From positions 62,001-126,000 of the forward strand of contig CALQLO010000004.1 of NCBI GenBank assembly GCA_943331445.1: a DNA stretch of 64,000 nt. Direction: 5' to 3'. The position numbers were made by a program, and so were the translations under genes. The stretch is from Akkermansia muciniphila (GTDB taxonomy: Bacteria; Verrucomicrobiota; Verrucomicrobiia; Opitutales; UBA953). Shown one piece after another: positions 1 to 64,000 of the stretch. A model generated the notes under the pieces. That model searched no databases and was not told where the DNA came from. It worked only from the letters and a program-made list of their open reading frames with translations. How positions within the stretch are numbered: the first letter of the stretch is position 1; every line of letters starts with the position of its first letter.

Positions 1-2
1 TC

Positions 3-203
3 GGTCGTTACAACTCGGACGTCATCATCTCCGTCCGCGATAACGCGACCATCACACGCAATAAGGAAGCTGTCTTGGCTCAATCTTACGCCCAATCCAA
101 GCGGGCCATGGGCACCTCGGACAGCACGCTCTCCCGCGAGATCAAAGCCCGGAGCCGCGAGCTGCTCGCCGAGCTGATTGAAGGCATGAAGCGAATCAAG
201 TAA
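3..203 (+). CDS. C-terminal fragment of an unrecognised protein
   Basis: The window opens inside an open frame that ends at a TAA at 201-203, so only the last 66 residues are visible. The fragment starts with a short hydrophobic strand-like part (SDVIISVRDNATI) and continues as a charged, probably helical tail rich in Ser, Arg, Lys and Glu, ending in MKRIK. I see no catalytic or binding motif and do not recognise a family. It lies 9 bp upstream of the HPP-family gene on the same strand, so the two may be cotranscribed. The frame is supported by its continuity to the window edge and by this tight spacing. Confidence 0.6.
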   Translation, partial: GRYNSDVIISVRDNATITRNKEAVLAQSYAQSKRAMGTSDSTLSREIKARSRELLAELIEGMKRIK

Positions 204-212
204 GCGGACCGC

Positions 213-728
213 ATGAATCTGCTCCGAAAGATGCGGGGCGACGGCGCCGAGTTGCCACCCCGCTCACCTTGGGCGGCGATTCTGGCCACGGCCTTGGTGG
301 CCACGTTGATCGTAGCGGCGTTCGCGCTACTCACGCAAAGGCTGGATATCATCCTGCTCTTGGGGACCTTTGCCGCCAGTTCGCTGATTGTCTTCGCCTA
401 CCCCGACTCGCCTTTCGCCCAACCGCGCAACGTCATCGTAGGGCATCTCATCGGTGTGCTGGCTGGGCTGGTTTTAATTAAATGCTGCGGGACCATCTGG
501 TGGTCCCAGGCCCTGGCCGTCGGAGTGACCATTGGCACGATGAAGATCACGCGTACGGTGCACCCGCCCGCGTGCTCTAATCCGCTCATCATTTTCTCCC
601 TCAAAAGCAGCCCAGGCTGGTCCTTCCTCCTCTTCCCCACCCTCACTGGGGCTATCGTCATCGTCCTGATCGCGCTCGTTTATCATAACTTGCGCCGAGA
701 GGCCCGCTGGCCCAAATATTGGTATTGA
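213..728 (+). CDS. HPP family integral membrane protein
   Basis: This is a 171-residue membrane protein of the HPP family. Two family motifs are visible: FAQPRNV at residues 68-74 and HPPACSNP at 117-124, the second giving the family its name. About five hydrophobic segments can be drawn, near residues 20-41, 45-63, 76-90, 95-110 and 136-157. The length fits a stand-alone HPP domain without the C-terminal CBS domains some members carry. Some HPP proteins are reported to carry nitrite across plastid or cyanobacterial membranes, but the substrate here cannot be read from the sequence. The ATG start lies 9 bp after the preceding gene, and RidA follows 4 bp downstream, suggesting one transcript. 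Confidence 0.85.
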   Translation: MNLLRKMRGDGAELPPRSPWAAILATALVATLIVAAFALLTQRLDIILLLGTFAASSLIVFAYPDSPFAQPRNVIVGHLIGVLAGLVLIKCCGTIWWSQALAVGVTIGTMKITRTVHPPACSNPLIIFSLKSSPGWSFLLFPTLTGAIVIVLIALVYHNLRREARWPKYWY

Positions 729-732
729 ACTT

Positions 733-1197
733 ATGTCCTCCGTCGAAGCCCGCCTCTCTGAACTCGGCCTCACCCTGCCGACCCCTCCTGCCGCCGCGGG
801 TGCCTACGTCCCCGCCGTCCGGACGGGCAACCTGCTCTACCTCGCGGGCACCTTGCCGATGAAAGATGGCAAGGTGGCTTCGCTCGGCAAAGTTGGCCGC
901 GACGTCGACCTCGCGCAGGCCGCCGAGGCGGCCAAACTTTGCACGCTCAACGCACTCGCCAATGCGAAGGCCGCCCTGGGCTCGCTCGACCGCGTGGTGC
1001 GCGTGGTAATGGTCAACGGCTTCGTCAACGGCATCGACGGCTTTAGTGATAGTCCCAAAGTCCTGAATGGTGCCTCGGAGTTCCTGTTGCAGGTCTTCGG
1101 CGAAGCCGGCAAACACGCCCGCGCCGCCGTCTCCGTCAACGGACTCCCACTAGGCGTCTCCGTCGAAGTCCAGATGGTCCTCGAGATTCGCGACTAA
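733..1197 (+). CDS. RidA/YjgF family enamine/imine deaminase-like protein
   Basis: A 154-residue protein of the RidA (YjgF/YER057c/UK114) family. These small trimeric cytosolic proteins hydrolyse reactive 2-aminoacrylate-type enamines and imines released by PLP enzymes. The C-terminal signature is present: R130 (HARAAVSVNGLP) matches the catalytic arginine of canonical RidA, followed by the Val-Ser-Val-Glu strand. At 154 residues it is longer than the usual ~128 because of an N-terminal extension (residues 1-25), typical of a RidA subfamily often annotated only as RidA family protein, so activity on 2-aminoacrylate is not certain. It starts 4 bp after the HPP gene and converges on the TonB-like gene, whose stop is 6 bp away. 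Confidence 0.9.
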   Translation: MSSVEARLSELGLTLPTPPAAAGAYVPAVRTGNLLYLAGTLPMKDGKVASLGKVGRDVDLAQAAEAAKLCTLNALANAKAALGSLDRVVRVVMVNGFVNGIDGFSDSPKVLNGASEFLLQVFGEAGKHARAAVSVNGLPLGVSVEVQMVLEIRD

Positions 1198-1203
1198 CCG
1201 GAT

Positions 1204-2013
1204 TCAGCCGTCGGATAGCTTAACCTTGGCGAAGTCGATTTTGAGCGACTTACCTGAAGGCGGCTTACCGCAATTACCGATCTGAGCGCAGGCGCGCTGG
1301 ACCAATTCAGCCATGTGCGCGTCCTTGGGACGCGTGACCCATCCGGCAAAAGAAACCCCGCCGGACACGTCGATGGCCAACGTCACCCCGCAGCTTCCGG
1401 GCGTAGCGATGAGACCGCCATCCGCCTCGACGATTTCCCGCCACGCCGAACGGAAACGTGCCAGCACTTCTCCTAGGTACGCCTGCATTTCGGAGGTAGA
1501 ACCCCCTTCGCCACCATTATCGCCGGTGCCAAAATCACGCCCCTGACGGACGGCCACGCCCCCAATACTGCCAGCCTTACCGGAGCCGGCCTTGCCGCCT
1601 TTGTTGGCACTTAGGAAATCGTTCAGGGAGGTCTTACCGGGCGCGGCACTCGCCCCGGCTTTAGGATTCGCCTTACTCATCGTCTTCGCGGCGGCGGAGT
1701 TTGCCGCGGCCTGCTCAGCCTTCTCGGCCTTCTCGCGTTCGCGCTCAATTTTTTCGAAATCGAGTTTCTTGATGTGCACCAGAGGCACGCTGGTCTTGGA
1801 GCCCGCCTCATGCCCTTTGGCGACACCTGGTGCCTTATCGATCTGACCAGGTCGCTTGCCCGGGGCACCTAATTCGACAGTTAAAAACGGGTCATGGGCC
1901 TCAACCGAAGGGCCCGTCTGGCGGGAAGCATACCAGGAGAAGCCCACGATGGCGCAAACAATGCCGGCGTGCACCGCAAGTGAACCGAGGAAACCTTTGC
2001 CTTCGCCTGCCAT
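1204..2013 (-). CDS. TonB/TolA-like energy transducer
   Basis: A 269-residue protein with one N-terminal membrane segment (about residues 9-28), a long charged periplasmic linker and a small C-terminal domain from about 178. The linker has an E/K/A-rich stretch near residues 83-110 that could be helical as in TolA, then a Gly/Lys/Ser-rich part. It is the last gene of an ExbB-ExbD-TonB set; its start lies 4 bp after exbD. In this family the protein couples the proton-driven ExbB/ExbD motor to outer-membrane receptors or to envelope constriction. The C-terminal domain lacks an obvious YP-box TonB motif and contains three cysteines, so whether it acts as TonB or TolA is undecided; no TolB or Pal gene is visible nearby. 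Confidence 0.75.
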   Translation of the reverse strand: MAGEGKGFLGSLAVHAGIVCAIVGFSWYASRQTGPSVEAHDPFLTVELGAPGKRPGQIDKAPGVAKGHEAGSKTSVPLVHIKKLDFEKIEREREKAEKAEQAAANSAAAKTMSKANPKAGASAAPGKTSLNDFLSANKGGKAGSGKAGSIGGVAVRQGRDFGTGDNGGEGGSTSEMQAYLGEVLARFRSAWREIVEADGGLIATPGSCGVTLAIDVSGGVSFAGWVTRPKDAHMAELVQRACAQIGNCGKPPSGKSLKIDFAKVKLSDG

Positions 2014-2017
2014 GATT

Positions 2018-2443
2018 TCAGCGGATCTCCGTGTCGAGGCCGACTTTGGTCAGCCCCTTTGCTTTCGCCGTGGACATCACGTCAATCACTTTCTGGTAAG
2101 TCAAAGTAGAGTCGGCCCGGATACGCACCACCGGCTGATCGGCTTCCGGGAGATTCGCGATGGTGGCAAACTCGCCCTCGAGCTGAGCCAACGTCACGGC
2201 GCGGTTGCCCAGGGTATAGGTTCCGTCTCGGGCGATACTGACGAAGCGATATTGCACCTTGGTGTCGGGGCTCTTCCCCGCCCCCTTCTCCGCTCGGGGA
2301 AGATTCACGGCCGTCGTCTGCTCGAGCACCGGCGTGGCGATCATAAAAATAATCAGCAACACGAAGCAGAGATCGAGCATCGGCGTGACGTTCAACTCAC
2401 TAATCACGTGCAGCCGATTAGGCCTGGAAAAAGAACGGGCCAT
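2018..2443 (-). CDS. exbD: ExbD/TolR family proton-channel subunit
   Basis: A 141-residue inner-membrane protein with a short cytoplasmic N-terminus, one membrane helix (about 20-40) and a periplasmic domain. The helix carries the family's essential aspartate, D24, in the motif NVTPMLDLCFVLL. The C-terminal part has the usual ExbD ending (the VRIRADSTLTYQKVIDVM segment). It works with ExbB/TolQ as the proton-motive-force-driven motor feeding the TonB-like protein encoded next. It sits 6 bp downstream of exbB and 4 bp upstream of the tonB-like gene, so the three are one operon. ExbD and TolR cannot be separated by sequence here. Confidence 0.92.
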   Translation of the reverse strand: MARSFSRPNRLHVISELNVTPMLDLCFVLLIIFMIATPVLEQTTAVNLPRAEKGAGKSPDTKVQYRFVSIARDGTYTLGNRAVTLAQLEGEFATIANLPEADQPVVRIRADSTLTYQKVIDVMSTAKAKGLTKVGLDTEIR

Positions 2444-2449
2444 GGTGTC

Positions 2450-3301
2450 TTACTGGGCGTCTTCCCAACCGGGTAAGGAAACCGGCGGAAGCACGGCGGC
2501 CTCCGCGGGTGCCGCAGTCACCAGCGGCGCAATCGTAGCGGCGGGAGCGGATGCGGCGCGCAAGAGGCGCTCGCGTTCCTGCGCGGCTTCGAAGTTACGG
2601 CGAGCCTCGCCTTCGAGTTCGAGCTCCACGCGGTCGGCCAGCGAGCTCGCATAGTTTTCGAGCTCGGTCGTCATGATCTTTACCTGCGTGAGAAGATAAT
2701 TGTAGCCGAAGGTGGCGGGAATCGCAACCAACAGTCCGAGCGTCGTGGTGACCAGTGCGCCGCAGACCCCCGGGGCGAGCTGCGCGATGCTGGCTTTCTC
2801 AGTCAACGCACCGAAAGTCACCATCACACCCCAGACCGTGCCGAGCAGTCCGAGAAACGGACCACCGGAAACCAGCGAGCTGAGAATGACCATCTTCTCT
2901 TCATACTTCACCATCGTGCGCGCAATGCCACGCTGGATGGCATTCTCGACGTGTCCCATGCAGAGCGTGACGTCGGATGGCTTTACCATGCGACCCTTAT
3001 GGCGCTGCACGGCGGAGACGGCTTCTGCCACAAGGAATTCATACGGGCCGAGATTCGATCCGCGCGGAAAGTTGAGGGCGACCACCGACGGCTCATCGCG
3101 CAGTCGACGTTCGAAAGCATGGTTGCGACGGCGCAGTTCATTGACGTCGGTCCACTTCTGAATCATCGCACCCCAACCGATGAAAGAACAGATGAGCAAC
3201 ACACCGGCGACGGCGAGACCGGCGGTGTCCATCTGCTTGAAGTACCAAAGCGCACCCTTTTCGGTGTCGGCCAGTATCAGCATGAGAACAGGAGAAAGCA
3301 T
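2450..3301 (-). CDS. exbB: ExbB/TolQ/MotA family motor subunit
   Basis: A 283-residue polytopic protein when read from the ATG at 3301; an upstream TTG at 3316 would add five residues but has no support. The MotA/TolQ/ExbB signature is clear: GGPFLGLLGTVWGVM at about 146-160 and APGVCGALVTTTLGLL at about 176-191, forming the second and third membrane helices, with a first helix at about 27-48. A charged cytoplasmic loop separates helices 1 and 2. With ExbD it forms the proton channel energising the TonB-like protein. It is the first gene of the minus-strand cluster and is transcribed divergently from the McsA-like gene, with 84 bp between starts. Confidence 0.92.
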   Translation of the reverse strand: MLSPVLMLILADTEKGALWYFKQMDTAGLAVAGVLLICSFIGWGAMIQKWTDVNELRRRNHAFERRLRDEPSVVALNFPRGSNLGPYEFLVAEAVSAVQRHKGRMVKPSDVTLCMGHVENAIQRGIARTMVKYEEKMVILSSLVSGGPFLGLLGTVWGVMVTFGALTEKASIAQLAPGVCGALVTTTLGLLVAIPATFGYNYLLTQVKIMTTELENYASSLADRVELELEGEARRNFEAAQERERLLRAASAPAATIAPLVTAAPAEAAVLPPVSLPGWEDAQ

Positions 3302-3385
3302 CGGTTTCCTAGGCAATCCGCCTGCGGGTCGGCTTCAACCTGAAAAGGTTCTCGGTCGCACTTGAATCCCGGACGGTTCGCGTGC

Positions 3386-3895
3386 ATGTTCAGAGGAATG
3401 ATTCTCCGCCCGGCATCATGCCAAGGCTGCACTCAGGCCGCCAAGGTCTTCCTTACCCTCGTCTCGGGAGGCAAGGCGGAGACCTACGCCTGCTGCGAAG
3501 GATGCCCCACATTGGAAGCCGGCCCCAATGAAGGGTGCTTCCTGCCCTCCCTCGCCTTGGGGCTTAAATTATCTATTCCAGTCCCCCTCGGCCGGGGCAA
3601 ATGCCCGACGTGCGGCTTCCGTTGGGCCGATTTTGAGCGGGTCCACCGCATGGGATGCCCCGCGTGCTACGAAGCCCATGCCCAGCAGGCCATGGCTACC
3701 ATCGCCCGTATCCAGCCCGGACTGGCCCACCAGGGCCGCCGCCCCTTTGACGCCGAGGCTGACTGCGTCGTTCGCCTGACCAAGGCCAAGGCCGCCCTCA
3801 AGGCTGCCCTCAAGGAAGAAGACTACGAAGCGGCCGCTGTCTTGCGCGACCAGATCGCCGACCTTGAAACTGGGCGGCTAGAAGGCCAGAAGTAA
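3386..3895 (+). CDS. McsA-like zinc-finger protein with UVR motif
   Basis: A 169-residue protein with four Cys-x2-Cys pairs (SCQGC, CCEGC, CPTCGF, CPACYE) in the first two thirds, expected to bind zinc. A C-terminal UvrB/UvrC-type helical hairpin follows (KAKAALKAALKEEDYEAAAV then LRDQIADLE). This is the layout of McsA, the activator of the McsB arginine kinase in Firmicutes, but no mcsB, ctsR or clpC is in the window. The start is uncertain: ATG at 3386 is used; ATG 3398 would place the first zinc pair right at the N-terminus, and an open TTG exists at 3362. It is followed 5 bp later by surE. A stress or redox role is inference. Confidence 0.75.
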   Translation: MFRGMILRPASCQGCTQAAKVFLTLVSGGKAETYACCEGCPTLEAGPNEGCFLPSLALGLKLSIPVPLGRGKCPTCGFRWADFERVHRMGCPACYEAHAQQAMATIARIQPGLAHQGRRPFDAEADCVVRLTKAKAALKAALKEEDYEAAAVLRDQIADLETGRLEGQK

Positions 3896-3900
3896 GGCGG

Positions 3901-4668
3901 ATGAAGCCCGTCGCCCTCTTGACCAACGATGACGGCATCAATGCCGCCTTCCTCCATGCGCTCGTGGCCGCCTGCGTGGCCGAAGGCTTCGACGTCGTCG
4001 TCGCCGCCCCCTCGGGCGAACGCAGCTGGATCGGTCGAGCCTTCAGCCGCCACCGCGAAGTCACCCTCGCCGAATACCCCGGCCTTGGCACCCAGGCCTG
4101 GTCCATCGACGGCACCCCTTCGGACTGCGTCAACATCGCCCTCGGTCACCTGCTACCTGCCAAGCCCGACGTGGTCATCTCCGGGCTCAACATCGGCTTT
4201 AACGCCACGATGCCGCTTTGCTTGAGCTCAGGCACCCTAGCGGGCGCCACCGAAGGTACGGCCTGGGGTCTGCCATCCGTGGCTTGTTCAATGGACCTCG
4301 ACCAATCGATTTTTGAACGCGTCCACCGGACCTCTGCCGTCTGCCCGCCTGAGTTACAACCGCACCTAGAGGCCGCCTGCCGGCACGCCGCCCGCTTCGC
4401 CAAGGGGCTTGTCGGCCAAGCCGTTCAGGGGCTGCAAGTCCACAGCCTCAACTATCCGTCCACCATCATAGAGGGCACCGCCATGGAACGGTCCGTGCCG
4501 GCACTCGTCCGGCATGGCTCCCTATTCCGACGCTCCGCGACTGGCTTTAATTTCGCTTGGAACGACGGGGTGAACTTCAGTACCGACCAACAAACAGACC
4601 TCGCCGTTTTAGAGCGAGGCCTGATCAGTCATACCGTCTTCGACTTCAGCCGCACCGCATCGCCCTGA
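3901..4668 (+). CDS. surE: 5'/3'-nucleotidase SurE
   Basis: A 255-residue member of the SurE survival-protein family, a metal-dependent phosphatase acting on nucleoside 5'- and 3'-monophosphates and short polyphosphates in the cytosol. The active site is visible: the metal-binding pair D10-D11 in LLTNDDGI, S43 in GERSWIG, N97 in SGLNIGFN, and the glycine-rich SSGTLAGATEG loop at 109-119. Length matches the family (about 250). Start and stop are well defined, with the ATG 5 bp after the McsA-like gene. In many Gram-negative bacteria surE lies beside pcm and nlpD; here it does not. The family assignment is secure, the cellular substrate is not. Confidence 0.95.
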   Translation: MKPVALLTNDDGINAAFLHALVAACVAEGFDVVVAAPSGERSWIGRAFSRHREVTLAEYPGLGTQAWSIDGTPSDCVNIALGHLLPAKPDVVISGLNIGFNATMPLCLSSGTLAGATEGTAWGLPSVACSMDLDQSIFERVHRTSAVCPPELQPHLEAACRHAARFAKGLVGQAVQGLQVHSLNYPSTIIEGTAMERSVPALVRHGSLFRRSATGFNFAWNDGVNFSTDQQTDLAVLERGLISHTVFDFSRTASP

Positions 4669-4673
4669 GGCGC

Positions 4674-5285
4674 TCAGTGGGCGTGGCCGTCTTCGTCTTC
4701 ACCGCGTCCTTCGCCCGAGAGCATGACCGGCAGGAGCAAGACGAGCCCAGCATAGAAAACTGGCGCCCAAGCCCTACGGAGGTCGTGGGCAGCTAGGAAA
4801 GGATAGAAGGCCACATATGCTGCGAGGAGCACGCAACCGAGGTGGTTGCTGAAAAGCCAGAGTCCTAGCAGATGGGCATCGTTCGCGCGGCGCTGGACAT
4901 AGACACCCAAGAAGCCTGCGAAGAACAAAGCGGAAAGAATCAGCAGGAAGACCGCAAACGGAGCCCAGCCGGAGACCGCATGGTGGTGAATCTCTTCACC
5001 TTGCTTCTTTACCTCTTCCTCGGCGGTTTTCTCGGCCTGCTCGATAGCGAGTTTGGCATCAAAAGCCTTACCCTTGGCGGCCGTCTTGGCCTTGGCCAGG
5101 GCCTTCTCGATCAGACCGGCCTTCACTTCGGTTTCCTTTTGGTGGGCCTCCGACTCCGGGAGCGTATGGCTCATGTATCTATACGAGGCCGCCGACAATC
5201 CGTAGAAGATAGCGGCCAAAATAACTGCATTAATAGCCAGGCCGAGGCGGCCGAGGGGCTTGGTAAGGTCCAGCGAGAAGCTCAT
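4674..5285 (-). CDS. Four-helix membrane protein with a coiled coil and His-rich tail, unknown function
   Basis: A 203-residue protein that I do not recognise. From the ATG at 5285 it shows a first membrane helix at about 13-34, a 55-residue Lys/Glu/Ala-rich stretch (about 45-100) that looks like an extended helix or coiled coil, then three more hydrophobic segments (about 108-130, 140-160, 170-190), and an acidic His-containing tail ending GEDEDGHAH. A longer open frame reaches 5444 but would overlap the HAD gene that starts at 5374 on the other strand, so the shorter form is preferred. The gene stands alone, convergent with surE (5 bp apart). An envelope-spanning or metal-related role is possible but not shown. 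Confidence 0.7.
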   Translation of the reverse strand: MSFSLDLTKPLGRLGLAINAVILAAIFYGLSAASYRYMSHTLPESEAHQKETEVKAGLIEKALAKAKTAAKGKAFDAKLAIEQAEKTAEEEVKKQGEEIHHHAVSGWAPFAVFLLILSALFFAGFLGVYVQRRANDAHLLGLWLFSNHLGCVLLAAYVAFYPFLAAHDLRRAWAPVFYAGLVLLLPVMLSGEGRGEDEDGHAH

Positions 5286-5373
5286 GGTGCGAAGTCGCAA
5301 CCTAGGACAGCCCACCTTTCCTTCAATTCCAAACTTGGAAACCCGCCCCCTCCCCGCCTGATTACAAGCCGAC

Positions 5374-6033
5374 ATGGCCCAATCCCTCCCAGAAACCGTA
5401 CTGTTCGACCTCGATGGCACGCTCGTCGATAACTTCGAGGCCATCCACCGCTGCTATGACGATGTGATGAGCATGATGGGGCTACCCAGCGTCACCTTGG
5501 AGCAGATTCGCCGGGCAGTCGGCGGCTCAGTCAACGTCACGGTCGTCAAACTCGCCGGGGAAGCCAACGCCCCCACCGCCACCCGACTCTTTCGCGAGCA
5601 CTTCCCTTCCGTGATGTACCATGGCCTCCGCGTCTACCCGGGGTGCAAAGAGATTCTCGTCAACCTGCGCGCCCAAGGCGTCAAGGTCGCCGTCTACACG
5701 AACAAGGATGACGCCAACTCAAAGAAGCTCCTAGAGTACCTCGAACTCGATGGCCTGCTCGACGGCATCTATGGCACGAACGTCCACCCCTGGCGCAAGC
5801 CCCAGCTGGAGTTCACCCACTTCGTCCTATCCTCGATGAAGGCCGACCCGGCGCGTACGGTCATGGTCGGCGATTCGCCGTTCGACATCGCCACTGCCCG
5901 CAACGGCAAACTCTCCGCCATCCATTGTGTGACCACCGGCAGCCATACCGCCGAGGAGCTGGCACCGTACGCGCCCGACACCGTCCACGCGGGTCTTGCC
6001 GAACTGGCCCGCGACGCCTTCCGGTTGGGCTGA
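5374..6033 (+). CDS. HAD-family phosphatase, phosphoglycolate-phosphatase-like
   Basis: A 219-residue haloacid-dehalogenase hydrolase with all four motifs: the nucleophile and general acid D12/D14 in FDLDGTLVD, T109 in VAVYTN, K142 in WRKPQ, and the metal-binding acids in GDSPFD (166-171). The helical cap between motif I and II is the C1 type of the Gph/PGP subgroup, so the likely reaction is dephosphorylation of a small phosphorylated metabolite such as 2-phosphoglycolate. HAD substrate specificity cannot be settled from sequence. It is divergent from the membrane-protein gene, with 88 bp between starts, and is followed by recD2 43 bp downstream on the same strand. Confidence 0.88.
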   Translation: MAQSLPETVLFDLDGTLVDNFEAIHRCYDDVMSMMGLPSVTLEQIRRAVGGSVNVTVVKLAGEANAPTATRLFREHFPSVMYHGLRVYPGCKEILVNLRAQGVKVAVYTNKDDANSKKLLEYLELDGLLDGIYGTNVHPWRKPQLEFTHFVLSSMKADPARTVMVGDSPFDIATARNGKLSAIHCVTTGSHTAEELAPYAPDTVHAGLAELARDAFRLG

Positions 6034-6076
6034 TTTTGTTTTCGCCCCGGCCGAGGCGGGGTGATTGGCTCACCGC

Positions 6077-8263
6077 ATGTCGCCGCCCCGGGAACAACCG
6101 CGCGGACCCGAAACCACTCTTTCGGGCGTGGTCGAGCGCATCCTGTGGCTCGACGAGGAAACCCATTTCACCATCGCGGAGCTCGCCCCCGAAGCGGGCG
6201 ACAAAGTCATCATCCTCGGCAACATGACCGGCTTGCAGTGCGGAGAGACCGTCGATGTCAGCGGCCACTGGGAACAACACCACGCCCACGGCCCGCAATT
6301 ACGCGTCCGCACTTTCAGTTCGCGCCTGCCCTCCTCGGTGCACGGCATCCGCAAATACCTAGGGAGCGGGCTCATTAAAGGTATCGGCAAAACCTACGCT
6401 GATAAAATTGTCGCTAAGTTCGGCGTCCGCACCTTCGACATCATCTCCAACCAATCGGGCCGCCTACGCGAAGTCGAAGGCATCGGCCCGGGGCGGGCGA
6501 AGTCCATCAAGGCTGCGTGGGAAGACCAGAAAGCTCTCCGCGAGGTGATGGTCTTTCTACAGACCTACGGGGTCACCAACGCCCTCTGCGTGCGCATCGT
6601 CAAGGCCTACGGTCAAGATGCCAAGAAAGTGCTCACCACCGAACCCTACCGCGTTTGCCGTGAAGTGGAAGGCGTTGGCTTCAAGACCGCCGATAAGATT
6701 GCCCGCAACCTCGGCTTACCCACGGCTGGACCGCAGCGCGTCGACGCAGGCATTCTGCACACCCTGGAAGAACTCGAAGGCGAAGGGCATAGCGCCTTCC
6801 CAGACGAAGGCGTCCTGGAGAAAGCCACCGAGCTACTCGAGGTGGATCGAGCCATCGTCCAAGACCGCCTGCGCCGCCTGCAGGACGAGAATGCCCTCGG
6901 GGTGCTCGATACACGCGGCGTGCGCCTGCTACAACTTCGTCCGCAAGAGAATGCGGAAAAATCTATCGCGGCCTCCATCCGGCGGCTCATCGCCACGCCT
7001 TCAGGCTTACCCGCCATCGTCGCTGATAAAGCCGTGGAATGGGCGCAATCCCGGGCAGGTTTCGCTTTCTCCGAAGCCCAATCCGCCGGCGTGCTCATGG
7101 CGTTACAAAACAAGGTCTCCGTCCTAACCGGTGGCCCGGGCACCGGCAAAACGACTATCCTCAAGGCACTCTGCGATATCCTTTCGGCTAAACGAACCCG
7201 CATGGCACTGGGTGCCCCGACGGGTCGCGCGGCGAAGCGCATGACGGAGGCGACGCGCGTGCCGGCCTCGACGATTCACCGTCTATTGAAATTTGATCCT
7301 GCCGCCGGCGGTTTCACCGCCAATGCCGAGAACCCCTTGGCGGTGGATTTCGTAATCATCGATGAATCGAGCATGCTCGATACTAAGTTGGCAGCCGCCC
7401 TGCTGCGGGCCGTCCCCGGCACCGCCCACCTACTCCTCGTTGGCGATGTCAATCAGCTCCCGTCCGTCGGTGCCGGCAATGTCCTCGGCGACCTCATCGA
7501 GTCAGGTGCGGCGGCCGTCACGCGTCTCGATACGGTGTTTCGCCAAGGCGCCCGCAGCGGCATCGTCACCGTCGCCCATGGCATTCTTCACGCCGACACC
7601 AGTCCGCCGACCCCGGTTGAGGATCCGACTAAACTAGATTTCACCCAAGACATCCATTTCGTCCGCGTCGACGACCCGGAAGCCTGCGTGGCAATGGTCA
7701 CCAAACTCTGCTGTGACATCCTGCCGAAGGCGCTACGCTTCGATCCGCTGCGCGACATCCAGGTGCTCGCCCCGATGCATAAAGGGACCGGCGGCATCCA
7801 AGCCTTTAATCAAGCGCTCCAAGTTCGCCTCCGCGGGCCCGACGCGCGGCCCGGACGCATTCAGACTGGCGACAAGGTTATCCAGACGCGCAACAACTAC
7901 GATAAACTCGTGTTCAACGGCGACTTCGGCGTGGTGCTCGGCCAGAATGAAGAAGGCACCCTGCTCATTGATTTCGACGGCACCCGGATCGAGCTGGAAC
8001 GCGGTGAACAAGGCGATTTACACCTCGCCTACGCTGTCAGCATTCACAAATCCCAGGGCTCGGAATTTCCTGCGGTCGTGGTCCCCCTGCTCCGTCAGCA
8101 CAGCATCATGCTTGCACGCAACCTTGTCTATACCGCCGTAACACGTGGCCGCAAACAAGTCATCCTCGTCGGCGACCCGACTGCCTACGCGATGGCCGTG
8201 CGCAACGCTTCGGATTCACGTCGCATCACCGGCCTGCTCCCGCGCTTACGGACCGAAGCCTGA
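6077..8263 (+). CDS. recD2: RecD2-type ATP-dependent DNA helicase (SF1B)
   Basis: A 728-residue helicase of the RecD2/TraA family, moving 5'-3' on DNA and acting without RecBC. The N-terminal OB-like region is followed by helix-hairpin-helix repeats (GLIKGIGKTYADKI, then EVEGIGPGRAKSI and EVEGVGFKTADKI), which are diagnostic of RecD2. Walker A lies at about 352-359 (GGPGTGKTT), Walker B has the sequence IDESSMLD, and the C-terminal motif VSIHKSQGSEFP is the RecD helicase motif V/VI region. Length matches the family (about 700-740). ATG 6077 is chosen over a TTG at 6065. The neighbouring HAD gene ends 43 bp upstream; functional linkage is not evident. Confidence 0.95.
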   Translation: MSPPREQPRGPETTLSGVVERILWLDEETHFTIAELAPEAGDKVIILGNMTGLQCGETVDVSGHWEQHHAHGPQLRVRTFSSRLPSSVHGIRKYLGSGLIKGIGKTYADKIVAKFGVRTFDIISNQSGRLREVEGIGPGRAKSIKAAWEDQKALREVMVFLQTYGVTNALCVRIVKAYGQDAKKVLTTEPYRVCREVEGVGFKTADKIARNLGLPTAGPQRVDAGILHTLEELEGEGHSAFPDEGVLEKATELLEVDRAIVQDRLRRLQDENALGVLDTRGVRLLQLRPQENAEKSIAASIRRLIATPSGLPAIVADKAVEWAQSRAGFAFSEAQSAGVLMALQNKVSVLTGGPGTGKTTILKALCDILSAKRTRMALGAPTGRAAKRMTEATRVPASTIHRLLKFDPAAGGFTANAENPLAVDFVIIDESSMLDTKLAAALLRAVPGTAHLLLVGDVNQLPSVGAGNVLGDLIESGAAAVTRLDTVFRQGARSGIVTVAHGILHADTSPPTPVEDPTKLDFTQDIHFVRVDDPEACVAMVTKLCCDILPKALRFDPLRDIQVLAPMHKGTGGIQAFNQALQVRLRGPDARPGRIQTGDKVIQTRNNYDKLVFNGDFGVVLGQNEEGTLLIDFDGTRIELERGEQGDLHLAYAVSIHKSQGSEFPAVVVPLLRQHSIMLARNLVYTAVTRGRKQVILVGDPTAYAMAVRNASDSRRITGLLPRLRTEA

Positions 8264-10795
8264 TCAGAGTCGCACGCGCATCGTCCCGCGCGTGACGCCG
8301 AGCTGATTGAGGACCTTGAGGTCGTTCCAAAGGACCGTCGCATCGAGGTCGCCCTTGAGTAGCGCTTGATATTTTTCAAGGGTACGCGTCACGGTACTCG
8401 CATCCTCGTCGACGAATTCCACCCGGAACCGTCGGACCCCCAAGGAGAGGAGCTGAGTGACGTATTCCGCCCCGGTCTGGGCGCGTGAATTGAAGAGCGT
8501 GTTACGACAACCCGCATCGGCCTTGAGAATATGCTCAGCCCCAACCCGGTCGCGGAGCTTGACGCGATGCTTCTCACAGGGCCGACCACAATCCCGGTAA
8601 TCCTTACCCTTCGAGAGGAAGGCGCAGAATACGCAGTGCTCCATATGGAACATCGGCATGTGCTGGTGAATGGTCACCTCGAACCACTCTGGCGGCGCCG
8701 AACCGAAGAGCGCCGCGATCTGATCGGAGTTAAGATCGTAGGAGGCCGTGAGCCCTTCCAAGCGCTGGTGCTGCATCAGCCACTCAGCCGTGAGACCATT
8801 GGCGACATTGAGGGAGAAATCCCCGCGGAGGCGCTGGCCAGCGAAGGCCCGGAAGTCCTCATGATTGCGCACCAGATAACCATCGGCCTGACAGGAAAGA
8901 ACGATTTCACTGATGCGTTCCTCGCCCTGCTTATGAATACGTGGGCCCATCGCCCAGAACTCGAGTTTGCGGCCCGTCTGCTGTTCGAATTCGCGGACGC
9001 GAGCCACGGCAGCGCGGAATTTCTTCGGGTCTTCGAATTCGGCGTAAATCACGCGGGCGCCCCAGGCGAGCGCCGGCTCGAGCTGTTCGGGTTCACGGAT
9101 TACCGTGATAATCTCGGGGGCGCAATCGCGGCCAGAAGGCGCGGTGGCCACGACCTTGGTCGATGCTTCATCATAAGGCAGTAAAGCCCAGCCCGGCGGC
9201 ATGCTACGCAGTTCGGTGAGTCGATCGGAGAGTTCTCGTCGGAGGCGATTCAGCTCGCTCATCGGCACAATCAAGGGCCCGTCGAAATCCGCCGTGAGGT
9301 CGCCGATTTCATAACCGGTGTCACCGAGACGGCCAAGTTGCTCGCGCAGCAACTGTACTTCCAAAGGACGCTTCTCAGCGAGGGCACAGGGCATCGTGGA
9401 ATCGGCGGCCACGACATGCCCTTCGCCGTCATTGAATTCGACCCGGAGCGGCTGAGCCTGACGACCGATGACCCGGACATTAACCGCACGGCGATAGTTG
9501 GGCTTCTCCCGATCCCAGGAATCATGCAGCCGCTTGTCCAGCTCTTGATCCTTCGTCTTCCAAAGAATCGCCCCGGGCGCGACCAGCGACCAATCGACAT
9601 CTTCGCGGCCAAAGCGCACGAAAGTTAGCCCCGCCCGGGCAGGCTCGAGTCCGTGGACAAAGCCACCCTGCTCGCGTTCGGCTGGCTTGCCTTGGTCAAA
9701 GACCACGCCATCGCCCGGCTTGAGCGGCCCTTCGAGGCGCATCGTCACCCCATTCGTGCCGACATCGATGACCTTGCCCAGAAAAGCTCCACGCTTCTTA
9801 CCGAAGCGGGCGTGCACAAGCTGCTGGTTATCAATCCCGCGAAGCCAACCCGGATGGAGGCCACGGGAGAAAGTCATCTGCATCGCATAGTCCTCTTCCT
9901 GACGGACCTTACAGGCGGCGGCGTCGGCATCGGCACCCTTGGTCAAAGCCTCCCAGGCAACATCCACGGAACGGCGATAGGCCTTGGTGATGGCGGCCAC
10001 ATATTCAGGCGACTTCAGTCGCCCTTCGATCTTGAGCGAACGGATTCCCGCCCGGATTAGGTCGGGCACAACCTCGATGCCGGCGAGATCCTGTGGCGAG
10101 AGCAGGTAGGCGCGGTCACCCAGATTCTGAACCACGCCATCCACCACGAGTTCATAGGGCAGACGACAAGCCTGCGCGCATTCGCCGCGATTCGCCGAGC
10201 GACCCCCTAAGGATTCACTCGTTAAACACTGACCCGAATAAGCAACGCAGAGAGCGCCGTGCACAAAAACTTCCAGGTCAAGGGGCGCGCCCTTCGTCGC
10301 CTGCTCAGCCTGCAGCTTCTGCATCTCGGGTAGGGAAACTTCGCGCCCCAACACCGCCAGGGAGGCGCCAAGGTCACGGGCGTAATCAACGCCGGCGGCG
10401 CTCGTCACCGTCATCTGCGTGGAGGCGTGGATCGGGAAGTCTGGGGAGATCCGGCGAATGAGGCGGCAGATACCCGGATCCTGGACAATCGCAGCATCGA
10501 CGCCAGCTGCCACAATCGAGCGGAGGGTGCGGGCCGCCTCGGCGAGTTCATCTGGGAAAATGAGCGTGTTGAAGGTCACGTACCCCTTTACGCCACGGGC
10601 GTGGAGGTAGGCCATGAGTTTGGGTAAATCGGCCTCCTCGAAGTTCGTGGCCCGCACCCGGGCATTGAAACGGCCCACCCCAAAGAAGATTGCATCGGCC
10701 CCGTTCTCCACGGCCGCCCGGGCGCAATCCCACTCCCCCGCAGGGGCGAGCACCTCGGGTTTACGCAGAGTCGGATGAAGGGCGGTGGCTGACAC
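8264..10795 (-). CDS. Peptidase U32 family protein with DUF3656 (RlhA-like)
   Basis: An 843-residue member of the U32 family, whose studied members are tRNA/rRNA or ubiquinone hydroxylases needing an Fe-S cluster rather than proteases. The N-terminal barrel begins PEVLAPAGEWDCARAAVENG, and the family cysteine signature is present in VAYSGQCLTSES followed by NRGECAQACRLPY. A central DUF3656-type region follows, then a second TIM-barrel-like half with CVFCAFLS and CGRPCEKHR near the C-terminus. E. coli RlhA, which hydroxylates 23S rRNA C2501, has a similar layout but is shorter (about 650). The start is unsure: GTG 10795 places the core close to the N-terminus; a TTG at 10837 is also open. Its stop abuts the recD2 stop. 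Confidence 0.85.
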   Translation of the reverse strand: MSATALHPTLRKPEVLAPAGEWDCARAAVENGADAIFFGVGRFNARVRATNFEEADLPKLMAYLHARGVKGYVTFNTLIFPDELAEAARTLRSIVAAGVDAAIVQDPGICRLIRRISPDFPIHASTQMTVTSAAGVDYARDLGASLAVLGREVSLPEMQKLQAEQATKGAPLDLEVFVHGALCVAYSGQCLTSESLGGRSANRGECAQACRLPYELVVDGVVQNLGDRAYLLSPQDLAGIEVVPDLIRAGIRSLKIEGRLKSPEYVAAITKAYRRSVDVAWEALTKGADADAAACKVRQEEDYAMQMTFSRGLHPGWLRGIDNQQLVHARFGKKRGAFLGKVIDVGTNGVTMRLEGPLKPGDGVVFDQGKPAEREQGGFVHGLEPARAGLTFVRFGREDVDWSLVAPGAILWKTKDQELDKRLHDSWDREKPNYRRAVNVRVIGRQAQPLRVEFNDGEGHVVAADSTMPCALAEKRPLEVQLLREQLGRLGDTGYEIGDLTADFDGPLIVPMSELNRLRRELSDRLTELRSMPPGWALLPYDEASTKVVATAPSGRDCAPEIITVIREPEQLEPALAWGARVIYAEFEDPKKFRAAVARVREFEQQTGRKLEFWAMGPRIHKQGEERISEIVLSCQADGYLVRNHEDFRAFAGQRLRGDFSLNVANGLTAEWLMQHQRLEGLTASYDLNSDQIAALFGSAPPEWFEVTIHQHMPMFHMEHCVFCAFLSKGKDYRDCGRPCEKHRVKLRDRVGAEHILKADAGCRNTLFNSRAQTGAEYVTQLLSLGVRRFRVEFVDEDASTVTRTLEKYQALLKGDLDATVLWNDLKVLNQLGVTRGTMRVRL

Positions 10796-10908
10796 GACGA
10801 TAGCAAGGCACAGACGCCCCTTCCCTGCAAAGAACAATCAGTCTGGGCGACCCAGGTGGCCGCTTCCAGGATTGCCCCGAGGGGCCGGCCGACCCATGCT
10901 GGAAACCT

Positions 10909-11283
10909 ATGGCTGATAAGCTCGAAGAAATCTTCCGCATGCAACAAGCGCTCAACCAGCGCATCGGCGTGGAAACCGCCGGTATGTCCGAAGAGGAAAA
11001 GATTAAATGGGTCCTCAACTACCTCCGCGCTATGCAGCAGGAGATGGCCGAGTTGACGGATTCCGTACCCTGGAAGTGGTGGGCCAAGTACCAGAAGTTC
11101 GACGAGCAAAACGCCCGCGTCGAGGTCATCGACCTCTTCCACTTCCTCATCTCCATCGCCCAAGTGCTGGGGATGTCCTCCGAAGACGTCTATCAGGCCT
11201 ACCTCAAAAAGAACGCCGTGAACCACCAGCGCCAGGATTCAGGCTACGTGAAGAAAGACGAAAACGACTCCCGCCATATCTAA
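10909..11283 (+). CDS. All-alpha dimeric dUTPase-family (MazG-like) pyrophosphatase
   Basis: A 124-residue protein matching the dimeric dUTPase (dUTPase_2) branch of all-alpha NTP pyrophosphatases. These hydrolyse dUTP/dUDP to dUMP, keeping uracil out of DNA. The two metal-binding helices are visible: E45 and E48 in MQQEMAEL with the following PWKWW, and E72/D75 in VEVIDLFHFLIS. The end of the protein (KKNAVNHQRQDSGY) is also typical. It is shorter than trypanosomatid dUTPases and resembles the bacterial and phage forms. It is divergent from the U32 gene and 6 bp upstream of the pseudopilin gene, with which it may share a transcript by position only. Confidence 0.88.
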   Translation: MADKLEEIFRMQQALNQRIGVETAGMSEEEKIKWVLNYLRAMQQEMAELTDSVPWKWWAKYQKFDEQNARVEVIDLFHFLISIAQVLGMSSEDVYQAYLKKNAVNHQRQDSGYVKKDENDSRHI

Positions 11284-11289
11284 ACCGCC

Positions 11290-12069
11290 ATGCGTCGCCC
11301 TTCCCGCCGTTCTGGCTTCACCCTCGTCGAGCTTCTGACGGTGATCGCCGTCATCATGATTCTCTCGATGGCCACCTTCAGTATGTTCCGGGCCGCTTCT
11401 AACTCCAATCGCAAAGCCCGCAGCAAGGGCGACATCCAGGCCATCGCCATGGCGTGCGAGAACTACAAGAAGAACTACGGCGATTACCCCTGCCGCGCCT
11501 TCACGGGCACTGAGGACACTTACCGCAAAGACCTTTTTGACCAGCTGGCTGGCCGGCGCCTCATCAAGTCTTTCGCCCTCGTCAGCGGCACCGCCATCGA
11601 ATTGGTCGCCTACGATGACTCCCGCCTGCCGGGAAGTAGCCGCAAGATGAAAAGCTTCGTATCCTTTGGCGAAATCAAGACCAACGACGACAGCAACTTC
11701 GGCAAAGAAGACTGGAAAGGTGGCTCACCCGCCACCTTTGAGTTCCGCGATGCGTGGGGAAACCCCTATGACTATCGCTACCGCGTCCTGAACGCCCCAG
11801 GCCTGCCCACGCAGAACACGGCCACCGGCGCCTACATTGTGCCTTTCGCCGACTGGAAATCACCGAACTTCCTCGTCGTCTCCTGCGGGGCCAATTTCGT
11901 GGATAAAGGTGATGGCATCATGCCCGACCCGAACGAGTACTGGGATGACATCACCCTAACTGGCGGCGCGAAAATGATTAAGAACGGCCTGATCCCGAAC
12001 ACTTACTTTGACGACCTTTCCGCCACCGGGCCCTTCCGCGCCGATAACGTCGTCAATTGGCAGAATTAA
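11290..12069 (+). CDS. Type II secretion / type IV pilin-like pseudopilin
   Basis: A 259-residue protein with a class III prepilin leader: short basic MRRPSRRSG, then FTLVELLTVIAVIMILS. Cleavage by prepilin peptidase is expected after G9, leaving F10 as the first residue and E14 as the conserved Glu5. After the hydrophobic helix the mature domain resembles GspG-like pseudopilins (SKGDIQAIAMACENYKKNYG). It should sit in the inner membrane and assemble into a short periplasmic pseudopilus. No other T2SS gene is adjacent, which fits the many scattered orphan pseudopilins of Verrucomicrobia and Planctomycetes. It converges on the PAP2 gene, overlapping its stop by 4 bp. Confidence 0.88.
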   Translation: MRRPSRRSGFTLVELLTVIAVIMILSMATFSMFRAASNSNRKARSKGDIQAIAMACENYKKNYGDYPCRAFTGTEDTYRKDLFDQLAGRRLIKSFALVSGTAIELVAYDDSRLPGSSRKMKSFVSFGEIKTNDDSNFGKEDWKGGSPATFEFRDAWGNPYDYRYRVLNAPGLPTQNTATGAYIVPFADWKSPNFLVVSCGANFVDKGDGIMPDPNEYWDDITLTGGAKMIKNGLIPNTYFDDLSATGPFRADNVVNWQN

Positions 12070-12755
12070 GCCCCGCGCATCTCGCGCGGCTTAATCAGGC
12101 GGGCGAGCCCCGCGCAGATGAGCCAGGCTAGGGTGGCCGTCGCCAGCGTGTGCGAAAGGAAATGTTCGCCGCGGGCCACTTGGTACAGCCCCATGCCGAA
12201 GCCAAAGACCAACCCTAAGCCCAAACCCCAGTATCGGCGGGCGACCGGGAGATACCAATAGAGACACAGCAAGGCAAAGCCCCCGCTCGCATGGCCCGCG
12301 GGAAATGCATGGCTGGGGTAGCCAGCGGGCTTGGCCTGAAATAGCAGCAGATGCTCCCACCCCCCGCCGTACATCTTCAGGTCGAGGGGCGTGGCCATAT
12401 GGGTGATGGCACGCAGCTGGGTGCAAACGACCGATACCAACGCGAGGCAGGCCAACGCATACCAAGGCTGACGACTGTCAACGCCGAGGCGCAGGCAATT
12501 ACCTGCCACGATCAATGAAGCTACCGCGTAAAGGATGATCACGAGTTTCGGGCCGTCATACGCCAGGATACGTCCCAGGGGATGGTCATGCGGAATCAAC
12601 CAGGTGTGGCCGTCCCAAAACAAAGACTGAAACCAAAGATCTACCCGCTCCCCGCCCGTACCGGGAAAGCCAAAAAAGCATACCACGGCGGCGACCGCGG
12701 CCATCGGCCAGAAGAGCGAGGGCTCCTTAGCGGACTGGATTGGCGAGGCCGCCAT
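12066..12755 (-). CDS. PAP2-superfamily membrane phosphatase
   Basis: A 229-residue integral membrane phosphatase. The PAP2 catalytic motifs are present: FPAGHASGGFAL at 151-162 with H155, and the downstream RGEHFLSHTL at 195-204 with R195 and H202. The preceding THMATPLDLKMYGG segment resembles the lipid-A/LpxE-type PAP2 subgroup rather than soluble acid phosphatases. Five or six hydrophobic segments are visible. It probably removes phosphate from a lipid (undecaprenyl pyrophosphate, lipid A or a phosphatidate). The ATG at 12755 overlaps the end of the LTA-synthase-like gene by 29 bp, so the two are translationally coupled; in-frame ATGs at 12770 and 12815 are alternatives. The link suggests a shared envelope-lipid substrate. 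Confidence 0.85.
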   Translation of the reverse strand: MAASPIQSAKEPSLFWPMAAVAAVVCFFGFPGTGGERVDLWFQSLFWDGHTWLIPHDHPLGRILAYDGPKLVIILYAVASLIVAGNCLRLGVDSRQPWYALACLALVSVVCTQLRAITHMATPLDLKMYGGGWEHLLLFQAKPAGYPSHAFPAGHASGGFALLCLYWYLPVARRYWGLGLGLVFGFGMGLYQVARGEHFLSHTLATATLAWLICAGLARLIKPREMRGA

Positions 12756-14934
12756 GATTGAAGAGCTCATCGGCTCCTTGATAGTGGAGAATCGCCTCAT
12801 CGGTCGCGGCGGCATCAGGGGTAACCAACGGGGTCAACGCTCCCGTTGCGAGGTCGGCGCGATATTGGGCCGCCTGGCGCACCGGCTTAAGGACGGTCAG
12901 CAGGCCATCCTCATGCAGCACGGCGACCTTCTGATAGTTACTGATGAAGGCACGCGGACGATAGCCCGGGCGAAGCACATCGGCGCCGATGAAGCGGGAC
13001 AGGTAGGAGACGTTAAGTAGGCCAAGGACGGTCGGGGCTGTATCGATCTGGCTCATCATCGGATTGACCACGCGGGCCGGAATATTCCCGGGCGACCAGA
13101 TGAATAGCGGGATCTCATACTTGCGGATTTCCAGCTCACGCTTGCCAGCCACCGAAGCACAGTGATCGGCGACAATCACGAAGACCGTATCTTTAAACCA
13201 AGGCTTCGTCTGGGCCTCTTTCAGAAAAGCCCCGATGGCAAAATCGGTGTAGGCCACGCCGCCATCACGACCGATGAGCTTATCATCGATGCGACCGGAT
13301 GGCCAAGTATACGGACGATGATTCGAAGTGGTCATCACGAAGTGATGAAAGGGCTTACCCGCGGTGAAGGATTTATCCGCAGCCTCGAGCGACCAACGGA
13401 ACGCATCTTCGTCGCAGGCCCCCCAGGCGTTGCCAAAAGTCGGCTTCTTCCCGTCCTGCTCCTGACGGGGCAAATCGATTAGCTTATAGCCGTTGGCTCC
13501 GAAGAAATAGTTCATGTTATCGAAGAAGCCATCCCCGCCGTAAATGAAAGCCGTGTCGTAGCCTTGTGCCTTCAGCACGGAGCCAAGGGTGGTCAAGTTC
13601 TCACAACCCGCTCGCCGAAGGACCGACTGACCAGGAATCGGAGGAATCGAAAGCGTCAATCCTTCCATGCCGCGCACCGTCCGGGTGCCACTCGCGTAGC
13701 AGTGACGGAACCAGAGGGATTCGTGGGCGATGCGATCAAGATTAGGCGAGAGATTCTTGCCCTTATATTCAGGTGCGCCGTAACAGCCCAAGAACTCGGC
13801 ACTGAGACTCTCGACTGTGATTTGAATGACGTTGAATCGGCGGGGTGGCACCGGGGCGGCGATTCGCCGGGTGATGTCATTCTGATCGGTCGTCACCGCC
13901 TCGCCACCCTGAGCCAGCAAGACTTTGCGCAGCTGGGCCACCGCATCCGGGCGCGAAGGGTAGAATCTTTTCCACTCGAGCTGATTTGCCCAGAAGGCCG
14001 CCAGGAAGGCATACTCCCCATTCTTCGCTAACTCGGTATCGTAACTATTAATCCAGCCAGGTTGCGGGTCACCCATGTGCCGAAGGCCCGCCACGATGCG
14101 CTCATCCGCACCAGCGTGTGCCTGATCCGCCAGCCTCAGGTCCCGCTGACCCAAAAAGAACGCATAAGTGAGAGCCGCCACTAGCGGGGCAAAGAAACAT
14201 GCCGATGATCGCCAGTGAGGCGAGACATCAGCCACTGCGCCCTCCTCCCAGCGGTGCACCAAACCCAAGCGCCGCCAGAGCAAGAAGAGCCCCCCCGCCA
14301 GCGCGAGCACGATAGTCATGATCAACGGGAGGTTGTAGGACTCCTTGATATTCTTCACGACCTCTTGGGTGTAGACCAAGTAGTCGACCGCGATGAAGTT
14401 GAAGCGGACGCCAAACTCCTCCCAGAAGAGGATCTCGGCTATTTTCCAAAATGAGAAAAGGAAGGCGCCGAAGATCCAAGCAGGCACCAACGCCCATCGG
14501 CGCCAGAATGGAGTGGAAACCGGGATTCCGTTTCCAATTTTTACCACCCGACCCAAAGCCGGGAAAAGCTCGAAGAGGAAAGCCAAGCTTAGTCCAAAAA
14601 GGGCCAAGACAAGGTAAACAGTGACTCCCAATTTACATAAGATGGAGACCAGGACGGGGCCCAAAACAAAGCACCATGATCTATAGGTTATGCCGCCAAG
14701 CAAAGTTATGCCTGCAATCGGCAAGGTGAGAAACCAAGCCATCAGCAGATCGAAGCAAAACCCGACAACCAAAGCACCTAAAGTGGAAACTCCCCAAGAC
14801 ACCCCCGCAGCCGATGCGACCAGCAGCCCCAGGCGAAGCAAGGAACCCAGAATCACGTAACTTGTGGCGAGCAGCAACGTGCCTCCCTGCCGCGAACCCA
14901 GGATCCTTGAAAACAGATTCTTCACGGAGGCCAT
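12727..14934 (-). CDS. LTA-synthase-family phosphoglycerol/phosphoethanolamine transferase
   Basis: A 735-residue sulfatase-superfamily membrane enzyme. Residues 1-260 carry about five membrane helices, then a linker, then an alkaline-phosphatase-like catalytic domain from about 366. Metal and nucleophile residues can be placed: E375 in QITVESLSAEFLG, T417 in ASGTRTVRGMEG, and D/H in VIVADHCASVAG near the end of the domain. In Gram-positives LtaS moves glycerol-phosphate from phosphatidylglycerol; Gram-negative homologues modify periplasmic glucans or LPS. The cell here has LptD, so the acceptor is more likely LPS or glucan than teichoic acid. It overlaps the PAP2 gene downstream and lies just after rpmH-rnpA-yidD, where yidC would be expected. 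Confidence 0.88.
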   Translation of the reverse strand: MASVKNLFSRILGSRQGGTLLLATSYVILGSLLRLGLLVASAAGVSWGVSTLGALVVGFCFDLLMAWFLTLPIAGITLLGGITYRSWCFVLGPVLVSILCKLGVTVYLVLALFGLSLAFLFELFPALGRVVKIGNGIPVSTPFWRRWALVPAWIFGAFLFSFWKIAEILFWEEFGVRFNFIAVDYLVYTQEVVKNIKESYNLPLIMTIVLALAGGLFLLWRRLGLVHRWEEGAVADVSPHWRSSACFFAPLVAALTYAFFLGQRDLRLADQAHAGADERIVAGLRHMGDPQPGWINSYDTELAKNGEYAFLAAFWANQLEWKRFYPSRPDAVAQLRKVLLAQGGEAVTTDQNDITRRIAAPVPPRRFNVIQITVESLSAEFLGCYGAPEYKGKNLSPNLDRIAHESLWFRHCYASGTRTVRGMEGLTLSIPPIPGQSVLRRAGCENLTTLGSVLKAQGYDTAFIYGGDGFFDNMNYFFGANGYKLIDLPRQEQDGKKPTFGNAWGACDEDAFRWSLEAADKSFTAGKPFHHFVMTTSNHRPYTWPSGRIDDKLIGRDGGVAYTDFAIGAFLKEAQTKPWFKDTVFVIVADHCASVAGKRELEIRKYEIPLFIWSPGNIPARVVNPMMSQIDTAPTVLGLLNVSYLSRFIGADVLRPGYRPRAFISNYQKVAVLHEDGLLTVLKPVRQAAQYRADLATGALTPLVTPDAAATDEAILHYQGADELFNHGGLANPVR

Positions 14935-14940
14935 TACCCG

Positions 14941-14960
14941 AAAAAGCCCGCCGGAGGGCG
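14941..14960 (-). terminator. Weak candidate terminator after yidD
   Basis: Read on the minus strand, a short GC hairpin (GCCC, six-base loop, GGGC) is followed directly by five T residues. It lies about 35 bp past the yidD stop and just before the start of the LTA-synthase-like gene. The stem is only four pairs, so this is a weak call. Confidence 0.35.
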
Positions 14961-14993
14961 AGTTAATTTATCCCCGGAACAAGGCCTTGGAAT

Positions 14994-15245
14994 TCACTTC
15001 GTCGGCACCTCATCGACACCGGAGCCACCCCAAGGATGGCAGCGGCAGATCCGCCGAAAGCCCAGCCAGCCACCGCGGAGCAAACCAAACCGCGTCAAGG
15101 CGGTGGCCGCGTAGCACGAACAGGTAGGATGGAAACGACAGCCCGTCCCGGGAATCGCATGCAGGGGGCGTGAAAGGAATCGTTGGTAGAAATGAATCAG
15201 CCAAAGCGCTGGGCGGGCAAACCAGGATGGCCGCGGCTCACTCAT
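14994..15245 (-). CDS. yidD: Membrane protein insertion efficiency factor YidD
   Basis: An 83-residue YidD protein, a small peripheral membrane factor that helps YidC-dependent insertion. The family core is intact: [20 protein letters not shown], then [20 protein letters not shown] and [17 protein letters not shown], with the conserved cysteines. An N-terminal amphipathic helix ([12 protein letters not shown]) precedes it. The start at 15245 (MSEPRPSW) overlaps the rnpA end by 4 bp, the usual coupling; a longer open frame to 15356 has no family support. Gene order rpmH-rnpA-yidD is the near-universal bacterial arrangement, though yidC does not follow here. Confidence 0.93.
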
Positions 15246-15598
15246 GCCTGGGCGGCGGCCGCCACCACCTTGGCGGCGGATAGGGCGAACACCTTGCGCA
15301 ATTCGGCCAGTGAACGGCGCAGCATGCCGGAGCGAATAACTAATACGACCTCCCAACCCGCCGGGAACGCCGTGGCGTCCGTGCGGAAAAGCTCCCGGGC
15401 CAGACGCTTGGCCCGATTACGATCGACGGCCAAAGGGAGCGATTTCTTGGCAGCGATAACCGCAAACCGCGAGGGACCCTTCGCCTCGCTCGGGCGGAAA
15501 TTCAAAAGAAAAGGCCCGCAATCAAGTCGCGAGCCTTCTTGGCGGAGGCGGTTGAAATCGGCCGAGGCGCGAATTCGACGCTCCCGCGGGAGACGCAT
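15242..15598 (-). CDS. rnpA: Ribonuclease P protein component
   Basis: A 118-residue basic protein that binds RNase P RNA and helps remove the 5' leader of pre-tRNA. The signature RNR motif lies at residues 60-62 in [15 protein letters not shown], preceded by the strand [15 protein letters not shown], both typical. The N-terminal [18 protein letters not shown] segment matches the family's aromatic tRNA-leader-binding face. Its ATG is 5 bp after the rpmH stop and its stop overlaps the yidD start, placing it in the middle of a three-gene operon. Confidence 0.95.
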
Positions 15599-15603
15599 GG
15601 GAA

Positions 15604-15741
15604 TTAGGAGTTTCCGAGGCGCTTACGACCAACGCTACGGCGATTGGCCAGCACCTTGCGGCCGCCGGGGGTCTTGGAACGGGCGCGGAAACCGCACTTG
15701 CGGGCGCGGCTGATCTTGGACGGACGGTAGGTGGGATGCAT
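15604..15741 (-). CDS. rpmH: 50S ribosomal protein L34
   Basis: A 45-residue, very basic protein with the L34 layout: [20 protein letters not shown] followed by [21 protein letters not shown]34 buries into 23S rRNA of the large ribosomal subunit. The N-terminus is MHPTYRPS rather than the more common MKRTYQPS. It is the first gene of the rpmH-rnpA-yidD operon; dnaA is not divergent from it here, so this locus does not by itself mark the replication origin. Confidence 0.96.
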
Positions 15742-15756
15742 GGCTTTAAAGGGGAC

Positions 15757-15785
15757 AGCCAAGAGAGCCCCGCCGAGGGTGTCAA
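15757..15785 (-). promoter_or_regulatory. Candidate promoter of the rpmH operon
   Basis: On the minus strand a perfect sigma-70-type -35 box TTGACA (15785-15780) is followed after 17 bp by TTGGCT (15762-15757), a poor -10. It is 16 bp upstream of the rpmH ATG. The -35 box and spacing are good, the -10 is weak, so the call is tentative. Confidence 0.3.
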
Positions 15786-15836
15786 GCCCCACGCTTCCCG
15801 GCTTGGCAGGACCCGTTAACGCAGGGAGAATAAGGA

Positions 15837-16697
15837 ATGAGCCCCGAAAAAGGCAAACTTAGGCCCACCCCCGCCCGGGCCTACCAAAACCAGGAGTTCA
15901 TGCTCAGCCCTCAGGCCCGCACCCTTCGGGTGATGTCCGAGATGATGGAGCCCCACTTACGCTTCAAGAAATACGGTGTTCGCAACACGGTCGTGATGTT
16001 TGGATCAGCCCGGACCCTGCCGCCAGACGTCGCCCGCAAGCAACTCGAGGAAGCCAAAGTCTTGGCGAAAGCCGGGCAGTGCGACGACTCCGAGTGCGCC
16101 CTGCGCCTGCGGGTGGCCGAAATCAATTTGCGCAGCTCCGCCTACTACGAAGCCTGCCGAGCCCTATCCTTTGAGATGACGAAGTGGTCGCTCTCCCTCC
16201 CTGAATGGCAACGGTTCCTGGTCTGCTCCGGCGGTGGCCCGGGCATCATGGAAGCGGCGAACCTCGGCGCCCACCAAGCAGGCGGACGCTCTATCGGCCT
16301 CGGCATCGCCCTGCCCTTCGAGCAAGAACACAACCCGTACATCACCCCCGAGCTCGATCTCGAGTTTCACTACTTCTTCGTCCGCAAATATTGGTTCCTC
16401 TACCTCGCCAAGGCTCTCGTCGCCTTCCCGGGTGGCTTCGGCACGTTCGATGAACTCTTCGAGATGCTCACACTCATCCAGACCGGCAAGACCAAGAAGC
16501 ACTTCCCGGTGTTACTGTTCGGCTCCGCCTTCTGGAAGAACGCCGTCAACTTCGAGACTTTCCACGAGTGGGGCATGGTCTCGCCCGCCGATCGCGATCT
16601 GTATATCCACGTCGACTCGGTGGAGGAAGCCCGCGATCACCTGATTAATATCATTACCGAACGGTACCTGAAACCCGACGGCGAGACGAATGACTGA
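15837..16697 (+). CDS. LOG-family nucleotide-sugar-cleaving protein
   Basis: A 286-residue member of the LOG (Lonely Guy, 'possible lysine decarboxylase') family, Rossmann-fold enzymes that split the ribose-5-phosphate bond of (cytokinin) nucleotide monophosphates. Both signatures are present: [13 protein letters not shown] at 132-144 and [12 protein letters not shown] at 198-209. The first 115 residues form a helical extension not found in small LOG proteins, as in the longer TIGR00730-like bacterial group. It heads a tight cluster: cutA starts 8 bp before this gene ends. The real substrate in this organism is unknown; no lysine decarboxylase activity is expected. Confidence 0.9.
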
Positions 16698-17007
16698 AGC
16701 CATCGGGATTGCCTGGACTACCCTGCCCTCCCGGGAGGAAGCCGATCGCCTCGCCGCTGCTTCCGTGGCGGCCGGCTTGGCTGCATGCGCTCAAGTCGAT
16801 GGGCCAATCCGCTCGCATTACACCTGGGAAGGCAAGGTCGAGAGTGAAGAGGAATTCCGCGTGACCTTCAAGTTCTCCGCCCGCAAGACGCAGGACCTGG
16901 AAGCATGGGTACACGCCCATCATCCCTACGACCTGCCGCAATGGCTGGCCATCGAGGCAGACCATGCCTCGCCCGCCTACCGAGCTTGGATTCTCGGCGT
17001 CCGCTAA
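16690..17007 (+). CDS. cutA: Divalent-cation tolerance protein CutA
   Basis: A 105-residue CutA1 protein. It matches the family across its whole length: WTTLPSREEADRLAAASVAA, LAACAQV, RSHYTWEGKVESEEEFRVTF, and the C-terminal HPYDLPQWLAIEA. CutA forms very stable ferredoxin-like trimers and was linked to copper and other divalent-metal tolerance; its exact function is still debated. The start overlaps the LOG gene by 8 bp and the CPBP gene begins 6 bp downstream, so the three are likely cotranscribed. Confidence 0.94.
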   Translation: MTEAIGIAWTTLPSREEADRLAAASVAAGLAACAQVDGPIRSHYTWEGKVESEEEFRVTFKFSARKTQDLEAWVHAHHPYDLPQWLAIEADHASPAYRAWILGVR

Positions 17008-17013
17008 ATCCTC

Positions 17014-17589
17014 ATGGACCTCACCGCCGCCAAAGCCCTACTCTACTGCGCCCTCGGGCTGTTCGTACTGATTGCTTGGTTCCGGGAGCGCCGGCGCCGG
17101 CGGATTAATAAAACCGCCGAAGGCTTCTGGCCGGGCACGACCTACGCACCGGCCGCTGCGTACTACGCCGCCGCGGCCGGCGCGATCCTGATCACCATCG
17201 CCGAAGCCGCCGTCGAGAAACGTGCCGGCCTGACCGATCAACAAAGCGTGCTGCCCGCGATTTTCATTTTTCAACTCATCGGTGCCTCTATCGTGGAAGA
17301 GGTCTTGTTCCGCGGCTTCGTCGCACCGGGCGAACTATTCGGCCGCAAACTACTCGCCTTGATTATCGTCGGCTCACTCGTCTTCACCTTGATTCATAAC
17401 TTTCACCTCAGCCAGCCCGAGGGTCGCGTTAACGCCCTCTTCGCTTTCATCACGTCGCTCTGGATTTACGTGACCCGCTTCAATCCCCTGAACCCTGACC
17501 GCTCATTGCTGCCCAGTTTTATGGCTCATACCGTGCGTAATCTGGCAGTCTTTGGAATTAAATGGGCCCAAGGCTTCGTAAGCTGGTAG
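17014..17589 (+). CDS. CPBP (CAAX/bacteriocin-processing-like) intramembrane metalloprotease
   Basis: A 191-residue polytopic membrane protein with the CPBP/Abi glutamic protease motifs: EEVLFR at 95-100, the FxxxH-type histidine H128 in VFTLIHNFH, and a third motif H172 in MAHTVRN. Hydrophobic helices occur at about 8-22, 47-63, 80-105, 113-130, 140-155 and 165-185. Known relatives process CAAX proteins in eukaryotes or confer bacteriocin self-immunity in bacteria; the target here is unknown. Third gene of the LOG-cutA-CPBP cluster. Confidence 0.85.
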   Translation: MDLTAAKALLYCALGLFVLIAWFRERRRRRINKTAEGFWPGTTYAPAAAYYAAAAGAILITIAEAAVEKRAGLTDQQSVLPAIFIFQLIGASIVEEVLFRGFVAPGELFGRKLLALIIVGSLVFTLIHNFHLSQPEGRVNALFAFITSLWIYVTRFNPLNPDRSLLPSFMAHTVRNLAVFGIKWAQGFVSW

Positions 17590-17657
17590 ATTTAGAAGAA
17601 GGGTAATCCAAATCCGTTGCAACCGCGGGCCAGCCTTGCTGTCTTGTTCTCACCCCC

Positions 17658-19142
17658 GTGAGAGACACCGTCCCCCTTGCTGACTCTGGCGATCGCCGCG
17701 ACTTCCTCAAACTCGGGGTACTGGCGGGCTTAGGCTTGGGTCTCGGGGGAGTCCCTTCCGCCACCGCGAAACCCGACCCCGCCCAACTCAAACACCTTCG
17801 CGCCGCCGAGATGGGCACGATGCGTCCGCGCCCCGCTGGGAATAAGCCGGTCTGGGACCTCACGACCAAGCCGACGGAAAAAGTCCGCGTGGCGGTGATC
17901 GGCCTGAACCGCGGGTCGGCCCACGTCAACTCCGTCGCCGCCCTGCCTTTCGCCGAAGTCGTCGCCGTCTGCGATATCATCGATGAACGCGCCAAGGCTC
18001 AGGCCGAATCGGTCTTCAAAAAGACGGGCAAACGACCGGCCATCTACAGCGGCGATGAAAACATCTGGGAGAAGATGGTCACCCGTGATGATATCGACGT
18101 GGTGCATATCGCCACCCCTTGGGAATGGCACACGCCGATGGCGATTAAGTGCATGTCGCTCGGTAAGCACGCCTTCACTGAAGTGAACTGCGGGTTGACG
18201 ATTGATGAATGCTGGCAACTCGTCGATGCGTCTGAGAAATACCAACGGCATTGCCCCATCCTGGAGAACGCCTGCTACGGCGAAGAGGAGCTCTTCGTCC
18301 TCAACCTCTCTCGCCAAGGTTTCTTCGGCGACCTGAAGCACGGAGAGTGCGGCTACATCCACGACCAACGCTCCTCTGGTAGCGGCCCTAAAGGCTATAC
18401 GTTCATGGACAAGCAGCGGGAATGGCGCCGCAACTACGCGACCCTCCTGCAAGGCAACGTCTACCCCACGCACGGACTCGGCACCATTGCCCAGTATATG
18501 GGCATTGGCCGAGGGGACGCTTTTAAGTTCGCGGTCTCGGTCTCCTCGCCAGAGTTCGGACTCAGCCAGTTGCGGGAACGCGTCAAACCCGACCGCGACC
18601 GTTCGCAGGACCAGAAGTTCGTCTGCGGCGACGTGAACACTTCGATCATCAAGACGGAACTCGGACGCACCATCGTCATCCAGCACGACAACACGAGCCC
18701 ACGCCCCTACACCCGCGGCAATATGCTCAGCGGATCGCTCGCCACGTTCGCCGGCTACCCCAACCGCCTGGCAATCGACGCGGACAACTCGCACCCCCTC
18801 CTCGATCCGAAGGAAAAGCGGAATAGCCATCACTGGACCTATGAAGGCGAAGCGCTCAAGAAATTCATGGAGGCGAATCAGCACCCGCTCGCACGCAAGG
18901 TCGGCGAGTTCGCGAAGAAAGTCGGCGGTCATGGTGGCATGGACTCACTGATGAACTACCGCTTCCTTGACTGTATCCGCCAGGGCATCACGCCTGACCT
19001 CACCGTCTACGATGCGGCTTCGTGGTCCGCCCTGCTGGATATCTCTGATCGCTCCGTCCGCGAAGACAGCGTCCCCGTGGCCTTCCCAGACTTCACCCGC
19101 GGTGGCTGGAAAGCCCTCAAACCCCTTTCCCTCGTCTCTTAA
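17658..19142 (+). CDS. Tat-exported Gfo/Idh/MocA oxidoreductase, GH109-like (copy 1)
   Basis: A 494-residue protein starting at GTG. Its N-terminus is a twin-arginine signal (RRDFLK at 13-18, then a hydrophobic run ending near ATAKPD), so it should fold in the cytoplasm with its cofactor and act outside the inner membrane. The NAD-binding fold begins at KVRVAVIGLNRG. Several segments match GH109 alpha-N-acetylgalactosaminidases, which use bound NAD for an elimination mechanism: TPWEWH, ILENACYGEE, NVYPTHGLG, HGGMD and the ending PDFTRGGWK. GH109 activity is a family-based inference. A similar gene follows 33 bp downstream, so this is a tandem duplicate. Confidence 0.85.
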   Translation: MRDTVPLADSGDRRDFLKLGVLAGLGLGLGGVPSATAKPDPAQLKHLRAAEMGTMRPRPAGNKPVWDLTTKPTEKVRVAVIGLNRGSAHVNSVAALPFAEVVAVCDIIDERAKAQAESVFKKTGKRPAIYSGDENIWEKMVTRDDIDVVHIATPWEWHTPMAIKCMSLGKHAFTEVNCGLTIDECWQLVDASEKYQRHCPILENACYGEEELFVLNLSRQGFFGDLKHGECGYIHDQRSSGSGPKGYTFMDKQREWRRNYATLLQGNVYPTHGLGTIAQYMGIGRGDAFKFAVSVSSPEFGLSQLRERVKPDRDRSQDQKFVCGDVNTSIIKTELGRTIVIQHDNTSPRPYTRGNMLSGSLATFAGYPNRLAIDADNSHPLLDPKEKRNSHHWTYEGEALKKFMEANQHPLARKVGEFAKKVGGHGGMDSLMNYRFLDCIRQGITPDLTVYDAASWSALLDISDRSVREDSVPVAFPDFTRGGWKALKPLSLVS

Positions 19143-19175
19143 TACCTACCCACCTCACCCACCCCACCCTAACCC

Positions 19176-20633
19176 ATGAACACCCCTGATAACGCCAATC
19201 GTCGCGACTTCCTTAAGCTCGGTGCCCTCGCAGGGCTCGGACTCAGCCTGAACGCCATTCCCTCGGCCGAAGCCAAGCCTGACCCGCGCGACCTCAAACT
19301 CCTTGGTGCCCATGACATCTCGGTCACGCGCCCGCGCCCGGCCGGCAATAAGCCCGTCTGGAATCTGACCACCAAGCCTACCGAGAAAGTCCGCGTTGCC
19401 GTGATCGGCCTCAATCGTGGTCGCTCCCACGTGAACTCAGCCGCCAACATCCCGTTCGCGGAAGTCGTCGCTGTCTGCGACATCGTCGAAGGACGCGCCA
19501 AGAGCGCCGCCGCCAACGTCAAGAAAGTCACCGGCAAGGAACCGGCCATCTACTTTGGCGACGAGAATGCCTGGGAAAAGATGCTGGAGCGCGACGACAT
19601 CGATGTCGTGTTCGTCGCCACCCCTTGGGAATGGCACGTGCCCATGGCCCTTAAAGCCATGGAGAAGGGCAAGCACGCCTTCATCGAAGTCTCCCCCGCC
19701 GTCACCGTCGACCAGTGCTGGCAGCTCGTGGACATGTCTGAGAAAACCCAGCGCCACTGCTCGATCATTGAGAACTGCTGCTATGGTGACGAAGAACTCT
19801 TTGTGCTGAACCTCGCTCGCCAGGGCTTCTTTGGCGACCTGAAGCACGCGGAATGTGCCTATATCCATAACCTCGGTGGCGGCGTCCTTTGGAGCCTCGG
19901 TAGCGAAGGCGATTGGCGTCGAGACTACCACCGCTTCATGGATGGCAATCTCTACCCCACGCACGGCCTCGGCCCGGTGGCCCAGTACATGAACATCGGC
20001 CGCGGCGACGCCTTCAAGTTCGTGGTGTCCGTCTCGTCCCCGGAATTCAACCTCACCCAGTATCGCGATAAGCACCAGCCCAACAAAGGCCAACACAAGG
20101 ACGAGAAGTTCGTCTGTGGCGACATGAACACCTCGATTATCAAGACGCAGCTCGGCCGGACGATTATGATCCAGCACGACGTCGTCAGCCCCCGTCCATA
20201 CACGCGCATCAACGCGCTCTGCGGCACGCAGGCCACGTTCTTCGGCTACCCCGGTCGCCTCGCCGTCGATGCCGACAATAAGCACCCGATTCTCGACCCG
20301 AAGGAAAAGCGCAACAGCCACGAGTGGACCTACGAGAAGGAGAAACTCGCCAAATTCATGAAGGCCAACCAGCACCCGCTGATCACGAAGATTGGTGAGT
20401 TGGGTAAGAAGGTCGGCGGCCACGGCGGCATGGACTTCGTGATGGCCTATCGCATGCTGGATTGCGTGCGCCAGGGCATCACCCCGGACATGACCGTCTA
20501 CGATGCGGCCGACTGGTCGAGCATCCTCGAGATCTCCGCCCGCTCCGTGAAGGAAGGCAGCATGCCCATCCAGTGCCCTGACTTCACGCGCGGCGACTGG
20601 AAGACCATCCCGCCCCTCGGCATCGTCTCGTAA
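19176..20633 (+). CDS. Tat-exported Gfo/Idh/MocA oxidoreductase, GH109-like (copy 2)
   Basis: A 485-residue paralogue of the preceding gene, alike along its whole length. The Tat signal has RRDFLK at 9-14 and ends near AEAKPD. The Rossmann entry KVRVAVIGLNRG, the TPWEWH motif, SIIENCCYGDEELF, NLYPTHGLGP, HGGMD and the final PDFTRGDWK are all kept, as in GH109 glycosidases. The copies differ most in the insert after the GYIHD/AYIHN strand (residues 230-245), which lines the substrate side in this fold, hinting at different sugar specificity. It follows copy 1 by 33 bp and is closed by a strong terminator at 20657. Confidence 0.87.
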   Translation: MNTPDNANRRDFLKLGALAGLGLSLNAIPSAEAKPDPRDLKLLGAHDISVTRPRPAGNKPVWNLTTKPTEKVRVAVIGLNRGRSHVNSAANIPFAEVVAVCDIVEGRAKSAAANVKKVTGKEPAIYFGDENAWEKMLERDDIDVVFVATPWEWHVPMALKAMEKGKHAFIEVSPAVTVDQCWQLVDMSEKTQRHCSIIENCCYGDEELFVLNLARQGFFGDLKHAECAYIHNLGGGVLWSLGSEGDWRRDYHRFMDGNLYPTHGLGPVAQYMNIGRGDAFKFVVSVSSPEFNLTQYRDKHQPNKGQHKDEKFVCGDMNTSIIKTQLGRTIMIQHDVVSPRPYTRINALCGTQATFFGYPGRLAVDADNKHPILDPKEKRNSHEWTYEKEKLAKFMKANQHPLITKIGELGKKVGGHGGMDFVMAYRMLDCVRQGITPDMTVYDAADWSSILEISARSVKEGSMPIQCPDFTRGDWKTIPPLGIVS

Positions 20634-20656
20634 GCGACAATCCAGTCCACCCACCA

Positions 20657-20685
20657 GACCCGGCCACTCGGCCGGGTCTTTTGTT
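20657..20685 (+). terminator. Rho-independent terminator after the GH109-like pair
   Basis: A perfect nine-pair stem, GACCCGGCC / GGCCGGGTC, with the four-base loop ACTC, followed by TTTTGTTT. It starts 24 bp after the stop of the second GH109-like gene. Confidence 0.9.
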
Positions 20686-20726
20686 TGCGGGTTGCCTGAC
20701 GTTCCGCGGAGACAAAGACTGCGCGC

Positions 20727-21176
20727 ATGGGCTCGCCTGCCGCACTTGCGACTTGGATCGCCGGTCTCACCACCTACTCGGGCGAGGAGACTGAGCGTGC
20801 CGCATGTGCCTTCGCCGCCCTACTGCCGCCCGACACCCTCTTGGCGCTCTCTGGCGACCTTGGCGCGGGTAAGACGACCTTCGTGCGAGGGTTGGTCAGC
20901 GGACTGGGCATCAAGGGAGATATCACGAGTCCCTCCTTCTCGCTGCTCAACGTCTACGAAGGCACCCGCCAGGTGTTCCATGTCGATGCCTATCGCCTGA
21001 CGCGCCCCGAGGGCTTTGATGATCTGCTAATCTGGGATCTGGCGAAATCACCTTGGAACGTGGTCGTGGAATGGCCCGAGAAAGTCGCGGCGCGCCTCCC
21101 CTCAGGATACTGGCAAATGAAAACCGCCATCCAGGCGGATGGCGGTCATCGGTTTCAACTGACCCTCGCGGGCTAG
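20727..21176 (+). CDS. tsaE: tRNA threonylcarbamoyladenosine biosynthesis ATPase TsaE
   Basis: A 149-residue P-loop protein of the TsaE (YjeE) family. Walker A lies at 43-51 (GDLGAGKTT), then TSPSF at 68-72 and the characteristic FHVDAYRL at 84-91. It works with TsaB, TsaC and TsaD in t6A modification at position 37 of ANN-decoding tRNAs; its ATPase resets the TsaBD complex. Length is normal. It stands alone between a terminator and typA, with which it converges 1 bp apart. The last codons contain the 10-bp inverted repeat that probably terminates typA on the other strand. Confidence 0.93.
   Translation: MGSPAALATWIAGLTTYSGEETERAACAFAALLPPDTLLALSGDLGAGKTTFVRGLVSGLGIKGDITSPSFSLLNVYEGTRQVFHVDAYRLTRPEGFDDLLIWDLAKSPWNVVVEWPEKVAARLPSGYWQMKTAIQADGGHRFQLTLAG
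21119..21146 (-). terminator. Terminator for typA embedded in the 3' end of tsaE
   Basis: A perfect ten-pair stem ACCGCCATCC / GGATGGCGGT with a four-base loop. On the minus strand it is followed by TTTTC, and it lies 31 bp past the typA stop. It is inside the tsaE reading frame, so it is also coding on the plus strand. Confidence 0.75.
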
Positions 21177-21177
21177 C

Positions 21178-23082
<1,905 letters not shown>

Positions 23083-23111
23083 CTGTAAAGGCCTTACGCA
23101 TAGGAAAATCA

Positions 23112-23127
23112 CCCCTTGTGCAAGGGG
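23112..23127 (-). terminator. Candidate hairpin between the M3 peptidase gene and typA
   Basis: A perfect seven-pair inverted repeat CCCCTTG-TG-CAAGGGG, followed on the minus strand by TGATTTTCC. It could terminate the oligopeptidase transcript, or sit in the typA leader, whose ATG is 30 bp further on. The T-run is interrupted, so the call is moderate. Confidence 0.4.
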
Positions 23128-23187
23128 AATAAGGCGTCCCCGCCCACTTATTGAGGGTTTTAAGCCACCGGGCTGGGATAGGAGGCC

Positions 23188-25320
23188 TTAGGCCAGCCCA
23201 TCCCGCACCAGCAGCGCCTCGGGATCGAGGTCCCTGCCCATGAAATCCCGGAAGAGTTTCTCGGCCGGCTCGGAATTACCCTTGGCGAGCACTTTAGTCC
23301 GTAACTCCCGCCCTACCAGGGGGTTCAGGACCCCCTCCTTCAGGAAACGGGTGAAAGCGTCGGCCTCGAGGGCCTCGGCCCATTTATAAGAATAATAGCC
23401 CGCAGCGTACCCGGTGGCCTCGGAAAAGAGGTGGTTGAAGCGGCGAGCCATGGCAGGCCCCCGACGGGTCGTCCGGGACTGCCACTCCGCGAAGTCCTCG
23501 TTCCAATGGGAGTCTAGGTCGCGGCCCTTTAATTCCTCCGCGCGGATGTGCAGATCCAGGTCGAGCTTCGAAAACGCCAACTGTCGCATGCAGGTCGAGG
23601 CGGACCGGAAATTCGAAGAGGCGTCGAGTTTGGCAAGGAGATCCGAGGGGAGCGGTGAGCCCGTCTCGTGATGTCGGGCGAAGAGCGCCAGCGACTCCTC
23701 CTCCCAACACCAGTTTTCAAGAATCTGGGAGGGCAGCTCGACGAAGTCCCAGGCGACACGGACGCCGGAGAGAGACTCAACTTCGACCTCGCTAAGGAGA
23801 TGGTGCAGCAGGTGGCCGAACTCGTGGAAGACCGTGGTGACCTCGTCATGCGTCAGCAACGCAGGCTTACCCGCAACCGGGGGTGTGAAATTACCGCACA
23901 TCAGGCCTAAGTGCGGGGCGAACGAGCCATCCGGGCGCGGGCCGCCAGTGCGGAAGAAATTCATCCACGCCCCACCCCGCTTGGATTCACGCGGGAACCA
24001 GTCGGTATAAAAAGAGCCCAGTAAGCGAGTACCGTCACGCACTTCATAGAAACGTACCTCCGGGTGCCAGACGTTAACCGGTGCACCTTCGACCCGCGGA
24101 TCCGCGGCGCGCGCCAGCATTTTCGTACCGGAAGTTTGATCAATAAAGACCGTATCACGGGCCACCACCTGAATGCCAAACAGGCCGCCAAACAGCGTGA
24201 ACATGCCGGCAATGACGCCATCCACCTGGAACCACGGACGGAGGGCTTCATCGTCAAAGCCATGCAGCTCTCGGCGCATTTTCTCAGAGAAATAACCAAA
24301 CTCCCAAGGATGCAGTGAGCGCAACTTATCGCCCACCTTCGCCTCGCGATACTGCTCTAACTCGACCCCTTCGGCCTGAAACTTCGGGCGGATGCGTTGG
24401 CCAATATCTTCGATGAATTTCAGCGCAGTCTCGCCGGTACGGGCCATCCGGCGAGCGGTGGTGAAATCTGCAAAGTGCTGCTTGCCCAGCAGGCGAGCCT
24501 TCTCGTGACGTAAAGCGAGGATCTCGCCGACGAGTGCGGTATTATCCCAGGCATCCTTTAAGCCGACTTGGCCGAGACCTTCCCAGCACTGCCGGCGCAA
24601 ATCCTCATCATCAGCATACTGCAGCACCGGGAAGACCGAGGGCGACTGCAGCGTGAAACGCCAAGCCTCCGGGCGGCTCTTGCTGGTCGCGGATTGCTTG
24701 GCGGCGGCAAGGGCGCTCGCCGGCAGACCAGCGAGGCGCTTTTCGTCATCAATAAAGAGTTCCCATGCGTTGGTGGAATCGAGAACGTTCTCGGAATACT
24801 TCTGGGTCTTTTCCGCGAGTGCCGCATTCAGCGCCGCGAGGCGCTCCTTGCCGGCAGCAGGAAGGTCCGCCCCATTCTCTTCGAAGTCAGCCATCGTCTC
24901 GACGAGGAAGCGACGGCGCACGCCCGTGAGGGCCTGAGCCTCGGCCGTGGCGGCATAGGCCTTGAACACGGCCCAGAGTTCCGGATCCAGCGTCAACGAA
25001 GTGTAGAACGCCGTTACCTCGGGCATCATCGCATTATACGCCTTGCGCAGCTCAGGGGAGTTAAGCACCGAGTCGAGATGGGAGACCAGCCCCCACGCGC
25101 GGGAAAGTTCCTTCGTCGTCGCTTCGAAGCCCAGCAGCACCTTCACATAGGTCAGGTCGGCCCCCTTCGTTAGTTTAAAGGTATCGACCGCGGCGCGGGC
25201 ACGACGCAAGGCCTCACGGATATCGGGCTCGACGGCTGCCGCCTTCAGGCTGCTCCAGTCGAAAAGAAACTCGTCGGCGAGGAAAGGGTGCACGGCTCTA
25301 CCGTGCTCCAAAGAGACCAT
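23188..25320 (-). CDS. M3-family metallo-oligopeptidase (PrlC/Dcp-like)
   Basis: A 710-residue zinc oligopeptidase of family M3. The zinc motif HEFGH lies at 499-503 (TTVFHEFGHLLHHLL), and the third ligand glutamate follows in the FVELPSQILENW segment, the M3 signature. The mostly helical N-terminal half caps the active-site channel, restricting cleavage to short peptides. PrlC clears signal-peptide fragments and other small peptides in the cytosol; no signal peptide is visible here. Length fits PrlC (about 680). It is divergent from the DUF151 gene (81 bp between starts) and transcribed alone. Confidence 0.92.
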   Translation of the reverse strand: MVSLEHGRAVHPFLADEFLFDWSSLKAAAVEPDIREALRRARAAVDTFKLTKGADLTYVKVLLGFEATTKELSRAWGLVSHLDSVLNSPELRKAYNAMMPEVTAFYTSLTLDPELWAVFKAYAATAEAQALTGVRRRFLVETMADFEENGADLPAAGKERLAALNAALAEKTQKYSENVLDSTNAWELFIDDEKRLAGLPASALAAAKQSATSKSRPEAWRFTLQSPSVFPVLQYADDEDLRRQCWEGLGQVGLKDAWDNTALVGEILALRHEKARLLGKQHFADFTTARRMARTGETALKFIEDIGQRIRPKFQAEGVELEQYREAKVGDKLRSLHPWEFGYFSEKMRRELHGFDDEALRPWFQVDGVIAGMFTLFGGLFGIQVVARDTVFIDQTSGTKMLARAADPRVEGAPVNVWHPEVRFYEVRDGTRLLGSFYTDWFPRESKRGGAWMNFFRTGGPRPDGSFAPHLGLMCGNFTPPVAGKPALLTHDEVTTVFHEFGHLLHHLLSEVEVESLSGVRVAWDFVELPSQILENWCWEEESLALFARHHETGSPLPSDLLAKLDASSNFRSASTCMRQLAFSKLDLDLHIRAEELKGRDLDSHWNEDFAEWQSRTTRRGPAMARRFNHLFSEATGYAAGYYSYKWAEALEADAFTRFLKEGVLNPLVGRELRTKVLAKGNSEPAEKLFRDFMGRDLDPEALLVRDGLA

Positions 25321-25401
25321 GATTTCAAGGCTACCCTCTCAAAACCACGCCCGTGCTTACCGTTGGCTTGCGAAAATGAGCCAAGGGACACACTTTACGG
25401 C

Positions 25402-25848
25402 ATGAGCAAGCTGGAGGCCATTCCTGTCACTTCGATTGAGGTCGTGCCCACCAAGGCCGGGGCCGTCGCGGTCTTCCTCGTGACACCGCTCAAGACCATG
25501 GTGATTCAGGTCGATCCCGCCGTCGGCGAGGCCCTCCAAGGCGCCCTGGCCGGCAAGGTCCCTGACCGGCCCCAATCCCATGACCTCATGCTCCACTTGC
25601 TGCTCGGCCTCGATGCCGTGGTCGTGCATGTCGTGATTGTCGACGTCAAGGAAGGCGTCTTCTTCGCCCGCGTGCTGCTCGGCCAAGAAGGCCCCGTGGC
25701 CCGCAAAATTGCTGAAGTTGATGCCCGCCCCAGCGACGCCCTCGTCCTCGCCGTCAAAGCCAAGCGTCCAGTGTTCATCGCCAAGCCCGTACTGGATGCG
25801 TGCGACGACATGGCGGATACGCTCGCGCGCCTGCGCAAGCAGGCGTGA
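25402..25848 (+). CDS. DUF151 bifunctional-nuclease-family protein
   Basis: A 148-residue protein of the DUF151 (BFN) family, whose plant members show RNase and DNase activity. The fold's main strands and the RPSDALVLAVKAKRPVFIAK segment, the best-conserved part of the family, are present near residues 111-130. Many bacterial members lack the C-terminal UVR motif, as here. ATG 25402 is taken as start because the upstream part of the open frame, to 25288, crosses the divergent oligopeptidase gene and has no family similarity. Its TGA overlaps the GTG start of the dihydrouridine synthase gene. Confidence 0.85.
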   Translation: MSKLEAIPVTSIEVVPTKAGAVAVFLVTPLKTMVIQVDPAVGEALQGALAGKVPDRPQSHDLMLHLLLGLDAVVVHVVIVDVKEGVFFARVLLGQEGPVARKIAEVDARPSDALVLAVKAKRPVFIAKPVLDACDDMADTLARLRKQA

Positions 25849-26903
25849 GCGGATCCCTGCCAGTCCCCTCGGTAATTGGCACGTGCCCCTCGGTGCTCGC
25901 ACCGATGCAGGACGTCACCACGACTGGGTTCATGCGCGTCATCGGCCGCCGCGGGGCGCCCGATTGGTTTGTAACCGAATATTTCCGAGTGCACGAAACC
26001 TCGACGCTCGAGAAACATATCGTCGACTCGGTCGTCAACCATGGCACTGGCCGGCCGGTCTTCGCGCAGCTCATCGGCGAGGACACCCCGCACATGCTGC
26101 GCACCATCCGCGAGCTGGGTAAACTGCCGGTCGCTGGCATCGACCTCAACATGGGTTGCCCCGCCCCGAAGGTCTACCGTAAGAATGTCGGAGGCGGACT
26201 CCTCCGCGATCCGGCCAAGATCGATGAGCTTATTGGGGCCATGCGTCAGGAGATCCCTGGCCTCTTCACCGTCAAGATGCGCATCGGCTTCGACAGCCAA
26301 GAGCGCTTTGACGAGATTCTCGCTATCATCGCCAAGCATCAAGTGGACCTCCTTACCGTGCATGGCCGCACGGTCAAAGGACTCTACTGGTCTGAAGTGG
26401 ACTACGCCGCCATCGCCAAGGCCGTGGCGTCCGTCCCCTGCCCCGTCATCGCCAATGGCGACGTCACTTCGGCCGCTAAAGCCCAACGGCTCATCAGCGA
26501 GACTAAGGCCCACGGCATGATGATGGGACGCCATGCCATCCGTAATCCGTGGATCTTCCGCCAGTGGCGCGAAGTCCAGCAGGGCCAGACATCGTTCGCG
26601 CCCACGCTGGCCGATGTGCGGACCTATATCCAAGAGCTCGCGGAGGAATGCTGCGATGCCGCCAAGGCCACAGATAAGCAGGCGGGCCGGCTGAAGAAGT
26701 TCCTCAACTTCATCGGCCTCGCGGTGGATGCCGAAGGCAAGTTCCTCCATGACATGCGCCGGACTGAGAACCTCCCGGATCTCTTGAAGTGCTGCGACGC
26801 CCACCTACTCGGAGCCCGCGCCGACGAGATTTATCCAGATGAGCCACACCGCGGACTCATCGCCCGGCCCACGCGCGAGACCCAGCAAGGCTGCGCGCTC
26901 TAA
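25845..26903 (+). CDS. tRNA-dihydrouridine synthase
   Basis: A 352-residue FMN enzyme that reduces uridines in the tRNA D-loop. The barrel opens with SVLAPMQDVTTTGFMRVIG; the catalytic cysteine is C105 in DLNMGCPAPKV (counted from GTG 25845); further along are KMRIGF, TVHGRTVKG, ANGDV and the phosphate-binding MMGRHAIRNPWIF. The subclass (DusA, B or C) is not assigned. The start is inferred from the GTGA overlap with the DUF151 stop, which implies translational coupling; a GTG at 25800 is open but deep inside the upstream gene. It converges on the next gene with 3 bp between stops. Confidence 0.92.
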   Translation: MSGSLPVPSVIGTCPSVLAPMQDVTTTGFMRVIGRRGAPDWFVTEYFRVHETSTLEKHIVDSVVNHGTGRPVFAQLIGEDTPHMLRTIRELGKLPVAGIDLNMGCPAPKVYRKNVGGGLLRDPAKIDELIGAMRQEIPGLFTVKMRIGFDSQERFDEILAIIAKHQVDLLTVHGRTVKGLYWSEVDYAAIAKAVASVPCPVIANGDVTSAAKAQRLISETKAHGMMMGRHAIRNPWIFRQWREVQQGQTSFAPTLADVRTYIQELAEECCDAAKATDKQAGRLKKFLNFIGLAVDAEGKFLHDMRRTENLPDLLKCCDAHLLGARADEIYPDEPHRGLIARPTRETQQGCAL

Positions 26904-26906
26904 GCC

Positions 26907-27599
26907 TCAACCCTCGCGCACACCGGCACGGAGGCGACGGTCGCGGGCGAGCACGAAGAGCAGCGGACCGCCGATGACCAACAGGGACCAGAGCCCCAAT
27001 ACCAGCGCCCAGAACGTTCCGAGTCCGCAGAAGCAGGACTGCTTGCGGCGGAGCACGAAATACCAAGGGAGACAGAGGGCCATTCCCACCGCGGAGCCCG
27101 CGATGTTCTTGCCCACGAAGCGTTCCACCGCATCGGCCTGACCGCGCGAGCGGTGCAGCAGGATTGGCGTCCAGATCAGCCACGACGCCACCCAGACGGC
27201 AAGGGCTCCAATAATGTAAGGCGAAGAGTCAAAACCCTTCGGGTCGGCCTGCGCCGAAAGAAAATCGACCGAAGCGAGCAGCGGAATTGCGATAAAAAGT
27301 CCGCCTAGGAAGGCGGCAGCGATGACGCGAGGGCCGAGCGGAGACTTCTCCCCGAGGACGGACGAGACCGGCAAAGGCAGCAGCAAAAGACAGGACTGCA
27401 GGAGAGCGAATCCCCAGAGCAGCAGAATCCAGAACCAATCCTTGCCCGAGGCTTTGAAGACACCGACCCCGAGCAAATCTTTCAGGGTCAACGTGCCCGG
27501 ATCCCAACCCACTAAGGCCACGACCACCATCATGATAAAATTAAACGCGAAGGCCAGCAGCACGGAGAGGGCCAGGATACGAACAAGGACGGGGGACAT
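26907..27599 (-). CDS. Multi-pass membrane protein of unknown function (Yip1-like appearance)
   Basis: A 230-residue hydrophobic protein I cannot place firmly. From ATG 27599 five or six membrane segments are seen: about 3-27, 51-73, 85-105, 122-145, 161-180 and 190-215. The loop after helix 4 is basic and polar (HRSRGQADAVERFVGKN), and a Cys pair (SCFCGLG) lies before the last helix. The arrangement is like Yip1/DUF-type polytopic proteins, but no sequence motif proves it. It is a single gene, convergent with the dus gene, and divergent from the erpA-type gene with 103 bp between starts. Confidence 0.6.
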   Translation of the reverse strand: MSPVLVRILALSVLLAFAFNFIMMVVVALVGWDPGTLTLKDLLGVGVFKASGKDWFWILLLWGFALLQSCLLLLPLPVSSVLGEKSPLGPRVIAAAFLGGLFIAIPLLASVDFLSAQADPKGFDSSPYIIGALAVWVASWLIWTPILLHRSRGQADAVERFVGKNIAGSAVGMALCLPWYFVLRRKQSCFCGLGTFWALVLGLWSLLVIGGPLLFVLARDRRLRAGVREG

Positions 27600-27702
27600 G
27601 GCGGGGTAAGGGAAACCTATCCTATCCACCTAATTAGACAAGGAAAAGCCTCGGACGGCGGCCGCACCTTGACTCCCGCCGATTGCCGCTAAACTTAACG
27701 GC

Positions 27703-28020
27703 ATGATTAATCTCACCGAAGCCGCTGCCCAGCAAATCCGGGTGCTGCATCAGGCTCAGGCCAATCCTGAGTCCGTGCTTCGCGTGCTCGTCGAGACCGG
27801 TGGCTGCTCCGGCTTCGAGTACGGAATGTCTTTTGATGTCCGGAAGGCTGATGATTTGGAATTCGAGAGTCAGGGGCTCAAACTCCTCATCGATCCGACG
27901 AGTCACGCCTACCTTGACGGCTCGACGGTCCACTTCGATGATGGCCTCCACGGCAAGGGCTTCGAAGTCCGCAACCCCAATGCCACCAGCACTTGCGGCT
28001 GCGGCAAATCTTTCAGTTAA
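27703..28020 (+). CDS. erpA: A-type iron-sulfur carrier (ErpA/IscA/HesB family)
   Basis: A 105-residue A-type carrier with the three invariant cysteines, C35 in [10 protein letters not shown] and C98/C100 in the C-terminal TCGCGKSFS. These bind a [2Fe-2S] or [4Fe-4S] cluster and pass it to client apoproteins. The cytosolic location follows from the lack of any signal. ErpA, IscA and SufA are hard to tell apart; the isolated position away from isc/suf genes favours an ErpA-like role. The downstream MsrB gene starts 4 bp later and is probably cotranscribed. Fe-S demand from the large ACIII subunit ActB and U32 protein in this window is consistent but not specific. Confidence 0.9.
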
Positions 28021-28024
28021 GACC

Positions 28025-28642
28025 ATGAACAAACACCCCTGGATCATCGCCACCGGCGCCCTCATCATCGCCGCCCTCACCTACTCCCTTTACGCCGTCG
28101 CCGAAAAAACTCCGGCCACGCCCCCCGCTTCCGCCACTGAAACCAAGACCATGAAAGAAACCGAACCCAAAGCCAAAGGCCCTCAGGTGCTCATCACGCC
28201 CGACGATGGTAAGGGCGGCCTCGGCAAGCCGGTGCTCGTCGATAAAATTATCAAGACGGACGCCCAGTGGGCCGCCCAGCTCACGCCTGAGCAGTACCAC
28301 GTGACGCGTGCCAAGGGCACGGAACGCCCCTTCTGCGGCACCCTGCTCGATAACCATAAGAATGGCACGTATCACTGCGTGTGCTGCGATCTCCCGCTCT
28401 TTTCTTCTGCTGCCAAGTTCAACTCAGGCACCGGCTGGCCGAGCTTCTTTAAGCCCGTCTCCAAGGAGAACGTCGCCACCCATGAGGACAACGCCTACGG
28501 CATGAAGCGCACGGAAATCCTTTGCGCCCGCTGCGACTGCCACCTTGGACACGTCTTCGAAGACGGCCCCGCCCCCACGGGCCTCCGCTTTTGCCTGAAC
28601 TCCGAGTCGCTTAAGTTCAAGGAACTCAAAGCGGCGAAGTAA
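28025..28642 (+). CDS. msrB: Membrane-anchored peptide-methionine (R)-S-oxide reductase
   Basis: A 205-residue MsrB. Residues 5-25 form an uncleaved or signal-type hydrophobic segment followed by a low-complexity Pro/Thr/Lys linker to about 53, so the catalytic domain should face the periplasm. Zinc cysteines are C118/C121 ([11 protein letters not shown]) and C167/C170 ([12 protein letters not shown]); the catalytic C190 lies in [10 protein letters not shown], and C104 in RPFCG is a candidate resolving cysteine. It repairs Met-R-sulfoxide in envelope proteins. The upstream open frame to 27800 runs through erpA and is not part of this gene. It converges on the DUF1552 gene (4 bp). Confidence 0.92.
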
Positions 28643-28646
28643 ACGC

Positions 28647-29912
28647 TCAGGCCATCTCGAGGCCGCGCATGGTGCTCTTTGATAAGGCGAATTCGCCGAC
28701 CTCGATGCCCATACGCTGCAGCATCGTGACGTAGAGATTGCTCAACGGATAGTTATTAAGCTTATCGAAAGCTAAGTGCTGACCGTGGCGGTAGCCGCCG
28801 CCTGCGATCATGGCGGGCAGATTGACGTTCGAGTGCGAATTCGCACTGCCCATCGGCGTACCATAAAGGACCTGGGTACGATCGAGCAGCGACTGCCCTT
28901 CCTCCTTGGTGCCTTCGAGGGCCGTCAGGAAATCATTGAGCGCACCGAACTGGGCCTCTTCCTTGGCCCGTAGTTCCGCGACGGCCTCTGGCCGGTTGCC
29001 GTGGTGCGTGATATTATGAATCACCGTGGTGTCGATGAAGAGTGATATGATCCGGGTGGAGTCGGTCTCGATGGCCAGCTTCATCACGTCGAACATCAGG
29101 CGGGTCTTGGCGACGAACTCTTTCGTGTCATCGATGTCATTCGGAGCGGTGGCACGCACGACCGGCTTGGGGCGATATTCCCATTCCTCGGAACTATGGA
29201 GACGCTTCTCAAGTTCGCGCACGGTGGTGTAATACTCATCCATGCGCTGTTGATCATTCTTGGAAAGAGTCCGGTTAAGACGCTGGGACTGGTCTCCTAC
29301 GAAATCCAGCATACTGCGACCTTGGCGCAACGCCTCTACATTGGCCGCCACCTCACTGGCCTTGCCCTGCATAAAGAGCTTCTGGAAGAGCCGGCGGGGG
29401 CTCTTTTCAGCCGGGATGGGGGCACCGCTGCGGGTATAGCTCAGTGTCGGCGAGCCATCGCTGACCATAGCGAGCGGCAACGAAGGATAGCGCGTGGCGG
29501 AACCGATGTGCTCAGCGGCCAGCTGGTCTAAGGAGACCCAGTTACGGAAGCCGCCCCGATCAGGGTGCGGGGTGCCGGTCAGGAAGCATTTCTCGGCTGC
29601 GTGGCCACCCGTCACGCCAGGCAGGCTCACGCCAGAGAAAACCGTCATGCGATTGCGATGCGTCTCCAGTTTTTGGAGATAGGCCGGGAGGGCGAAATCG
29701 CGTCCCGCCTTCTCGGGGAAGAAGAACTGTGGCATGATGCCCATGTTCGTCTGAATACAAACCATGCGACGGGGAATCTTGGCCTGAGCTGACTCCTTCG
29801 CGAAAGCGGGCATCATCGCGTCCAGCAACGGCAAGGCGATGCCGGCCCCGGCGGCCCGGAGGAAGGTGCGGCGGGAAAGTGAACGGTGGAGGCCGAGTTG
29901 GATTTTATTCAT
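28647..29912 (-). CDS. DUF1552 Tat-exported protein
   Basis: A 421-residue DUF1552 protein. The N-terminus is a Tat signal (SRRTFLRAAG at 13-22) with a hydrophobic run to about 38. The mature part opens with RRMVCIQTNMGIMPQFFFP and contains GGHAAEKCFLTG and RTQVLYGTPMGSANSHSN, conserved in the alkaline-phosphatase-like DUF1552 group common in Planctomycetes and Verrucomicrobia. Its biochemical role is not known. It is nearly always encoded next to a DUF1592-type cytochrome, as here, which is third upstream in the same minus-strand operon. The intervening small gene (HMA-like) is less usual. Confidence 0.88.
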   Translation of the reverse strand: MNKIQLGLHRSLSRRTFLRAAGAGIALPLLDAMMPAFAKESAQAKIPRRMVCIQTNMGIMPQFFFPEKAGRDFALPAYLQKLETHRNRMTVFSGVSLPGVTGGHAAEKCFLTGTPHPDRGGFRNWVSLDQLAAEHIGSATRYPSLPLAMVSDGSPTLSYTRSGAPIPAEKSPRRLFQKLFMQGKASEVAANVEALRQGRSMLDFVGDQSQRLNRTLSKNDQQRMDEYYTTVRELEKRLHSSEEWEYRPKPVVRATAPNDIDDTKEFVAKTRLMFDVMKLAIETDSTRIISLFIDTTVIHNITHHGNRPEAVAELRAKEEAQFGALNDFLTALEGTKEEGQSLLDRTQVLYGTPMGSANSHSNVNLPAMIAGGGYRHGQHLAFDKLNNYPLSNLYVTMLQRMGIEVGEFALSKSTMRGLEMA

Positions 29913-29927
29913 AAAGGGGTTTTGTTT

Positions 29928-30494
29928 TCAGGGGTGCTCGAGCCCACGCACCTTCTTAAGGGCGGCATCCAAAGTTTTCTGGTCGGTCTTAGCAGGATCA
30001 ATCCGCGCGCTGATAGCGCCATCCTTCCCGACGGTGGCGCTCTCGACACCTTCGAGCTTGGCGATACCGTTATAAACGGCGTAACGACAGCCGCGGCAGT
30101 CGAGGATATGCGGTCGGAGCTGAATCAAGGTCGTTTTTTCCGACGGGATGCCTGCCAGAGGCTTGAGGGCGAACGTCCGGGTCGAGGCGGCGCCGAGCAG
30201 GGAATCCAGCCGCTGCACGAGCTGCTCTTCCGAGGGCGGCTTCTTCGCGTTATAGTTTGTCATGACCAGCGCGGGGTCCAGCCGCCAGACCGCGACCGTC
30301 GAAGCGTAATCCACCCGCACTAACTCGACCCCGGGGAGGGTCGGGACGATTTCCTTTAAATCCTCCACGCGGGATGGTTCAAAAAGCCCGACAACCCGGC
30401 GAGATATCTCCACCGATGGAGCGGCAGGCAGATCGGCCGTCAGGCCAGCGACGAAGAGCGAAGCGAAGACGAGGGATGAAATAAAAGTGCGCAT
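29928..30494 (-). CDS. Exported protein with two HMA-like domains
   Basis: A 188-residue protein with a signal peptide (MRTFISSLVFASLFVAGLTA, cleavage probably near residue 25). Two ferredoxin-like heavy-metal-associated repeats can be drawn. The first, about 30-75, lacks cysteines. The second, about 125-185, keeps the metal-site pair C133-x2-C136 in ILDCRGCRYAVYNGIAKLEG, where HMA domains usually show GMxCxxC. Copper or another soft metal is the likely ligand. It lies 3 bp after the DUF1592 cytochrome gene and 15 bp before the DUF1552 gene, so it is inside that operon, possibly supplying or sensing metal for one of its neighbours. Confidence 0.65.
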   Translation of the reverse strand: MRTFISSLVFASLFVAGLTADLPAAPSVEISRRVVGLFEPSRVEDLKEIVPTLPGVELVRVDYASTVAVWRLDPALVMTNYNAKKPPSEEQLVQRLDSLLGAASTRTFALKPLAGIPSEKTTLIQLRPHILDCRGCRYAVYNGIAKLEGVESATVGKDGAISARIDPAKTDQKTLDAALKKVRGLEHP

Positions 30495-30497
30495 CGT

Positions 30498-33152
30498 TCA
30501 GCGGGTCTGGAAAAGCGGGCTGCGGATCAGTTCATGAATAAGCGTGCGCATACCGCCGCCCTGCGCTTCCGTGCGGGCCACGATTTCGGCCAAGGCGGTA
30601 CGATCCCCGAAAGACAATGCGTGACCCGTGGAGTAAACCGTCAATTGCTCGGCGAGATTACGCAGCAACAGTTGGCGCTCGTTGGCCAGAATATCCTTAA
30701 GCTGCAGAATATCGGCAAACTTGCGACCGTCGGGCAGTTCGCCGCTGGCGTCCACTTTAGGTCCCAACTTGAAGTCGATTTTGATCCGCGGATCGATGCT
30801 GCCCCGCGGGGGCACGTCACCCTCGCCAATACTCCGATAGCGGCCGCGCTGACCGCCGATGACATCGAAGGATTCAAGGGCGAAGCCAGCGGGATCGATC
30901 TTCGTATGACAGGAGGCGCACGCGGGATCGGCACGATGTTTGGCCAGCTGTTCCCGGATCGTGGTCGTACCCTGGACATCTGGTTCGACGGCGGGGACAT
31001 TGGCGGGCGGTGGCTCAGGCGGGCGACCCAGCAGCCGCGCCATCACGAAAGAGCCACGCACCACGGGAGAGGTCGTGGTCCCATTGGCGGTGACCTTCAG
31101 GAGGGCGGCCTGGGTGAGAAAGCCTCCGCGCACACAACCCGCGGGGAGCGTGACCTTGCGGATTTCCGGGCCACTGACGCCCGTGATACCATAATGCACG
31201 GCGAGCCTTTCGTTGAGCATCGCGAAATCCGAACGCACGAGGAAACTAGCGTCGAGATTACGTTCCAGCAGTTCGCGGAAATAGGCGCGCGTTTCCGAGA
31301 CCATTGAATCCTGCAGGTAAGGATTAAATTCCGGGTAGAGCTTCTTGTCAGGGTCGTTCACGCCGATGGAGCGCAGCTTCAGCCATTGACCGAGAAAATC
31401 TTCCACAAAGCGATCGGACTTCGGATCACTGAGCATGCGCTCGATTTGTTGGTCGAGCACCTTGGGGTCGCGGATCTGACCAGAGGTAATCAGGCCGGCC
31501 AGTAACTCGTCCGGTTGCGAATTCCAAAGGAAGTAGGAGAGCCGCGAGGCCAAGGCATAGTCATCTAGCTTTCCAGGGGCCTCAACGTGGTAAAGGAAGT
31601 CCGGAGAGCACAGTGCGGCGCGATAGACCCACCGCATGGCGGTCTCAAAACAATCGCCAGCCTTCACGCGTAGATCAAACTGGGCCAGGTATTGGGCGCG
31701 CGTTTCCGCCGTCACTGGACGGCGGAAAGCCTTGGGTAGGAAGTCGGCCAGGAGTTTATCCGCATCCGCCATGGGATGAGCACTGGTGACGGACCAGACA
31801 CCCTTCTCGGTCTCGGGCCGATTGCGACAACCGATAATGTCCTGCCGAAGCGGCACGCGCACCGGGGGGCGTTGAGCCGCCTTGGGGTCAGGCTTGATTT
31901 CCGAGATAGGCAGCGAACCGAAAAGCAGCTGGTGGCTACGCGGTGGCCACACGTCATTGAACGGGCCTTCGATATCAACCCAATCACTGACGACGCAAGG
32001 CCCCGTGTAGCCCATGATGCGACCCTTCGGGCCGTAGTTACCGATACGATAAAGCCTGATCGGAGCGAGTGACGCTGGATTGAAGCCGATGGTCTCCTTT
32101 TCGTTAAACCAAACATTCATCTCGTGGACCTTAGATTCGAGCGAGGGAGCGGCGAAATAGCCGAGCACGTAGCTCGGGTGCTGCCCGCCGCGGCCATTCT
32201 CATTGAACTGCACGACCGAAAGTCGGGCCGCTTCCACACCCCGCGCTGGACGGACTTCGCCCTTATCCCAAGTGAGGCTCCAGAAAGAAGCCCGGATACG
32301 GTAACGACCCGGATACAATGAGGCGAAATGGCGGAAGTAAGGATTCCATGAATCATCCTCATGGCGGAAGACCCCTACGCTGCTCATGCGATCAAAAATG
32401 CCAATCTGCTCGTGGGCGCCTTGGTCGACGTGGGCGTATTCTCCTGCCGGCGGGAAGACCGGATCCGGTTTCTTGTCGCGGAACAACATGGCGTCTCCCT
32501 GCATCAGCATGATGTCTGGCTCGTAGTTACGGGCCAAGGAAAGCCGCACTAATGAGGTGGCGGGAGCGACCGGGCGCGTCGCGATAGCCATATTCAGGAC
32601 GGTATCGGCGGCATCGATATAGCGGGCTAAATTGACATGGGAGATATCCAGCGCGTCGCTGTTATTATCGAAGCCATGGGCGGAGCCATCGGCCGGGAGG
32701 CCAGCCCGCACGGCGATGCCCGGCAGAGCAAAAAGATCTCGGACGGTATTCTCGTACTCGGAACGCGTCATCCGGTGCAAAGTCGTCCGACCCCCACCGA
32801 CCTGCTTGGTCGCCTCGGCTTGCAGGAGGGCCCGGGATAAAACTGCCTTCACCGCGGCGACGTCCGCCACCGGTGGGCGGGCCTTCTTCTTGGGCGGCAT
32901 CTCGCCGGATTCAATCCGGTCGTGAATCTTTACCCAGCGGCTAAAATTCTCGGCCTCCGTGAGCTGGTCACGTAACGCGGTGAGGTCCAAATTTCCCTTC
33001 TTCGTTTCCGCGTCGTGGCACCCCGTGCAGTGGGCCTCTAGAAATGGCTGGATTGCTGGCTTGATCGACTCGGCGCCTGCCGCGGTAAGCGCCACAGAGG
33101 ACAGCAAACCCAGGCAGGCATTGAGGAAAAAGAATCGGCGAAGCGAGGGCAT
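30498..33152 (-). CDS. Planctomycete-type multidomain cytochrome (DUF1587/1595/1592/1588/1585)
   Basis: An 884-residue exported protein from ATG 33152 (a TTG at 33164 is open too). After the signal peptide (to about 26) an N-terminal class I-like heme site CTGCH is at about 42-46. Then come PSD3 (DUF1587) with MTRSEYENTVRDLFAL, and DUF1595, DUF1592, DUF1588 and DUF1585 regions. The second cysteine site DPACASCHTKIDPAGFALE is in the DUF1588 part. Such proteins are typical of Planctomycetes and Verrucomicrobia and lie next to DUF1552 genes; their substrate is not established, though a role in oxidative polysaccharide or aromatic breakdown has been proposed. First gene of the operon. Confidence 0.9.
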   Translation of the reverse strand: MPSLRRFFFLNACLGLLSSVALTAAGAESIKPAIQPFLEAHCTGCHDAETKKGNLDLTALRDQLTEAENFSRWVKIHDRIESGEMPPKKKARPPVADVAAVKAVLSRALLQAEATKQVGGGRTTLHRMTRSEYENTVRDLFALPGIAVRAGLPADGSAHGFDNNSDALDISHVNLARYIDAADTVLNMAIATRPVAPATSLVRLSLARNYEPDIMLMQGDAMLFRDKKPDPVFPPAGEYAHVDQGAHEQIGIFDRMSSVGVFRHEDDSWNPYFRHFASLYPGRYRIRASFWSLTWDKGEVRPARGVEAARLSVVQFNENGRGGQHPSYVLGYFAAPSLESKVHEMNVWFNEKETIGFNPASLAPIRLYRIGNYGPKGRIMGYTGPCVVSDWVDIEGPFNDVWPPRSHQLLFGSLPISEIKPDPKAAQRPPVRVPLRQDIIGCRNRPETEKGVWSVTSAHPMADADKLLADFLPKAFRRPVTAETRAQYLAQFDLRVKAGDCFETAMRWVYRAALCSPDFLYHVEAPGKLDDYALASRLSYFLWNSQPDELLAGLITSGQIRDPKVLDQQIERMLSDPKSDRFVEDFLGQWLKLRSIGVNDPDKKLYPEFNPYLQDSMVSETRAYFRELLERNLDASFLVRSDFAMLNERLAVHYGITGVSGPEIRKVTLPAGCVRGGFLTQAALLKVTANGTTTSPVVRGSFVMARLLGRPPEPPPANVPAVEPDVQGTTTIREQLAKHRADPACASCHTKIDPAGFALESFDVIGGQRGRYRSIGEGDVPPRGSIDPRIKIDFKLGPKVDASGELPDGRKFADILQLKDILANERQLLLRNLAEQLTVYSTGHALSFGDRTALAEIVARTEAQGGGMRTLIHELIRSPLFQTR

Positions 33153-33263
33153 GAGGAACGGCAATGTCCATCGTCCTGAACAGACGGGGAACGGCAGTGG
33201 GGTAGTCAGGCCAATTTGCCCTTACGCCAGCAGTTGCCAAACCAATATGACCTACCCGCCAGC

Positions 33264-34631
33264 TCAGCGCCGAGCCCGCTTTGACGCTTTAGCCCTAACG
33301 ACCGTCGCTTTCTTTTTCTTCAGCGGGGCGGGCTTTTTCTTGGCTACCACTTTGGCGGGGGACTTCTTCTTCGCGACGGGCTTGGATTTCTTCGGGAGAG
33401 GCTTCTGGGCGGCGACTTTCTTCGCTGGGGCGGGCTTAGCTTTCGCCTTCACGACGACCTTCTTCGCAACGGGCTTCTTCGCGGCAGGCTTTTTCACGGC
33501 AGGCTTTTTCACGACCTTAGCCTTCGCTGGCTTACCCTTCGCAGGCTTCGCGGCAACGACCTTGGCCGGATGTACCTTGGCGAGACGCTTAGCCACCGCT
33601 GGCTCAACGTAAGGGGCCGGGGCCTTCGGACGCTGATCGACCGGACCTTTGACGGCGGCCCAAAGTTTATCGCGGAATTCCTGGATGCCGGCCTGGGAGT
33701 AACAAGAAATCGGGATGACGATATCCTTCACGCGTTCCTGGAACAGCTTCAGTTTCGCCGCGGCTTCGGGGAGGTCCATCTTGTTGGCCACGATGATGCG
33801 CGGCTTCGCGGCGAGAATCGGCGAGTAGAGGCGAAGTTCGCGCTCAAGGATGCGGTGGTCGTCCCACGGATTACGGTTCTCGCTGCCGGCCATATCGATG
33901 ATGAAAACCAGCAACGAACAGCGTTCGACGTGGCGAAGGAACTGGTGACCGAGGCCCCGGTTTTCGTGGGCTCCTTCGATGAGACCAGGAATGTCCGCCA
34001 TGACGATGCGGTCGAAACGGTCTTCGTAATCAATCACGCCCACATTGACGTGCAAGGTCGTGAACGGATACGGCGCCATCTTCGGACGGGCGGCCGTGAG
34101 GAGATTCGTAAGCGTCGACTTGCCGGCGTTCGGGTAGCCCACGAGGCCGATGTCGGCGATGGTCTTCAGCACGATGCGGAAGGTGCCTTCTTCGCCGGGG
34201 TAACCCGGGGTCGTGCGGCGCGGAGCCTGATTCACCGAGCTCTTGAAATTCATGTTGCCCATGCCGCCTTTGCCACCGGCGAGAAGGATGACGCGTTCAC
34301 CGTGCTCGGTGAGTTCAGCCACGAGACGGTTGGAGCCCTCTTCGAGCACCTGCGTGCCCGGAGGCACTGGCAGAATCAAATCGCCACCATCAGGCCCAGC
34401 GCACTGGCGACCCATCCCTGGGGCACCATTACGAGCGCGGCGGTGAGGCTGCCAGCGGTAGTGCTGCAGGTCGCCTTCGTTACGATCGCAGACCAGGACG
34501 ACGTCGCCACCCTTGCCGCCGTTACCTCCGTCGGGGCCGCCCTTTGGGATAAATTTCTCGCGGCGGAAGCTGACGCAGCCGTGGCCGCCGTCTCCGGACT
34601 TCAATACAACCTTGGCTTCGTCGATAAACAT
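33264..34631 (-). CDS. obgE: GTPase Obg with long basic C-terminal tail
   Basis: A 455-residue Obg/CgtA. Residues 1-157 form the glycine-rich Obg fold (FIDEAKVVLKSGDGGHGCVS), and the G domain follows, with G1 at 165-172 (GYPNAGKS), DIPG at 213-216 and NKMD at 283-286. Obg binds the 50S subunit and takes part in ribosome assembly and stringent control. After about residue 330 there is no OCT domain but a ~125-residue tail made almost only of Lys, Ala, Pro and Val (AKKPVAKKV-type units), ending SKRARR. Such tails resemble histone H1-like proteins. It is transcribed alone, downstream of the ABC genes' strand neighbours but separated from them. Confidence 0.95.
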   Translation of the reverse strand: MFIDEAKVVLKSGDGGHGCVSFRREKFIPKGGPDGGNGGKGGDVVLVCDRNEGDLQHYRWQPHRRARNGAPGMGRQCAGPDGGDLILPVPPGTQVLEEGSNRLVAELTEHGERVILLAGGKGGMGNMNFKSSVNQAPRRTTPGYPGEEGTFRIVLKTIADIGLVGYPNAGKSTLTNLLTAARPKMAPYPFTTLHVNVGVIDYEDRFDRIVMADIPGLIEGAHENRGLGHQFLRHVERCSLLVFIIDMAGSENRNPWDDHRILERELRLYSPILAAKPRIIVANKMDLPEAAAKLKLFQERVKDIVIPISCYSQAGIQEFRDKLWAAVKGPVDQRPKAPAPYVEPAVAKRLAKVHPAKVVAAKPAKGKPAKAKVVKKPAVKKPAAKKPVAKKVVVKAKAKPAPAKKVAAQKPLPKKSKPVAKKKSPAKVVAKKKPAPLKKKKATVVRAKASKRARR

Positions 34632-34685
34632 TTGCCCCTTAAGTAGGCCTCCCCTGCCCCGAGGGCGAGGAGGAAAGGCGACGGT

Positions 34686-35456
34686 TTAGCGCTCCAGCCC
34701 GCGCGAACGACGCAACCAGCGCTCAATCGGCGAGAAGAAGATGAGATCCGCCAGAAGCCCAACCAGCATCACGACCGCCATCACACCCATCACCAGGTCC
34801 ATGCGGTGCAAGTCGCGACCAGCGTTCAACAAGGCCCCCAGGCCGAAGCCATCGATGATTGCCACGAAGATTTCCGCCGCCATCAGCGAGCGCCAAGCGA
34901 AGGCCCAGCCCTGCTTCAGACCGCTAATGATGCCAGGTAAAGCGGCCGGGAAGATCACGTGCGTCCAGAGATGCCAGCCGCGGGAGCCCATCGTCTGGGC
35001 GGCACGAAGATAGAGTGGCTGAACGTTGAGCACCGACTCCTGAACCGCAATGACGACGGCCCAGACTGTACCCATGACGACGACGAAAACCACGGCTGCT
35101 TCAGTCGGGTCGAAGGCGATGATTGCCACCGGGACCCAACAAACCGAGGGAAGTGTCTGCAGGCCGAGCGAAAGAATACCGATCGTATCGCGGGCGAGGC
35201 TGGAGCGGGCGCAGAGAGCACCAATGGGGATGCCGATGGCGGCACCGATGGCGAAGCCAAGCATCAGACGGCGCATCGTGACCCAGGTAGCGGAGGCCAA
35301 CGAACCGTCGCAGAGCGCCGACCAGAACCAGGCACCGATTTGCGTGGGCGCAGGAACGAAAAAGTCCTCGACGCGACCGGAACGTACGTACCACTCCCAG
35401 AAGCCAAGGACGAGCAGGCCGATTACGATCGGCACAAGGGCACGGGGGGATTTCAT
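34686..35456 (-). CDS. ABC transporter permease, nitrate/sulfonate/taurine type
   Basis: A 256-residue inner-membrane permease of the SsuC/TauC/NrtB family with six or so helices. The EAA-type coupling loop is clear: AAQTMGSRGWHLWTHVIFPA then LPGIISGLKQGWAFAWR, the usual signature for contact with the ATPase. It starts 4 bp inside the ATPase gene, giving tight coupling. It should pair with the binding protein and ATPase encoded just upstream. Substrate type (aliphatic sulfonate, taurine, nitrate, bicarbonate or a pyrimidine precursor) cannot be determined from the permease. Confidence 0.92.
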   Translation of the reverse strand: MKSPRALVPIVIGLLVLGFWEWYVRSGRVEDFFVPAPTQIGAWFWSALCDGSLASATWVTMRRLMLGFAIGAAIGIPIGALCARSSLARDTIGILSLGLQTLPSVCWVPVAIIAFDPTEAAVVFVVVMGTVWAVVIAVQESVLNVQPLYLRAAQTMGSRGWHLWTHVIFPAALPGIISGLKQGWAFAWRSLMAAEIFVAIIDGFGLGALLNAGRDLHRMDLVMGVMAVVMLVGLLADLIFFSPIERWLRRSRGLER

Positions 35457-36256
35457 ACGAGGCCCTCCTTGGGTTCAGCGAGGTGGGCCGAAAGGGCCGT
35501 GGTGATATCCGCGGCCAAGGTGGCAAGGGCCGGATCGTTGATCCGGCGAGGACGAGGCAGGTCAATGTTGAAAACCTGTCGGATGCGTCCGGGGTTGGGC
35601 GAAAGGAGCACCACGCGGTCGCCGAGGCAGACCGCCTCACGGATGTTATGCGTGACCAGCACGATGGTCTTCTTGCGCTGCGTGAAAATCTTCTGGATAT
35701 CGCCGTAAAGCTGATCGCGCGTCAGTGCGTCGAGGGCGGAGAACGGTTCATCCATGAGTAAGACGCGCGGATTAGGAGCCAGCGAGCGGGCGAGAGCGAC
35801 GCGCTGACGCATCCCGCCGGAAAGTTCATGCGGGCGGGCCTTCTCCTTGTCACCGAGCCCAACGAGATCGAGATAGTAGCGGGCGGCCTCGGTGCGCTCG
35901 GCGTCAGTCAGGCCAGGCTTTAATCGCAAACCGAACAACACGTTTTCCAAAGCATCGAGCCAAGGGAAAAGCGCATCTTGCTGGAACATTACCAGCCGAT
36001 CACGTCCGGGTTCGACCACATCGGCTCCGTCCAGTTTAATGGAGCCATCATCTACCTGCTCCAAGCCCGCCAGCAGACTAAGCAACGTAGATTTGCCGCA
36101 GCCCGAAGGTCCGACGAGCACGAGAAACTCACCTTCCTTTACCTGCAGGCTAATGTCCTCCACGGCTGTGACGAGACCGGCGCGTCCGTTGAAACGCTTG
36201 GTCACATGTCGCAGCGTGAGCTGGGAATTGGATTCACTGGACGGGTTAGCCGGCAT
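35453..36256 (-). CDS. ABC transporter ATP-binding protein, nitrate/sulfonate/taurine type
   Basis: A 267-residue ABC ATPase of the SsuB/TauB/NrtD group. Walker A is at 49-56 (GPSGCGKST), the Q-loop motif MFQQDALFPWLDALENV follows at 90-106, the signature LSGGMRQR at 145-152, and Walker B with the D-loop LLMDEPFSALDAL at 166-178. It drives uptake through the partner permease, whose start overlaps its stop. The binding-protein gene lies 46 bp upstream. Together they form a complete importer on the minus strand. Confidence 0.94.
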   Translation of the reverse strand: MPANPSSESNSQLTLRHVTKRFNGRAGLVTAVEDISLQVKEGEFLVLVGPSGCGKSTLLSLLAGLEQVDDGSIKLDGADVVEPGRDRLVMFQQDALFPWLDALENVLFGLRLKPGLTDAERTEAARYYLDLVGLGDKEKARPHELSGGMRQRVALARSLAPNPRVLLMDEPFSALDALTRDQLYGDIQKIFTQRKKTIVLVTHNIREAVCLGDRVVLLSPNPGRIRQVFNIDLPRPRRINDPALATLAADITTALSAHLAEPKEGLV

Positions 36257-36302
36257 GGAGGCGAAGGATTAGCGGGAACGGGTAAAAGAATGGCAAGGAG
36301 TG

Positions 36303-37310
36303 TTACTTGCGGACAGGCGGAAGGTCATCGACCAAGGCTTGTAGTAATGGCTCTACCGGGGCTTCACCCGCCAGCAGGCCACAGGCTCGTGAGTCGGACT
36401 GGGCCTTGGCGAAGGCAACGCTCAGGCGGCGGAGGCGTGGGGCGGGCTCTTCGGGCTGGTCCCAGCGGATACGGCGTAGCGCCGGAGTGATGAGTTCGGC
36501 CTTCGGGGCGGCGGAGTGGGATTCGGCACCGAGGCCTTCCCGTGAAAGTCGCTCGAGCAAGGCTGGGTCGGCAGACAAGCGGTCGCGCAGCAGGTAATGC
36601 GAGCGAACAAACGCCTTCACCGCTCCACCCTTGGCATCGAGAGCCTTCTGCGAGGCAGCCAGCACGGTGATGATCGAGTCGCGGTTCTCGACGAGTACCT
36701 GGCCGCCGAAATCATTCACCAAGCGGGTCACCCAAGGCTCGACCGTCCAGGCTGCGTCGACATTACCCCGCTTGAAGAGAACGGTGAGCTCAGCATTGTG
36801 CGCCGGAATTACATGGGCATCGCCGCCGGCGATGGAGATATTGAGGCCGCCAGAACGCAGCCAGACGCGGGCATCGACGTCCTGCGTGTTACCCAGTTGC
36901 GGAGTGGCGATGCGACGGCCGCGAAAATCTTCCGGCGTCCGCAGAGTCGATCCCTGGTGGACTACTAAGGCGTTGCCGCCGGAAGCGACCGGAGCCAGGA
37001 CGCGAATCGAACGTCCTTTACTGCGAACGTGAGCATTGATCAATGGCGCGGCCCCCACATAACTCACATCAATCGCTCCGGCCAACAAGGCCTCCATCGC
37101 GGAGGGGCCAGCATTAAAAGAACGCCATTCGATTTTCACGCCGACCGGAAGATTCGGCTGATGAAAATCCTGCCCTTCCCTCTCAAGCTGTCGTGCCGCG
37201 AGCGCAGGCGCGTGCGTGAGATTAGGAAAGAAACCCACGCGCAAAACGACAGGCTCTTCGACTGCGACCAAGGAGGACGCGGCGAGAAGAGCGAGAATAA
37301 GGGATCGCAT
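36303..37310 (-). CDS. ABC transporter substrate-binding protein, SsuA-like
   Basis: A 335-residue periplasmic binding protein, with a signal peptide MRSLILALLAASSLVAVEE. The mature protein opens LRVGFFPNLTHAPALAARQL and continues WRSFNAGPSAMEALLAGAID then VSYVGAAPLINA, matching the SsuA/NMT1-type fold used for sulfonates, taurine and nitrate. It is the first gene of the importer and is transcribed from an AT-rich 133-bp region, 3' of mntH. The ligand is not predictable from the sequence with confidence. Confidence 0.88.
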   Translation of the reverse strand: MRSLILALLAASSLVAVEEPVVLRVGFFPNLTHAPALAARQLEREGQDFHQPNLPVGVKIEWRSFNAGPSAMEALLAGAIDVSYVGAAPLINAHVRSKGRSIRVLAPVASGGNALVVHQGSTLRTPEDFRGRRIATPQLGNTQDVDARVWLRSGGLNISIAGGDAHVIPAHNAELTVLFKRGNVDAAWTVEPWVTRLVNDFGGQVLVENRDSIITVLAASQKALDAKGGAVKAFVRSHYLLRDRLSADPALLERLSREGLGAESHSAAPKAELITPALRRIRWDQPEEPAPRLRRLSVAFAKAQSDSRACGLLAGEAPVEPLLQALVDDLPPVRK

Positions 37311-37443
37311 GGCGGGGATAATGGGCAGAGACGGACGGCACAGTTATTTATGACTACATTAGTTAAGTTATAATGATTAGAAGTCGAGCCGATTAAACAC
37401 CGCATTTATAATTACCTAAACAACTATAATTAAATAACTTATA
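37311..37443. other. AT-rich intergenic region upstream of the ABC importer operon
   Basis: 133 bp between the mntH stop and the start of the binding-protein gene, both on the minus strand. It stands out from its GC-rich surroundings by long A/T runs with several TATAAT-like words (for example TTATAATGATTAG and ACTATAATTAAATAAC). It probably holds the importer promoter and its regulator sites, but I could not fix a -35/-10 pair with proper spacing, and I see no clear perfect inverted repeat. Confidence 0.5.
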
Positions 37444-38718
37444 TCATAAAACCCCGGCAACGAACCACAAACTAGCCCCGACGACCATGGCCGTGGCGAC
37501 CCAACCAAGGATGCTAATCCAGCGTGGGGCGACGAACGCGCCCATGAACTGGGCATCGCCGGTCATGCGCACGAGCGGCCAGCAGGCGAAGCCAAGCTGC
37601 AGGCTAAGGATAACCTGACTCCAGATGAGCAATGTCTCCACCCTACCCTCCCCGGCCAGGCCGATGACAAGCAGGGCAGGCGCGAGCGCGGCGAGGCGCG
37701 TGGCCACGCGGATAATCCAGCCAGCCGTCTTGATCTTCAGAAATCCTTCCAAGACGATCTGTCCAGCCATGGTGCCGGTAATGGTGGCGTTCTGGCCGGA
37801 GGCGAGCAGCGCAACAGCGAAGAGTGTGCCGGCGAAAGTCGCCCCCAGCACGCCGTCCAGCAGCCGATGGGCCTCGCGGATATCTGTCACAGCTTCGGGC
37901 CGGCCGTGAAAAGCGGCGGCGCTGAGTACCAGCAGGCCTGCGTTGACGAAGAACGCTAGGCTGAGCGCGAGTGTCGAATCCCAAGTAGCGAAGCGCATGG
38001 CCTCGCGCCGTGATTTTTCATCAGCGCCAAAATCGCGCGAACCGACGATCGACGAATGCAGATAAAGGTTATGCGGCATGACCGTGGCGCCAATGATACC
38101 CAAGGCCACGAAAAGCATACCCGGACGTGTCAGCACAGCGGTGGTCGGCACGAAGCCTTTCACGAGCTCGGCGATCACCGGCTTAGCCAGCAGCAGCTCG
38201 ATACCTATACAGGCCGCAATGGTGAGCACCAGCACCGCAACAAGCGCTTCCAGCCAGCGGTAACCCAAGCGCGTCAGTGCGAGCAGCAGCAATACATCCA
38301 AGGCGGTGATGGTCGCCCCGAAAAAGAGGGGTATACCGAAGAGAATTTGCAGGGCGATGGCCGAACCCAGCAGCTCAGCAAGATCCATCGCGACGATACC
38401 GATCTGGGCGGAAACCCAGAGGAACTTCGAGACGCCTGGAGAATAACGCTCCCGGCAGGCTTGAGCGAGGTCGAGGCCGGTGGCGACGTTGAGGCGAACG
38501 CAAAGGTGCTGAAAGAGAATGGCCATCAGGTTCGACAGCAGAATCACCCAGAGCAGCGCGTAGCCGAACTGCGAGCCACCCGCAAGGTCGGTGGCCCAGT
38601 TGCCGGGATCCATGTAGCCGACCGAGACGAGAAAGCCTGGGCCCACAAATGCGAGGAAACGACGGAAAGCACCGAGGCGAGAGGCCTCGCGGGCTTGGGT
38701 CGGTTCGCCTGTTCGCAT
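37444..38718 (-). CDS. mntH: NRAMP-family Mn2+/Fe2+ transporter MntH
   Basis: A 424-residue NRAMP transporter with about eleven helices, carrying divalent manganese or iron with protons into the cell. Metal-site residues are present: D37 and N40 in the helix-1 break DPGNWATD, and M214 in the helix-6 motif VMPHNLYLHSS, whose methionine selects Mn/Fe over Mg/Ca. Length is standard. It is divergent from the sulfatase gene with 91 bp between starts. Regulation by MntR or Fur is common in the family but no certain operator is seen. Confidence 0.95.
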   Translation of the reverse strand: MRTGEPTQAREASRLGAFRRFLAFVGPGFLVSVGYMDPGNWATDLAGGSQFGYALLWVILLSNLMAILFQHLCVRLNVATGLDLAQACRERYSPGVSKFLWVSAQIGIVAMDLAELLGSAIALQILFGIPLFFGATITALDVLLLLALTRLGYRWLEALVAVLVLTIAACIGIELLLAKPVIAELVKGFVPTTAVLTRPGMLFVALGIIGATVMPHNLYLHSSIVGSRDFGADEKSRREAMRFATWDSTLALSLAFFVNAGLLVLSAAAFHGRPEAVTDIREAHRLLDGVLGATFAGTLFAVALLASGQNATITGTMAGQIVLEGFLKIKTAGWIIRVATRLAALAPALLVIGLAGEGRVETLLIWSQVILSLQLGFACWPLVRMTGDAQFMGAFVAPRWISILGWVATAMVVGASLWFVAGVL

Positions 38719-38728
38719 CAGGGTTAAG

Positions 38729-38755
38729 CGTTTAGGCTGAGGCTCAAAGTGTCAA
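38729..38755 (-). promoter_or_regulatory. Candidate mntH promoter
   Basis: On the minus strand a perfect -35 box TTGACA at 38755-38750 is followed 15 bp later by TAAACG (38734-38729), a poor -10 with short spacing. It lies about 11 bp upstream of the mntH ATG. Only the -35 hexamer is convincing. Confidence 0.25.
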
Positions 38756-38809
38756 TCCGCCTAACCTTTTTCACCTTTGCACCGCCTGCCCACCCGCTAA
38801 GGTTCGCCT

Positions 38810-40741
38810 ATGCCCCGCCGCTTCCTCGGTCTCCTCACCGCGCTCCTCCTCGGCCTCGCTCCACTCCACAGCGAAGAGACTCCGCCCAACATCGTCATCC
38901 TCCTCGCCGACGACCTTGGCATCAACGACCTCGGCTGCTACGGCCGCAAGGATCAGCACACCCCCCATCTTGATAAACTCGCCGCGGAAGGAGTGCGTTT
39001 CAGTTCAGCCTATGCCGCCGCCTCCGTCTGCTCGGCCTCTCGCGCAGCGCTGCTCACCGGCCAAAGCCCGGCCCGACTTAATATCACCACCTTCCTACCA
39101 GGACGGCCGGATCGTGCCTCCCATCGCTTACTTTCACCGACCATCAACCAACACCTGCCGGCAGGCGTCCAGACCATCGCTGAACTCCTGAAGGCCAAAG
39201 GCTATGTCACCGGCGCCATCGGTAAATGGCACCTCGGCGGTAAAGGCCACCAGCCGACCGATCACGGCTTCGACGAGTATTTCGCCGGCAAGGCGAACCC
39301 CGGCGCGGAATCGCCCTTGGGTGGCAAAGGCGAACTGGGGCACGCCGACCAAGCGGTGAAGTTCATCGAGCGCAACAAAGCCAAACCTTTCTTCCTCTAC
39401 CTCGCCTTCGACAACCCACACATCCCGCTGGCCGCACCGGCCAAAGGCATCGAAGCCAACGCCAAGGCCTTTCACCCAACCTACGCCGCACTAGTCGAGT
39501 CCCTGGACATGGCCTGCGGGCGTGTCCTCCAGAAACTCGAAGAGGCCGGCCTAACCAAGAACACCGTGGTCATCTTCGCTTCTGACAACGGGGGCGTACA
39601 CGTCTCGGAGCTCAAAGAAAGCCCGCCCACCTTCAATGCCCCCAGTCGCGCGGGCAAAGGCTATCTTTACGAAGGAGGCATCCGCGTCCCGCTCATCATT
39701 CGTTACCCCGGCCGCCTAGCCGTGAAGGAAATCGCCGAGCCAGCCGTGCTCGGCGACCTCTGCCCCACCCTTTGCGCTTTCGCGAAAATCCCCGCCCCGA
39801 AGGTGCAGGATTTCCAAGACCTATCCGGGACAATGTTCAATAGCCTGCCTACAGCGGCGGCCCCGCGCGCCCTAACCTGGCATCAACCGCATTACATGAA
39901 TCAAGGCAGCCAACCCGGGGGCATCATCCGCGAAGGCGACTGGAAGCTCATCGAGTTCTACGAAACTGGCCGCATGGAACTATTCAACCTAGCCAAAGAT
40001 CCGAGCGAAACCACGGACGTAGCCGCCGCCGAGCCGAACCGAATTGCGGCGATGCGCGGTAAACTCGAAGCCTGGCGCCGGAGCGTCGGTGCCAAGCCGA
40101 TGACCGCCAATCCGCAGTTTAGCCGCTCCCTTTGGGAGGAATGCTTCGTCAAACTCGACCCGACTCACATCAAGGCCACCGCGAGCTCCGAAGCCATGCG
40201 CCCGCAACTAGCTGCTTGGCGCAAGGCCATGGACGACGCCCGCACTGAGGGTGCGAACTGCCTCATTCATCTCGAAGCCCGCGACGCTCAAGTGCAGGCC
40301 AAAAAGATGCACTACGAAGATCCACCCCAGAAAGATACGCTCGGATTCTGGGTCAACGTCGAGGACACCGCCTCATGGAAATTTCAAGCTCCCCTGGCTG
40401 GGAAATATCGCGTCACCGTGCTACAGGGTTGCGGCAAAGGCAACGGCGGCTCGACCGTCGCGGTCGAAGCCGGCGCAAGCAAGTGCGAGTTCACCGTCGA
40501 GGAAACCGGCCACTTCCAGCGCTTCGTGCCGCGCGAGATCGGGCAGATTGAACTCGCCGCCGGCGACAACACTTTGACGATTCGCCCGCTCAATAAGGCC
40601 AAGGCCGCGGTCATGGACTTGCGCCGCGTCATCCTCGAACGCATCGATCAGCGCGGCCCCATGCGCAGTGCCGAAGTGAAGGAATTCAAAGCCCGGCCGT
40701 TCAGCCTAAGTGACTTCCTGCCGTATCCGGAAACGGAATAA
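38810..40741 (+). CDS. Secreted arylsulfatase-type sulfatase with C-terminal beta-domain
   Basis: A 643-residue exported enzyme of the formylglycine sulfatase family. The signal peptide ends near residue 22 (LAPLHSEETPP). Metal-site aspartates D34-D35 occur in ILLADDLG, and the modified cysteine is C74 in the C-x-A-x-R site SVCSASRAALLTG, which needs a formylglycine-generating enzyme not seen here. GKWHLGG and SDNGGV complete the site. From about 480 to 640 a beta-rich region (TASWKFQAPLAGKYRVTVLQ, then DNTLTIRPL) looks like a carbohydrate-binding module, fitting a sulfated-polysaccharide target. It is divergent from mntH; its stop is 4 bp from that of the TPR gene. Confidence 0.93.
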   Translation: MPRRFLGLLTALLLGLAPLHSEETPPNIVILLADDLGINDLGCYGRKDQHTPHLDKLAAEGVRFSSAYAAASVCSASRAALLTGQSPARLNITTFLPGRPDRASHRLLSPTINQHLPAGVQTIAELLKAKGYVTGAIGKWHLGGKGHQPTDHGFDEYFAGKANPGAESPLGGKGELGHADQAVKFIERNKAKPFFLYLAFDNPHIPLAAPAKGIEANAKAFHPTYAALVESLDMACGRVLQKLEEAGLTKNTVVIFASDNGGVHVSELKESPPTFNAPSRAGKGYLYEGGIRVPLIIRYPGRLAVKEIAEPAVLGDLCPTLCAFAKIPAPKVQDFQDLSGTMFNSLPTAAAPRALTWHQPHYMNQGSQPGGIIREGDWKLIEFYETGRMELFNLAKDPSETTDVAAAEPNRIAAMRGKLEAWRRSVGAKPMTANPQFSRSLWEECFVKLDPTHIKATASSEAMRPQLAAWRKAMDDARTEGANCLIHLEARDAQVQAKKMHYEDPPQKDTLGFWVNVEDTASWKFQAPLAGKYRVTVLQGCGKGNGGSTVAVEAGASKCEFTVEETGHFQRFVPREIGQIELAAGDNTLTIRPLNKAKAAVMDLRRVILERIDQRGPMRSAEVKEFKARPFSLSDFLPYPETE

Positions 40742-40745
40742 GTCG

Positions 40746-41051
40746 TCAGAGGGTCGCCAACAAAGCGCGTAATTCCGCTTCGGGCTCTTCGTGCCCCTGC
40801 GCTACCGCGAGGGCCAGTGCATCAGTGAAAGTTTCCCGGGCGGCCGACTTCTCACCCACGGCGAGCAGGCTCTTCCCTAACAGAATGCGCGGCATCATCC
40901 AGTCGGCCTTGGAAGCGGCGGCGAGGCGCAGGTGCTCGATTGCCCCGGCGGCATCGCCTTCGACCGATAAAGCCTGGCCAAGCGAAAAACGGAACAACGG
41001 GTTCGCGGGATCACCCGCCACGAGGCGTTGAAAGACTTCGGAGCGTGCCAT
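40746..41051 (-). CDS. Small TPR-repeat protein
   Basis: A 101-residue protein consisting of about two and a half tetratricopeptide repeats: AGDPANPLFRFSLGQAL near 13-29, AAGAIEHLRLAAASKADWMM near 35-54 and RILLGKSLLAVGEKSAARET near 55-75. No signal peptide or enzymatic motif is visible, so it is probably a cytosolic adaptor. Its start is 3 bp before... the glgB stop at 41055 on the same strand, so it follows glgB in the transcript. A link to glycogen metabolism is suggested only by position. Confidence 0.8.
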   Translation of the reverse strand: MARSEVFQRLVAGDPANPLFRFSLGQALSVEGDAAGAIEHLRLAAASKADWMMPRILLGKSLLAVGEKSAARETFTDALALAVAQGHEEPEAELRALLATL

Positions 41052-41054
41052 GGC

Positions 41055-43268
41055 TCAACGCTTGGCTTTTACCGGCTTACCCGAAGCCGATTGACGGAAG
41101 ATCAGCAAAGATAGCCCGGGCAAGCGGACCTCAATGGAATAGGGCCTTCCCTGACAGGGAATGGCTTCAGCCTGGACGCCGCCCAGATTCCCTAGGCCTT
41201 TACCAGCGTAATGTTTGGAGTCGGTGTTCACGGCCTCCTCCCACTTGCCAAGTGAAGGCACACCCAGACGATAAGTGCGTTCCACGGGGGTGAAATTACC
41301 AGCAACCACCCAAGCGCAATCACGGCCACGACGCTCAAAAGCCAGGACACTCTGGGCGCCATCATCCGCCACCAGCCAGTTGAAGCTTTCCGGACGAGTC
41401 TCGTTTTCCGCGAGGGCGGCGTCCCCGACATAGAGCGCATTCAGATCGGCGACCAAGTGCTGGAGACCTGCGTGCCGGGGGTATTCCAGCAAGTGCCAGT
41501 CCAGCGAGCTTTCGAATTTCCATTCGGCAAACTGGCCGAACTCGCAGCCCATGAATAAAGTTTTCTTACCAGGCCAAGCCCACTGCAAGGCCAGTAGGCA
41601 GCGAAGATTGGCGGCCTTGGAGTCGTCATCGCCCGCCCCCATCTTATTGATCAGCGAGCCTTTTCCGTGGACGACCTCATCGTGGGAGAAGGCCTGCATG
41701 AACGCTTCCGACCAATGGTAGAGCATCCCAAACGTTAATTTTCCGTGGGCATATTTCCGGAACAACGGGTCACTCCGGAAGTAATCAAGGGTGTCATGCA
41801 TCCAACCCATGTTCCATTTGAAGTCGAAGCCCAGCCCACCATCGGCCACGGGCTTCGTTACCCCCGGGAAGGAAGTGGATTCCTCGGCGATCACGACCAC
41901 GCCGGGCTGGTAGAGATGGATGAGCGAGTTGACGTGCCGCAGGAATTCAATCGCCTCGATATTCTCGCGGCCACCATGGCGATTCGGAATCCATTCGCCT
42001 GCCTTACGGGAATAATCGAGGTAGAGCATCGAGGCCACCGCATCGACCCGCAGGCCATCAACGTGGAAGCGCTCGAGCCAGGATAGGGCCGAGGAGGTCA
42101 GGAAGCCGCGGACCTCATGCCGTCCGTAATTAAAGATCAGCGTACCCCAATCCTGATGCTCGCCGAGCCGCGGGTCCGCGTGCTCGTAGAGATGCGTGCC
42201 GTCGAAACGGGCCAGCGCAAAAAAATCGCGCGGGAAGTGCGCCGGCACCCAGTCTACGATCACGCCGACGCCCGCTCGGTGGAGCGTGTCGACCATCGTC
42301 ATGAAATCTAAAGGAGAGCCAAAGCGGTGAGTCGGGGCGAAGAAACCGGTCACTTGATAGCCCCATGAGCCATCAAAAGGGTGCTCCGATGGTGGCATCA
42401 GCTCGACATGCGTGAAGCCCATCTGGTTGCAATAGGCCGCCAACTGGACGCCCAGTTCACGGTAATTCAGGACGCGGCCGCCCTCTTCTGGGACCCGTCG
42501 CCAAGAGGCCAGATGCACCTCGTAGACCGACATCGGGAGCGCCCTCGCCGCCGACTTCCGCCGGTGTTCCAGCCATTCCGCATCATGCCAGACGAAACCC
42601 GCTAGGTCGCAGACAATCGCGGCATGATGGGGCGAGGGCTCGAAATGCAGGCCGTAGGGATCCGTCTTCAGGAAAGGCGTAACGTCGTGGGCCCCGACGA
42701 TTTCATATTTATAACGCGCCCCGACTCCAAGGCCGGGCAGAAACAGCTCCCAGATGCCCGAGGCTCCGAGCATCCGCATCGGATGGGCGCGGCCGTTCCA
42801 GAGATTATGATCACCGACGACCGAAACCCGCCGAGCCGAGGGCGCCCAAACGAGAAACGACACCCCGGCAACGCCGTCGATGGTACGGACATGCGAGCCG
42901 AATTTATGGTGGGAGCCATGGTCATCGCCCTTGCCGATCAGAAAGAGGTCGGATTCTGAGACTGTTGGAAGGAAGCGATAGGGATCCTCGACCTCGCGGA
43001 CAGCACCATCCGCATAGGCCACCTTGAAGGAATAGCGGAAATCAGGTGCACCCAGCAGTTCTAATTCAAAGACCCCGCTGGCATGTAGCTGGACCATCGG
43101 TAGACCCTGTCGAGCCTTGGCCTTCCAAAGCTCGCAGCTGACGGCCCCCGGAAAAAGCGCCCGGGCGACGCAGCCTTCCCTGGCCATCCCATGAAGGCCC
43201 AAGAAACGGTGCGGGGAGGTCTCAGTGGCGTCCACCAGGGAGGTCAGCTCTGCTGGACTGAGGCGCAT
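41055..43268 (-). CDS. glgB: 1,4-alpha-glucan branching enzyme
   Basis: A 737-residue GH13 branching enzyme that moves alpha-1,4 segments to alpha-1,6 positions during glycogen synthesis. From ATG 43268 there is an N-terminal N1/CBM48 pair (N1 about 1-125, CBM48 about 130-220), then the barrel. Catalytic residues are D409 in VDGLRVDAVASM and E462 in VVVIAEES; region I is VDWVPAHFP at 339-347. The double N-module is typical of Gram-negative GlgB. An open frame continues upstream to 43598 but overlaps the divergent LptD-like gene and has no homology. With the partial GH13 enzyme at the window end, it indicates glycogen storage. Confidence 0.95.
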   Translation of the reverse strand: MRLSPAELTSLVDATETSPHRFLGLHGMAREGCVARALFPGAVSCELWKAKARQGLPMVQLHASGVFELELLGAPDFRYSFKVAYADGAVREVEDPYRFLPTVSESDLFLIGKGDDHGSHHKFGSHVRTIDGVAGVSFLVWAPSARRVSVVGDHNLWNGRAHPMRMLGASGIWELFLPGLGVGARYKYEIVGAHDVTPFLKTDPYGLHFEPSPHHAAIVCDLAGFVWHDAEWLEHRRKSAARALPMSVYEVHLASWRRVPEEGGRVLNYRELGVQLAAYCNQMGFTHVELMPPSEHPFDGSWGYQVTGFFAPTHRFGSPLDFMTMVDTLHRAGVGVIVDWVPAHFPRDFFALARFDGTHLYEHADPRLGEHQDWGTLIFNYGRHEVRGFLTSSALSWLERFHVDGLRVDAVASMLYLDYSRKAGEWIPNRHGGRENIEAIEFLRHVNSLIHLYQPGVVVIAEESTSFPGVTKPVADGGLGFDFKWNMGWMHDTLDYFRSDPLFRKYAHGKLTFGMLYHWSEAFMQAFSHDEVVHGKGSLINKMGAGDDDSKAANLRCLLALQWAWPGKKTLFMGCEFGQFAEWKFESSLDWHLLEYPRHAGLQHLVADLNALYVGDAALAENETRPESFNWLVADDGAQSVLAFERRGRDCAWVVAGNFTPVERTYRLGVPSLGKWEEAVNTDSKHYAGKGLGNLGGVQAEAIPCQGRPYSIEVRLPGLSLLIFRQSASGKPVKAKR

Positions 43269-43359
43269 GGTTGAACACTCCACTCCCCGGGGAAAATCGG
43301 CAAGCGCTCTTTGCCCGAAAATACTTGAGAGAAACCCTAGAGCGACAACTCTGGGAAGG

Positions 43360-45528
43360 ATGCCCGGCCGCCGTTTCTGGATTCTCGCTGCAAGCCTCGG
43401 GCTAGCTCTCACTTGCGTGGCGGCCGACCCGGCTCCGTCGGCCCCCAAGCCTGCCTTTAGCTTGCCCAACATCGAAGCCGATACCTTCGCCCCCGAAGAG
43501 GGCGGCAAGGTTATCGTGGCCTTGAATGCGCGACTCCAAATCAAGGATAGCAGCATCAACGCCAAACGCATCCGCTTCGATACCCGTACCGGTATCATCA
43601 GCGCTGAAGGGAACGTCGTCTACGCGACTCGCTCCCTCCGCATCTTGGGCGAGAAAGTTACCGTCAACCCTCAGGCCGAAACCATCGACGCCTATGATGT
43701 CCGCTTCGGCCGAAGCCCCATTTACTTCACCGCCGAAGAACTGCACATCGTCAAAGGGGACAAGACGATGCGCGGCGTCCGCATGTGGAATAGCGAACCC
43801 GACCCGCTGGGGATGGATCTCAAAATTCGGGAAGCAAACTATTCCGAAAAACAAGATTGGCTGAGCCTGCACGGCGTCACCCCCAACTTAGCGGGAGTCC
43901 CATTCTTCCACCTGCCGTACTACGGACAAGAAGGCTACCAAAGCATTCCGTACGACCTCTACCTTAACACGGGGAGCGAGGACCACCAGGGGCGCTTCAT
44001 TCGCTCGAGTTTCCTGATGCGCACCACGCCGACGCTCTGGGTCGGGGGCTTACTGGATTACTATAGCAAATCTGGCGTGCTCATCGGACCCTCCGTCCGT
44101 TTCGACAGCTGGAAGAAAACTGGCGAAGACTTTCAATGGAAAGGGCGCCTCCAGGCAGGCTACATCAATGACCGCGGCGAACTCGCGACCGATGACTATG
44201 GTCGGACCCCGGGACGCAACCGCGGTTTCGCCCTTGGCGAAATCAATGGCCGAGCAAACAATGGACTGGAAATCGCTGGGTCGATTTTTGCTGAGAGCGA
44301 CCCTGGCTTCATCCGCGACTTCCGGCCCAACCTGATCAACCAATCAGGCATCCCCCAGGCCAACATCGAGGCTTCCCTGCCGTATGCGGGCGGCTACCTC
44401 TCAGCCAGTCTCACCGCCAAGGCGGATAACTTCCAAGACACGGTTCAGAAACTCCCTGAGCTCCGCTTTGACCTGCCGCAAAACCCCCTTGGGCTCGATG
44501 GATGGCAGCAGCGTAGCTTTATCAGCTTGGGCTATTTCTCCGAACGACCCTCCGCCTCACTACCCCTGGCCGCTTTCCAATCCGCGACGCTGGCCAGTGA
44601 CGCTTGGTCCACCGCCCGCCTGGATGCCTACTACGGCCTCAGCCGTCCAATCGTCCTCACCGATTGGCTAACCTTCAAGCCTGTCGCTGGCGTCCGGACC
44701 ACGGGCTGGTCTTCCGGTATCAACGGCACGGGGACCGCCTCAAAAGTCATCGGGCAGGCCGGCTTCGACCTCGAAGGCCTCGCGACCGGCTCCTGGAATC
44801 TTGTCGCTGACAAGTGGAGCATCGACGGGATGCGCCACACCATCCGGCCAATCTTGCAATATCGTGTGATGCCTGGCGCTGACCGCATGATCGGCTCGGT
44901 GCCGATGACGGAACGTTCCGTCTCCAGCACCGTACTCGAAGAAGTCGATCTCGCCGATCGCCTCGATGCTGCCTCCACCACCGACACTCAAGTCGCCCGC
45001 TTCGGCATTCGTAACACGCTTGAAACCCGCGACGCCAAGTACGGCACCCGCGAACTCCTCCGGGCGGATCTCTTTACGGACTGGCGCAAGGGCGCGACGG
45101 CGGCGGAAACTGGCCGGAGCGATTTCAATGTCGCCCTTCAGCTGACGCCAGCGCCTTGGGTCACACTCGGCTCAAGCATCCGCCTACCCAACGGCGGCGG
45201 TGCCCCGCTCGAATCGATTCAATCCCTTGGCTTTAATTCCGGTGATTTCTGGAAGACCTCCTTCAACTGGGTTGAGCTCCGCGATGTCACCATCGCCCGC
45301 CAATTTATCTGGACCGGCAATGTTCGCCTGAATTCGATTTTCTCACTGGTCGCCGGACTAAATTACGACGCCCTCGCCAAGCAGGCATCCTATGAGACCA
45401 TTGGGCTCGTCCAACGCATCGGCAACTCCTGGGAGCTTGAATACGGCATCGACCAACGGCTCGACCCCCTCAACGGCGGCCATAACTCATTGGGCTTCCA
45501 CCTGCGGGCCACTTTGTTCAAGTTCTGA
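43360..45528 (+). CDS. lptD: LptD-like outer-membrane LPS-assembly protein
   Basis: A 722-residue protein with a signal peptide (MPGRRFWILAASLGLALTCV, to about residue 22). An OstA/LptA-like beta-jellyroll (about 55-170) follows, with repeated strands such as GIISAEGNVVYATRSLRILG. The long remainder is rich in alternating, aromatic-ended strands expected of an outer-membrane barrel (LRATLFKF ends with aromatic Phe). It should insert LPS in the outer leaflet with LptE. No cysteines for the LptD disulfides are seen in the barrel. The ATG at 43360 is chosen, since the signal peptide starts there; the frame is open to 43225. It is divergent from glgB and 3 bp ahead of scpA. Confidence 0.82.
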   Translation: MPGRRFWILAASLGLALTCVAADPAPSAPKPAFSLPNIEADTFAPEEGGKVIVALNARLQIKDSSINAKRIRFDTRTGIISAEGNVVYATRSLRILGEKVTVNPQAETIDAYDVRFGRSPIYFTAEELHIVKGDKTMRGVRMWNSEPDPLGMDLKIREANYSEKQDWLSLHGVTPNLAGVPFFHLPYYGQEGYQSIPYDLYLNTGSEDHQGRFIRSSFLMRTTPTLWVGGLLDYYSKSGVLIGPSVRFDSWKKTGEDFQWKGRLQAGYINDRGELATDDYGRTPGRNRGFALGEINGRANNGLEIAGSIFAESDPGFIRDFRPNLINQSGIPQANIEASLPYAGGYLSASLTAKADNFQDTVQKLPELRFDLPQNPLGLDGWQQRSFISLGYFSERPSASLPLAAFQSATLASDAWSTARLDAYYGLSRPIVLTDWLTFKPVAGVRTTGWSSGINGTGTASKVIGQAGFDLEGLATGSWNLVADKWSIDGMRHTIRPILQYRVMPGADRMIGSVPMTERSVSSTVLEEVDLADRLDAASTTDTQVARFGIRNTLETRDAKYGTRELLRADLFTDWRKGATAAETGRSDFNVALQLTPAPWVTLGSSIRLPNGGGAPLESIQSLGFNSGDFWKTSFNWVELRDVTIARQFIWTGNVRLNSIFSLVAGLNYDALAKQASYETIGLVQRIGNSWELEYGIDQRLDPLNGGHNSLGFHLRATLFKF

Positions 45529-45531
45529 GCC

Positions 45532-46392
45532 GTGACGGACTCCCCCCAAGACACGCCTAGCGTCCCCGAGGACGGCATTCTGCCGCCTTCCGACCTGCCC
45601 ATCCATCTCGACGTCTTTGAAGGGCCCCTAGACCTGCTCCTCTTTCTAATCCGCAAGAACGAGATCGATATCTACGATATCCCCATCGAGAAGGTCACGT
45701 TGCAGTATCTCCAAATCCTCCGCACCCAGGAGAAAGATAACCTAGAACTGGCGGGTGATTTCTTCGTGATGGCGGCGACGCTCATGTACATCAAGAGCCG
45801 CATGCTCCTCCCCGTGGAAAGCCGCCCGGAAGAGGAAGTCGCCGCCTCGGAAGAAGGACAGGACCCACGCTGGGCCTTAGTCCAGCAACTCATCCAATAT
45901 AAGCGCGTCAAGGAAACCGCCGCCATTATCCGCGGCTTGGTGGATGACCGCCAAGGCCTGCTCAGCCGTTACGTCCTGCAGCCGCAAGGCGAAGATGCCG
46001 TCATCCGCCCAGTTGCCCCGGCCGATCGCATCGAGCTCTGGAATGTCTTCAATCTGGTGTTACGCCGACTGGCCGAACGCATCCAGCCGGGGAATATCAG
46101 TTCCGAAACCGTCACCGTCTCCGACCGCATGGAGTCGATTCTCACCCGCCTAGAAGCCGAGAGCACCTTTGCCTTCACCAGCTTGCTACCCGAGCACCCG
46201 ACCATCGGCTACCTTGTCGCGACCTTCCTGGCCTGCCTTGAACTCGCGCGTCTGGGTAAGCTCAAATTAGAGCAAGACGCAGCCTTTGCGGAGATCAACT
46301 GCTCGAAGGCTGACCCAGTTGCCGCACCTCATGCCGGCGAAGCCAGTGAAGGCCGCTCCGAGTTCGATGCGCCGACTGAAGAAGCCAACTAA
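45532..46392 (+). CDS. scpA: Segregation and condensation protein A
   Basis: A 286-residue ScpA kleisin, starting at GTG. The N-terminal SMC-binding region has the family signature LDVFEGPLDLLLFLIRKNEI then DIYDIPIEKVTLQYL, and the helix AATLMYIKSRMLLPVE follows at about 82-97. The C-terminal winged-helix part (FTSLLPEHPTIGYLVATFLA) contacts the SMC head. It links the SMC dimer and ScpB in chromosome condensation. scpB, usually next door, is not adjacent here. The preceding LptD-like gene ends 3 bp upstream. Confidence 0.93.
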   Translation: MTDSPQDTPSVPEDGILPPSDLPIHLDVFEGPLDLLLFLIRKNEIDIYDIPIEKVTLQYLQILRTQEKDNLELAGDFFVMAATLMYIKSRMLLPVESRPEEEVAASEEGQDPRWALVQQLIQYKRVKETAAIIRGLVDDRQGLLSRYVLQPQGEDAVIRPVAPADRIELWNVFNLVLRRLAERIQPGNISSETVTVSDRMESILTRLEAESTFAFTSLLPEHPTIGYLVATFLACLELARLGKLKLEQDAAFAEINCSKADPVAAPHAGEASEGRSEFDAPTEEAN

Positions 46393-46435
46393 GCCGAAGG
46401 CTTGAAAAACAGGCCATTTGGCCCAGCATTGAATC

Positions 46436-46678
46436 ATGGCCAAGGCCAATCGCCCCAACAACCACCTCCTGGGAATCGGACTCGACGCTCAGGACGAACA
46501 TAAGCGCATCACGCGTGGTGAAGGCTTCAACCTGGTCGGCGGCTCCGAGACGACCCACGATCGCATGACGGAAATCGTCATCAAGACCACCGAAGATCTC
46601 AGCCGCAAGGGGCGGACGTTGAGCGATGCCCACCCAGAGGAAGTCGCCGAACTCCTCCGGAAGCACGAGGGTAAGTGA
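46436..46678 (+). CDS. Small conserved-looking protein of unknown function
   Basis: An 80-residue charged protein: a short basic start (MAKANRPNNHLLGIG), then an acidic/polar middle with many hydroxyl residues, and a helical C-terminus (SDAHPEEVAELLRKHEGK). I recognise no family and see no signal peptide or membrane segment. Coding status is supported by its place between scpA and the next gene on the same strand, by a clean ATG and by codon use like its neighbours. It could be a small regulatory or structural cytosolic protein. Confidence 0.6.
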   Translation: MAKANRPNNHLLGIGLDAQDEHKRITRGEGFNLVGGSETTHDRMTEIVIKTTEDLSRKGRTLSDAHPEEVAELLRKHEGK

Positions 46679-46742
46679 CGTCCAAAAAGGGGCACAGACG
46701 GATTGACTCACCTCTTTCGCAGGATTTGTATACTTCTCCCCC

Positions 46743-47066
46743 ATGAGTAACGAGCTGCCCCCTCCTCCACCCCCTCCTTCCGACGGTGAGAACGCTGCAC
46801 CTCAGGCCCCTAAGCTGAAACTCGCAAAGCCCGCTGGCTTCGTGCCGCCGCCTCCGCCCGCCCCTTCGGCTTCGACCCCGGTACCCCCGCCCGTCGCAGC
46901 CGCCATGCCGAGCCCCGCACCTGCACCTGCGGCCGCACTGCCTCGTCAAATCGCCCCCATCAATAAGAATGTCGGAACAGGTGCCGTCGCGTTTGACCTT
47001 ATCGCCCTTGCGGCTTCAGTTGTCGGTGCGCTCCTGATTTTCTTGGAGTTTAAATCCAAAGGCTAA
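46743..47066 (+). CDS. Proline-rich tail-anchored small membrane protein
   Basis: A 107-residue protein with a long Pro/Ala-rich, low-complexity N-terminal arm (MSNELPPPPPPPSDGEN..., then several PP and AP runs to about residue 70), a short linker, and a single C-terminal membrane helix at about 83-102 (ALAASVVGALLIFLEF), ending in basic SKG. The tail-anchored topology puts the Pro-rich arm in the cytosol. The trx gene starts 9 bp downstream. Function is unknown; a polyproline docking arm is a guess. Confidence 0.65.
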   Translation: MSNELPPPPPPPSDGENAAPQAPKLKLAKPAGFVPPPPPAPSASTPVPPPVAAAMPSPAPAPAAALPRQIAPINKNVGTGAVAFDLIALAASVVGALLIFLEFKSKG

Positions 47067-47075
47067 GCATCTTTC

Positions 47076-47417
47076 ATGGCATCCGATCTCATCACCAATC
47101 TCGATAACGCTAGTTTTGACGCGACGATCAGCTCGTCGACCGTCCCCGTCTTAGTGGACTTCTGGGCCACTTGGTGCGGCCCTTGTAAGCAGATCGGCCC
47201 GGTGCTTGATCAGCTTGCAGTCGAAATGAACGGCCTCGTAAAAATCACCAAGGTCGACGTGGACACCAATCAGGCCCTGGCCCAAAAGCTTGGCGTTAAC
47301 TCCATCCCGGCCCTTTTCCTATTCAAGAACGGCGTCGTGGTGGACAAGATGGTCGGTGCACGCCCCAAGGGCGATATCGCCGCCTTCATCCGCAAGCATT
47401 CGGACGCCCCGGCCTAA
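47076..47417 (+). CDS. trxA: Thioredoxin
   Basis: A 113-residue thioredoxin with the active site WCGPC at residues 33-37 in DFWATWCGPCKQIG, and the cis-proline segment VNSIPALFLFKNGVVV later on. No signal peptide is present, so it acts in the cytosol as a general disulfide reductase (for example for ribonucleotide reductase). It is the last gene before a strong bidirectional terminator. The membrane-anchored MsrB in this window would need a different periplasmic reductant. Confidence 0.96.
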   Translation: MASDLITNLDNASFDATISSSTVPVLVDFWATWCGPCKQIGPVLDQLAVEMNGLVKITKVDVDTNQALAQKLGVNSIPALFLFKNGVVVDKMVGARPKGDIAAFIRKHSDAPA

Positions 47418-47437
47418 GCCCTGCGTTCAAACGGCAA

Positions 47438-47470
47438 CAAAAAGGCCCGGGATTACTCCCGGGCCTTTTT
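47438..47470. terminator. Bidirectional terminator between trxA and the respiratory operon
   Basis: A nine-pair GC stem GGCCCGGGA / TCCCGGGCC with loop TTAC, flanked by five A on the left and five T on the right, so it works on both strands. It closes trxA from the left and the ten-gene act-cco operon from the right. Confidence 0.92.
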
Positions 47471-47495
47471 ATATACCTACCAATGGCGCTGCGGC

Positions 47496-48188
47496 CTATT
47501 TGGCTTCGAGCGGGTTTTCCTTAAGCAATTCCGCGGCCGTGTAAGGCGACTTCCGATCCGCGAGGGCTTTGCGCACTTCCGCTACCTTCGTGTCCATAAT
47601 TGGCTCAGCCGTATTACCCCAAGCCTGACGGACATAAGTGGCAATGTTGGCGATTTGGGCGTTCGATAAGCCCGCCCCCACGTTGGGCATGACGCCGTTA
47701 TACTTAGCGCCCTTGACCTCAATCTCCCCGCCGAGACCAGCGAGGATGGCCTTGATCATACGCTCCCCATTGCCACCCACCCAGGGCGAACCAGCCAGAG
47801 GAGGAAACGCACCAGGCAAGCCGAGCCCCGTGGCCTGGTGGCAGACGGCGCAGTTAGTGATGAACAGTTTTTCGCCCTTGGCCGCATCCGGCTCGAAGAC
47901 GGCTGGACCACCCGAGGTCGCCAGCTTGGGGGCATCGAGGTCGAAGGCCCCAGCCGAGAACTGTCCGGAATTTCGGGTGAGATAGAGACCAGCCCAGAAA
48001 CCAAAACCGCAGAACAGGAAAACAATGAAGATCGGCGTCAGCGAGAAACCCTGAACAGGCTCCTCTTTGTCGCGGGCCAGCTGCGAGTGAATCTCCACCA
48101 AACGACCGTCGGAAAGGCCGTCGGAGCCGGTGCCAGACGGACCCCGGCGGTTACGGTTATTATCGGGATAACGATTAGAGTCGTTCAT
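47496..48188 (-). CDS. Membrane-anchored monoheme cytochrome c, last gene of the ACIII operon
   Basis: A 230-residue protein with a polar N-terminus, one membrane helix at about 51-70 (TPIFIVFLFCGFGFWAGLYL), and a periplasmic class I cytochrome domain. The heme site is CAVCH at 113-117 and a likely distal methionine lies in KYNGVMPNVG. In a cbb3 oxidase the third subunit, CcoP, would be diheme; here a single heme replaces it. Its domain resembles the cytochrome encoded between actF and the ccoN-like gene. It starts 4 bp after the ccoO-like gene and ends the operon. Confidence 0.88.
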   Translation of the reverse strand: MNDSNRYPDNNRNRRGPSGTGSDGLSDGRLVEIHSQLARDKEEPVQGFSLTPIFIVFLFCGFGFWAGLYLTRNSGQFSAGAFDLDAPKLATSGGPAVFEPDAAKGEKLFITNCAVCHQATGLGLPGAFPPLAGSPWVGGNGERMIKAILAGLGGEIEVKGAKYNGVMPNVGAGLSNAQIANIATYVRQAWGNTAEPIMDTKVAEVRKALADRKSPYTAAELLKENPLEAK

Positions 48189-48192
48189 GGGT

Positions 48193-48777
48193 TCACTTCT
48201 TTAATTTTGCTTCCGGGGAGGAGTAATCCTGCCGAAGGGAGAGGAGATAAGCAGCCAAGGCATCGGCACGCTCGGGGGCAAAGTCACCCTTGGCGTCAGC
48301 TTCATAGAGGAACGCAAATGCGTTGCCATGATGGATGGCGGCATGGACCGCGGCGAGAGACTTGGTGATTGTGGCAGCTTTCTCTGGCTCGGTCTGGGCA
48401 CCCTTAGGAGCAGGAGCGACCCGGGCACCATAGTTAGCGAGGTCCGGTCCAATGCGACGATCGCCTAGAAGGACATGAGACTGCAAGACGTAGTCGCGGG
48501 CGACCGAAGGGCGATCGCCATAACCGCGAGCGATATCACTACCCTGCCCGCTCGGACGAACCTGCTGGGTGTGGCAAGCGATACAGCCGAGAGAAACGTA
48601 GACATCACGACCTTGGACCGCGAGTCCCGGGACGGTTGCAGGATAGAGCGCGCCGCCTTCTTCCTCGGGGGCAGGGGCAAGATCGCCAAGCTGCACCTGC
48701 GAGCTAAGGAGCAGAGCTCCGAAGGGCAGCGCGACGGTCAGAAAGACGCCGGCAATGAGAAGTTTTGGGTTCGTCAT
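48193..48777 (-). CDS. CcoO/FixO-like membrane cytochrome c
   Basis: A 194-residue homologue of cbb3 oxidase subunit II. One N-terminal helix (about 7-26) anchors a periplasmic monoheme domain. The signature matches CcoO: QGRDVYVSLGCIACHTQQVR with heme C65/C68/H69, then RDYVLQSHVLLGDRRIGPDL. In CcoO this heme passes electrons from CcoP to the CcoN active site; here the CcoN-like partner has no visible metal ligands. The gene follows the ccoN-like gene by 11 bp and precedes the terminal cytochrome by 4 bp. Confidence 0.88.
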   Translation of the reverse strand: MTNPKLLIAGVFLTVALPFGALLLSSQVQLGDLAPAPEEEGGALYPATVPGLAVQGRDVYVSLGCIACHTQQVRPSGQGSDIARGYGDRPSVARDYVLQSHVLLGDRRIGPDLANYGARVAPAPKGAQTEPEKAATITKSLAAVHAAIHHGNAFAFLYEADAKGDFAPERADALAAYLLSLRQDYSSPEAKLKK

Positions 48778-48788
48778 GGGGGTGCCGA

Positions 48789-50216
48789 TTAGTCGTGGCG
48801 GCCTTCAGCAGCCGGGGCGGAGGATTTGAGGATCATGCCGAAAGCATTGAGCGCGAAGGCCACGTGGCCGACGAGCAAGAGAATGGCGAAGAGCAAGCTG
48901 GCGGAAGCGAGTCCCGCGGAAGCCGTCAGCACCTGGGCATAGGACACGGCGGGGTCGGCAAGTTGCTTACCAGACTGCCAGCCCACCGCCAAGGAAGCGG
49001 AGATGGAACCGAGTGCACCAATTGCGGTGGCCCAGAAGTGCAGGTGGACGAGTTTGGCCGAAGGCCAGAGTGAGCCAGTCAGTCGAGGCAGAATGAAGTA
49101 AGCCGCCCCGAAGATGACCATCGAAGCAAAGGCGTAAGTCAGGAGTTGTTCCTGACCTGCGCTGAAGGAGGTAAAACGCACCACGGCGTTGAAGCCACGG
49201 AACGAGAAAATGGCGTTCAGCACGCCATAGAGGGTGAAGGCCACTGCGCCGAAGGAGATGAAACGGAGCGTGGTGCTATTCCAAGCAAGCGACCAACCGC
49301 TTTGGGTGGACAGGGTCCCGTGGAAATTAATGGCCGTGATGATGACGGACACCAGGAACATGGCGGAACCGACTACGCCCACCGACTGCACCCAGACAGG
49401 AATCGGGCTACCGAGCAAACTGGCCGTCCCCGTCCATCCAGCGAACAGGAAGAAGGTCCAGAAGGCTACGGAAGCAAGGTAGTAGCCCGTGATATTTCGC
49501 CCCAGCACTTTCGGCAGGAAATAGTAAACCGCAGCCAGCGCGGAACCCCCGAGCCAGAGCAAGAGGAGGTTCTGGATAAACCAGCTATGGGCAATCGCTT
49601 GAACCACGCCCGAAGCCGGATTCCAGAGCACCAGCAACTGAGCCAGGAGATAGGCCAACGGGAAGACAAACGAAGCGCCGACCACAAACCACTGCGAGGC
49701 GAAGGAGTGACCCGTGGGGCGTTGCGCGTAAGCCACAATCGGCCAAAACGCCGAGAGGAGGAAGGCTACGGCGAGCACCGGGCCGACCGTGCGGGGCATT
49801 TCCAGGAGGCTGAAGCCGTTTAGGTCGCCGGCGAAAATGCTCAATGCGCCGTAAGTCAGCGCCACATTCCAAATAATCGCGCCCAAGCTGACGAGCCAAG
49901 CATTACGCAGTTCGAAACGACCAAGCTGGGAAGTCAGCCAGAGATTGATCGCGAAGAAGGCGTTGAACGCCCACCCGTAGATGAAGAGATTATGCTGAGC
50001 AGCGGAAACATGGCCGTAGGTAAAAACCTCCCCACTTACCCCACGTAGCAGCTGGGCCGAAACCAGACCAAGGACTGAAGCAACGAGCAGCCAGATTACC
50101 GCGGAGACGAAAAAGAGGAGGAAGGGCCCGCGGAGCTGAGCCTCGACGCGAGAGAGGCGCGAGTCACCGGGGGAAGGACGGCCCTGGGGGCGGCCGGAAC
50201 GATTATCCTGAGTCAT
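48789..50216 (-). CDS. CcoN-like heme-copper oxidase subunit I lacking the metal ligands
   Basis: A 475-residue membrane protein with about twelve helices, alignable to CcoN: HNLFIYGWAFNAFFAI, ALAAVYYFLPKVLGR, AAYFILPRLTG and AKLVHLHFWATAIG match the cbb3 fold. However, the ligands are replaced. Aligned without gaps to P. stutzeri CcoN: H207 becomes Q215, H257/H258 become A265/S266, H347 becomes Q355, H349 becomes Q357, cross-linked Y251 becomes A259, and H60 becomes Q74 (H75 is adjacent). The spacing from 207 to 349 (142) equals that from 215 to 357. So heme b, heme b3 and CuB should be absent. It is eighth in the ACIII operon, suggesting a scaffold role. Confidence 0.85.
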   Translation of the reverse strand: MTQDNRSGRPQGRPSPGDSRLSRVEAQLRGPFLLFFVSAVIWLLVASVLGLVSAQLLRGVSGEVFTYGHVSAAQHNLFIYGWAFNAFFAINLWLTSQLGRFELRNAWLVSLGAIIWNVALTYGALSIFAGDLNGFSLLEMPRTVGPVLAVAFLLSAFWPIVAYAQRPTGHSFASQWFVVGASFVFPLAYLLAQLLVLWNPASGVVQAIAHSWFIQNLLLLWLGGSALAAVYYFLPKVLGRNITGYYLASVAFWTFFLFAGWTGTASLLGSPIPVWVQSVGVVGSAMFLVSVIITAINFHGTLSTQSGWSLAWNSTTLRFISFGAVAFTLYGVLNAIFSFRGFNAVVRFTSFSAGQEQLLTYAFASMVIFGAAYFILPRLTGSLWPSAKLVHLHFWATAIGALGSISASLAVGWQSGKQLADPAVSYAQVLTASAGLASASLLFAILLLVGHVAFALNAFGMILKSSAPAAEGRHD

Positions 50217-50236
50217 CGGTTTAAAAAAGTATGGGA

Positions 50237-50992
50237 TTATTTGAGTCCGAGTTCAGCGGTATTCCACATCGCGGTGCGCGCGGCGTTGGCGGCACGCACG
50301 GCCTTCACTTGGTCGACGGTGACAGGGTTCCCCTTGTTGCCGAAACTCTGGCGAACGTAGGTGAGGACGTCGGCGATATCCTGGTCACTCACGCCGGCAA
50401 CGGGAGGCATCATGCTGTTAAAGGTCATGCCTCCGACGGTGATCGGCCCCATGAGGCCATTCGTGATAAACTTAATGGGCAGCTCGGGGTTACCGACGAC
50501 AATCGGGGTCTCTGAGATCGAAGGGAACACGGGCGGCAGGCCCTTCCCCGTTGGCTGGTGACAAGCGATACAGGTGCGAGCGTAGACCGCGGCACCGCGC
50601 TTCATCTGCTCGGCGTCGGCGACGACGAACGGACCAGCCACGTAAGCGGCAGCCACGGCGGGAGCAGCCGGAGCACCGCCAGCTTGGATCTTGGCGATGA
50701 CCTGGGGGTCTTTAACAATCAGAGCTTGAGCATCCTTAAGGGGAATGCGGTAAGTGCCATCCGCGTTGCGGCTGGGTTCAGTCAGGAGAGCGAGTTCCTT
50801 CTTATTGGTTTCAGCCCGCAGATTCTGCTGGGCCTTGCGGCGGTCGGTCAGGGCATCCGGAGCGCGGCGGACGAGGGTGTAAGCGTAGCCGGTCGCAATC
50901 AGGGCAGCGGCGGCGAGGGAGATAGCGCCGAGCCAGGATGCGATCTGGCTGGGAATCAGCGGGCGGCGCCCGGAAGAGGGTTGATCACTCAT
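50237..50992 (-). CDS. Monoheme cytochrome c encoded after actF
   Basis: A 251-residue protein with a polar N-terminus, one membrane helix at about 18-38 (SWLGAISLAAAALIATGYAY), a linker with a TYRIPLKDAQALI segment often seen in such subunits, and a periplasmic cytochrome domain. The heme site is CIACH in ARTCIACHQPTG, with a candidate distal Met in FNSMMPPVAG. ATG 50992 overlaps the end of actF by 8 bp; the longer frame to 51112 lies inside actF and is rejected. It is a natural electron link between ACIII and the downstream oxidase-like subunits. Confidence 0.87.
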   Translation of the reverse strand: MSDQPSSGRRPLIPSQIASWLGAISLAAAALIATGYAYTLVRRAPDALTDRRKAQQNLRAETNKKELALLTEPSRNADGTYRIPLKDAQALIVKDPQVIAKIQAGGAPAAPAVAAAYVAGPFVVADAEQMKRGAAVYARTCIACHQPTGKGLPPVFPSISETPIVVGNPELPIKFITNGLMGPITVGGMTFNSMMPPVAGVSDQDIADVLTYVRQSFGNKGNPVTVDQVKAVRAANAARTAMWNTAELGLK

Positions 50993-52268
50993 GGTAGTTG
51001 ATGGACTCGAGGATGCGGGGGTCATGCACCGGGATGGTCTCGTTCTTAGAGGCACCACGGAGGAAGATGGCGATGACCACGGCGCCGAAGCCGATGATCG
51101 CGAGTAAATCAAGGAAGAGCGACGAAGTCAGGAAAGGCGCCACGGTGAACCCTTCGGGGAATTTAGTGAGGTCAGCCTGCGTCAACTGGCGCGGCACGGC
51201 GTTGAACCAGAGGTCAGCCAAGGCGCCGGCAACAATGATCCATGCCACCGTCAGCAGACGGCCCGGAACGATCTTAGTGCGATACGGAAGCAAGGACAGG
51301 AACGGCAGGAAGAAGAAGCCGAAGATCATGTACATCGACACGCCCCACCACTCGCTCTTGAGGCCGGTCACAGCATCAATTTCACGGATGTTATACCAGA
51401 AGGTTTCTTCCGGGATATTCGCCGTATAGATTAGGAAGTACTGGGAGAAACTGATGTAGGCCCAGAAGACCGTGAACGCCAGCATCAGGCAGCCAAGCAC
51501 ATGGCGGTGCGCTTGATTGAGCAATCCGTCGAGCCAGCCACCATTGGAAAGTTTGTAGGTCAGGATGACCGTGACCGCCAACGCAAGGCGGATGGAGAGA
51601 GCGAAGAACCACACCCCGTACATGGTGGAGAACCAGTGATACGACAGGGCCATCAAGCAGTCGAAGGCGAGCATGGTCAGCGTAATCGCGCTGAGGGGGA
51701 TGCCGACCGCCGAGACCGCGTGTAGGCGATGGGTATGCCCAGCGGTGCGGTCCGTGTCCTGGGCAAAGGACCAGCGACGCAGGAGAATCGCGAGGACGCC
51801 GAAGATCACCGCATAGAGGGCGATGCGGGCGAGGAAGAAATTCTCATTCAAGAACCAGCTCTTGGCCTGCAGGATGGGGTCAGCCCCAACCGTGTGCCCG
51901 CTGGGGAGCACGTGGCCGGCGTTCGTCCACTCCCAGAGCAGGTGACGAGAAGCCGGTATAAAGGCCAACGGGGCAATCCCGATGACAATCAGGATCGGCA
52001 ACGCGATGAGCATGTGCTCCCAGTTGCGACGGATGAGGGGAGCCCAGCCGGCATCAAAGACGCGGGTGATCATGGTCAACATCAGCATACCGATGAGGAT
52101 CGAAATCCAGAACATCGCGCCGACGAGCACGGACAGGCCTTGGCGATAATCATCGTGGCTAACGCCGTTAAAAGCGAAGCACCAGACGACAGCGAGGGCG
52201 ACGACGCCAGCGACCAGGAATTTCTTCCAGTGATCGGTCAGGGCGTGCGGCATGGAGGAGTCTCTCAT
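50985..52268 (-). CDS. actF: Alternative complex III subunit ActF (NrfD/PsrC-like)
   Basis: A 427-residue polytopic protein, paralogous to ActC, with about ten helices. It belongs to the NrfD/PsrC group; ActC and ActF form the membrane core of ACIII, which oxidises quinol and reduces a cytochrome or oxidase without cytochrome bc1. Conserved stretches include GHVLPSGHTV, FLNENFFLARIAL and YMIFGFFFLPFLSLLPYR. It starts 7 bp after actE (an inner ATG at 52253 is possible) and overlaps the next cytochrome gene by 8 bp. Confidence 0.9.
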   Translation of the reverse strand: MRDSSMPHALTDHWKKFLVAGVVALAVVWCFAFNGVSHDDYRQGLSVLVGAMFWISILIGMLMLTMITRVFDAGWAPLIRRNWEHMLIALPILIVIGIAPLAFIPASRHLLWEWTNAGHVLPSGHTVGADPILQAKSWFLNENFFLARIALYAVIFGVLAILLRRWSFAQDTDRTAGHTHRLHAVSAVGIPLSAITLTMLAFDCLMALSYHWFSTMYGVWFFALSIRLALAVTVILTYKLSNGGWLDGLLNQAHRHVLGCLMLAFTVFWAYISFSQYFLIYTANIPEETFWYNIREIDAVTGLKSEWWGVSMYMIFGFFFLPFLSLLPYRTKIVPGRLLTVAWIIVAGALADLWFNAVPRQLTQADLTKFPEGFTVAPFLTSSLFLDLLAIIGFGAVVIAIFLRGASKNETIPVHDPRILESINYHE

Positions 52269-52275
52269 GTTTGAA

Positions 52276-52992
52276 TTACTTGATTTGGGCCTTCAAGGCG
52301 GTGGGGACGAGATCAGCGGGGCAGTTCTGGGAGAGCTGCAACGCACGCACATAGGCGGCGACCGCCCAGCGTTCTTCCGGGGACAGCTTATCGCCGTAGC
52401 CCATCATGGTGTTCTTGCCGTTGGTGATGACGTCGAAAATCTGCCCGTTCGGGTACGCCCGGATGAGCGGGGTGTGGAGGTTGGCAATCGTCACAATGGC
52501 GACATCCCCTTCGAGGGCATTGCGCACCTTCATGATGCCGTTGCCATCACCGGCCGACCCGTGGCACACCGCACAATAAATCTGGAACTTTTTTTCGCCC
52601 AGCTCGAGGGTCTTGGCGTCGATGTTGAAACGCTCGAGTTCACCACCGGCGAGGACGGTCAGCGACTTCGCCGGGAAGCCAACAAGGAAGGCGCCCTTGG
52701 CGTCCTTACCCGTCACGAAGGAAGGGTTAAGGGACTCGGCACGGCGGAAGTCCGCCGCGAAGACCTTAGCTGGCTCGAGGGCGTTGCCCCGAGCGACCGT
52801 TCCATCCACGGGAGGGCGGGCGTCCCGTCCATCCTTGAAGAACTTGTTCTCACCTTGGGCTTTATACTTCGACTGGTAGTCCATGTCGTCGAAGACATAG
52901 ACGGGGGTGTCCTTGGACTTCTTACCTTGGAATCCGAGGAAGCTGATCATGGCAATGACAGCCACGGCGAGGAATGAGAGATAGCGGCTCAT
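52276..52992 (-). CDS. actE: Alternative complex III monoheme cytochrome ActE
   Basis: A 238-residue cytochrome with an N-terminal hydrophobic anchor (YLSFLAVAVIAMISFLGFQG) lacking a lipobox cysteine, followed by VYVFDDMDYQSKYKAQ, a segment typical of ActE. The heme site is CAVCH in QIYCAVCHGSAGDGNGIM and the distal Met is probably in GKNTMMGYGDKL. ActE is the last electron carrier of ACIII, passing electrons to the oxidase or a soluble carrier. Spacing to actD is 9 bp and to actF 7 bp. Confidence 0.9.
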   Translation of the reverse strand: MSRYLSFLAVAVIAMISFLGFQGKKSKDTPVYVFDDMDYQSKYKAQGENKFFKDGRDARPPVDGTVARGNALEPAKVFAADFRRAESLNPSFVTGKDAKGAFLVGFPAKSLTVLAGGELERFNIDAKTLELGEKKFQIYCAVCHGSAGDGNGIMKVRNALEGDVAIVTIANLHTPLIRAYPNGQIFDVITNGKNTMMGYGDKLSPEERWAVAAYVRALQLSQNCPADLVPTALKAQIK

Positions 52993-53001
52993 GGTTGCGG
53001 A

Positions 53002-53544
53002 TTAGTCGCGGATGACGGTGATTTCCTGGCCACCGAGGGACAGGAGGAAGTTGCGCGACTCATCGAGATGGAATTGCGGGTCCCGCGCCTCAAGCACGAT
53101 CATGAACGTGTCATCGGAGACCCGGCTGAACTGCGGGAGGTCGAATAACGGGTGATGGTGATGCGGCAGACGATTGAAGATGAACTGGCCGAAGAACGTG
53201 CCGAAGGCGGCGAACAGAATCGTGCATTCGTAAATCACCGGGAACGGGAAAATGACGCTCCAGTAAGGCTTCCCGCCGACAATCAGGGGGTAGTCATACG
53301 AATTCATATACCAGGTGAGCAGACAACCGGTGATGAAGCCGGTGATGCCGCCTAATAAGGTCAGGCGCGGGACGGGCGAGCGCGGTAGGCCCATGGCCTG
53401 ATCCATCCCGTGAATCGGGAAAGGGGTGTGGACGTCCCAGTTCTTCCAGCCCGCATCGCGGACTTGCTCCGCGGCGTGGAACACGTCGGAGACCTGGCGG
53501 AAAGTGCAGGCTACGCCGTGGATGCGTTCGTTGCGTTCGTTCAT
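53002..53544 (-). CDS. actD: Alternative complex III subunit ActD (DUF3341)
   Basis: A 180-residue membrane subunit with two helices (about 64-82 and 96-122). It matches DUF3341: GWKNWDVHTPFPIHGMDQAM, then SPVPRLTLLGG and PVIYECTILFAAFGTF. ActD packs beside ActC in ACIII structures and carries no cofactor. ATG 53544 is used; an in-frame TTG at 53568 would overlap actC. It follows actC by 20 bp. Confidence 0.92.
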   Translation of the reverse strand: MNERNERIHGVACTFRQVSDVFHAAEQVRDAGWKNWDVHTPFPIHGMDQAMGLPRSPVPRLTLLGGITGFITGCLLTWYMNSYDYPLIVGGKPYWSVIFPFPVIYECTILFAAFGTFFGQFIFNRLPHHHHPLFDLPQFSRVSDDTFMIVLEARDPQFHLDESRNFLLSLGGQEITVIRD

Positions 53545-53564
53545 GGTCGGATCAGCGGCGGGGA

Positions 53565-54974
53565 TCAATGGGCGTGAGGGTCGGCCTGCGGCGTCACCAT
53601 CTTCACCTCAGCCATAGGCAGCAGAGGCAAGAAGCGGACGAACAGGAGGAAGAGGACAGAGAAGAAGCCGAAGGTGCCGAAGAACGTGAAGATATCCACG
53701 ATCGTGGGGCTGTAGTAACCCCAGCTGGACGGCAGGTAGTCATTGGCGAGCGAGGTGATGGTAATCACGAAGCGTTCAAACCACATGCCGACGTTGACGA
53801 AGAGACAGATAATCCAGACCAAGGAGTGATTCTCGCGCACCTTCTTGAACCAGAAGAGCTGCGGGGTAATGACGTTACAGGACACCATGATCCAGTACGC
53901 CCAGGAGTATTGGCCGAAGGCGCGATTCACGAAGGCGAACTTCTCGAACGAATTACCCGAGTAAGCCGCGATGAAGAATTCCGTGGCGTAAGCGTAGCCG
54001 ACCATCGTGCCCGTGGCCAAGATGATCTTACACATGTTGTCGATGTGGTACTGATTGATGACGTCATGCAGGCGATAAATCGCCCGCAGCGGGAGCATCA
54101 GGGTCAACACCATCGCGAAGCCGGAGAAAATAGCCCCAGCGACGAAGTACGGCGGGAAGATGGTGGTGTGCCAGCCAGGGACGTTCGACACGGCGAAGTC
54201 AAACGAGACGATGGTGTGCACCGAGAGCACGAGAGGAGTGGAAAGGCCCGCGAGCAACAGGTAGGCCATTTCGAAGTTAGACCACTGGCGGTTGCCGCCA
54301 CGCCAGCCCATCGCGAGCAAGCTATAGAAGGCCTTGCGCCACCAGGTCGTGGCACGGTCGCGAATCGTACCGAGATCCGGAATCATGCCCATGTACCAGA
54401 ACAGCGTGGAGACCGTGAAGTAAGTCGAGACGGCGAAAACGTCCCACTCGAGCGGGGAGCGGAACTGCGGCCAGATGCCGTTCTGATTCGGGATCGGGAA
54501 GAGCCACCAAGCGAACCAAACGCGGCCGACGTGGAACAGCGGGAAGAGACCGGCGCAACAGACCGCGAAGATGGTCATGGCTTCAGCGGCCCGATTGATC
54601 GAGGTGCGCCACTTCTGACGCAGCAGGCAAAGAATCGCTGAAATCAGGGTGCCGGCGTGGCCGATGCCGACCCAGAACACGAAGTTAACAATCGCCCAAC
54701 CCCAACCCACGGGCGAACGCAGACCCCAAGCACCGGTACCCGTCGAGACCAGGTAGCCGAGGCCGACGAAGGTGAACGAGGCGATGAAAAGGGCGGCGGC
54801 GAACGTCACCTTCCACCACAGCGGGGTGGGCTCTTCGACGATGGCGCAAACCTTGTCGGTGATCCAGTGGAAGCCGCGGTTGTTAAGAATAAGCGGCGAG
54901 CGCGGGAGCTCGGCTGGTCGAACCCTGTCGAGGATTGCGGGGCGCTCCGGGGAGCTGTCGTGGGCGTTAGCCAT
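53565..54974 (-). CDS. actC: Alternative complex III subunit ActC (NrfD-like, quinol site)
   Basis: A 469-residue protein with ten expected helices, of the NrfD/PsrC family. ActC holds the quinol-oxidising site of ACIII next to the Fe-S domain of ActB. Conserved parts include [40 protein letters not shown] and [20 protein letters not shown]. The C-terminus ends in a short cytoplasmic/periplasmic polar tail ([11 protein letters not shown]). It follows actB by 22 bp. Confidence 0.94.
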
Positions 54975-54996
54975 GGGACGATAATTCGGTTAAGGT

Positions 54997-57900
54997 TTAT
55001 TTGGCGTGCTTCTCAGCACCGTGAGATTCACCACCATGGGCAGCGGCGCCATGCGACGCACCGTGAGGGGCGGCGGAATGGCCTTCGCGTCCGGCCATCT
55101 CCTTGCGGGAGAGCGGCATGAGGATTGCTCCGGGCATGCGCAGGTTGAGATTACGCAACTTGGCCTGGTAGGTCGTGCGCGGGCGGGTGTTAAGGTAAGT
55201 CAGCGCACCGTAGGTACGCTTCGAAGCCTTCGCGAGGGAGACGCGCGACTTGGTATCGGTGATATCGCCGAACTCAATCGCTTCGGCGGGACAGGCCTGC
55301 TGACAAGCAACCTTGAGCTCGCCATCCTTGACATTGATCTCCTTGGAATCGCGGGCGCGGACCTTGGCGTGAATTTTGGCCTCCTGGATGCGCTGGACGC
55401 AATAGGTGCACTTTTCCATGACGCCGCGCATCCGCACGGAAACATCCGGGTTCTTCTGCATCTGCGGGAGATCGGCTGGATCCTTCGCCAACTTGGCAGG
55501 TCCGAGTGGGCCTTCGTAGTAGTGGCCGGCCTCGCGCTTATTGTAGTCGAGGAAGTTGAAGCGGCGGACCTTATACGGACAATTGTTGGCGCAATAGCGG
55601 GTGCCAATGCAACGGTTGTACGCCATGGTATTAAGACCCTGGTCGTCGTGCACGGTGGCGTTGGCGGGACAGACGGTCTCGCAAGGAGCCGTTTCGCAAT
55701 GCTGACAAGCGACACCCATGAAGGTGACCTGCGGGTCTTCGGGAATCGCCTTGCCGGCCTGATCGCGTCCGTCGAAGAAGTAGCGGTCGAGGCGAATCCA
55801 CTGCATGTTGCGTCCCTTGAGGACCTGATCGCGACCGACGACCGGGATATTATTTTCGGACTGGCAGGCGACGGCACAAGCGTTGCAGCCCGTGCAGGTA
55901 TTAAGGTCGATCGACATGCCCCACTGCTGCAGCGGGAGAAATTCGGATTCGTGACCTTTCCAGACGGCGACATTCGGAGCGGCCGCGTGGTTCGGGTGCT
56001 CGTAAGCGGAATTTCCCCGCGGGGTGGTAATGGCCTTGTTGGCCGGAGTCATGACGCCATCCTTGCCGTAGACGGCAGGGGCGTGACCATCGATCCCGAG
56101 TTTGGCGAAGTCCTCGTTGTCCTTCATGTTCTGGACACTACCTTCGCGGACGATGTCGCGACCTTCCATCGACCAGTGATCCTGCATGTTGCAAACGGCA
56201 ACGCGCGGCAGATCGGTGAGTTCGAGCTTCGCCCCCGAGCGATAGGCAGGCGAAGTGGAGGTGACGAAAGGATAGACGTTGAAACCGTTGCCCGTGACGC
56301 GACCAGCGAGGCGCTCATCGACGCGCGTGGCGACGCGACCAGCGACCTTGCGACCGAAGCCAAGCTGCAGACCCACGGTGTAATCCGCGAGCCCCGGCAT
56401 AATGAAGACCGGCCCCTGGATGGAGGTGCCGTCGATTGTAAGTTTCGCGATGCGGCACATCAGGCGACCATCCACCAACTGGTTGATGTTACGGTTGAGG
56501 GCGCCGATTTTATTGATGAGTAATTCACCCGGCTCGATGTCGAGTTTGGCGGCGTACTTCGGGCTGACGAGAATGACGTTTTCCCAAGCGGTCTTCGACA
56601 TGGGATCCGGAGCCTCAGCGAGCCAACCGTTGTTAGCGTAGGCACCGTCGCCCGAGTGAGTGCTCGGGACGATGCGAAGCTCGAGAGCGTCGAAAGAGAG
56701 CGCCGGAGCGGCCACTGACTTAATCTGTTCGACGCCGATGGCAGGCTTCGCCGCAGCAAAACCAGATTGCGTCAGGACGCCTTCGGCGAGCCAAGCGGCG
56801 AAGGCTTCATCGGAGGCGTCCTTGGCAAGCGAGTTGAAGGTGTCGCGGACGAGGCCGTGCGCATCCTTCTTCGAGCCAACAAAAGCGGCGAGCACATCGA
56901 GTTCGGTGAGCGTATCGAACAGCGGCGCGATCATCGGCTGGACGGGCACGTAAGTGCCGTCGACCGTGCGACCATCGGACCAGCTCTCGAGATAGTGTGA
57001 AGAAGCGAGGAACGTGCCACCCGCAGCCTTCACGGCAGCCGAGGAAGTCTCATCGAAGGAGGCGCCGTGGTAACCAAGACGGACGACGGTCTTGGCGGCC
57101 TTGAGGGCGGCTCCGAAGTTGGCGTCGGCCGGGGCGTCATAGGAGGGATTACCACCGAGGATGACAAGGGTGTCGGCCGGCTTGGCATGGAGGGCCGCAA
57201 TCGTCAGCGACGAAGGAGCCGGGGCGGCGACATAGCGAACCGCTGCACCGAGGGCTTGATTGGCGAGGAAGACCGCACGATGGGCATCGGCAGTGAGATG
57301 GTCGCCAGCGACCATGAGCGCGGCACCCTTGGCCTGGACGAGGTCGGCGATACATTCGGTCACCCACTTGGCGTCGACGTCGATACCGGAGACCTTGCCC
57401 TTAAGGGAGGATGCGGCGGCGCTGCCCGTCTGCTTAAGGACTTCAGCGGCGAAGAGAATGGCGAGGCCGGAGATGTGCGAGGATGAGGCGCGCAGGCGGT
57501 GATCAGCGGCGGCGCCAGTGAGCGTGAAGTTGGATTCGACGACGTAGAGGCGCGTCATCTGCTCAGCCTCCGTGGCACTGTCTGCCCGGCGGGCCTTGGA
57601 ATAGGAGCGAGTATCCTCGACGGTCGTGTCGCCGAGACCGAGGAAGTCGTGATCCAGACTTAGCACCCGGCGAGCCTTGGCGTAATCAGGGAGGGCACGG
57701 GCACCGAGGGTGCGCTCGGCGTTATTCTGAGCGACAGGCGTATATTCAATCCAGCGGGCATTTTTATAAATCGCCTTCAGTTCAGCAACGAGACGCGCAC
57801 GCGTCGGGGAAGTCGAAGGGCGAGCCAGGAAAGCTAGACCCGCACCAGCATTAGCCTTCGCGGAAGCGGCGAGACCATCAAGCAGTTCACGAACTTTAGC

Positions 57901-58395
57901 GACCGATAGCGTGGTGCCATTAGCACCTTCGGAGGTCTTAGCGCGATCAGGGTCATACATGTCGAGCACGCTAGCCTGGGCGTACTTCGAGGAGGCACCG
58001 CCGTTGGCCTGGTGGCTCGGGTTTCCTTCGATCTTGGTCGGGCGGTGTTGATGCGTCTCGACGAGAATCGGTTGGTTGGCGAATTCGCCCGGGAAAGAGG
58101 AAGCGTAGAAAGTCGCGACACCCGGAATCGTATTCTCGGGCTGCTTCGAGTAAGGCAGCGTGTGATTGCGGGGCTCGCGGCAGCCGGCGAGGCCGAGGCC
58201 AGCCAAGCCGAAGGAAGCGCCCATCAGCATCAGGAACTCACGGCGCTCGACCGTGGTAATAGCGGAGGCCCCATCGACGAACTCGCGTTCGGCACGGGTG
58301 CGGAACTCGGGAGACTTATTGCGCTCTTCGAGGCTGCGCCAATAGACGGTGTCGCCGGGCTGAGCCGCGGGATGTTCAAAGACTTTCTTGCTCAT
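54997..58395 (-). CDS. actB: Alternative complex III subunit ActB (molybdopterin-like plus Fe-S)
   Basis: An 1132-residue peripheral subunit, the fusion of a molybdopterin-oxidoreductase-like domain (no Mo site in this family) and an Fe-S domain. It has a Tat motif RREFL at 51-55 and a lipobox LAGC ending at C72, so it is exported folded and lipid-anchored. Between about 825 and 1040 the four cluster motifs appear: CTGCNACAVACQ, CQHCETAPCETVCP, CIGTRYCANNCPYKVRRF and CTYCVQR with CQQACP, giving three [4Fe-4S] and one [3Fe-4S] in known ACIII. A Gly/His-rich tail follows. It takes electrons from ActC-bound quinol to the hemes of ActA and ActE. Confidence 0.95.
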   Translation of the reverse strand: MSKKVFEHPAAQPGDTVYWRSLEERNKSPEFRTRAEREFVDGASAITTVERREFLMLMGASFGLAGLGLAGCREPRNHTLPYSKQPENTIPGVATFYASSFPGEFANQPILVETHQHRPTKIEGNPSHQANGGASSKYAQASVLDMYDPDRAKTSEGANGTTLSVAKVRELLDGLAASAKANAGAGLAFLARPSTSPTRARLVAELKAIYKNARWIEYTPVAQNNAERTLGARALPDYAKARRVLSLDHDFLGLGDTTVEDTRSYSKARRADSATEAEQMTRLYVVESNFTLTGAAADHRLRASSSHISGLAILFAAEVLKQTGSAAASSLKGKVSGIDVDAKWVTECIADLVQAKGAALMVAGDHLTADAHRAVFLANQALGAAVRYVAAPAPSSLTIAALHAKPADTLVILGGNPSYDAPADANFGAALKAAKTVVRLGYHGASFDETSSAAVKAAGGTFLASSHYLESWSDGRTVDGTYVPVQPMIAPLFDTLTELDVLAAFVGSKKDAHGLVRDTFNSLAKDASDEAFAAWLAEGVLTQSGFAAAKPAIGVEQIKSVAAPALSFDALELRIVPSTHSGDGAYANNGWLAEAPDPMSKTAWENVILVSPKYAAKLDIEPGELLINKIGALNRNINQLVDGRLMCRIAKLTIDGTSIQGPVFIMPGLADYTVGLQLGFGRKVAGRVATRVDERLAGRVTGNGFNVYPFVTSTSPAYRSGAKLELTDLPRVAVCNMQDHWSMEGRDIVREGSVQNMKDNEDFAKLGIDGHAPAVYGKDGVMTPANKAITTPRGNSAYEHPNHAAAPNVAVWKGHESEFLPLQQWGMSIDLNTCTGCNACAVACQSENNIPVVGRDQVLKGRNMQWIRLDRYFFDGRDQAGKAIPEDPQVTFMGVACQHCETAPCETVCPANATVHDDQGLNTMAYNRCIGTRYCANNCPYKVRRFNFLDYNKREAGHYYEGPLGPAKLAKDPADLPQMQKNPDVSVRMRGVMEKCTYCVQRIQEAKIHAKVRARDSKEINVKDGELKVACQQACPAEAIEFGDITDTKSRVSLAKASKRTYGALTYLNTRPRTTYQAKLRNLNLRMPGAILMPLSRKEMAGREGHSAAPHGASHGAAAHGGESHGAEKHAK

Positions 58396-58413
58396 CGATT
58401 AAAAAGTTTGGGA

Positions 58414-59115
58414 TTAGCGGTGGCAGCCCGAGCAGCTCTGGGGCGGATTGACCTTCCAGTTGTGGACGAACTTCGTGCCGTCCGCGGTCTGCGCAGCGGG
58501 CGAAGCGGCCTTGTAGGCGAGATCTGTGATCTTATCCAAAGGCCGGAGGGCCTGTTCAGGATTACGGTGACAATCCAAACAGAAAGACATATTGAGCGAC
58601 TTCTGTTGGCCGACGACGGCCTGCTGGTCGATGCGACCATGGCACTCGACGCAGCTCACGCCGCGGTTCACGTGGACGGAGTGATTGAAGTAAACGTAGT
58701 CAGGCACCTTGTGCACTTTGACCCAGCGAATCGCGTCGCCGGTGAGGAAACTATTCTTGACGAGAGCCAGCGCCGGGCTGTCGGGCTTAACCTGGCTGTG
58801 ACAGTTCCAGCAGGTATTGGTCGTGGGCACGTTGGAGTGACCAGACTTCTCGACGAAATTATGGCAGTAGCGGCAATCCAGACCCAGGGCGGAATCCGGG
58901 CCCGCATGGAAAGAGTGATCGAAGGCCACCGGCTGATCCGGCGTGTATCCGACGTTCAGATACTTGTTGGTCGCATACTCGTTGACCGCTGCCGTGACGA
59001 CGACGCCCGTGATCAACAGGCAGACGATAATCTGGAAGGGGGCGGCGTTAACGCTTCGGGAGAAGAAGTTCCCACGGGGAGCCGGGCGGTTGAGATATTC
59101 GAGGAGCTTGCGCAT
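58414..59115 (-). CDS. actA: Alternative complex III pentaheme cytochrome ActA
   Basis: A 233-residue multiheme cytochrome with a single N-terminal membrane helix (about 27-46). Five CxxCH sites occur in order: CRYCH, CWNCH, CVECH, CLDCH and CSGCH. A pentaheme ActA is standard for ACIII, as in Rhodothermus and Flavobacterium. Spaced histidines (FDHSFH, YFNHSVH) may be distal ligands. ATG 59115 is chosen since the hydrophobic helix and the usual short basic start (MRKLLEYLNRP) follow; the frame is open to 59187. First gene of the operon; 18 bp precede actB. Confidence 0.94.
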   Translation of the reverse strand: MRKLLEYLNRPAPRGNFFSRSVNAAPFQIIVCLLITGVVVTAAVNEYATNKYLNVGYTPDQPVAFDHSFHAGPDSALGLDCRYCHNFVEKSGHSNVPTTNTCWNCHSQVKPDSPALALVKNSFLTGDAIRWVKVHKVPDYVYFNHSVHVNRGVSCVECHGRIDQQAVVGQQKSLNMSFCLDCHRNPEQALRPLDKITDLAYKAASPAAQTADGTKFVHNWKVNPPQSCSGCHR

Positions 59116-59302
59116 CGCGTTCAGACGAAGGGATTGACGGTTTTTTGACCGAAGAAGCACGAAAGGCAGACCCCCTTCGCAATCCAAAATTAAGGGGTTT
59201 TAGTCGCTTTTCAGGGGTTGGCTGTGAGCCTAGCGGCTATAATCATGTGAATCAGATGAGGGTAACTAATTTAAACATATCATAATCAACATGTTATATT
59301 AT

Positions 59303-59317
59303 TTAGAATCGTTCTAA
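59303..59317. promoter_or_regulatory. Perfect palindrome, candidate operator upstream of actA
   Basis: TTAGAA-TCG-TTCTAA is a perfect six-pair inverted repeat inside the AT-rich region, about 190 bp upstream of the actA ATG. Size and symmetry fit a dimeric regulator; it resembles the Fur/PerR-type box layout, but the regulator is unknown. Confidence 0.4.
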
Positions 59318-59362
59318 TTCATTAAAGACCGAGAAAGGCCCTCCTTGGAGCTTTCCGAACTA

Positions 59363-59414
59363 TTAGACCCGCAACGAGAAAGCCCTAGTTGGGCTTATCT
59401 CACTGCGGGTCTAA
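59363..59414 (-). terminator. Nested inverted repeat downstream of tpiA
   Basis: An outer perfect 11-pair repeat TTAGACCCGCA / TGCGGGTCTAA (59363-59373 and 59404-59414) encloses an inner six-pair hairpin AAGCCC / GGGCTT (59380-59385 and 59391-59396). On the minus strand the inner hairpin is followed by TCTC rather than a clean T-run. It begins 15 bp after the tpiA stop and probably ends the gap-pgk-tpiA transcript or stabilises its 3' end. Confidence 0.55.
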
Positions 59415-59429
59415 GGGGCGGGACGGTAA

Positions 59430-60206
59430 TTAACGGGTCAGAGACTTCGCGGCACTCGTCACAAGCTCAACGAAGCTCTTGGCCTCAAGCGAGGCGCCAC
59501 CAATCAGACCACCGTCGATATCCTGCTCAGCGAGCAAGGCGTCCGCATTGTCCGGCTTCATTGATCCCCCGTAGAGAATGCGGATACGGCCCGCCGCCTC
59601 GGCACCAAATTGCGAGACCAGCAGGGAGCGGATGAAGGCATGGACTTCCTGGGCCATGGCCGGGGTCGCTGTCTTACCCGTACCAATCGCCCAGACTGGC
59701 TCATAGGCGATAATCACCTGATCAGACTTGCCCGCAGGCACGCCGGCGAGACCCAGTTCGACCTGACGGCGGACGACTTCCTTGGTCGTGCCAGCTTCAC
59801 GCTCAGCGAGCAGCTCACCGACGCAAAGAATCGGCTTCAGGGAAGCGGCCAGCGCGGCGTTCACCTTGCGATTAATGAAGGCATCATCCTCACCGAAGAT
59901 GCTGCGGCGCTCACTGTGGCCGAGGATCACATGGGTGACATGCAGGTCGCGAAGCATGGCGGCGGAGACTTCGCCCGTGAAGGCGCCGTTCGGCTTATCA
60001 TGCATGTTCTGAGCACCGACGGCGAGGTGCGTGCCTTCGGCCACGGCACTTACCGCGGAGAGCGCGGTGAAGGGCGGGCAGAGGACGATCTGCACGGCGG
60101 ATTCCGTACCGACGGCGGCGACGAGGGCCTTGACGAGGTCAGTGCCTTCGGTGGCCGTCTTGTTCATCTTCCAATTACCGGCGATGAGGGGAGTGCGTTT
60201 GGACAT
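59430..60206 (-). CDS. tpiA: Triosephosphate isomerase
   Basis: A 258-residue TIM barrel interconverting dihydroxyacetone phosphate and glyceraldehyde-3-phosphate. Active-site residues: N11 and K13 in AGNWKMN, H97 in ILGHSERR, E169 in AYEPVWAIGTGKTA; the phosphate-binding loop is LYGGSMKPDN. ATG 60206 gives normal length; the long frame to 60467 overlaps pgk and is not used. Last gene of the gap-pgk-tpiA set, 31 bp after pgk. Confidence 0.97.
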   Translation of the reverse strand: MSKRTPLIAGNWKMNKTATEGTDLVKALVAAVGTESAVQIVLCPPFTALSAVSAVAEGTHLAVGAQNMHDKPNGAFTGEVSAAMLRDLHVTHVILGHSERRSIFGEDDAFINRKVNAALAASLKPILCVGELLAEREAGTTKEVVRRQVELGLAGVPAGKSDQVIIAYEPVWAIGTGKTATPAMAQEVHAFIRSLLVSQFGAEAAGRIRILYGGSMKPDNADALLAEQDIDGGLIGGASLEAKSFVELVTSAAKSLTR

Positions 60207-60237
60207 AGGAATTAAAGGGTTTTGAGTGAGGTGGCCA

Positions 60238-61482
60238 TTAGGCCGAAAGAGCGGCGACGCCGGGAAGGATCTTGCCTTCGAGGTATTCAAGGGAAGCGCC
60301 CCCACCGGTCGAACAATGCGTGACCTTGGTATCGACGCCGAACTTCTTGGCGGCCGTCGCGGTGTCACCACCGCCGACAATCGTGATCGCACCGCGCTCC
60401 GTAGCCTTGGCCACTGCGGCCGCCATGGCCTTGGAGCCGACGGCGAACTTCTCGAATTCAAAGACACCGCAGGGACCGTTCCAAATCACCGTGCCGGCGC
60501 GGCCGATGGCATCTTCGTAAAGTTTGATGGAGTCGGGACCACAATCCATACCCTCCCAGCCGGCAGGGATCCCCGACTTCATCGTGGCAGGCTGGGTGTT
60601 GGAATCAGGGGAGAATTTATCGCCACAGAGAAAGTCGACCGGGAGGGTCACCTTCACGCCGCGGGCCTTGGCCTTATCGAGGAGCTCCTGGACAATCTTG
60701 GCGCCTTCGGCGTCGTACAGGGAATTGCCGATTTCCATGCCATCACAAACCTTACGGAAGGTATAGGCCATGCCGCCGCCGATGATGATTTCATCCGCCT
60801 TCTCGATGAGGTTGCGGATAAGAGGAATCTTATCAGCGATCTTCGCACCGCCCAAGATGGCGAGCAGCGGGCGCTTGGGATTATTGAGGACGATATCGAA
60901 AGCCTTTAATTCGGCTTCGAGCAGGAAACCAGCGGCCTTGCGGGGCAGATTCACGCCGACCATCGACGAGTGTGCGCGGTGCGCAGTGCCAAAGGCGTCG
61001 TTGACGTAAGCGTCACCCAGACGTGAGAGCGAGGCCCTGAATTCAGCCACTTTAGCCGGGTCAGCCTTTTGGCTGGTCCCGTCTTCGAGCTTAACTTTAC
61101 CTTCTTCTTCGATGTGGAAGCGGAGGTTTTCGAGGAGCAGAATCTCGCCCGGCTGCAGGGCCTTGGCGGCCGCTTCAGCTTCTGGGCCAACGCAAGCAGC
61201 GACAAACTTCACCGGCTTACCGAGGAGCTTTTCGAGTTCAGCGGCCACCGGGCGCAGGGAGAACTTCTCGACGACCTTACCATCCGGGCGACCCAGGTGG
61301 GACATCAGCACCAAAGAAGCGCCGCCATCGAGCAGGAACTTGATCGTCGGCAGGGCTGCCGCGATGCGCTGGGTGTTCGTGATGACGCCGGTCTTCTTGT
61401 CCTGGGGGACGTTGAAGTCGACACGGACGAGGACGCGCTGGCCTTTGACGGAGCCGAGTTCGCGGAGGGTAGGAGCAGGCAT
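60238..61482 (-). CDS. pgk: Phosphoglycerate kinase
   Basis: A 414-residue two-lobed kinase that makes ATP from 1,3-bisphosphoglycerate. Substrate residues appear in LVRVDFNVP (18-26) and the basic patch MSHLGRPDG; the nucleotide lobe has [17 protein letters not shown] and the [13 protein letters not shown] loop near the C-terminus. Length and start ([10 protein letters not shown]) are normal. It lies 163 bp downstream of gap, behind a terminator, so part of the transcription may restart here; tpiA follows 31 bp later. Confidence 0.97.
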
Positions 61483-61589
61483 GGTGGGAAAGTGAGCAGA
61501 GAAAGGCGTAAGGCCTAGCGTGGGAAGAACAAACCGCCCGAGCCGTCGCAAACCCTCGTATCCGCCCTCCCCCGCCCCGCGGAAAGCCC

Positions 61590-61624
61590 AAAACAAGACA
61601 GGCGGCCCGGATGGGCCGCCTGTC
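61590..61624 (-). terminator. Terminator after gap
   Basis: A perfect twelve-pair stem GACAGGCGGCCC / GGGCCGCCTGTC with a four-base loop. On the minus strand it is followed by TTGTTTTGGG. It lies 21 bp past the gap stop, so gap may be partly separated from pgk. Confidence 0.88.
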
Positions 61625-61645
61625 GCGGTAGGAATCTGCCAGCGC

Positions 61646-62782
<1,137 letters not shown>

Positions 62783-64000
62783 TTAGGCCCCCGCCGACCA
62801 AACTCCGCAGCCATAGGGAGGCAGAATGACCCGATCATCGGCCAGGCTGGGGACAGGCCCAGGCGCATGCGGGCAGGACGGGAAAGGCGAAAGGACCACA
62901 GGCACCCAGGCCCCGGTCCGAGGCATAACCAGCTCCACCGGGGCGTCATGAGGGTTGCAGGCCAGCATAATCCGGGCGGAACCGAGCAGGCCATCCGCGT
63001 TCAAGACCGCGACGAAAGCCTCACCCTCCTGCTGGTGGGTCACTTCCATCCAGCCAGCGGACACCGCCTGACGCGGCCGTAAAGGTGCCCCGGCCGTTGA
63101 GAGGCGGAAGCCAATGAGGCGCGCCACGAATTCATGGTCGCCGCGGAATCGCTCCAGCCGAATAGGGTCAAGGCGATTGAGATCACCTCGGCGCCAGGTA
63201 TTCCCGACGCCACGCTTGGTCATGAGGAAATCCTGCCCAGCACAGAGCATCGGTACGCCCGCCGAGCACAGCAGGATCAAGTGCATCATCCGCGTCCGCA
63301 GGATATCCGTCGCCGAAGGGTCGAGTGCATCGCAATTGGCCCGCTCGGTGATGCGATCCAGCCAAGCCATGTCATCATGCGATTGAGCGTAACGCAGACG
63401 TGCCGAAGGGCGGATGGCGCAGGCGGCAACATGGTGGAGGAGGTCCGCGGCTTTGGCGTGACCACGCACATAGGAGGGCAGAAATTCACGGAAGGCATCA
63501 TCCCAGCTCGTCCACGTGGAGTCATCGAGGTCGCGGGCGATGTGACCACGGAAACTCCACGGCTCGGCGATAAGAATCTTGTGCGGACTGCGCAAACGGA
63601 AGTCCGCCTCGATTTCGCGCAGCAACGGCGTACCGAGCAGCTCGGCTAGGTCCAGGCGCACACCATCAACCCCGAGGGTTTCGGTCCAGTGGCGCAAGGC
63701 AGCCAACACAAGTCGCTTGAACATCGGCGCCTCGGCGCGGACATCGTTACCGCAACCGCTCCAATTCGTCAGTGCCCCCTGCGGATCAACGCGATAATAA
63801 TAAGACGCATCGACGGCCCCGAGCCCGTTGGGCGAACCAAAGTGGTTTAGCACCACGTCCATGATGACCGCGAGTCCGCACTCGTGGCACGCTCGCACTA
63901 GTTCGCGGAACTCCTCGATGGCGACAGCGCCGGGAGCGGAAGCGTAAGCGTTGGCGACGCCGAAGGCGCTGACGGGCATGTAGCCCCAATGATATTCCTC
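62783..64000 (-). CDS. GH13 glycoside hydrolase, glycogen-debranching/pullulanase type (5' end missing)
   Basis: 406 residues are visible; the N-terminus lies beyond the window edge. The first visible segment EEYHWGYMPVSAFG is the (Y)WGY-P signature that precedes the barrel in pullulanases, isoamylases and GlgX. GH13 regions follow: I, IMDVVLNHFGSP; II, GVDGVRLDLAELLG with the nucleophile Asp; III, ILIAEPWSFRG with the acid Glu (AEPW is pullulanase-like); IV, RYAQSHDDMAWL. A beta-rich C-terminal domain ends the protein. It probably cleaves alpha-1,6 links in glycogen, complementing glgB. It is 90 bp upstream of gap on the same strand. Confidence 0.85.
   Translation of the reverse strand, partial: EEYHWGYMPVSAFGVANAYASAPGAVAIEEFRELVRACHECGLAVIMDVVLNHFGSPNGLGAVDASYYYRVDPQGALTNWSGCGNDVRAEAPMFKRLVLAALRHWTETLGVDGVRLDLAELLGTPLLREIEADFRLRSPHKILIAEPWSFRGHIARDLDDSTWTSWDDAFREFLPSYVRGHAKAADLLHHVAACAIRPSARLRYAQSHDDMAWLDRITERANCDALDPSATDILRTRMMHLILLCSAGVPMLCAGQDFLMTKRGVGNTWRRGDLNRLDPIRLERFRGDHEFVARLIGFRLSTAGAPLRPRQAVSAGWMEVTHQQEGEAFVAVLNADGLLGSARIMLACNPHDAPVELVMPRTGAWVPVVLSPFPSCPHAPGPVPSLADDRVILPPYGCGVWSAGA

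Follow-up and report, generated by a model that had tools for sequence, protein, structure and literature searches.

In the window, by which we mean the whole stretch of 64,000 nucleotides that was analysed, a run of ten genes on the minus strand begins with actA and carries ncoN as its eighth gene (Table 1). The names ncoN and ncoO are working names coined in this analysis. The open reading frame of ncoN, for which the earlier note had mentioned no strand, proved to be real at the coordinates listed. Named relatives place the window genus at UBA953, a freshwater group of Opitutales. The sequence of actC was 70-94% identical across Opitutales, and the actC of one lake MAG (L093) was identical to that of the window; actF matched nothing in Pfam or NCBIfam. 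The cytochrome c gene interposed between actF and ncoN was found in the window genus and a few others, and, because its TTG start overlaps actF, an inner ATG near position 50992 is probably its true start. The terminal cytochrome c gene adjoined ncoO in nearly all loci, and the order actABCDEF-(cyc)-ncoN-ncoO-cyc was nearly invariant through the class Verrucomicrobiae.

Table 1. Genes of the ncoN operon in the window, listed from actA onward.
Gene	Product	Coordinates	Strand	Remarks
actA	ACIII multiheme cytochrome c	58414..59187	-	Pfam Cytochrome_C7 9.2e-13; NCBIfam QrcA-like
actB	ACIII molybdopterin-oxidoreductase-like/Fe-S subunit	54997..58395	-	Pfam Fer4_7; NCBIfam MoCo_extend_TAT above cut-off
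actC	ACIII NrfD-type quinol-binding subunit	53565..54974	-	Pfam NrfD 2.4e-23
actD	ACIII subunit	53002..53568	-	Pfam ActD 1.6e-60
actE	ACIII monoheme cytochrome c	52276..52992	-	Pfam Cytochrome_CBB3 8.7e-14
actF	ACIII membrane subunit	50985..52268	-	named from position and conservation in loci
	anchored monoheme cytochrome c, between actF and ncoN	50237..51112	-	Pfam Cytochrom_C 2.5e-10
ncoN	predicted cofactor-free CcoN-like (heme-copper oxidase subunit I) protein	48789..50216	-	475 aa, 12 long helices
ncoO	CcoO/FixO-like membrane-anchored monoheme cytochrome c	48193..48777	-	CIACH; Pfam FixO E=2.9e-12
	anchored monoheme cytochrome c, operon end	47496..48188	-	CAVCH; Pfam Cytochrom_C 5.7e-12

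Family and predicted fold of NcoN

NcoN matched Pfam COX1 with an E value of 9.5e-32, and the closest solved structure by sequence was P. stutzeri CcoN (3mk7, E=1.6e-13). When a profile was built from relatives of NcoN, the top five structures were all CcoN, with E values of 2e-60 or better. The AlphaFold2 model of NcoN, made from an alignment of 52 relatives, had 12 long helices (pLDDT 92.4, pTM 0.92), and a Foldseek search with this model ranked CcoN structures first (TM 0.86-0.89), with 3mk7 at TM 0.89 and 2.3 A. The model of one intact member, made from 12 sequences, was weaker (pLDDT 72). We predict with high confidence that NcoN retains the 12-helix heme-copper oxidase fold and is nearest to CcoN, and the kinship with CcoN proposed beforehand was borne out by the best solved match, the profile search and Foldseek alike. 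Against the curated ccoN model, NcoN scored 82 bits, below the cut-off of 583, and an intact ACIII-linked relative also fell under this cut-off (229 bits).

As in P. stutzeri, a gene for a CcoO-like monoheme cytochrome comes next. Unlike a cbb3 operon, the ncoN operon lacks the di-heme CcoP, its third protein being monoheme, and the genes sit in an ACIII operon. A second likeness is to ActF, which provides a precedent for a cofactor-free paralog within ACIII (PMC5928083): ActF is, and NcoN would be, a cofactor-free membrane protein of the ACIII operon or complex, but ActF, a paralog of the quinol-site-bearing ActC, has the NrfD/PsrC fold whereas NcoN has that of the heme-copper oxidases.

Ligand sites in NcoN and its relatives

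In the alignment to 3mk7, the P. stutzeri ligands H60, H207, H257, H258, H345 and H347 correspond to Q74, Q215, A265, S266, Q355 and Q357 of NcoN, and the cross-linked active-site tyrosine Y251 to A259. The predicted absence from NcoN of all six heme and copper ligands and of the active-site tyrosine was confirmed by this alignment. Every NcoN residue that the earlier note had named was correct, but the last two P. stutzeri ligands, which it gave as H347 and H349, are H345 and H347 when counted along the 3mk7 chain. The alignment, said there to be free of gaps from the CuB region to the last motif, contains a 2-residue insertion in NcoN near residues 303-305; because of this insertion, an argument from equal distances (207-349 and 215-357) fails, and the site assignment still stands on the flanking motifs.

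Matches to ncoN were present in 51 of 57 relatives, and when 384 genomes of the phylum were searched, those with close matches spanned the class. The 58 ACIII-linked NcoN rows in our tree formed one clade distinct from canonical CcoN (support 100, starred). Of the ACIII-linked loci that we scored, 141 in number and including a few organisms counted twice (L047/L143, L036/L111), 27 had an intact ncoN (one cut before H60) and 114 were ligandless. The latter kept none (64 loci), one (43), two (5) or three (2) of the seven site residues; Y251 was gone from every one of them, none retained the complete CuB histidine triad, and the ligands were lost nearly as a set. The intact genes, found in Cerasicoccus frondis, C. 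maritimus and Coraliomargarita sp. SDUM461004 among others, occupy the same slot beside the same neighbours and code for proteins about 35-38% identical to NcoN that keep the six ligands and the tyrosine, whereas the NcoN of the window keeps none. Ligandless genes were found in Cephaloticoccus, Pelagicoccus and MAGs named Lacunisphaera and Opitutus. The genome that is probably, as we take it, that of Opitutus terrae PB90-1 (G153) has a ligandless ACIII-linked ncoN and a canonical ccoN (618 bits) elsewhere.

Some loci depart from these two states. One ligandless locus, L053 (G067, 8673-10172), was the sole one with both low-spin heme b histidines (H60, H347), its CuB/heme b3 site being gone, and may by its sequence be an intermediate or code for an electron carrier with heme b alone. 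Partial forms occur in L121 (13240-14649) and L147 (8884-10284), which by alignment have the His257-His258 pair and His345 and lack the other ligands and the tyrosine. Outside the ACIII operon, three Opitutaceae-family loci (L064, L065, L066) hold a third CcoN-like clade with all ligands, in open frames of 550-634 aa.

The exchange of histidine for glutamine in the window had been read as a directed loss. Across the ligandless loci, glutamine was common at four sites only (46, 47, 54 and 63 of 114), few loci had it at the CuB pair (9 and 4 of 114), and other clades had Ala, Ser, Arg, His, Leu or Phe at the lost sites. The conservation of glutamine at all positions, which had been proposed as a check, was thus not found, and the family as a whole gives no support to a directed replacement. 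A change from histidine to glutamine takes a single base. Because of this, and because the replacements vary among clades, the loss looks like a repeated and relaxed one.

Other sites of the oxidase core changed as well. R57 and E122, which we take to be the residues that hold the heme propionates in CcoN, were present in 26 of 26 intact loci, whereas in the ligandless loci R57 was mostly replaced by Gln, Ala, Glu or Asp and E122 remained in 21 of 114. E323 of cbb3 CcoN, where the window genus has Leu, was missing from the intact relatives as well. The residues S236, S240 and Y317, invariant in the intact members, were kept in 34, 25 and 39 of the 114 ligandless loci, which showed no conserved set of acidic residues or histidines in their stead; Y223 and Y224 were kept in about 90%.

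These counts bear on whether NcoN might still bind a cofactor through other ligands (e.g. His210, His391, His393 or His451) and be an altered heme protein, which we regard as improbable. All four histidines are conserved in the window genus, and L053 retains H60 and H347. However, H393 (of the HFW motif) and H451 are just as invariant in the intact members, which rely on the known ligands; H393, a non-ligand there, was the only candidate histidine to reach 50% conservation among the ligandless loci. H210 and H391 are restricted to 39% and 37% of these loci and would, by the 12-helix topology, lie toward opposite membrane faces, and the propionate residues R57 and E122 are lost too. Of the substitutes suggested beforehand, H69, H75, H210, H299 and H391 were each less than 50% conserved in the ligandless set, and conservation gives them no support as alternative ligands.

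Ligandless ncoN is under purifying selection, with pairwise dN/dS values of 0.07-0.19 (0.035-0.074 in two intact pairs). That it might be a decaying pseudogene or an assembly artefact is scarcely credible: the ligandless genes do diverge fast, with a mean column identity of 40% in a mixed set vs 72% for the intact genes, but their frames are open in more than 100 loci, the predicted fold is confident and the dN/dS test rules out a pseudogene. Chance or assembly error is ruled out by the many independent assemblies in which the 114 of 141 homologous loci were found ligandless. A protein that would be non-catalytic and not decaying, as had been proposed for this ACIII operon, is consistent with the missing ligands, the dN/dS values and the c-type cytochromes retained alongside.

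In the ligandless loci, the c-type heme motif was present in 113 of 113 NcoO proteins and 108 of 109 terminal cytochromes. The probable axial methionine of NcoO was Met in all 27 intact loci and in 61 of 113 ligandless ones, being replaced in the others by His (19), Lys (8), Cys (8), Arg (5) and further residues; NcoO of the window lacks the axial-Met motif MPPF of its intact relatives. This turnover supports, at the level of sequence, a changed job for the NcoO heme c; given that about half of the ligandless loci have lost the methionine, NcoO may have a modified or waning part as a relay.

Number of ligand losses

The tree of ActA+B+C+E required 9 changes in the state of ncoN, at least 6 of them on starred branches, and a larger tree of ActB+C required 10, at least 8 of them on starred branches; if loss is irreversible, the latter requires about 17 losses. 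Forcing the ligandless rows into one clade was rejected on the ACIII core genes (p-AU 1.7e-97). The tree of actF+ncoO+cyc needed 9 changes and that of ncoO alone 7. In contrast, the ncoN tree alone separates intact from ligandless genes with two changes. When 68 columns that are conserved in the intact genes and lost in the ligandless ones were removed, ncoN accepted two of three family groupings (p 0.54 and 0.32), and the third, of Opitutaceae, remained rejected (p 1.8e-6).

The two changes on the ncoN tree and the persistent rejection of the Opitutaceae grouping would be expected if the ligands had been lost once, long ago, and the ligandless gene had then spread into the operons of relatives by horizontal transfer or gene conversion. 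We consider such a history doubtful. The core trees stand against it, requiring about 10 changes, of which no fewer than 6-8 fall on supported branches; because the flanking genes themselves need 9 changes, ncoN alone would have to have moved repeatedly between fixed neighbours, and the replacement residues vary widely from clade to clade. A single loss was rejected on the ACIII core trees, the conflict with the ncoN tree being partly reconciled by dropping the 68 site-linked columns. The ligands appear instead to have been lost repeatedly from working ancestors, with convergent relaxation at the same sites, and some exchange of ncoN among Opitutaceae is possible.

Oxygen reduction and the proposed role of NcoN

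The window genome (2.4 Mb, 94.8% complete) contained two PF00115 hits, one of them ligandless. The one other heme-copper oxidase is A-type, its genes ctaC (with CXXCH), ctaD and ctaE lying one after another, and a search of this genome for a bd oxidase found none. All the ligandless genomes checked had an A-type oxidase, with the exception of G005 (87% complete); in G395 the oxidase was confirmed from fragments. In many lineages, including Methylacidiphilum, the A-type oxidase genes directly follow the ncoN module in one operon. Because most genomes with an intact ncoN also carry an A-type oxidase, this oxidase does not tell the two states apart. In one genome that is 99% complete (G046), the intact ncoN was the only oxidase found, neither a second heme-copper oxidase nor a bd oxidase being present, and therefore the ancestor of ncoN was probably a working oxidase. 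The retention of Y251 in the intact form favours a putative reduction of O2 over that of NO.

We consider it likely that NcoN is a cofactor-free membrane scaffold that holds c cytochromes between ACIII and the A-type (caa3) oxidase. A former C-type-like heme-copper O2-reductase subunit would have been built into the ACIII operon of Verrucomicrobiae, and the window lineage and several others would have independently shed both b-heme ligands, the CuB ligands and the tyrosine while keeping the fold and the operon slot. NcoN would then stand beside ACIII and hold the CcoO-like cytochrome along with the anchored cytochrome or cytochromes c next to it, so that electrons could pass from the ActA and ActE hemes through the NcoN-held cytochromes to the heme c of the A-type (caa3) oxidase, which would carry out the O2 chemistry. 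We infer in this way a contact of NcoN with ACIII, the absence of heme and copper from NcoN and its role as scaffold and relay; a docking of cytochromes onto ACIII through NcoN is plausible. In the ACIII-aa3 and ACIII-caa3 supercomplexes of F. johnsoniae and R. marinus, c hemes link ACIII directly to an A-type oxidase, and, unlike in the ncoN operon, no CcoN/CcoO-like module in between has been described.

The gene pair itself has been described. A cbb3-type oxidase is listed for the verrucomicrobial methanotrophs (PMC8498564, PMC10205796) and placed beside ACIII in Methylacidiphilum SolV, Kam1 and V4 and in Opitutaceae (PMC6688271, PMC8498564, citing Refojo et al. 2010); the Kam1 genome paper tied the co-located enzyme to a high O2 affinity (PMC6688271), and a review stated that a C-type oxidase occurs with ACIII only in verrucomicrobial methanotrophs and Opitutaceae (PMC8498564). 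This is the same module as that of ncoN, in Methylacidiphilum followed by the A-type oxidase in one operon, and, whereas it was described as a working, high-affinity oxidase, it is ligandless in the three Methylacidiphilum strains and in G153. In Kam1 (G204), SolV (G096), V4 (G430) and two congeneric genomes, the seven sites read S, E, S, S, H, F and V; as judged from these residues, the published cbb3 oxidase beside ACIII in the three strains is a ligandless NcoN. The claim that no such subunit had been described holds among open papers for the ligandless state, and fails for the gene pair, known as cbb3-type beside ACIII (PMC6688271, PMC8498564). In our search of open papers, we found no described ligandless heme-copper subunit I and none that noted missing ligands in the ACIII-linked cbb3-type proteins.

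In SolV, no second ccoN-like gene was found above cross-matches, the remaining COX1 hits being two A-type, two B-type-like and one NorB-like (the last by motif). Since the only CcoN homolog found in SolV lacks the ligand set, the inference of a high-affinity cbb3 oxidase needs revision, and the O2 affinity of SolV must then come from A- or B-type enzymes. Gene annotation labels ligandless NcoN proteins as cbb3 oxidases, and PF00115 hits alone overcount oxidases. For the class as a whole, we find it fairly probable that an ACIII-bound catalytic subunit was repeatedly turned into a cofactor-free, structural one with its c-type heme partners kept as a link to the A-type oxidase, that NcoN is the first heme-copper subunit I without any redox centre, and that the high-affinity cbb3 oxidase of the methanotrophs does not exist as an oxidase. 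The two states form a natural experiment, in which one respiratory machine occurs with and without its catalytic centre in close and partly cultured bacteria, and the structural role of the oxidase in the ACIII supercomplex is therefore directly testable.

Single loci varied further in the operon. In the Kam1 locus (L174, 6823-8270), an in-frame stop (TAA) splits actC. ACIII operons in which ncoN was not found occur in L178 (G063) and L182 (G075), and the module was therefore apparently also lost outright. In a Methylacidiphilum genome (G126; L176, 8846-15094), a cluster for nitrous-oxide reductase, its NosZ scoring 957 bits, lies within the ACIII operon, in the interval between actF and ncoN, and fits the published one of M. 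caldifontis IT6 (PMC11102522); its placement may be another sign that this slot is an electron outlet of ACIII.
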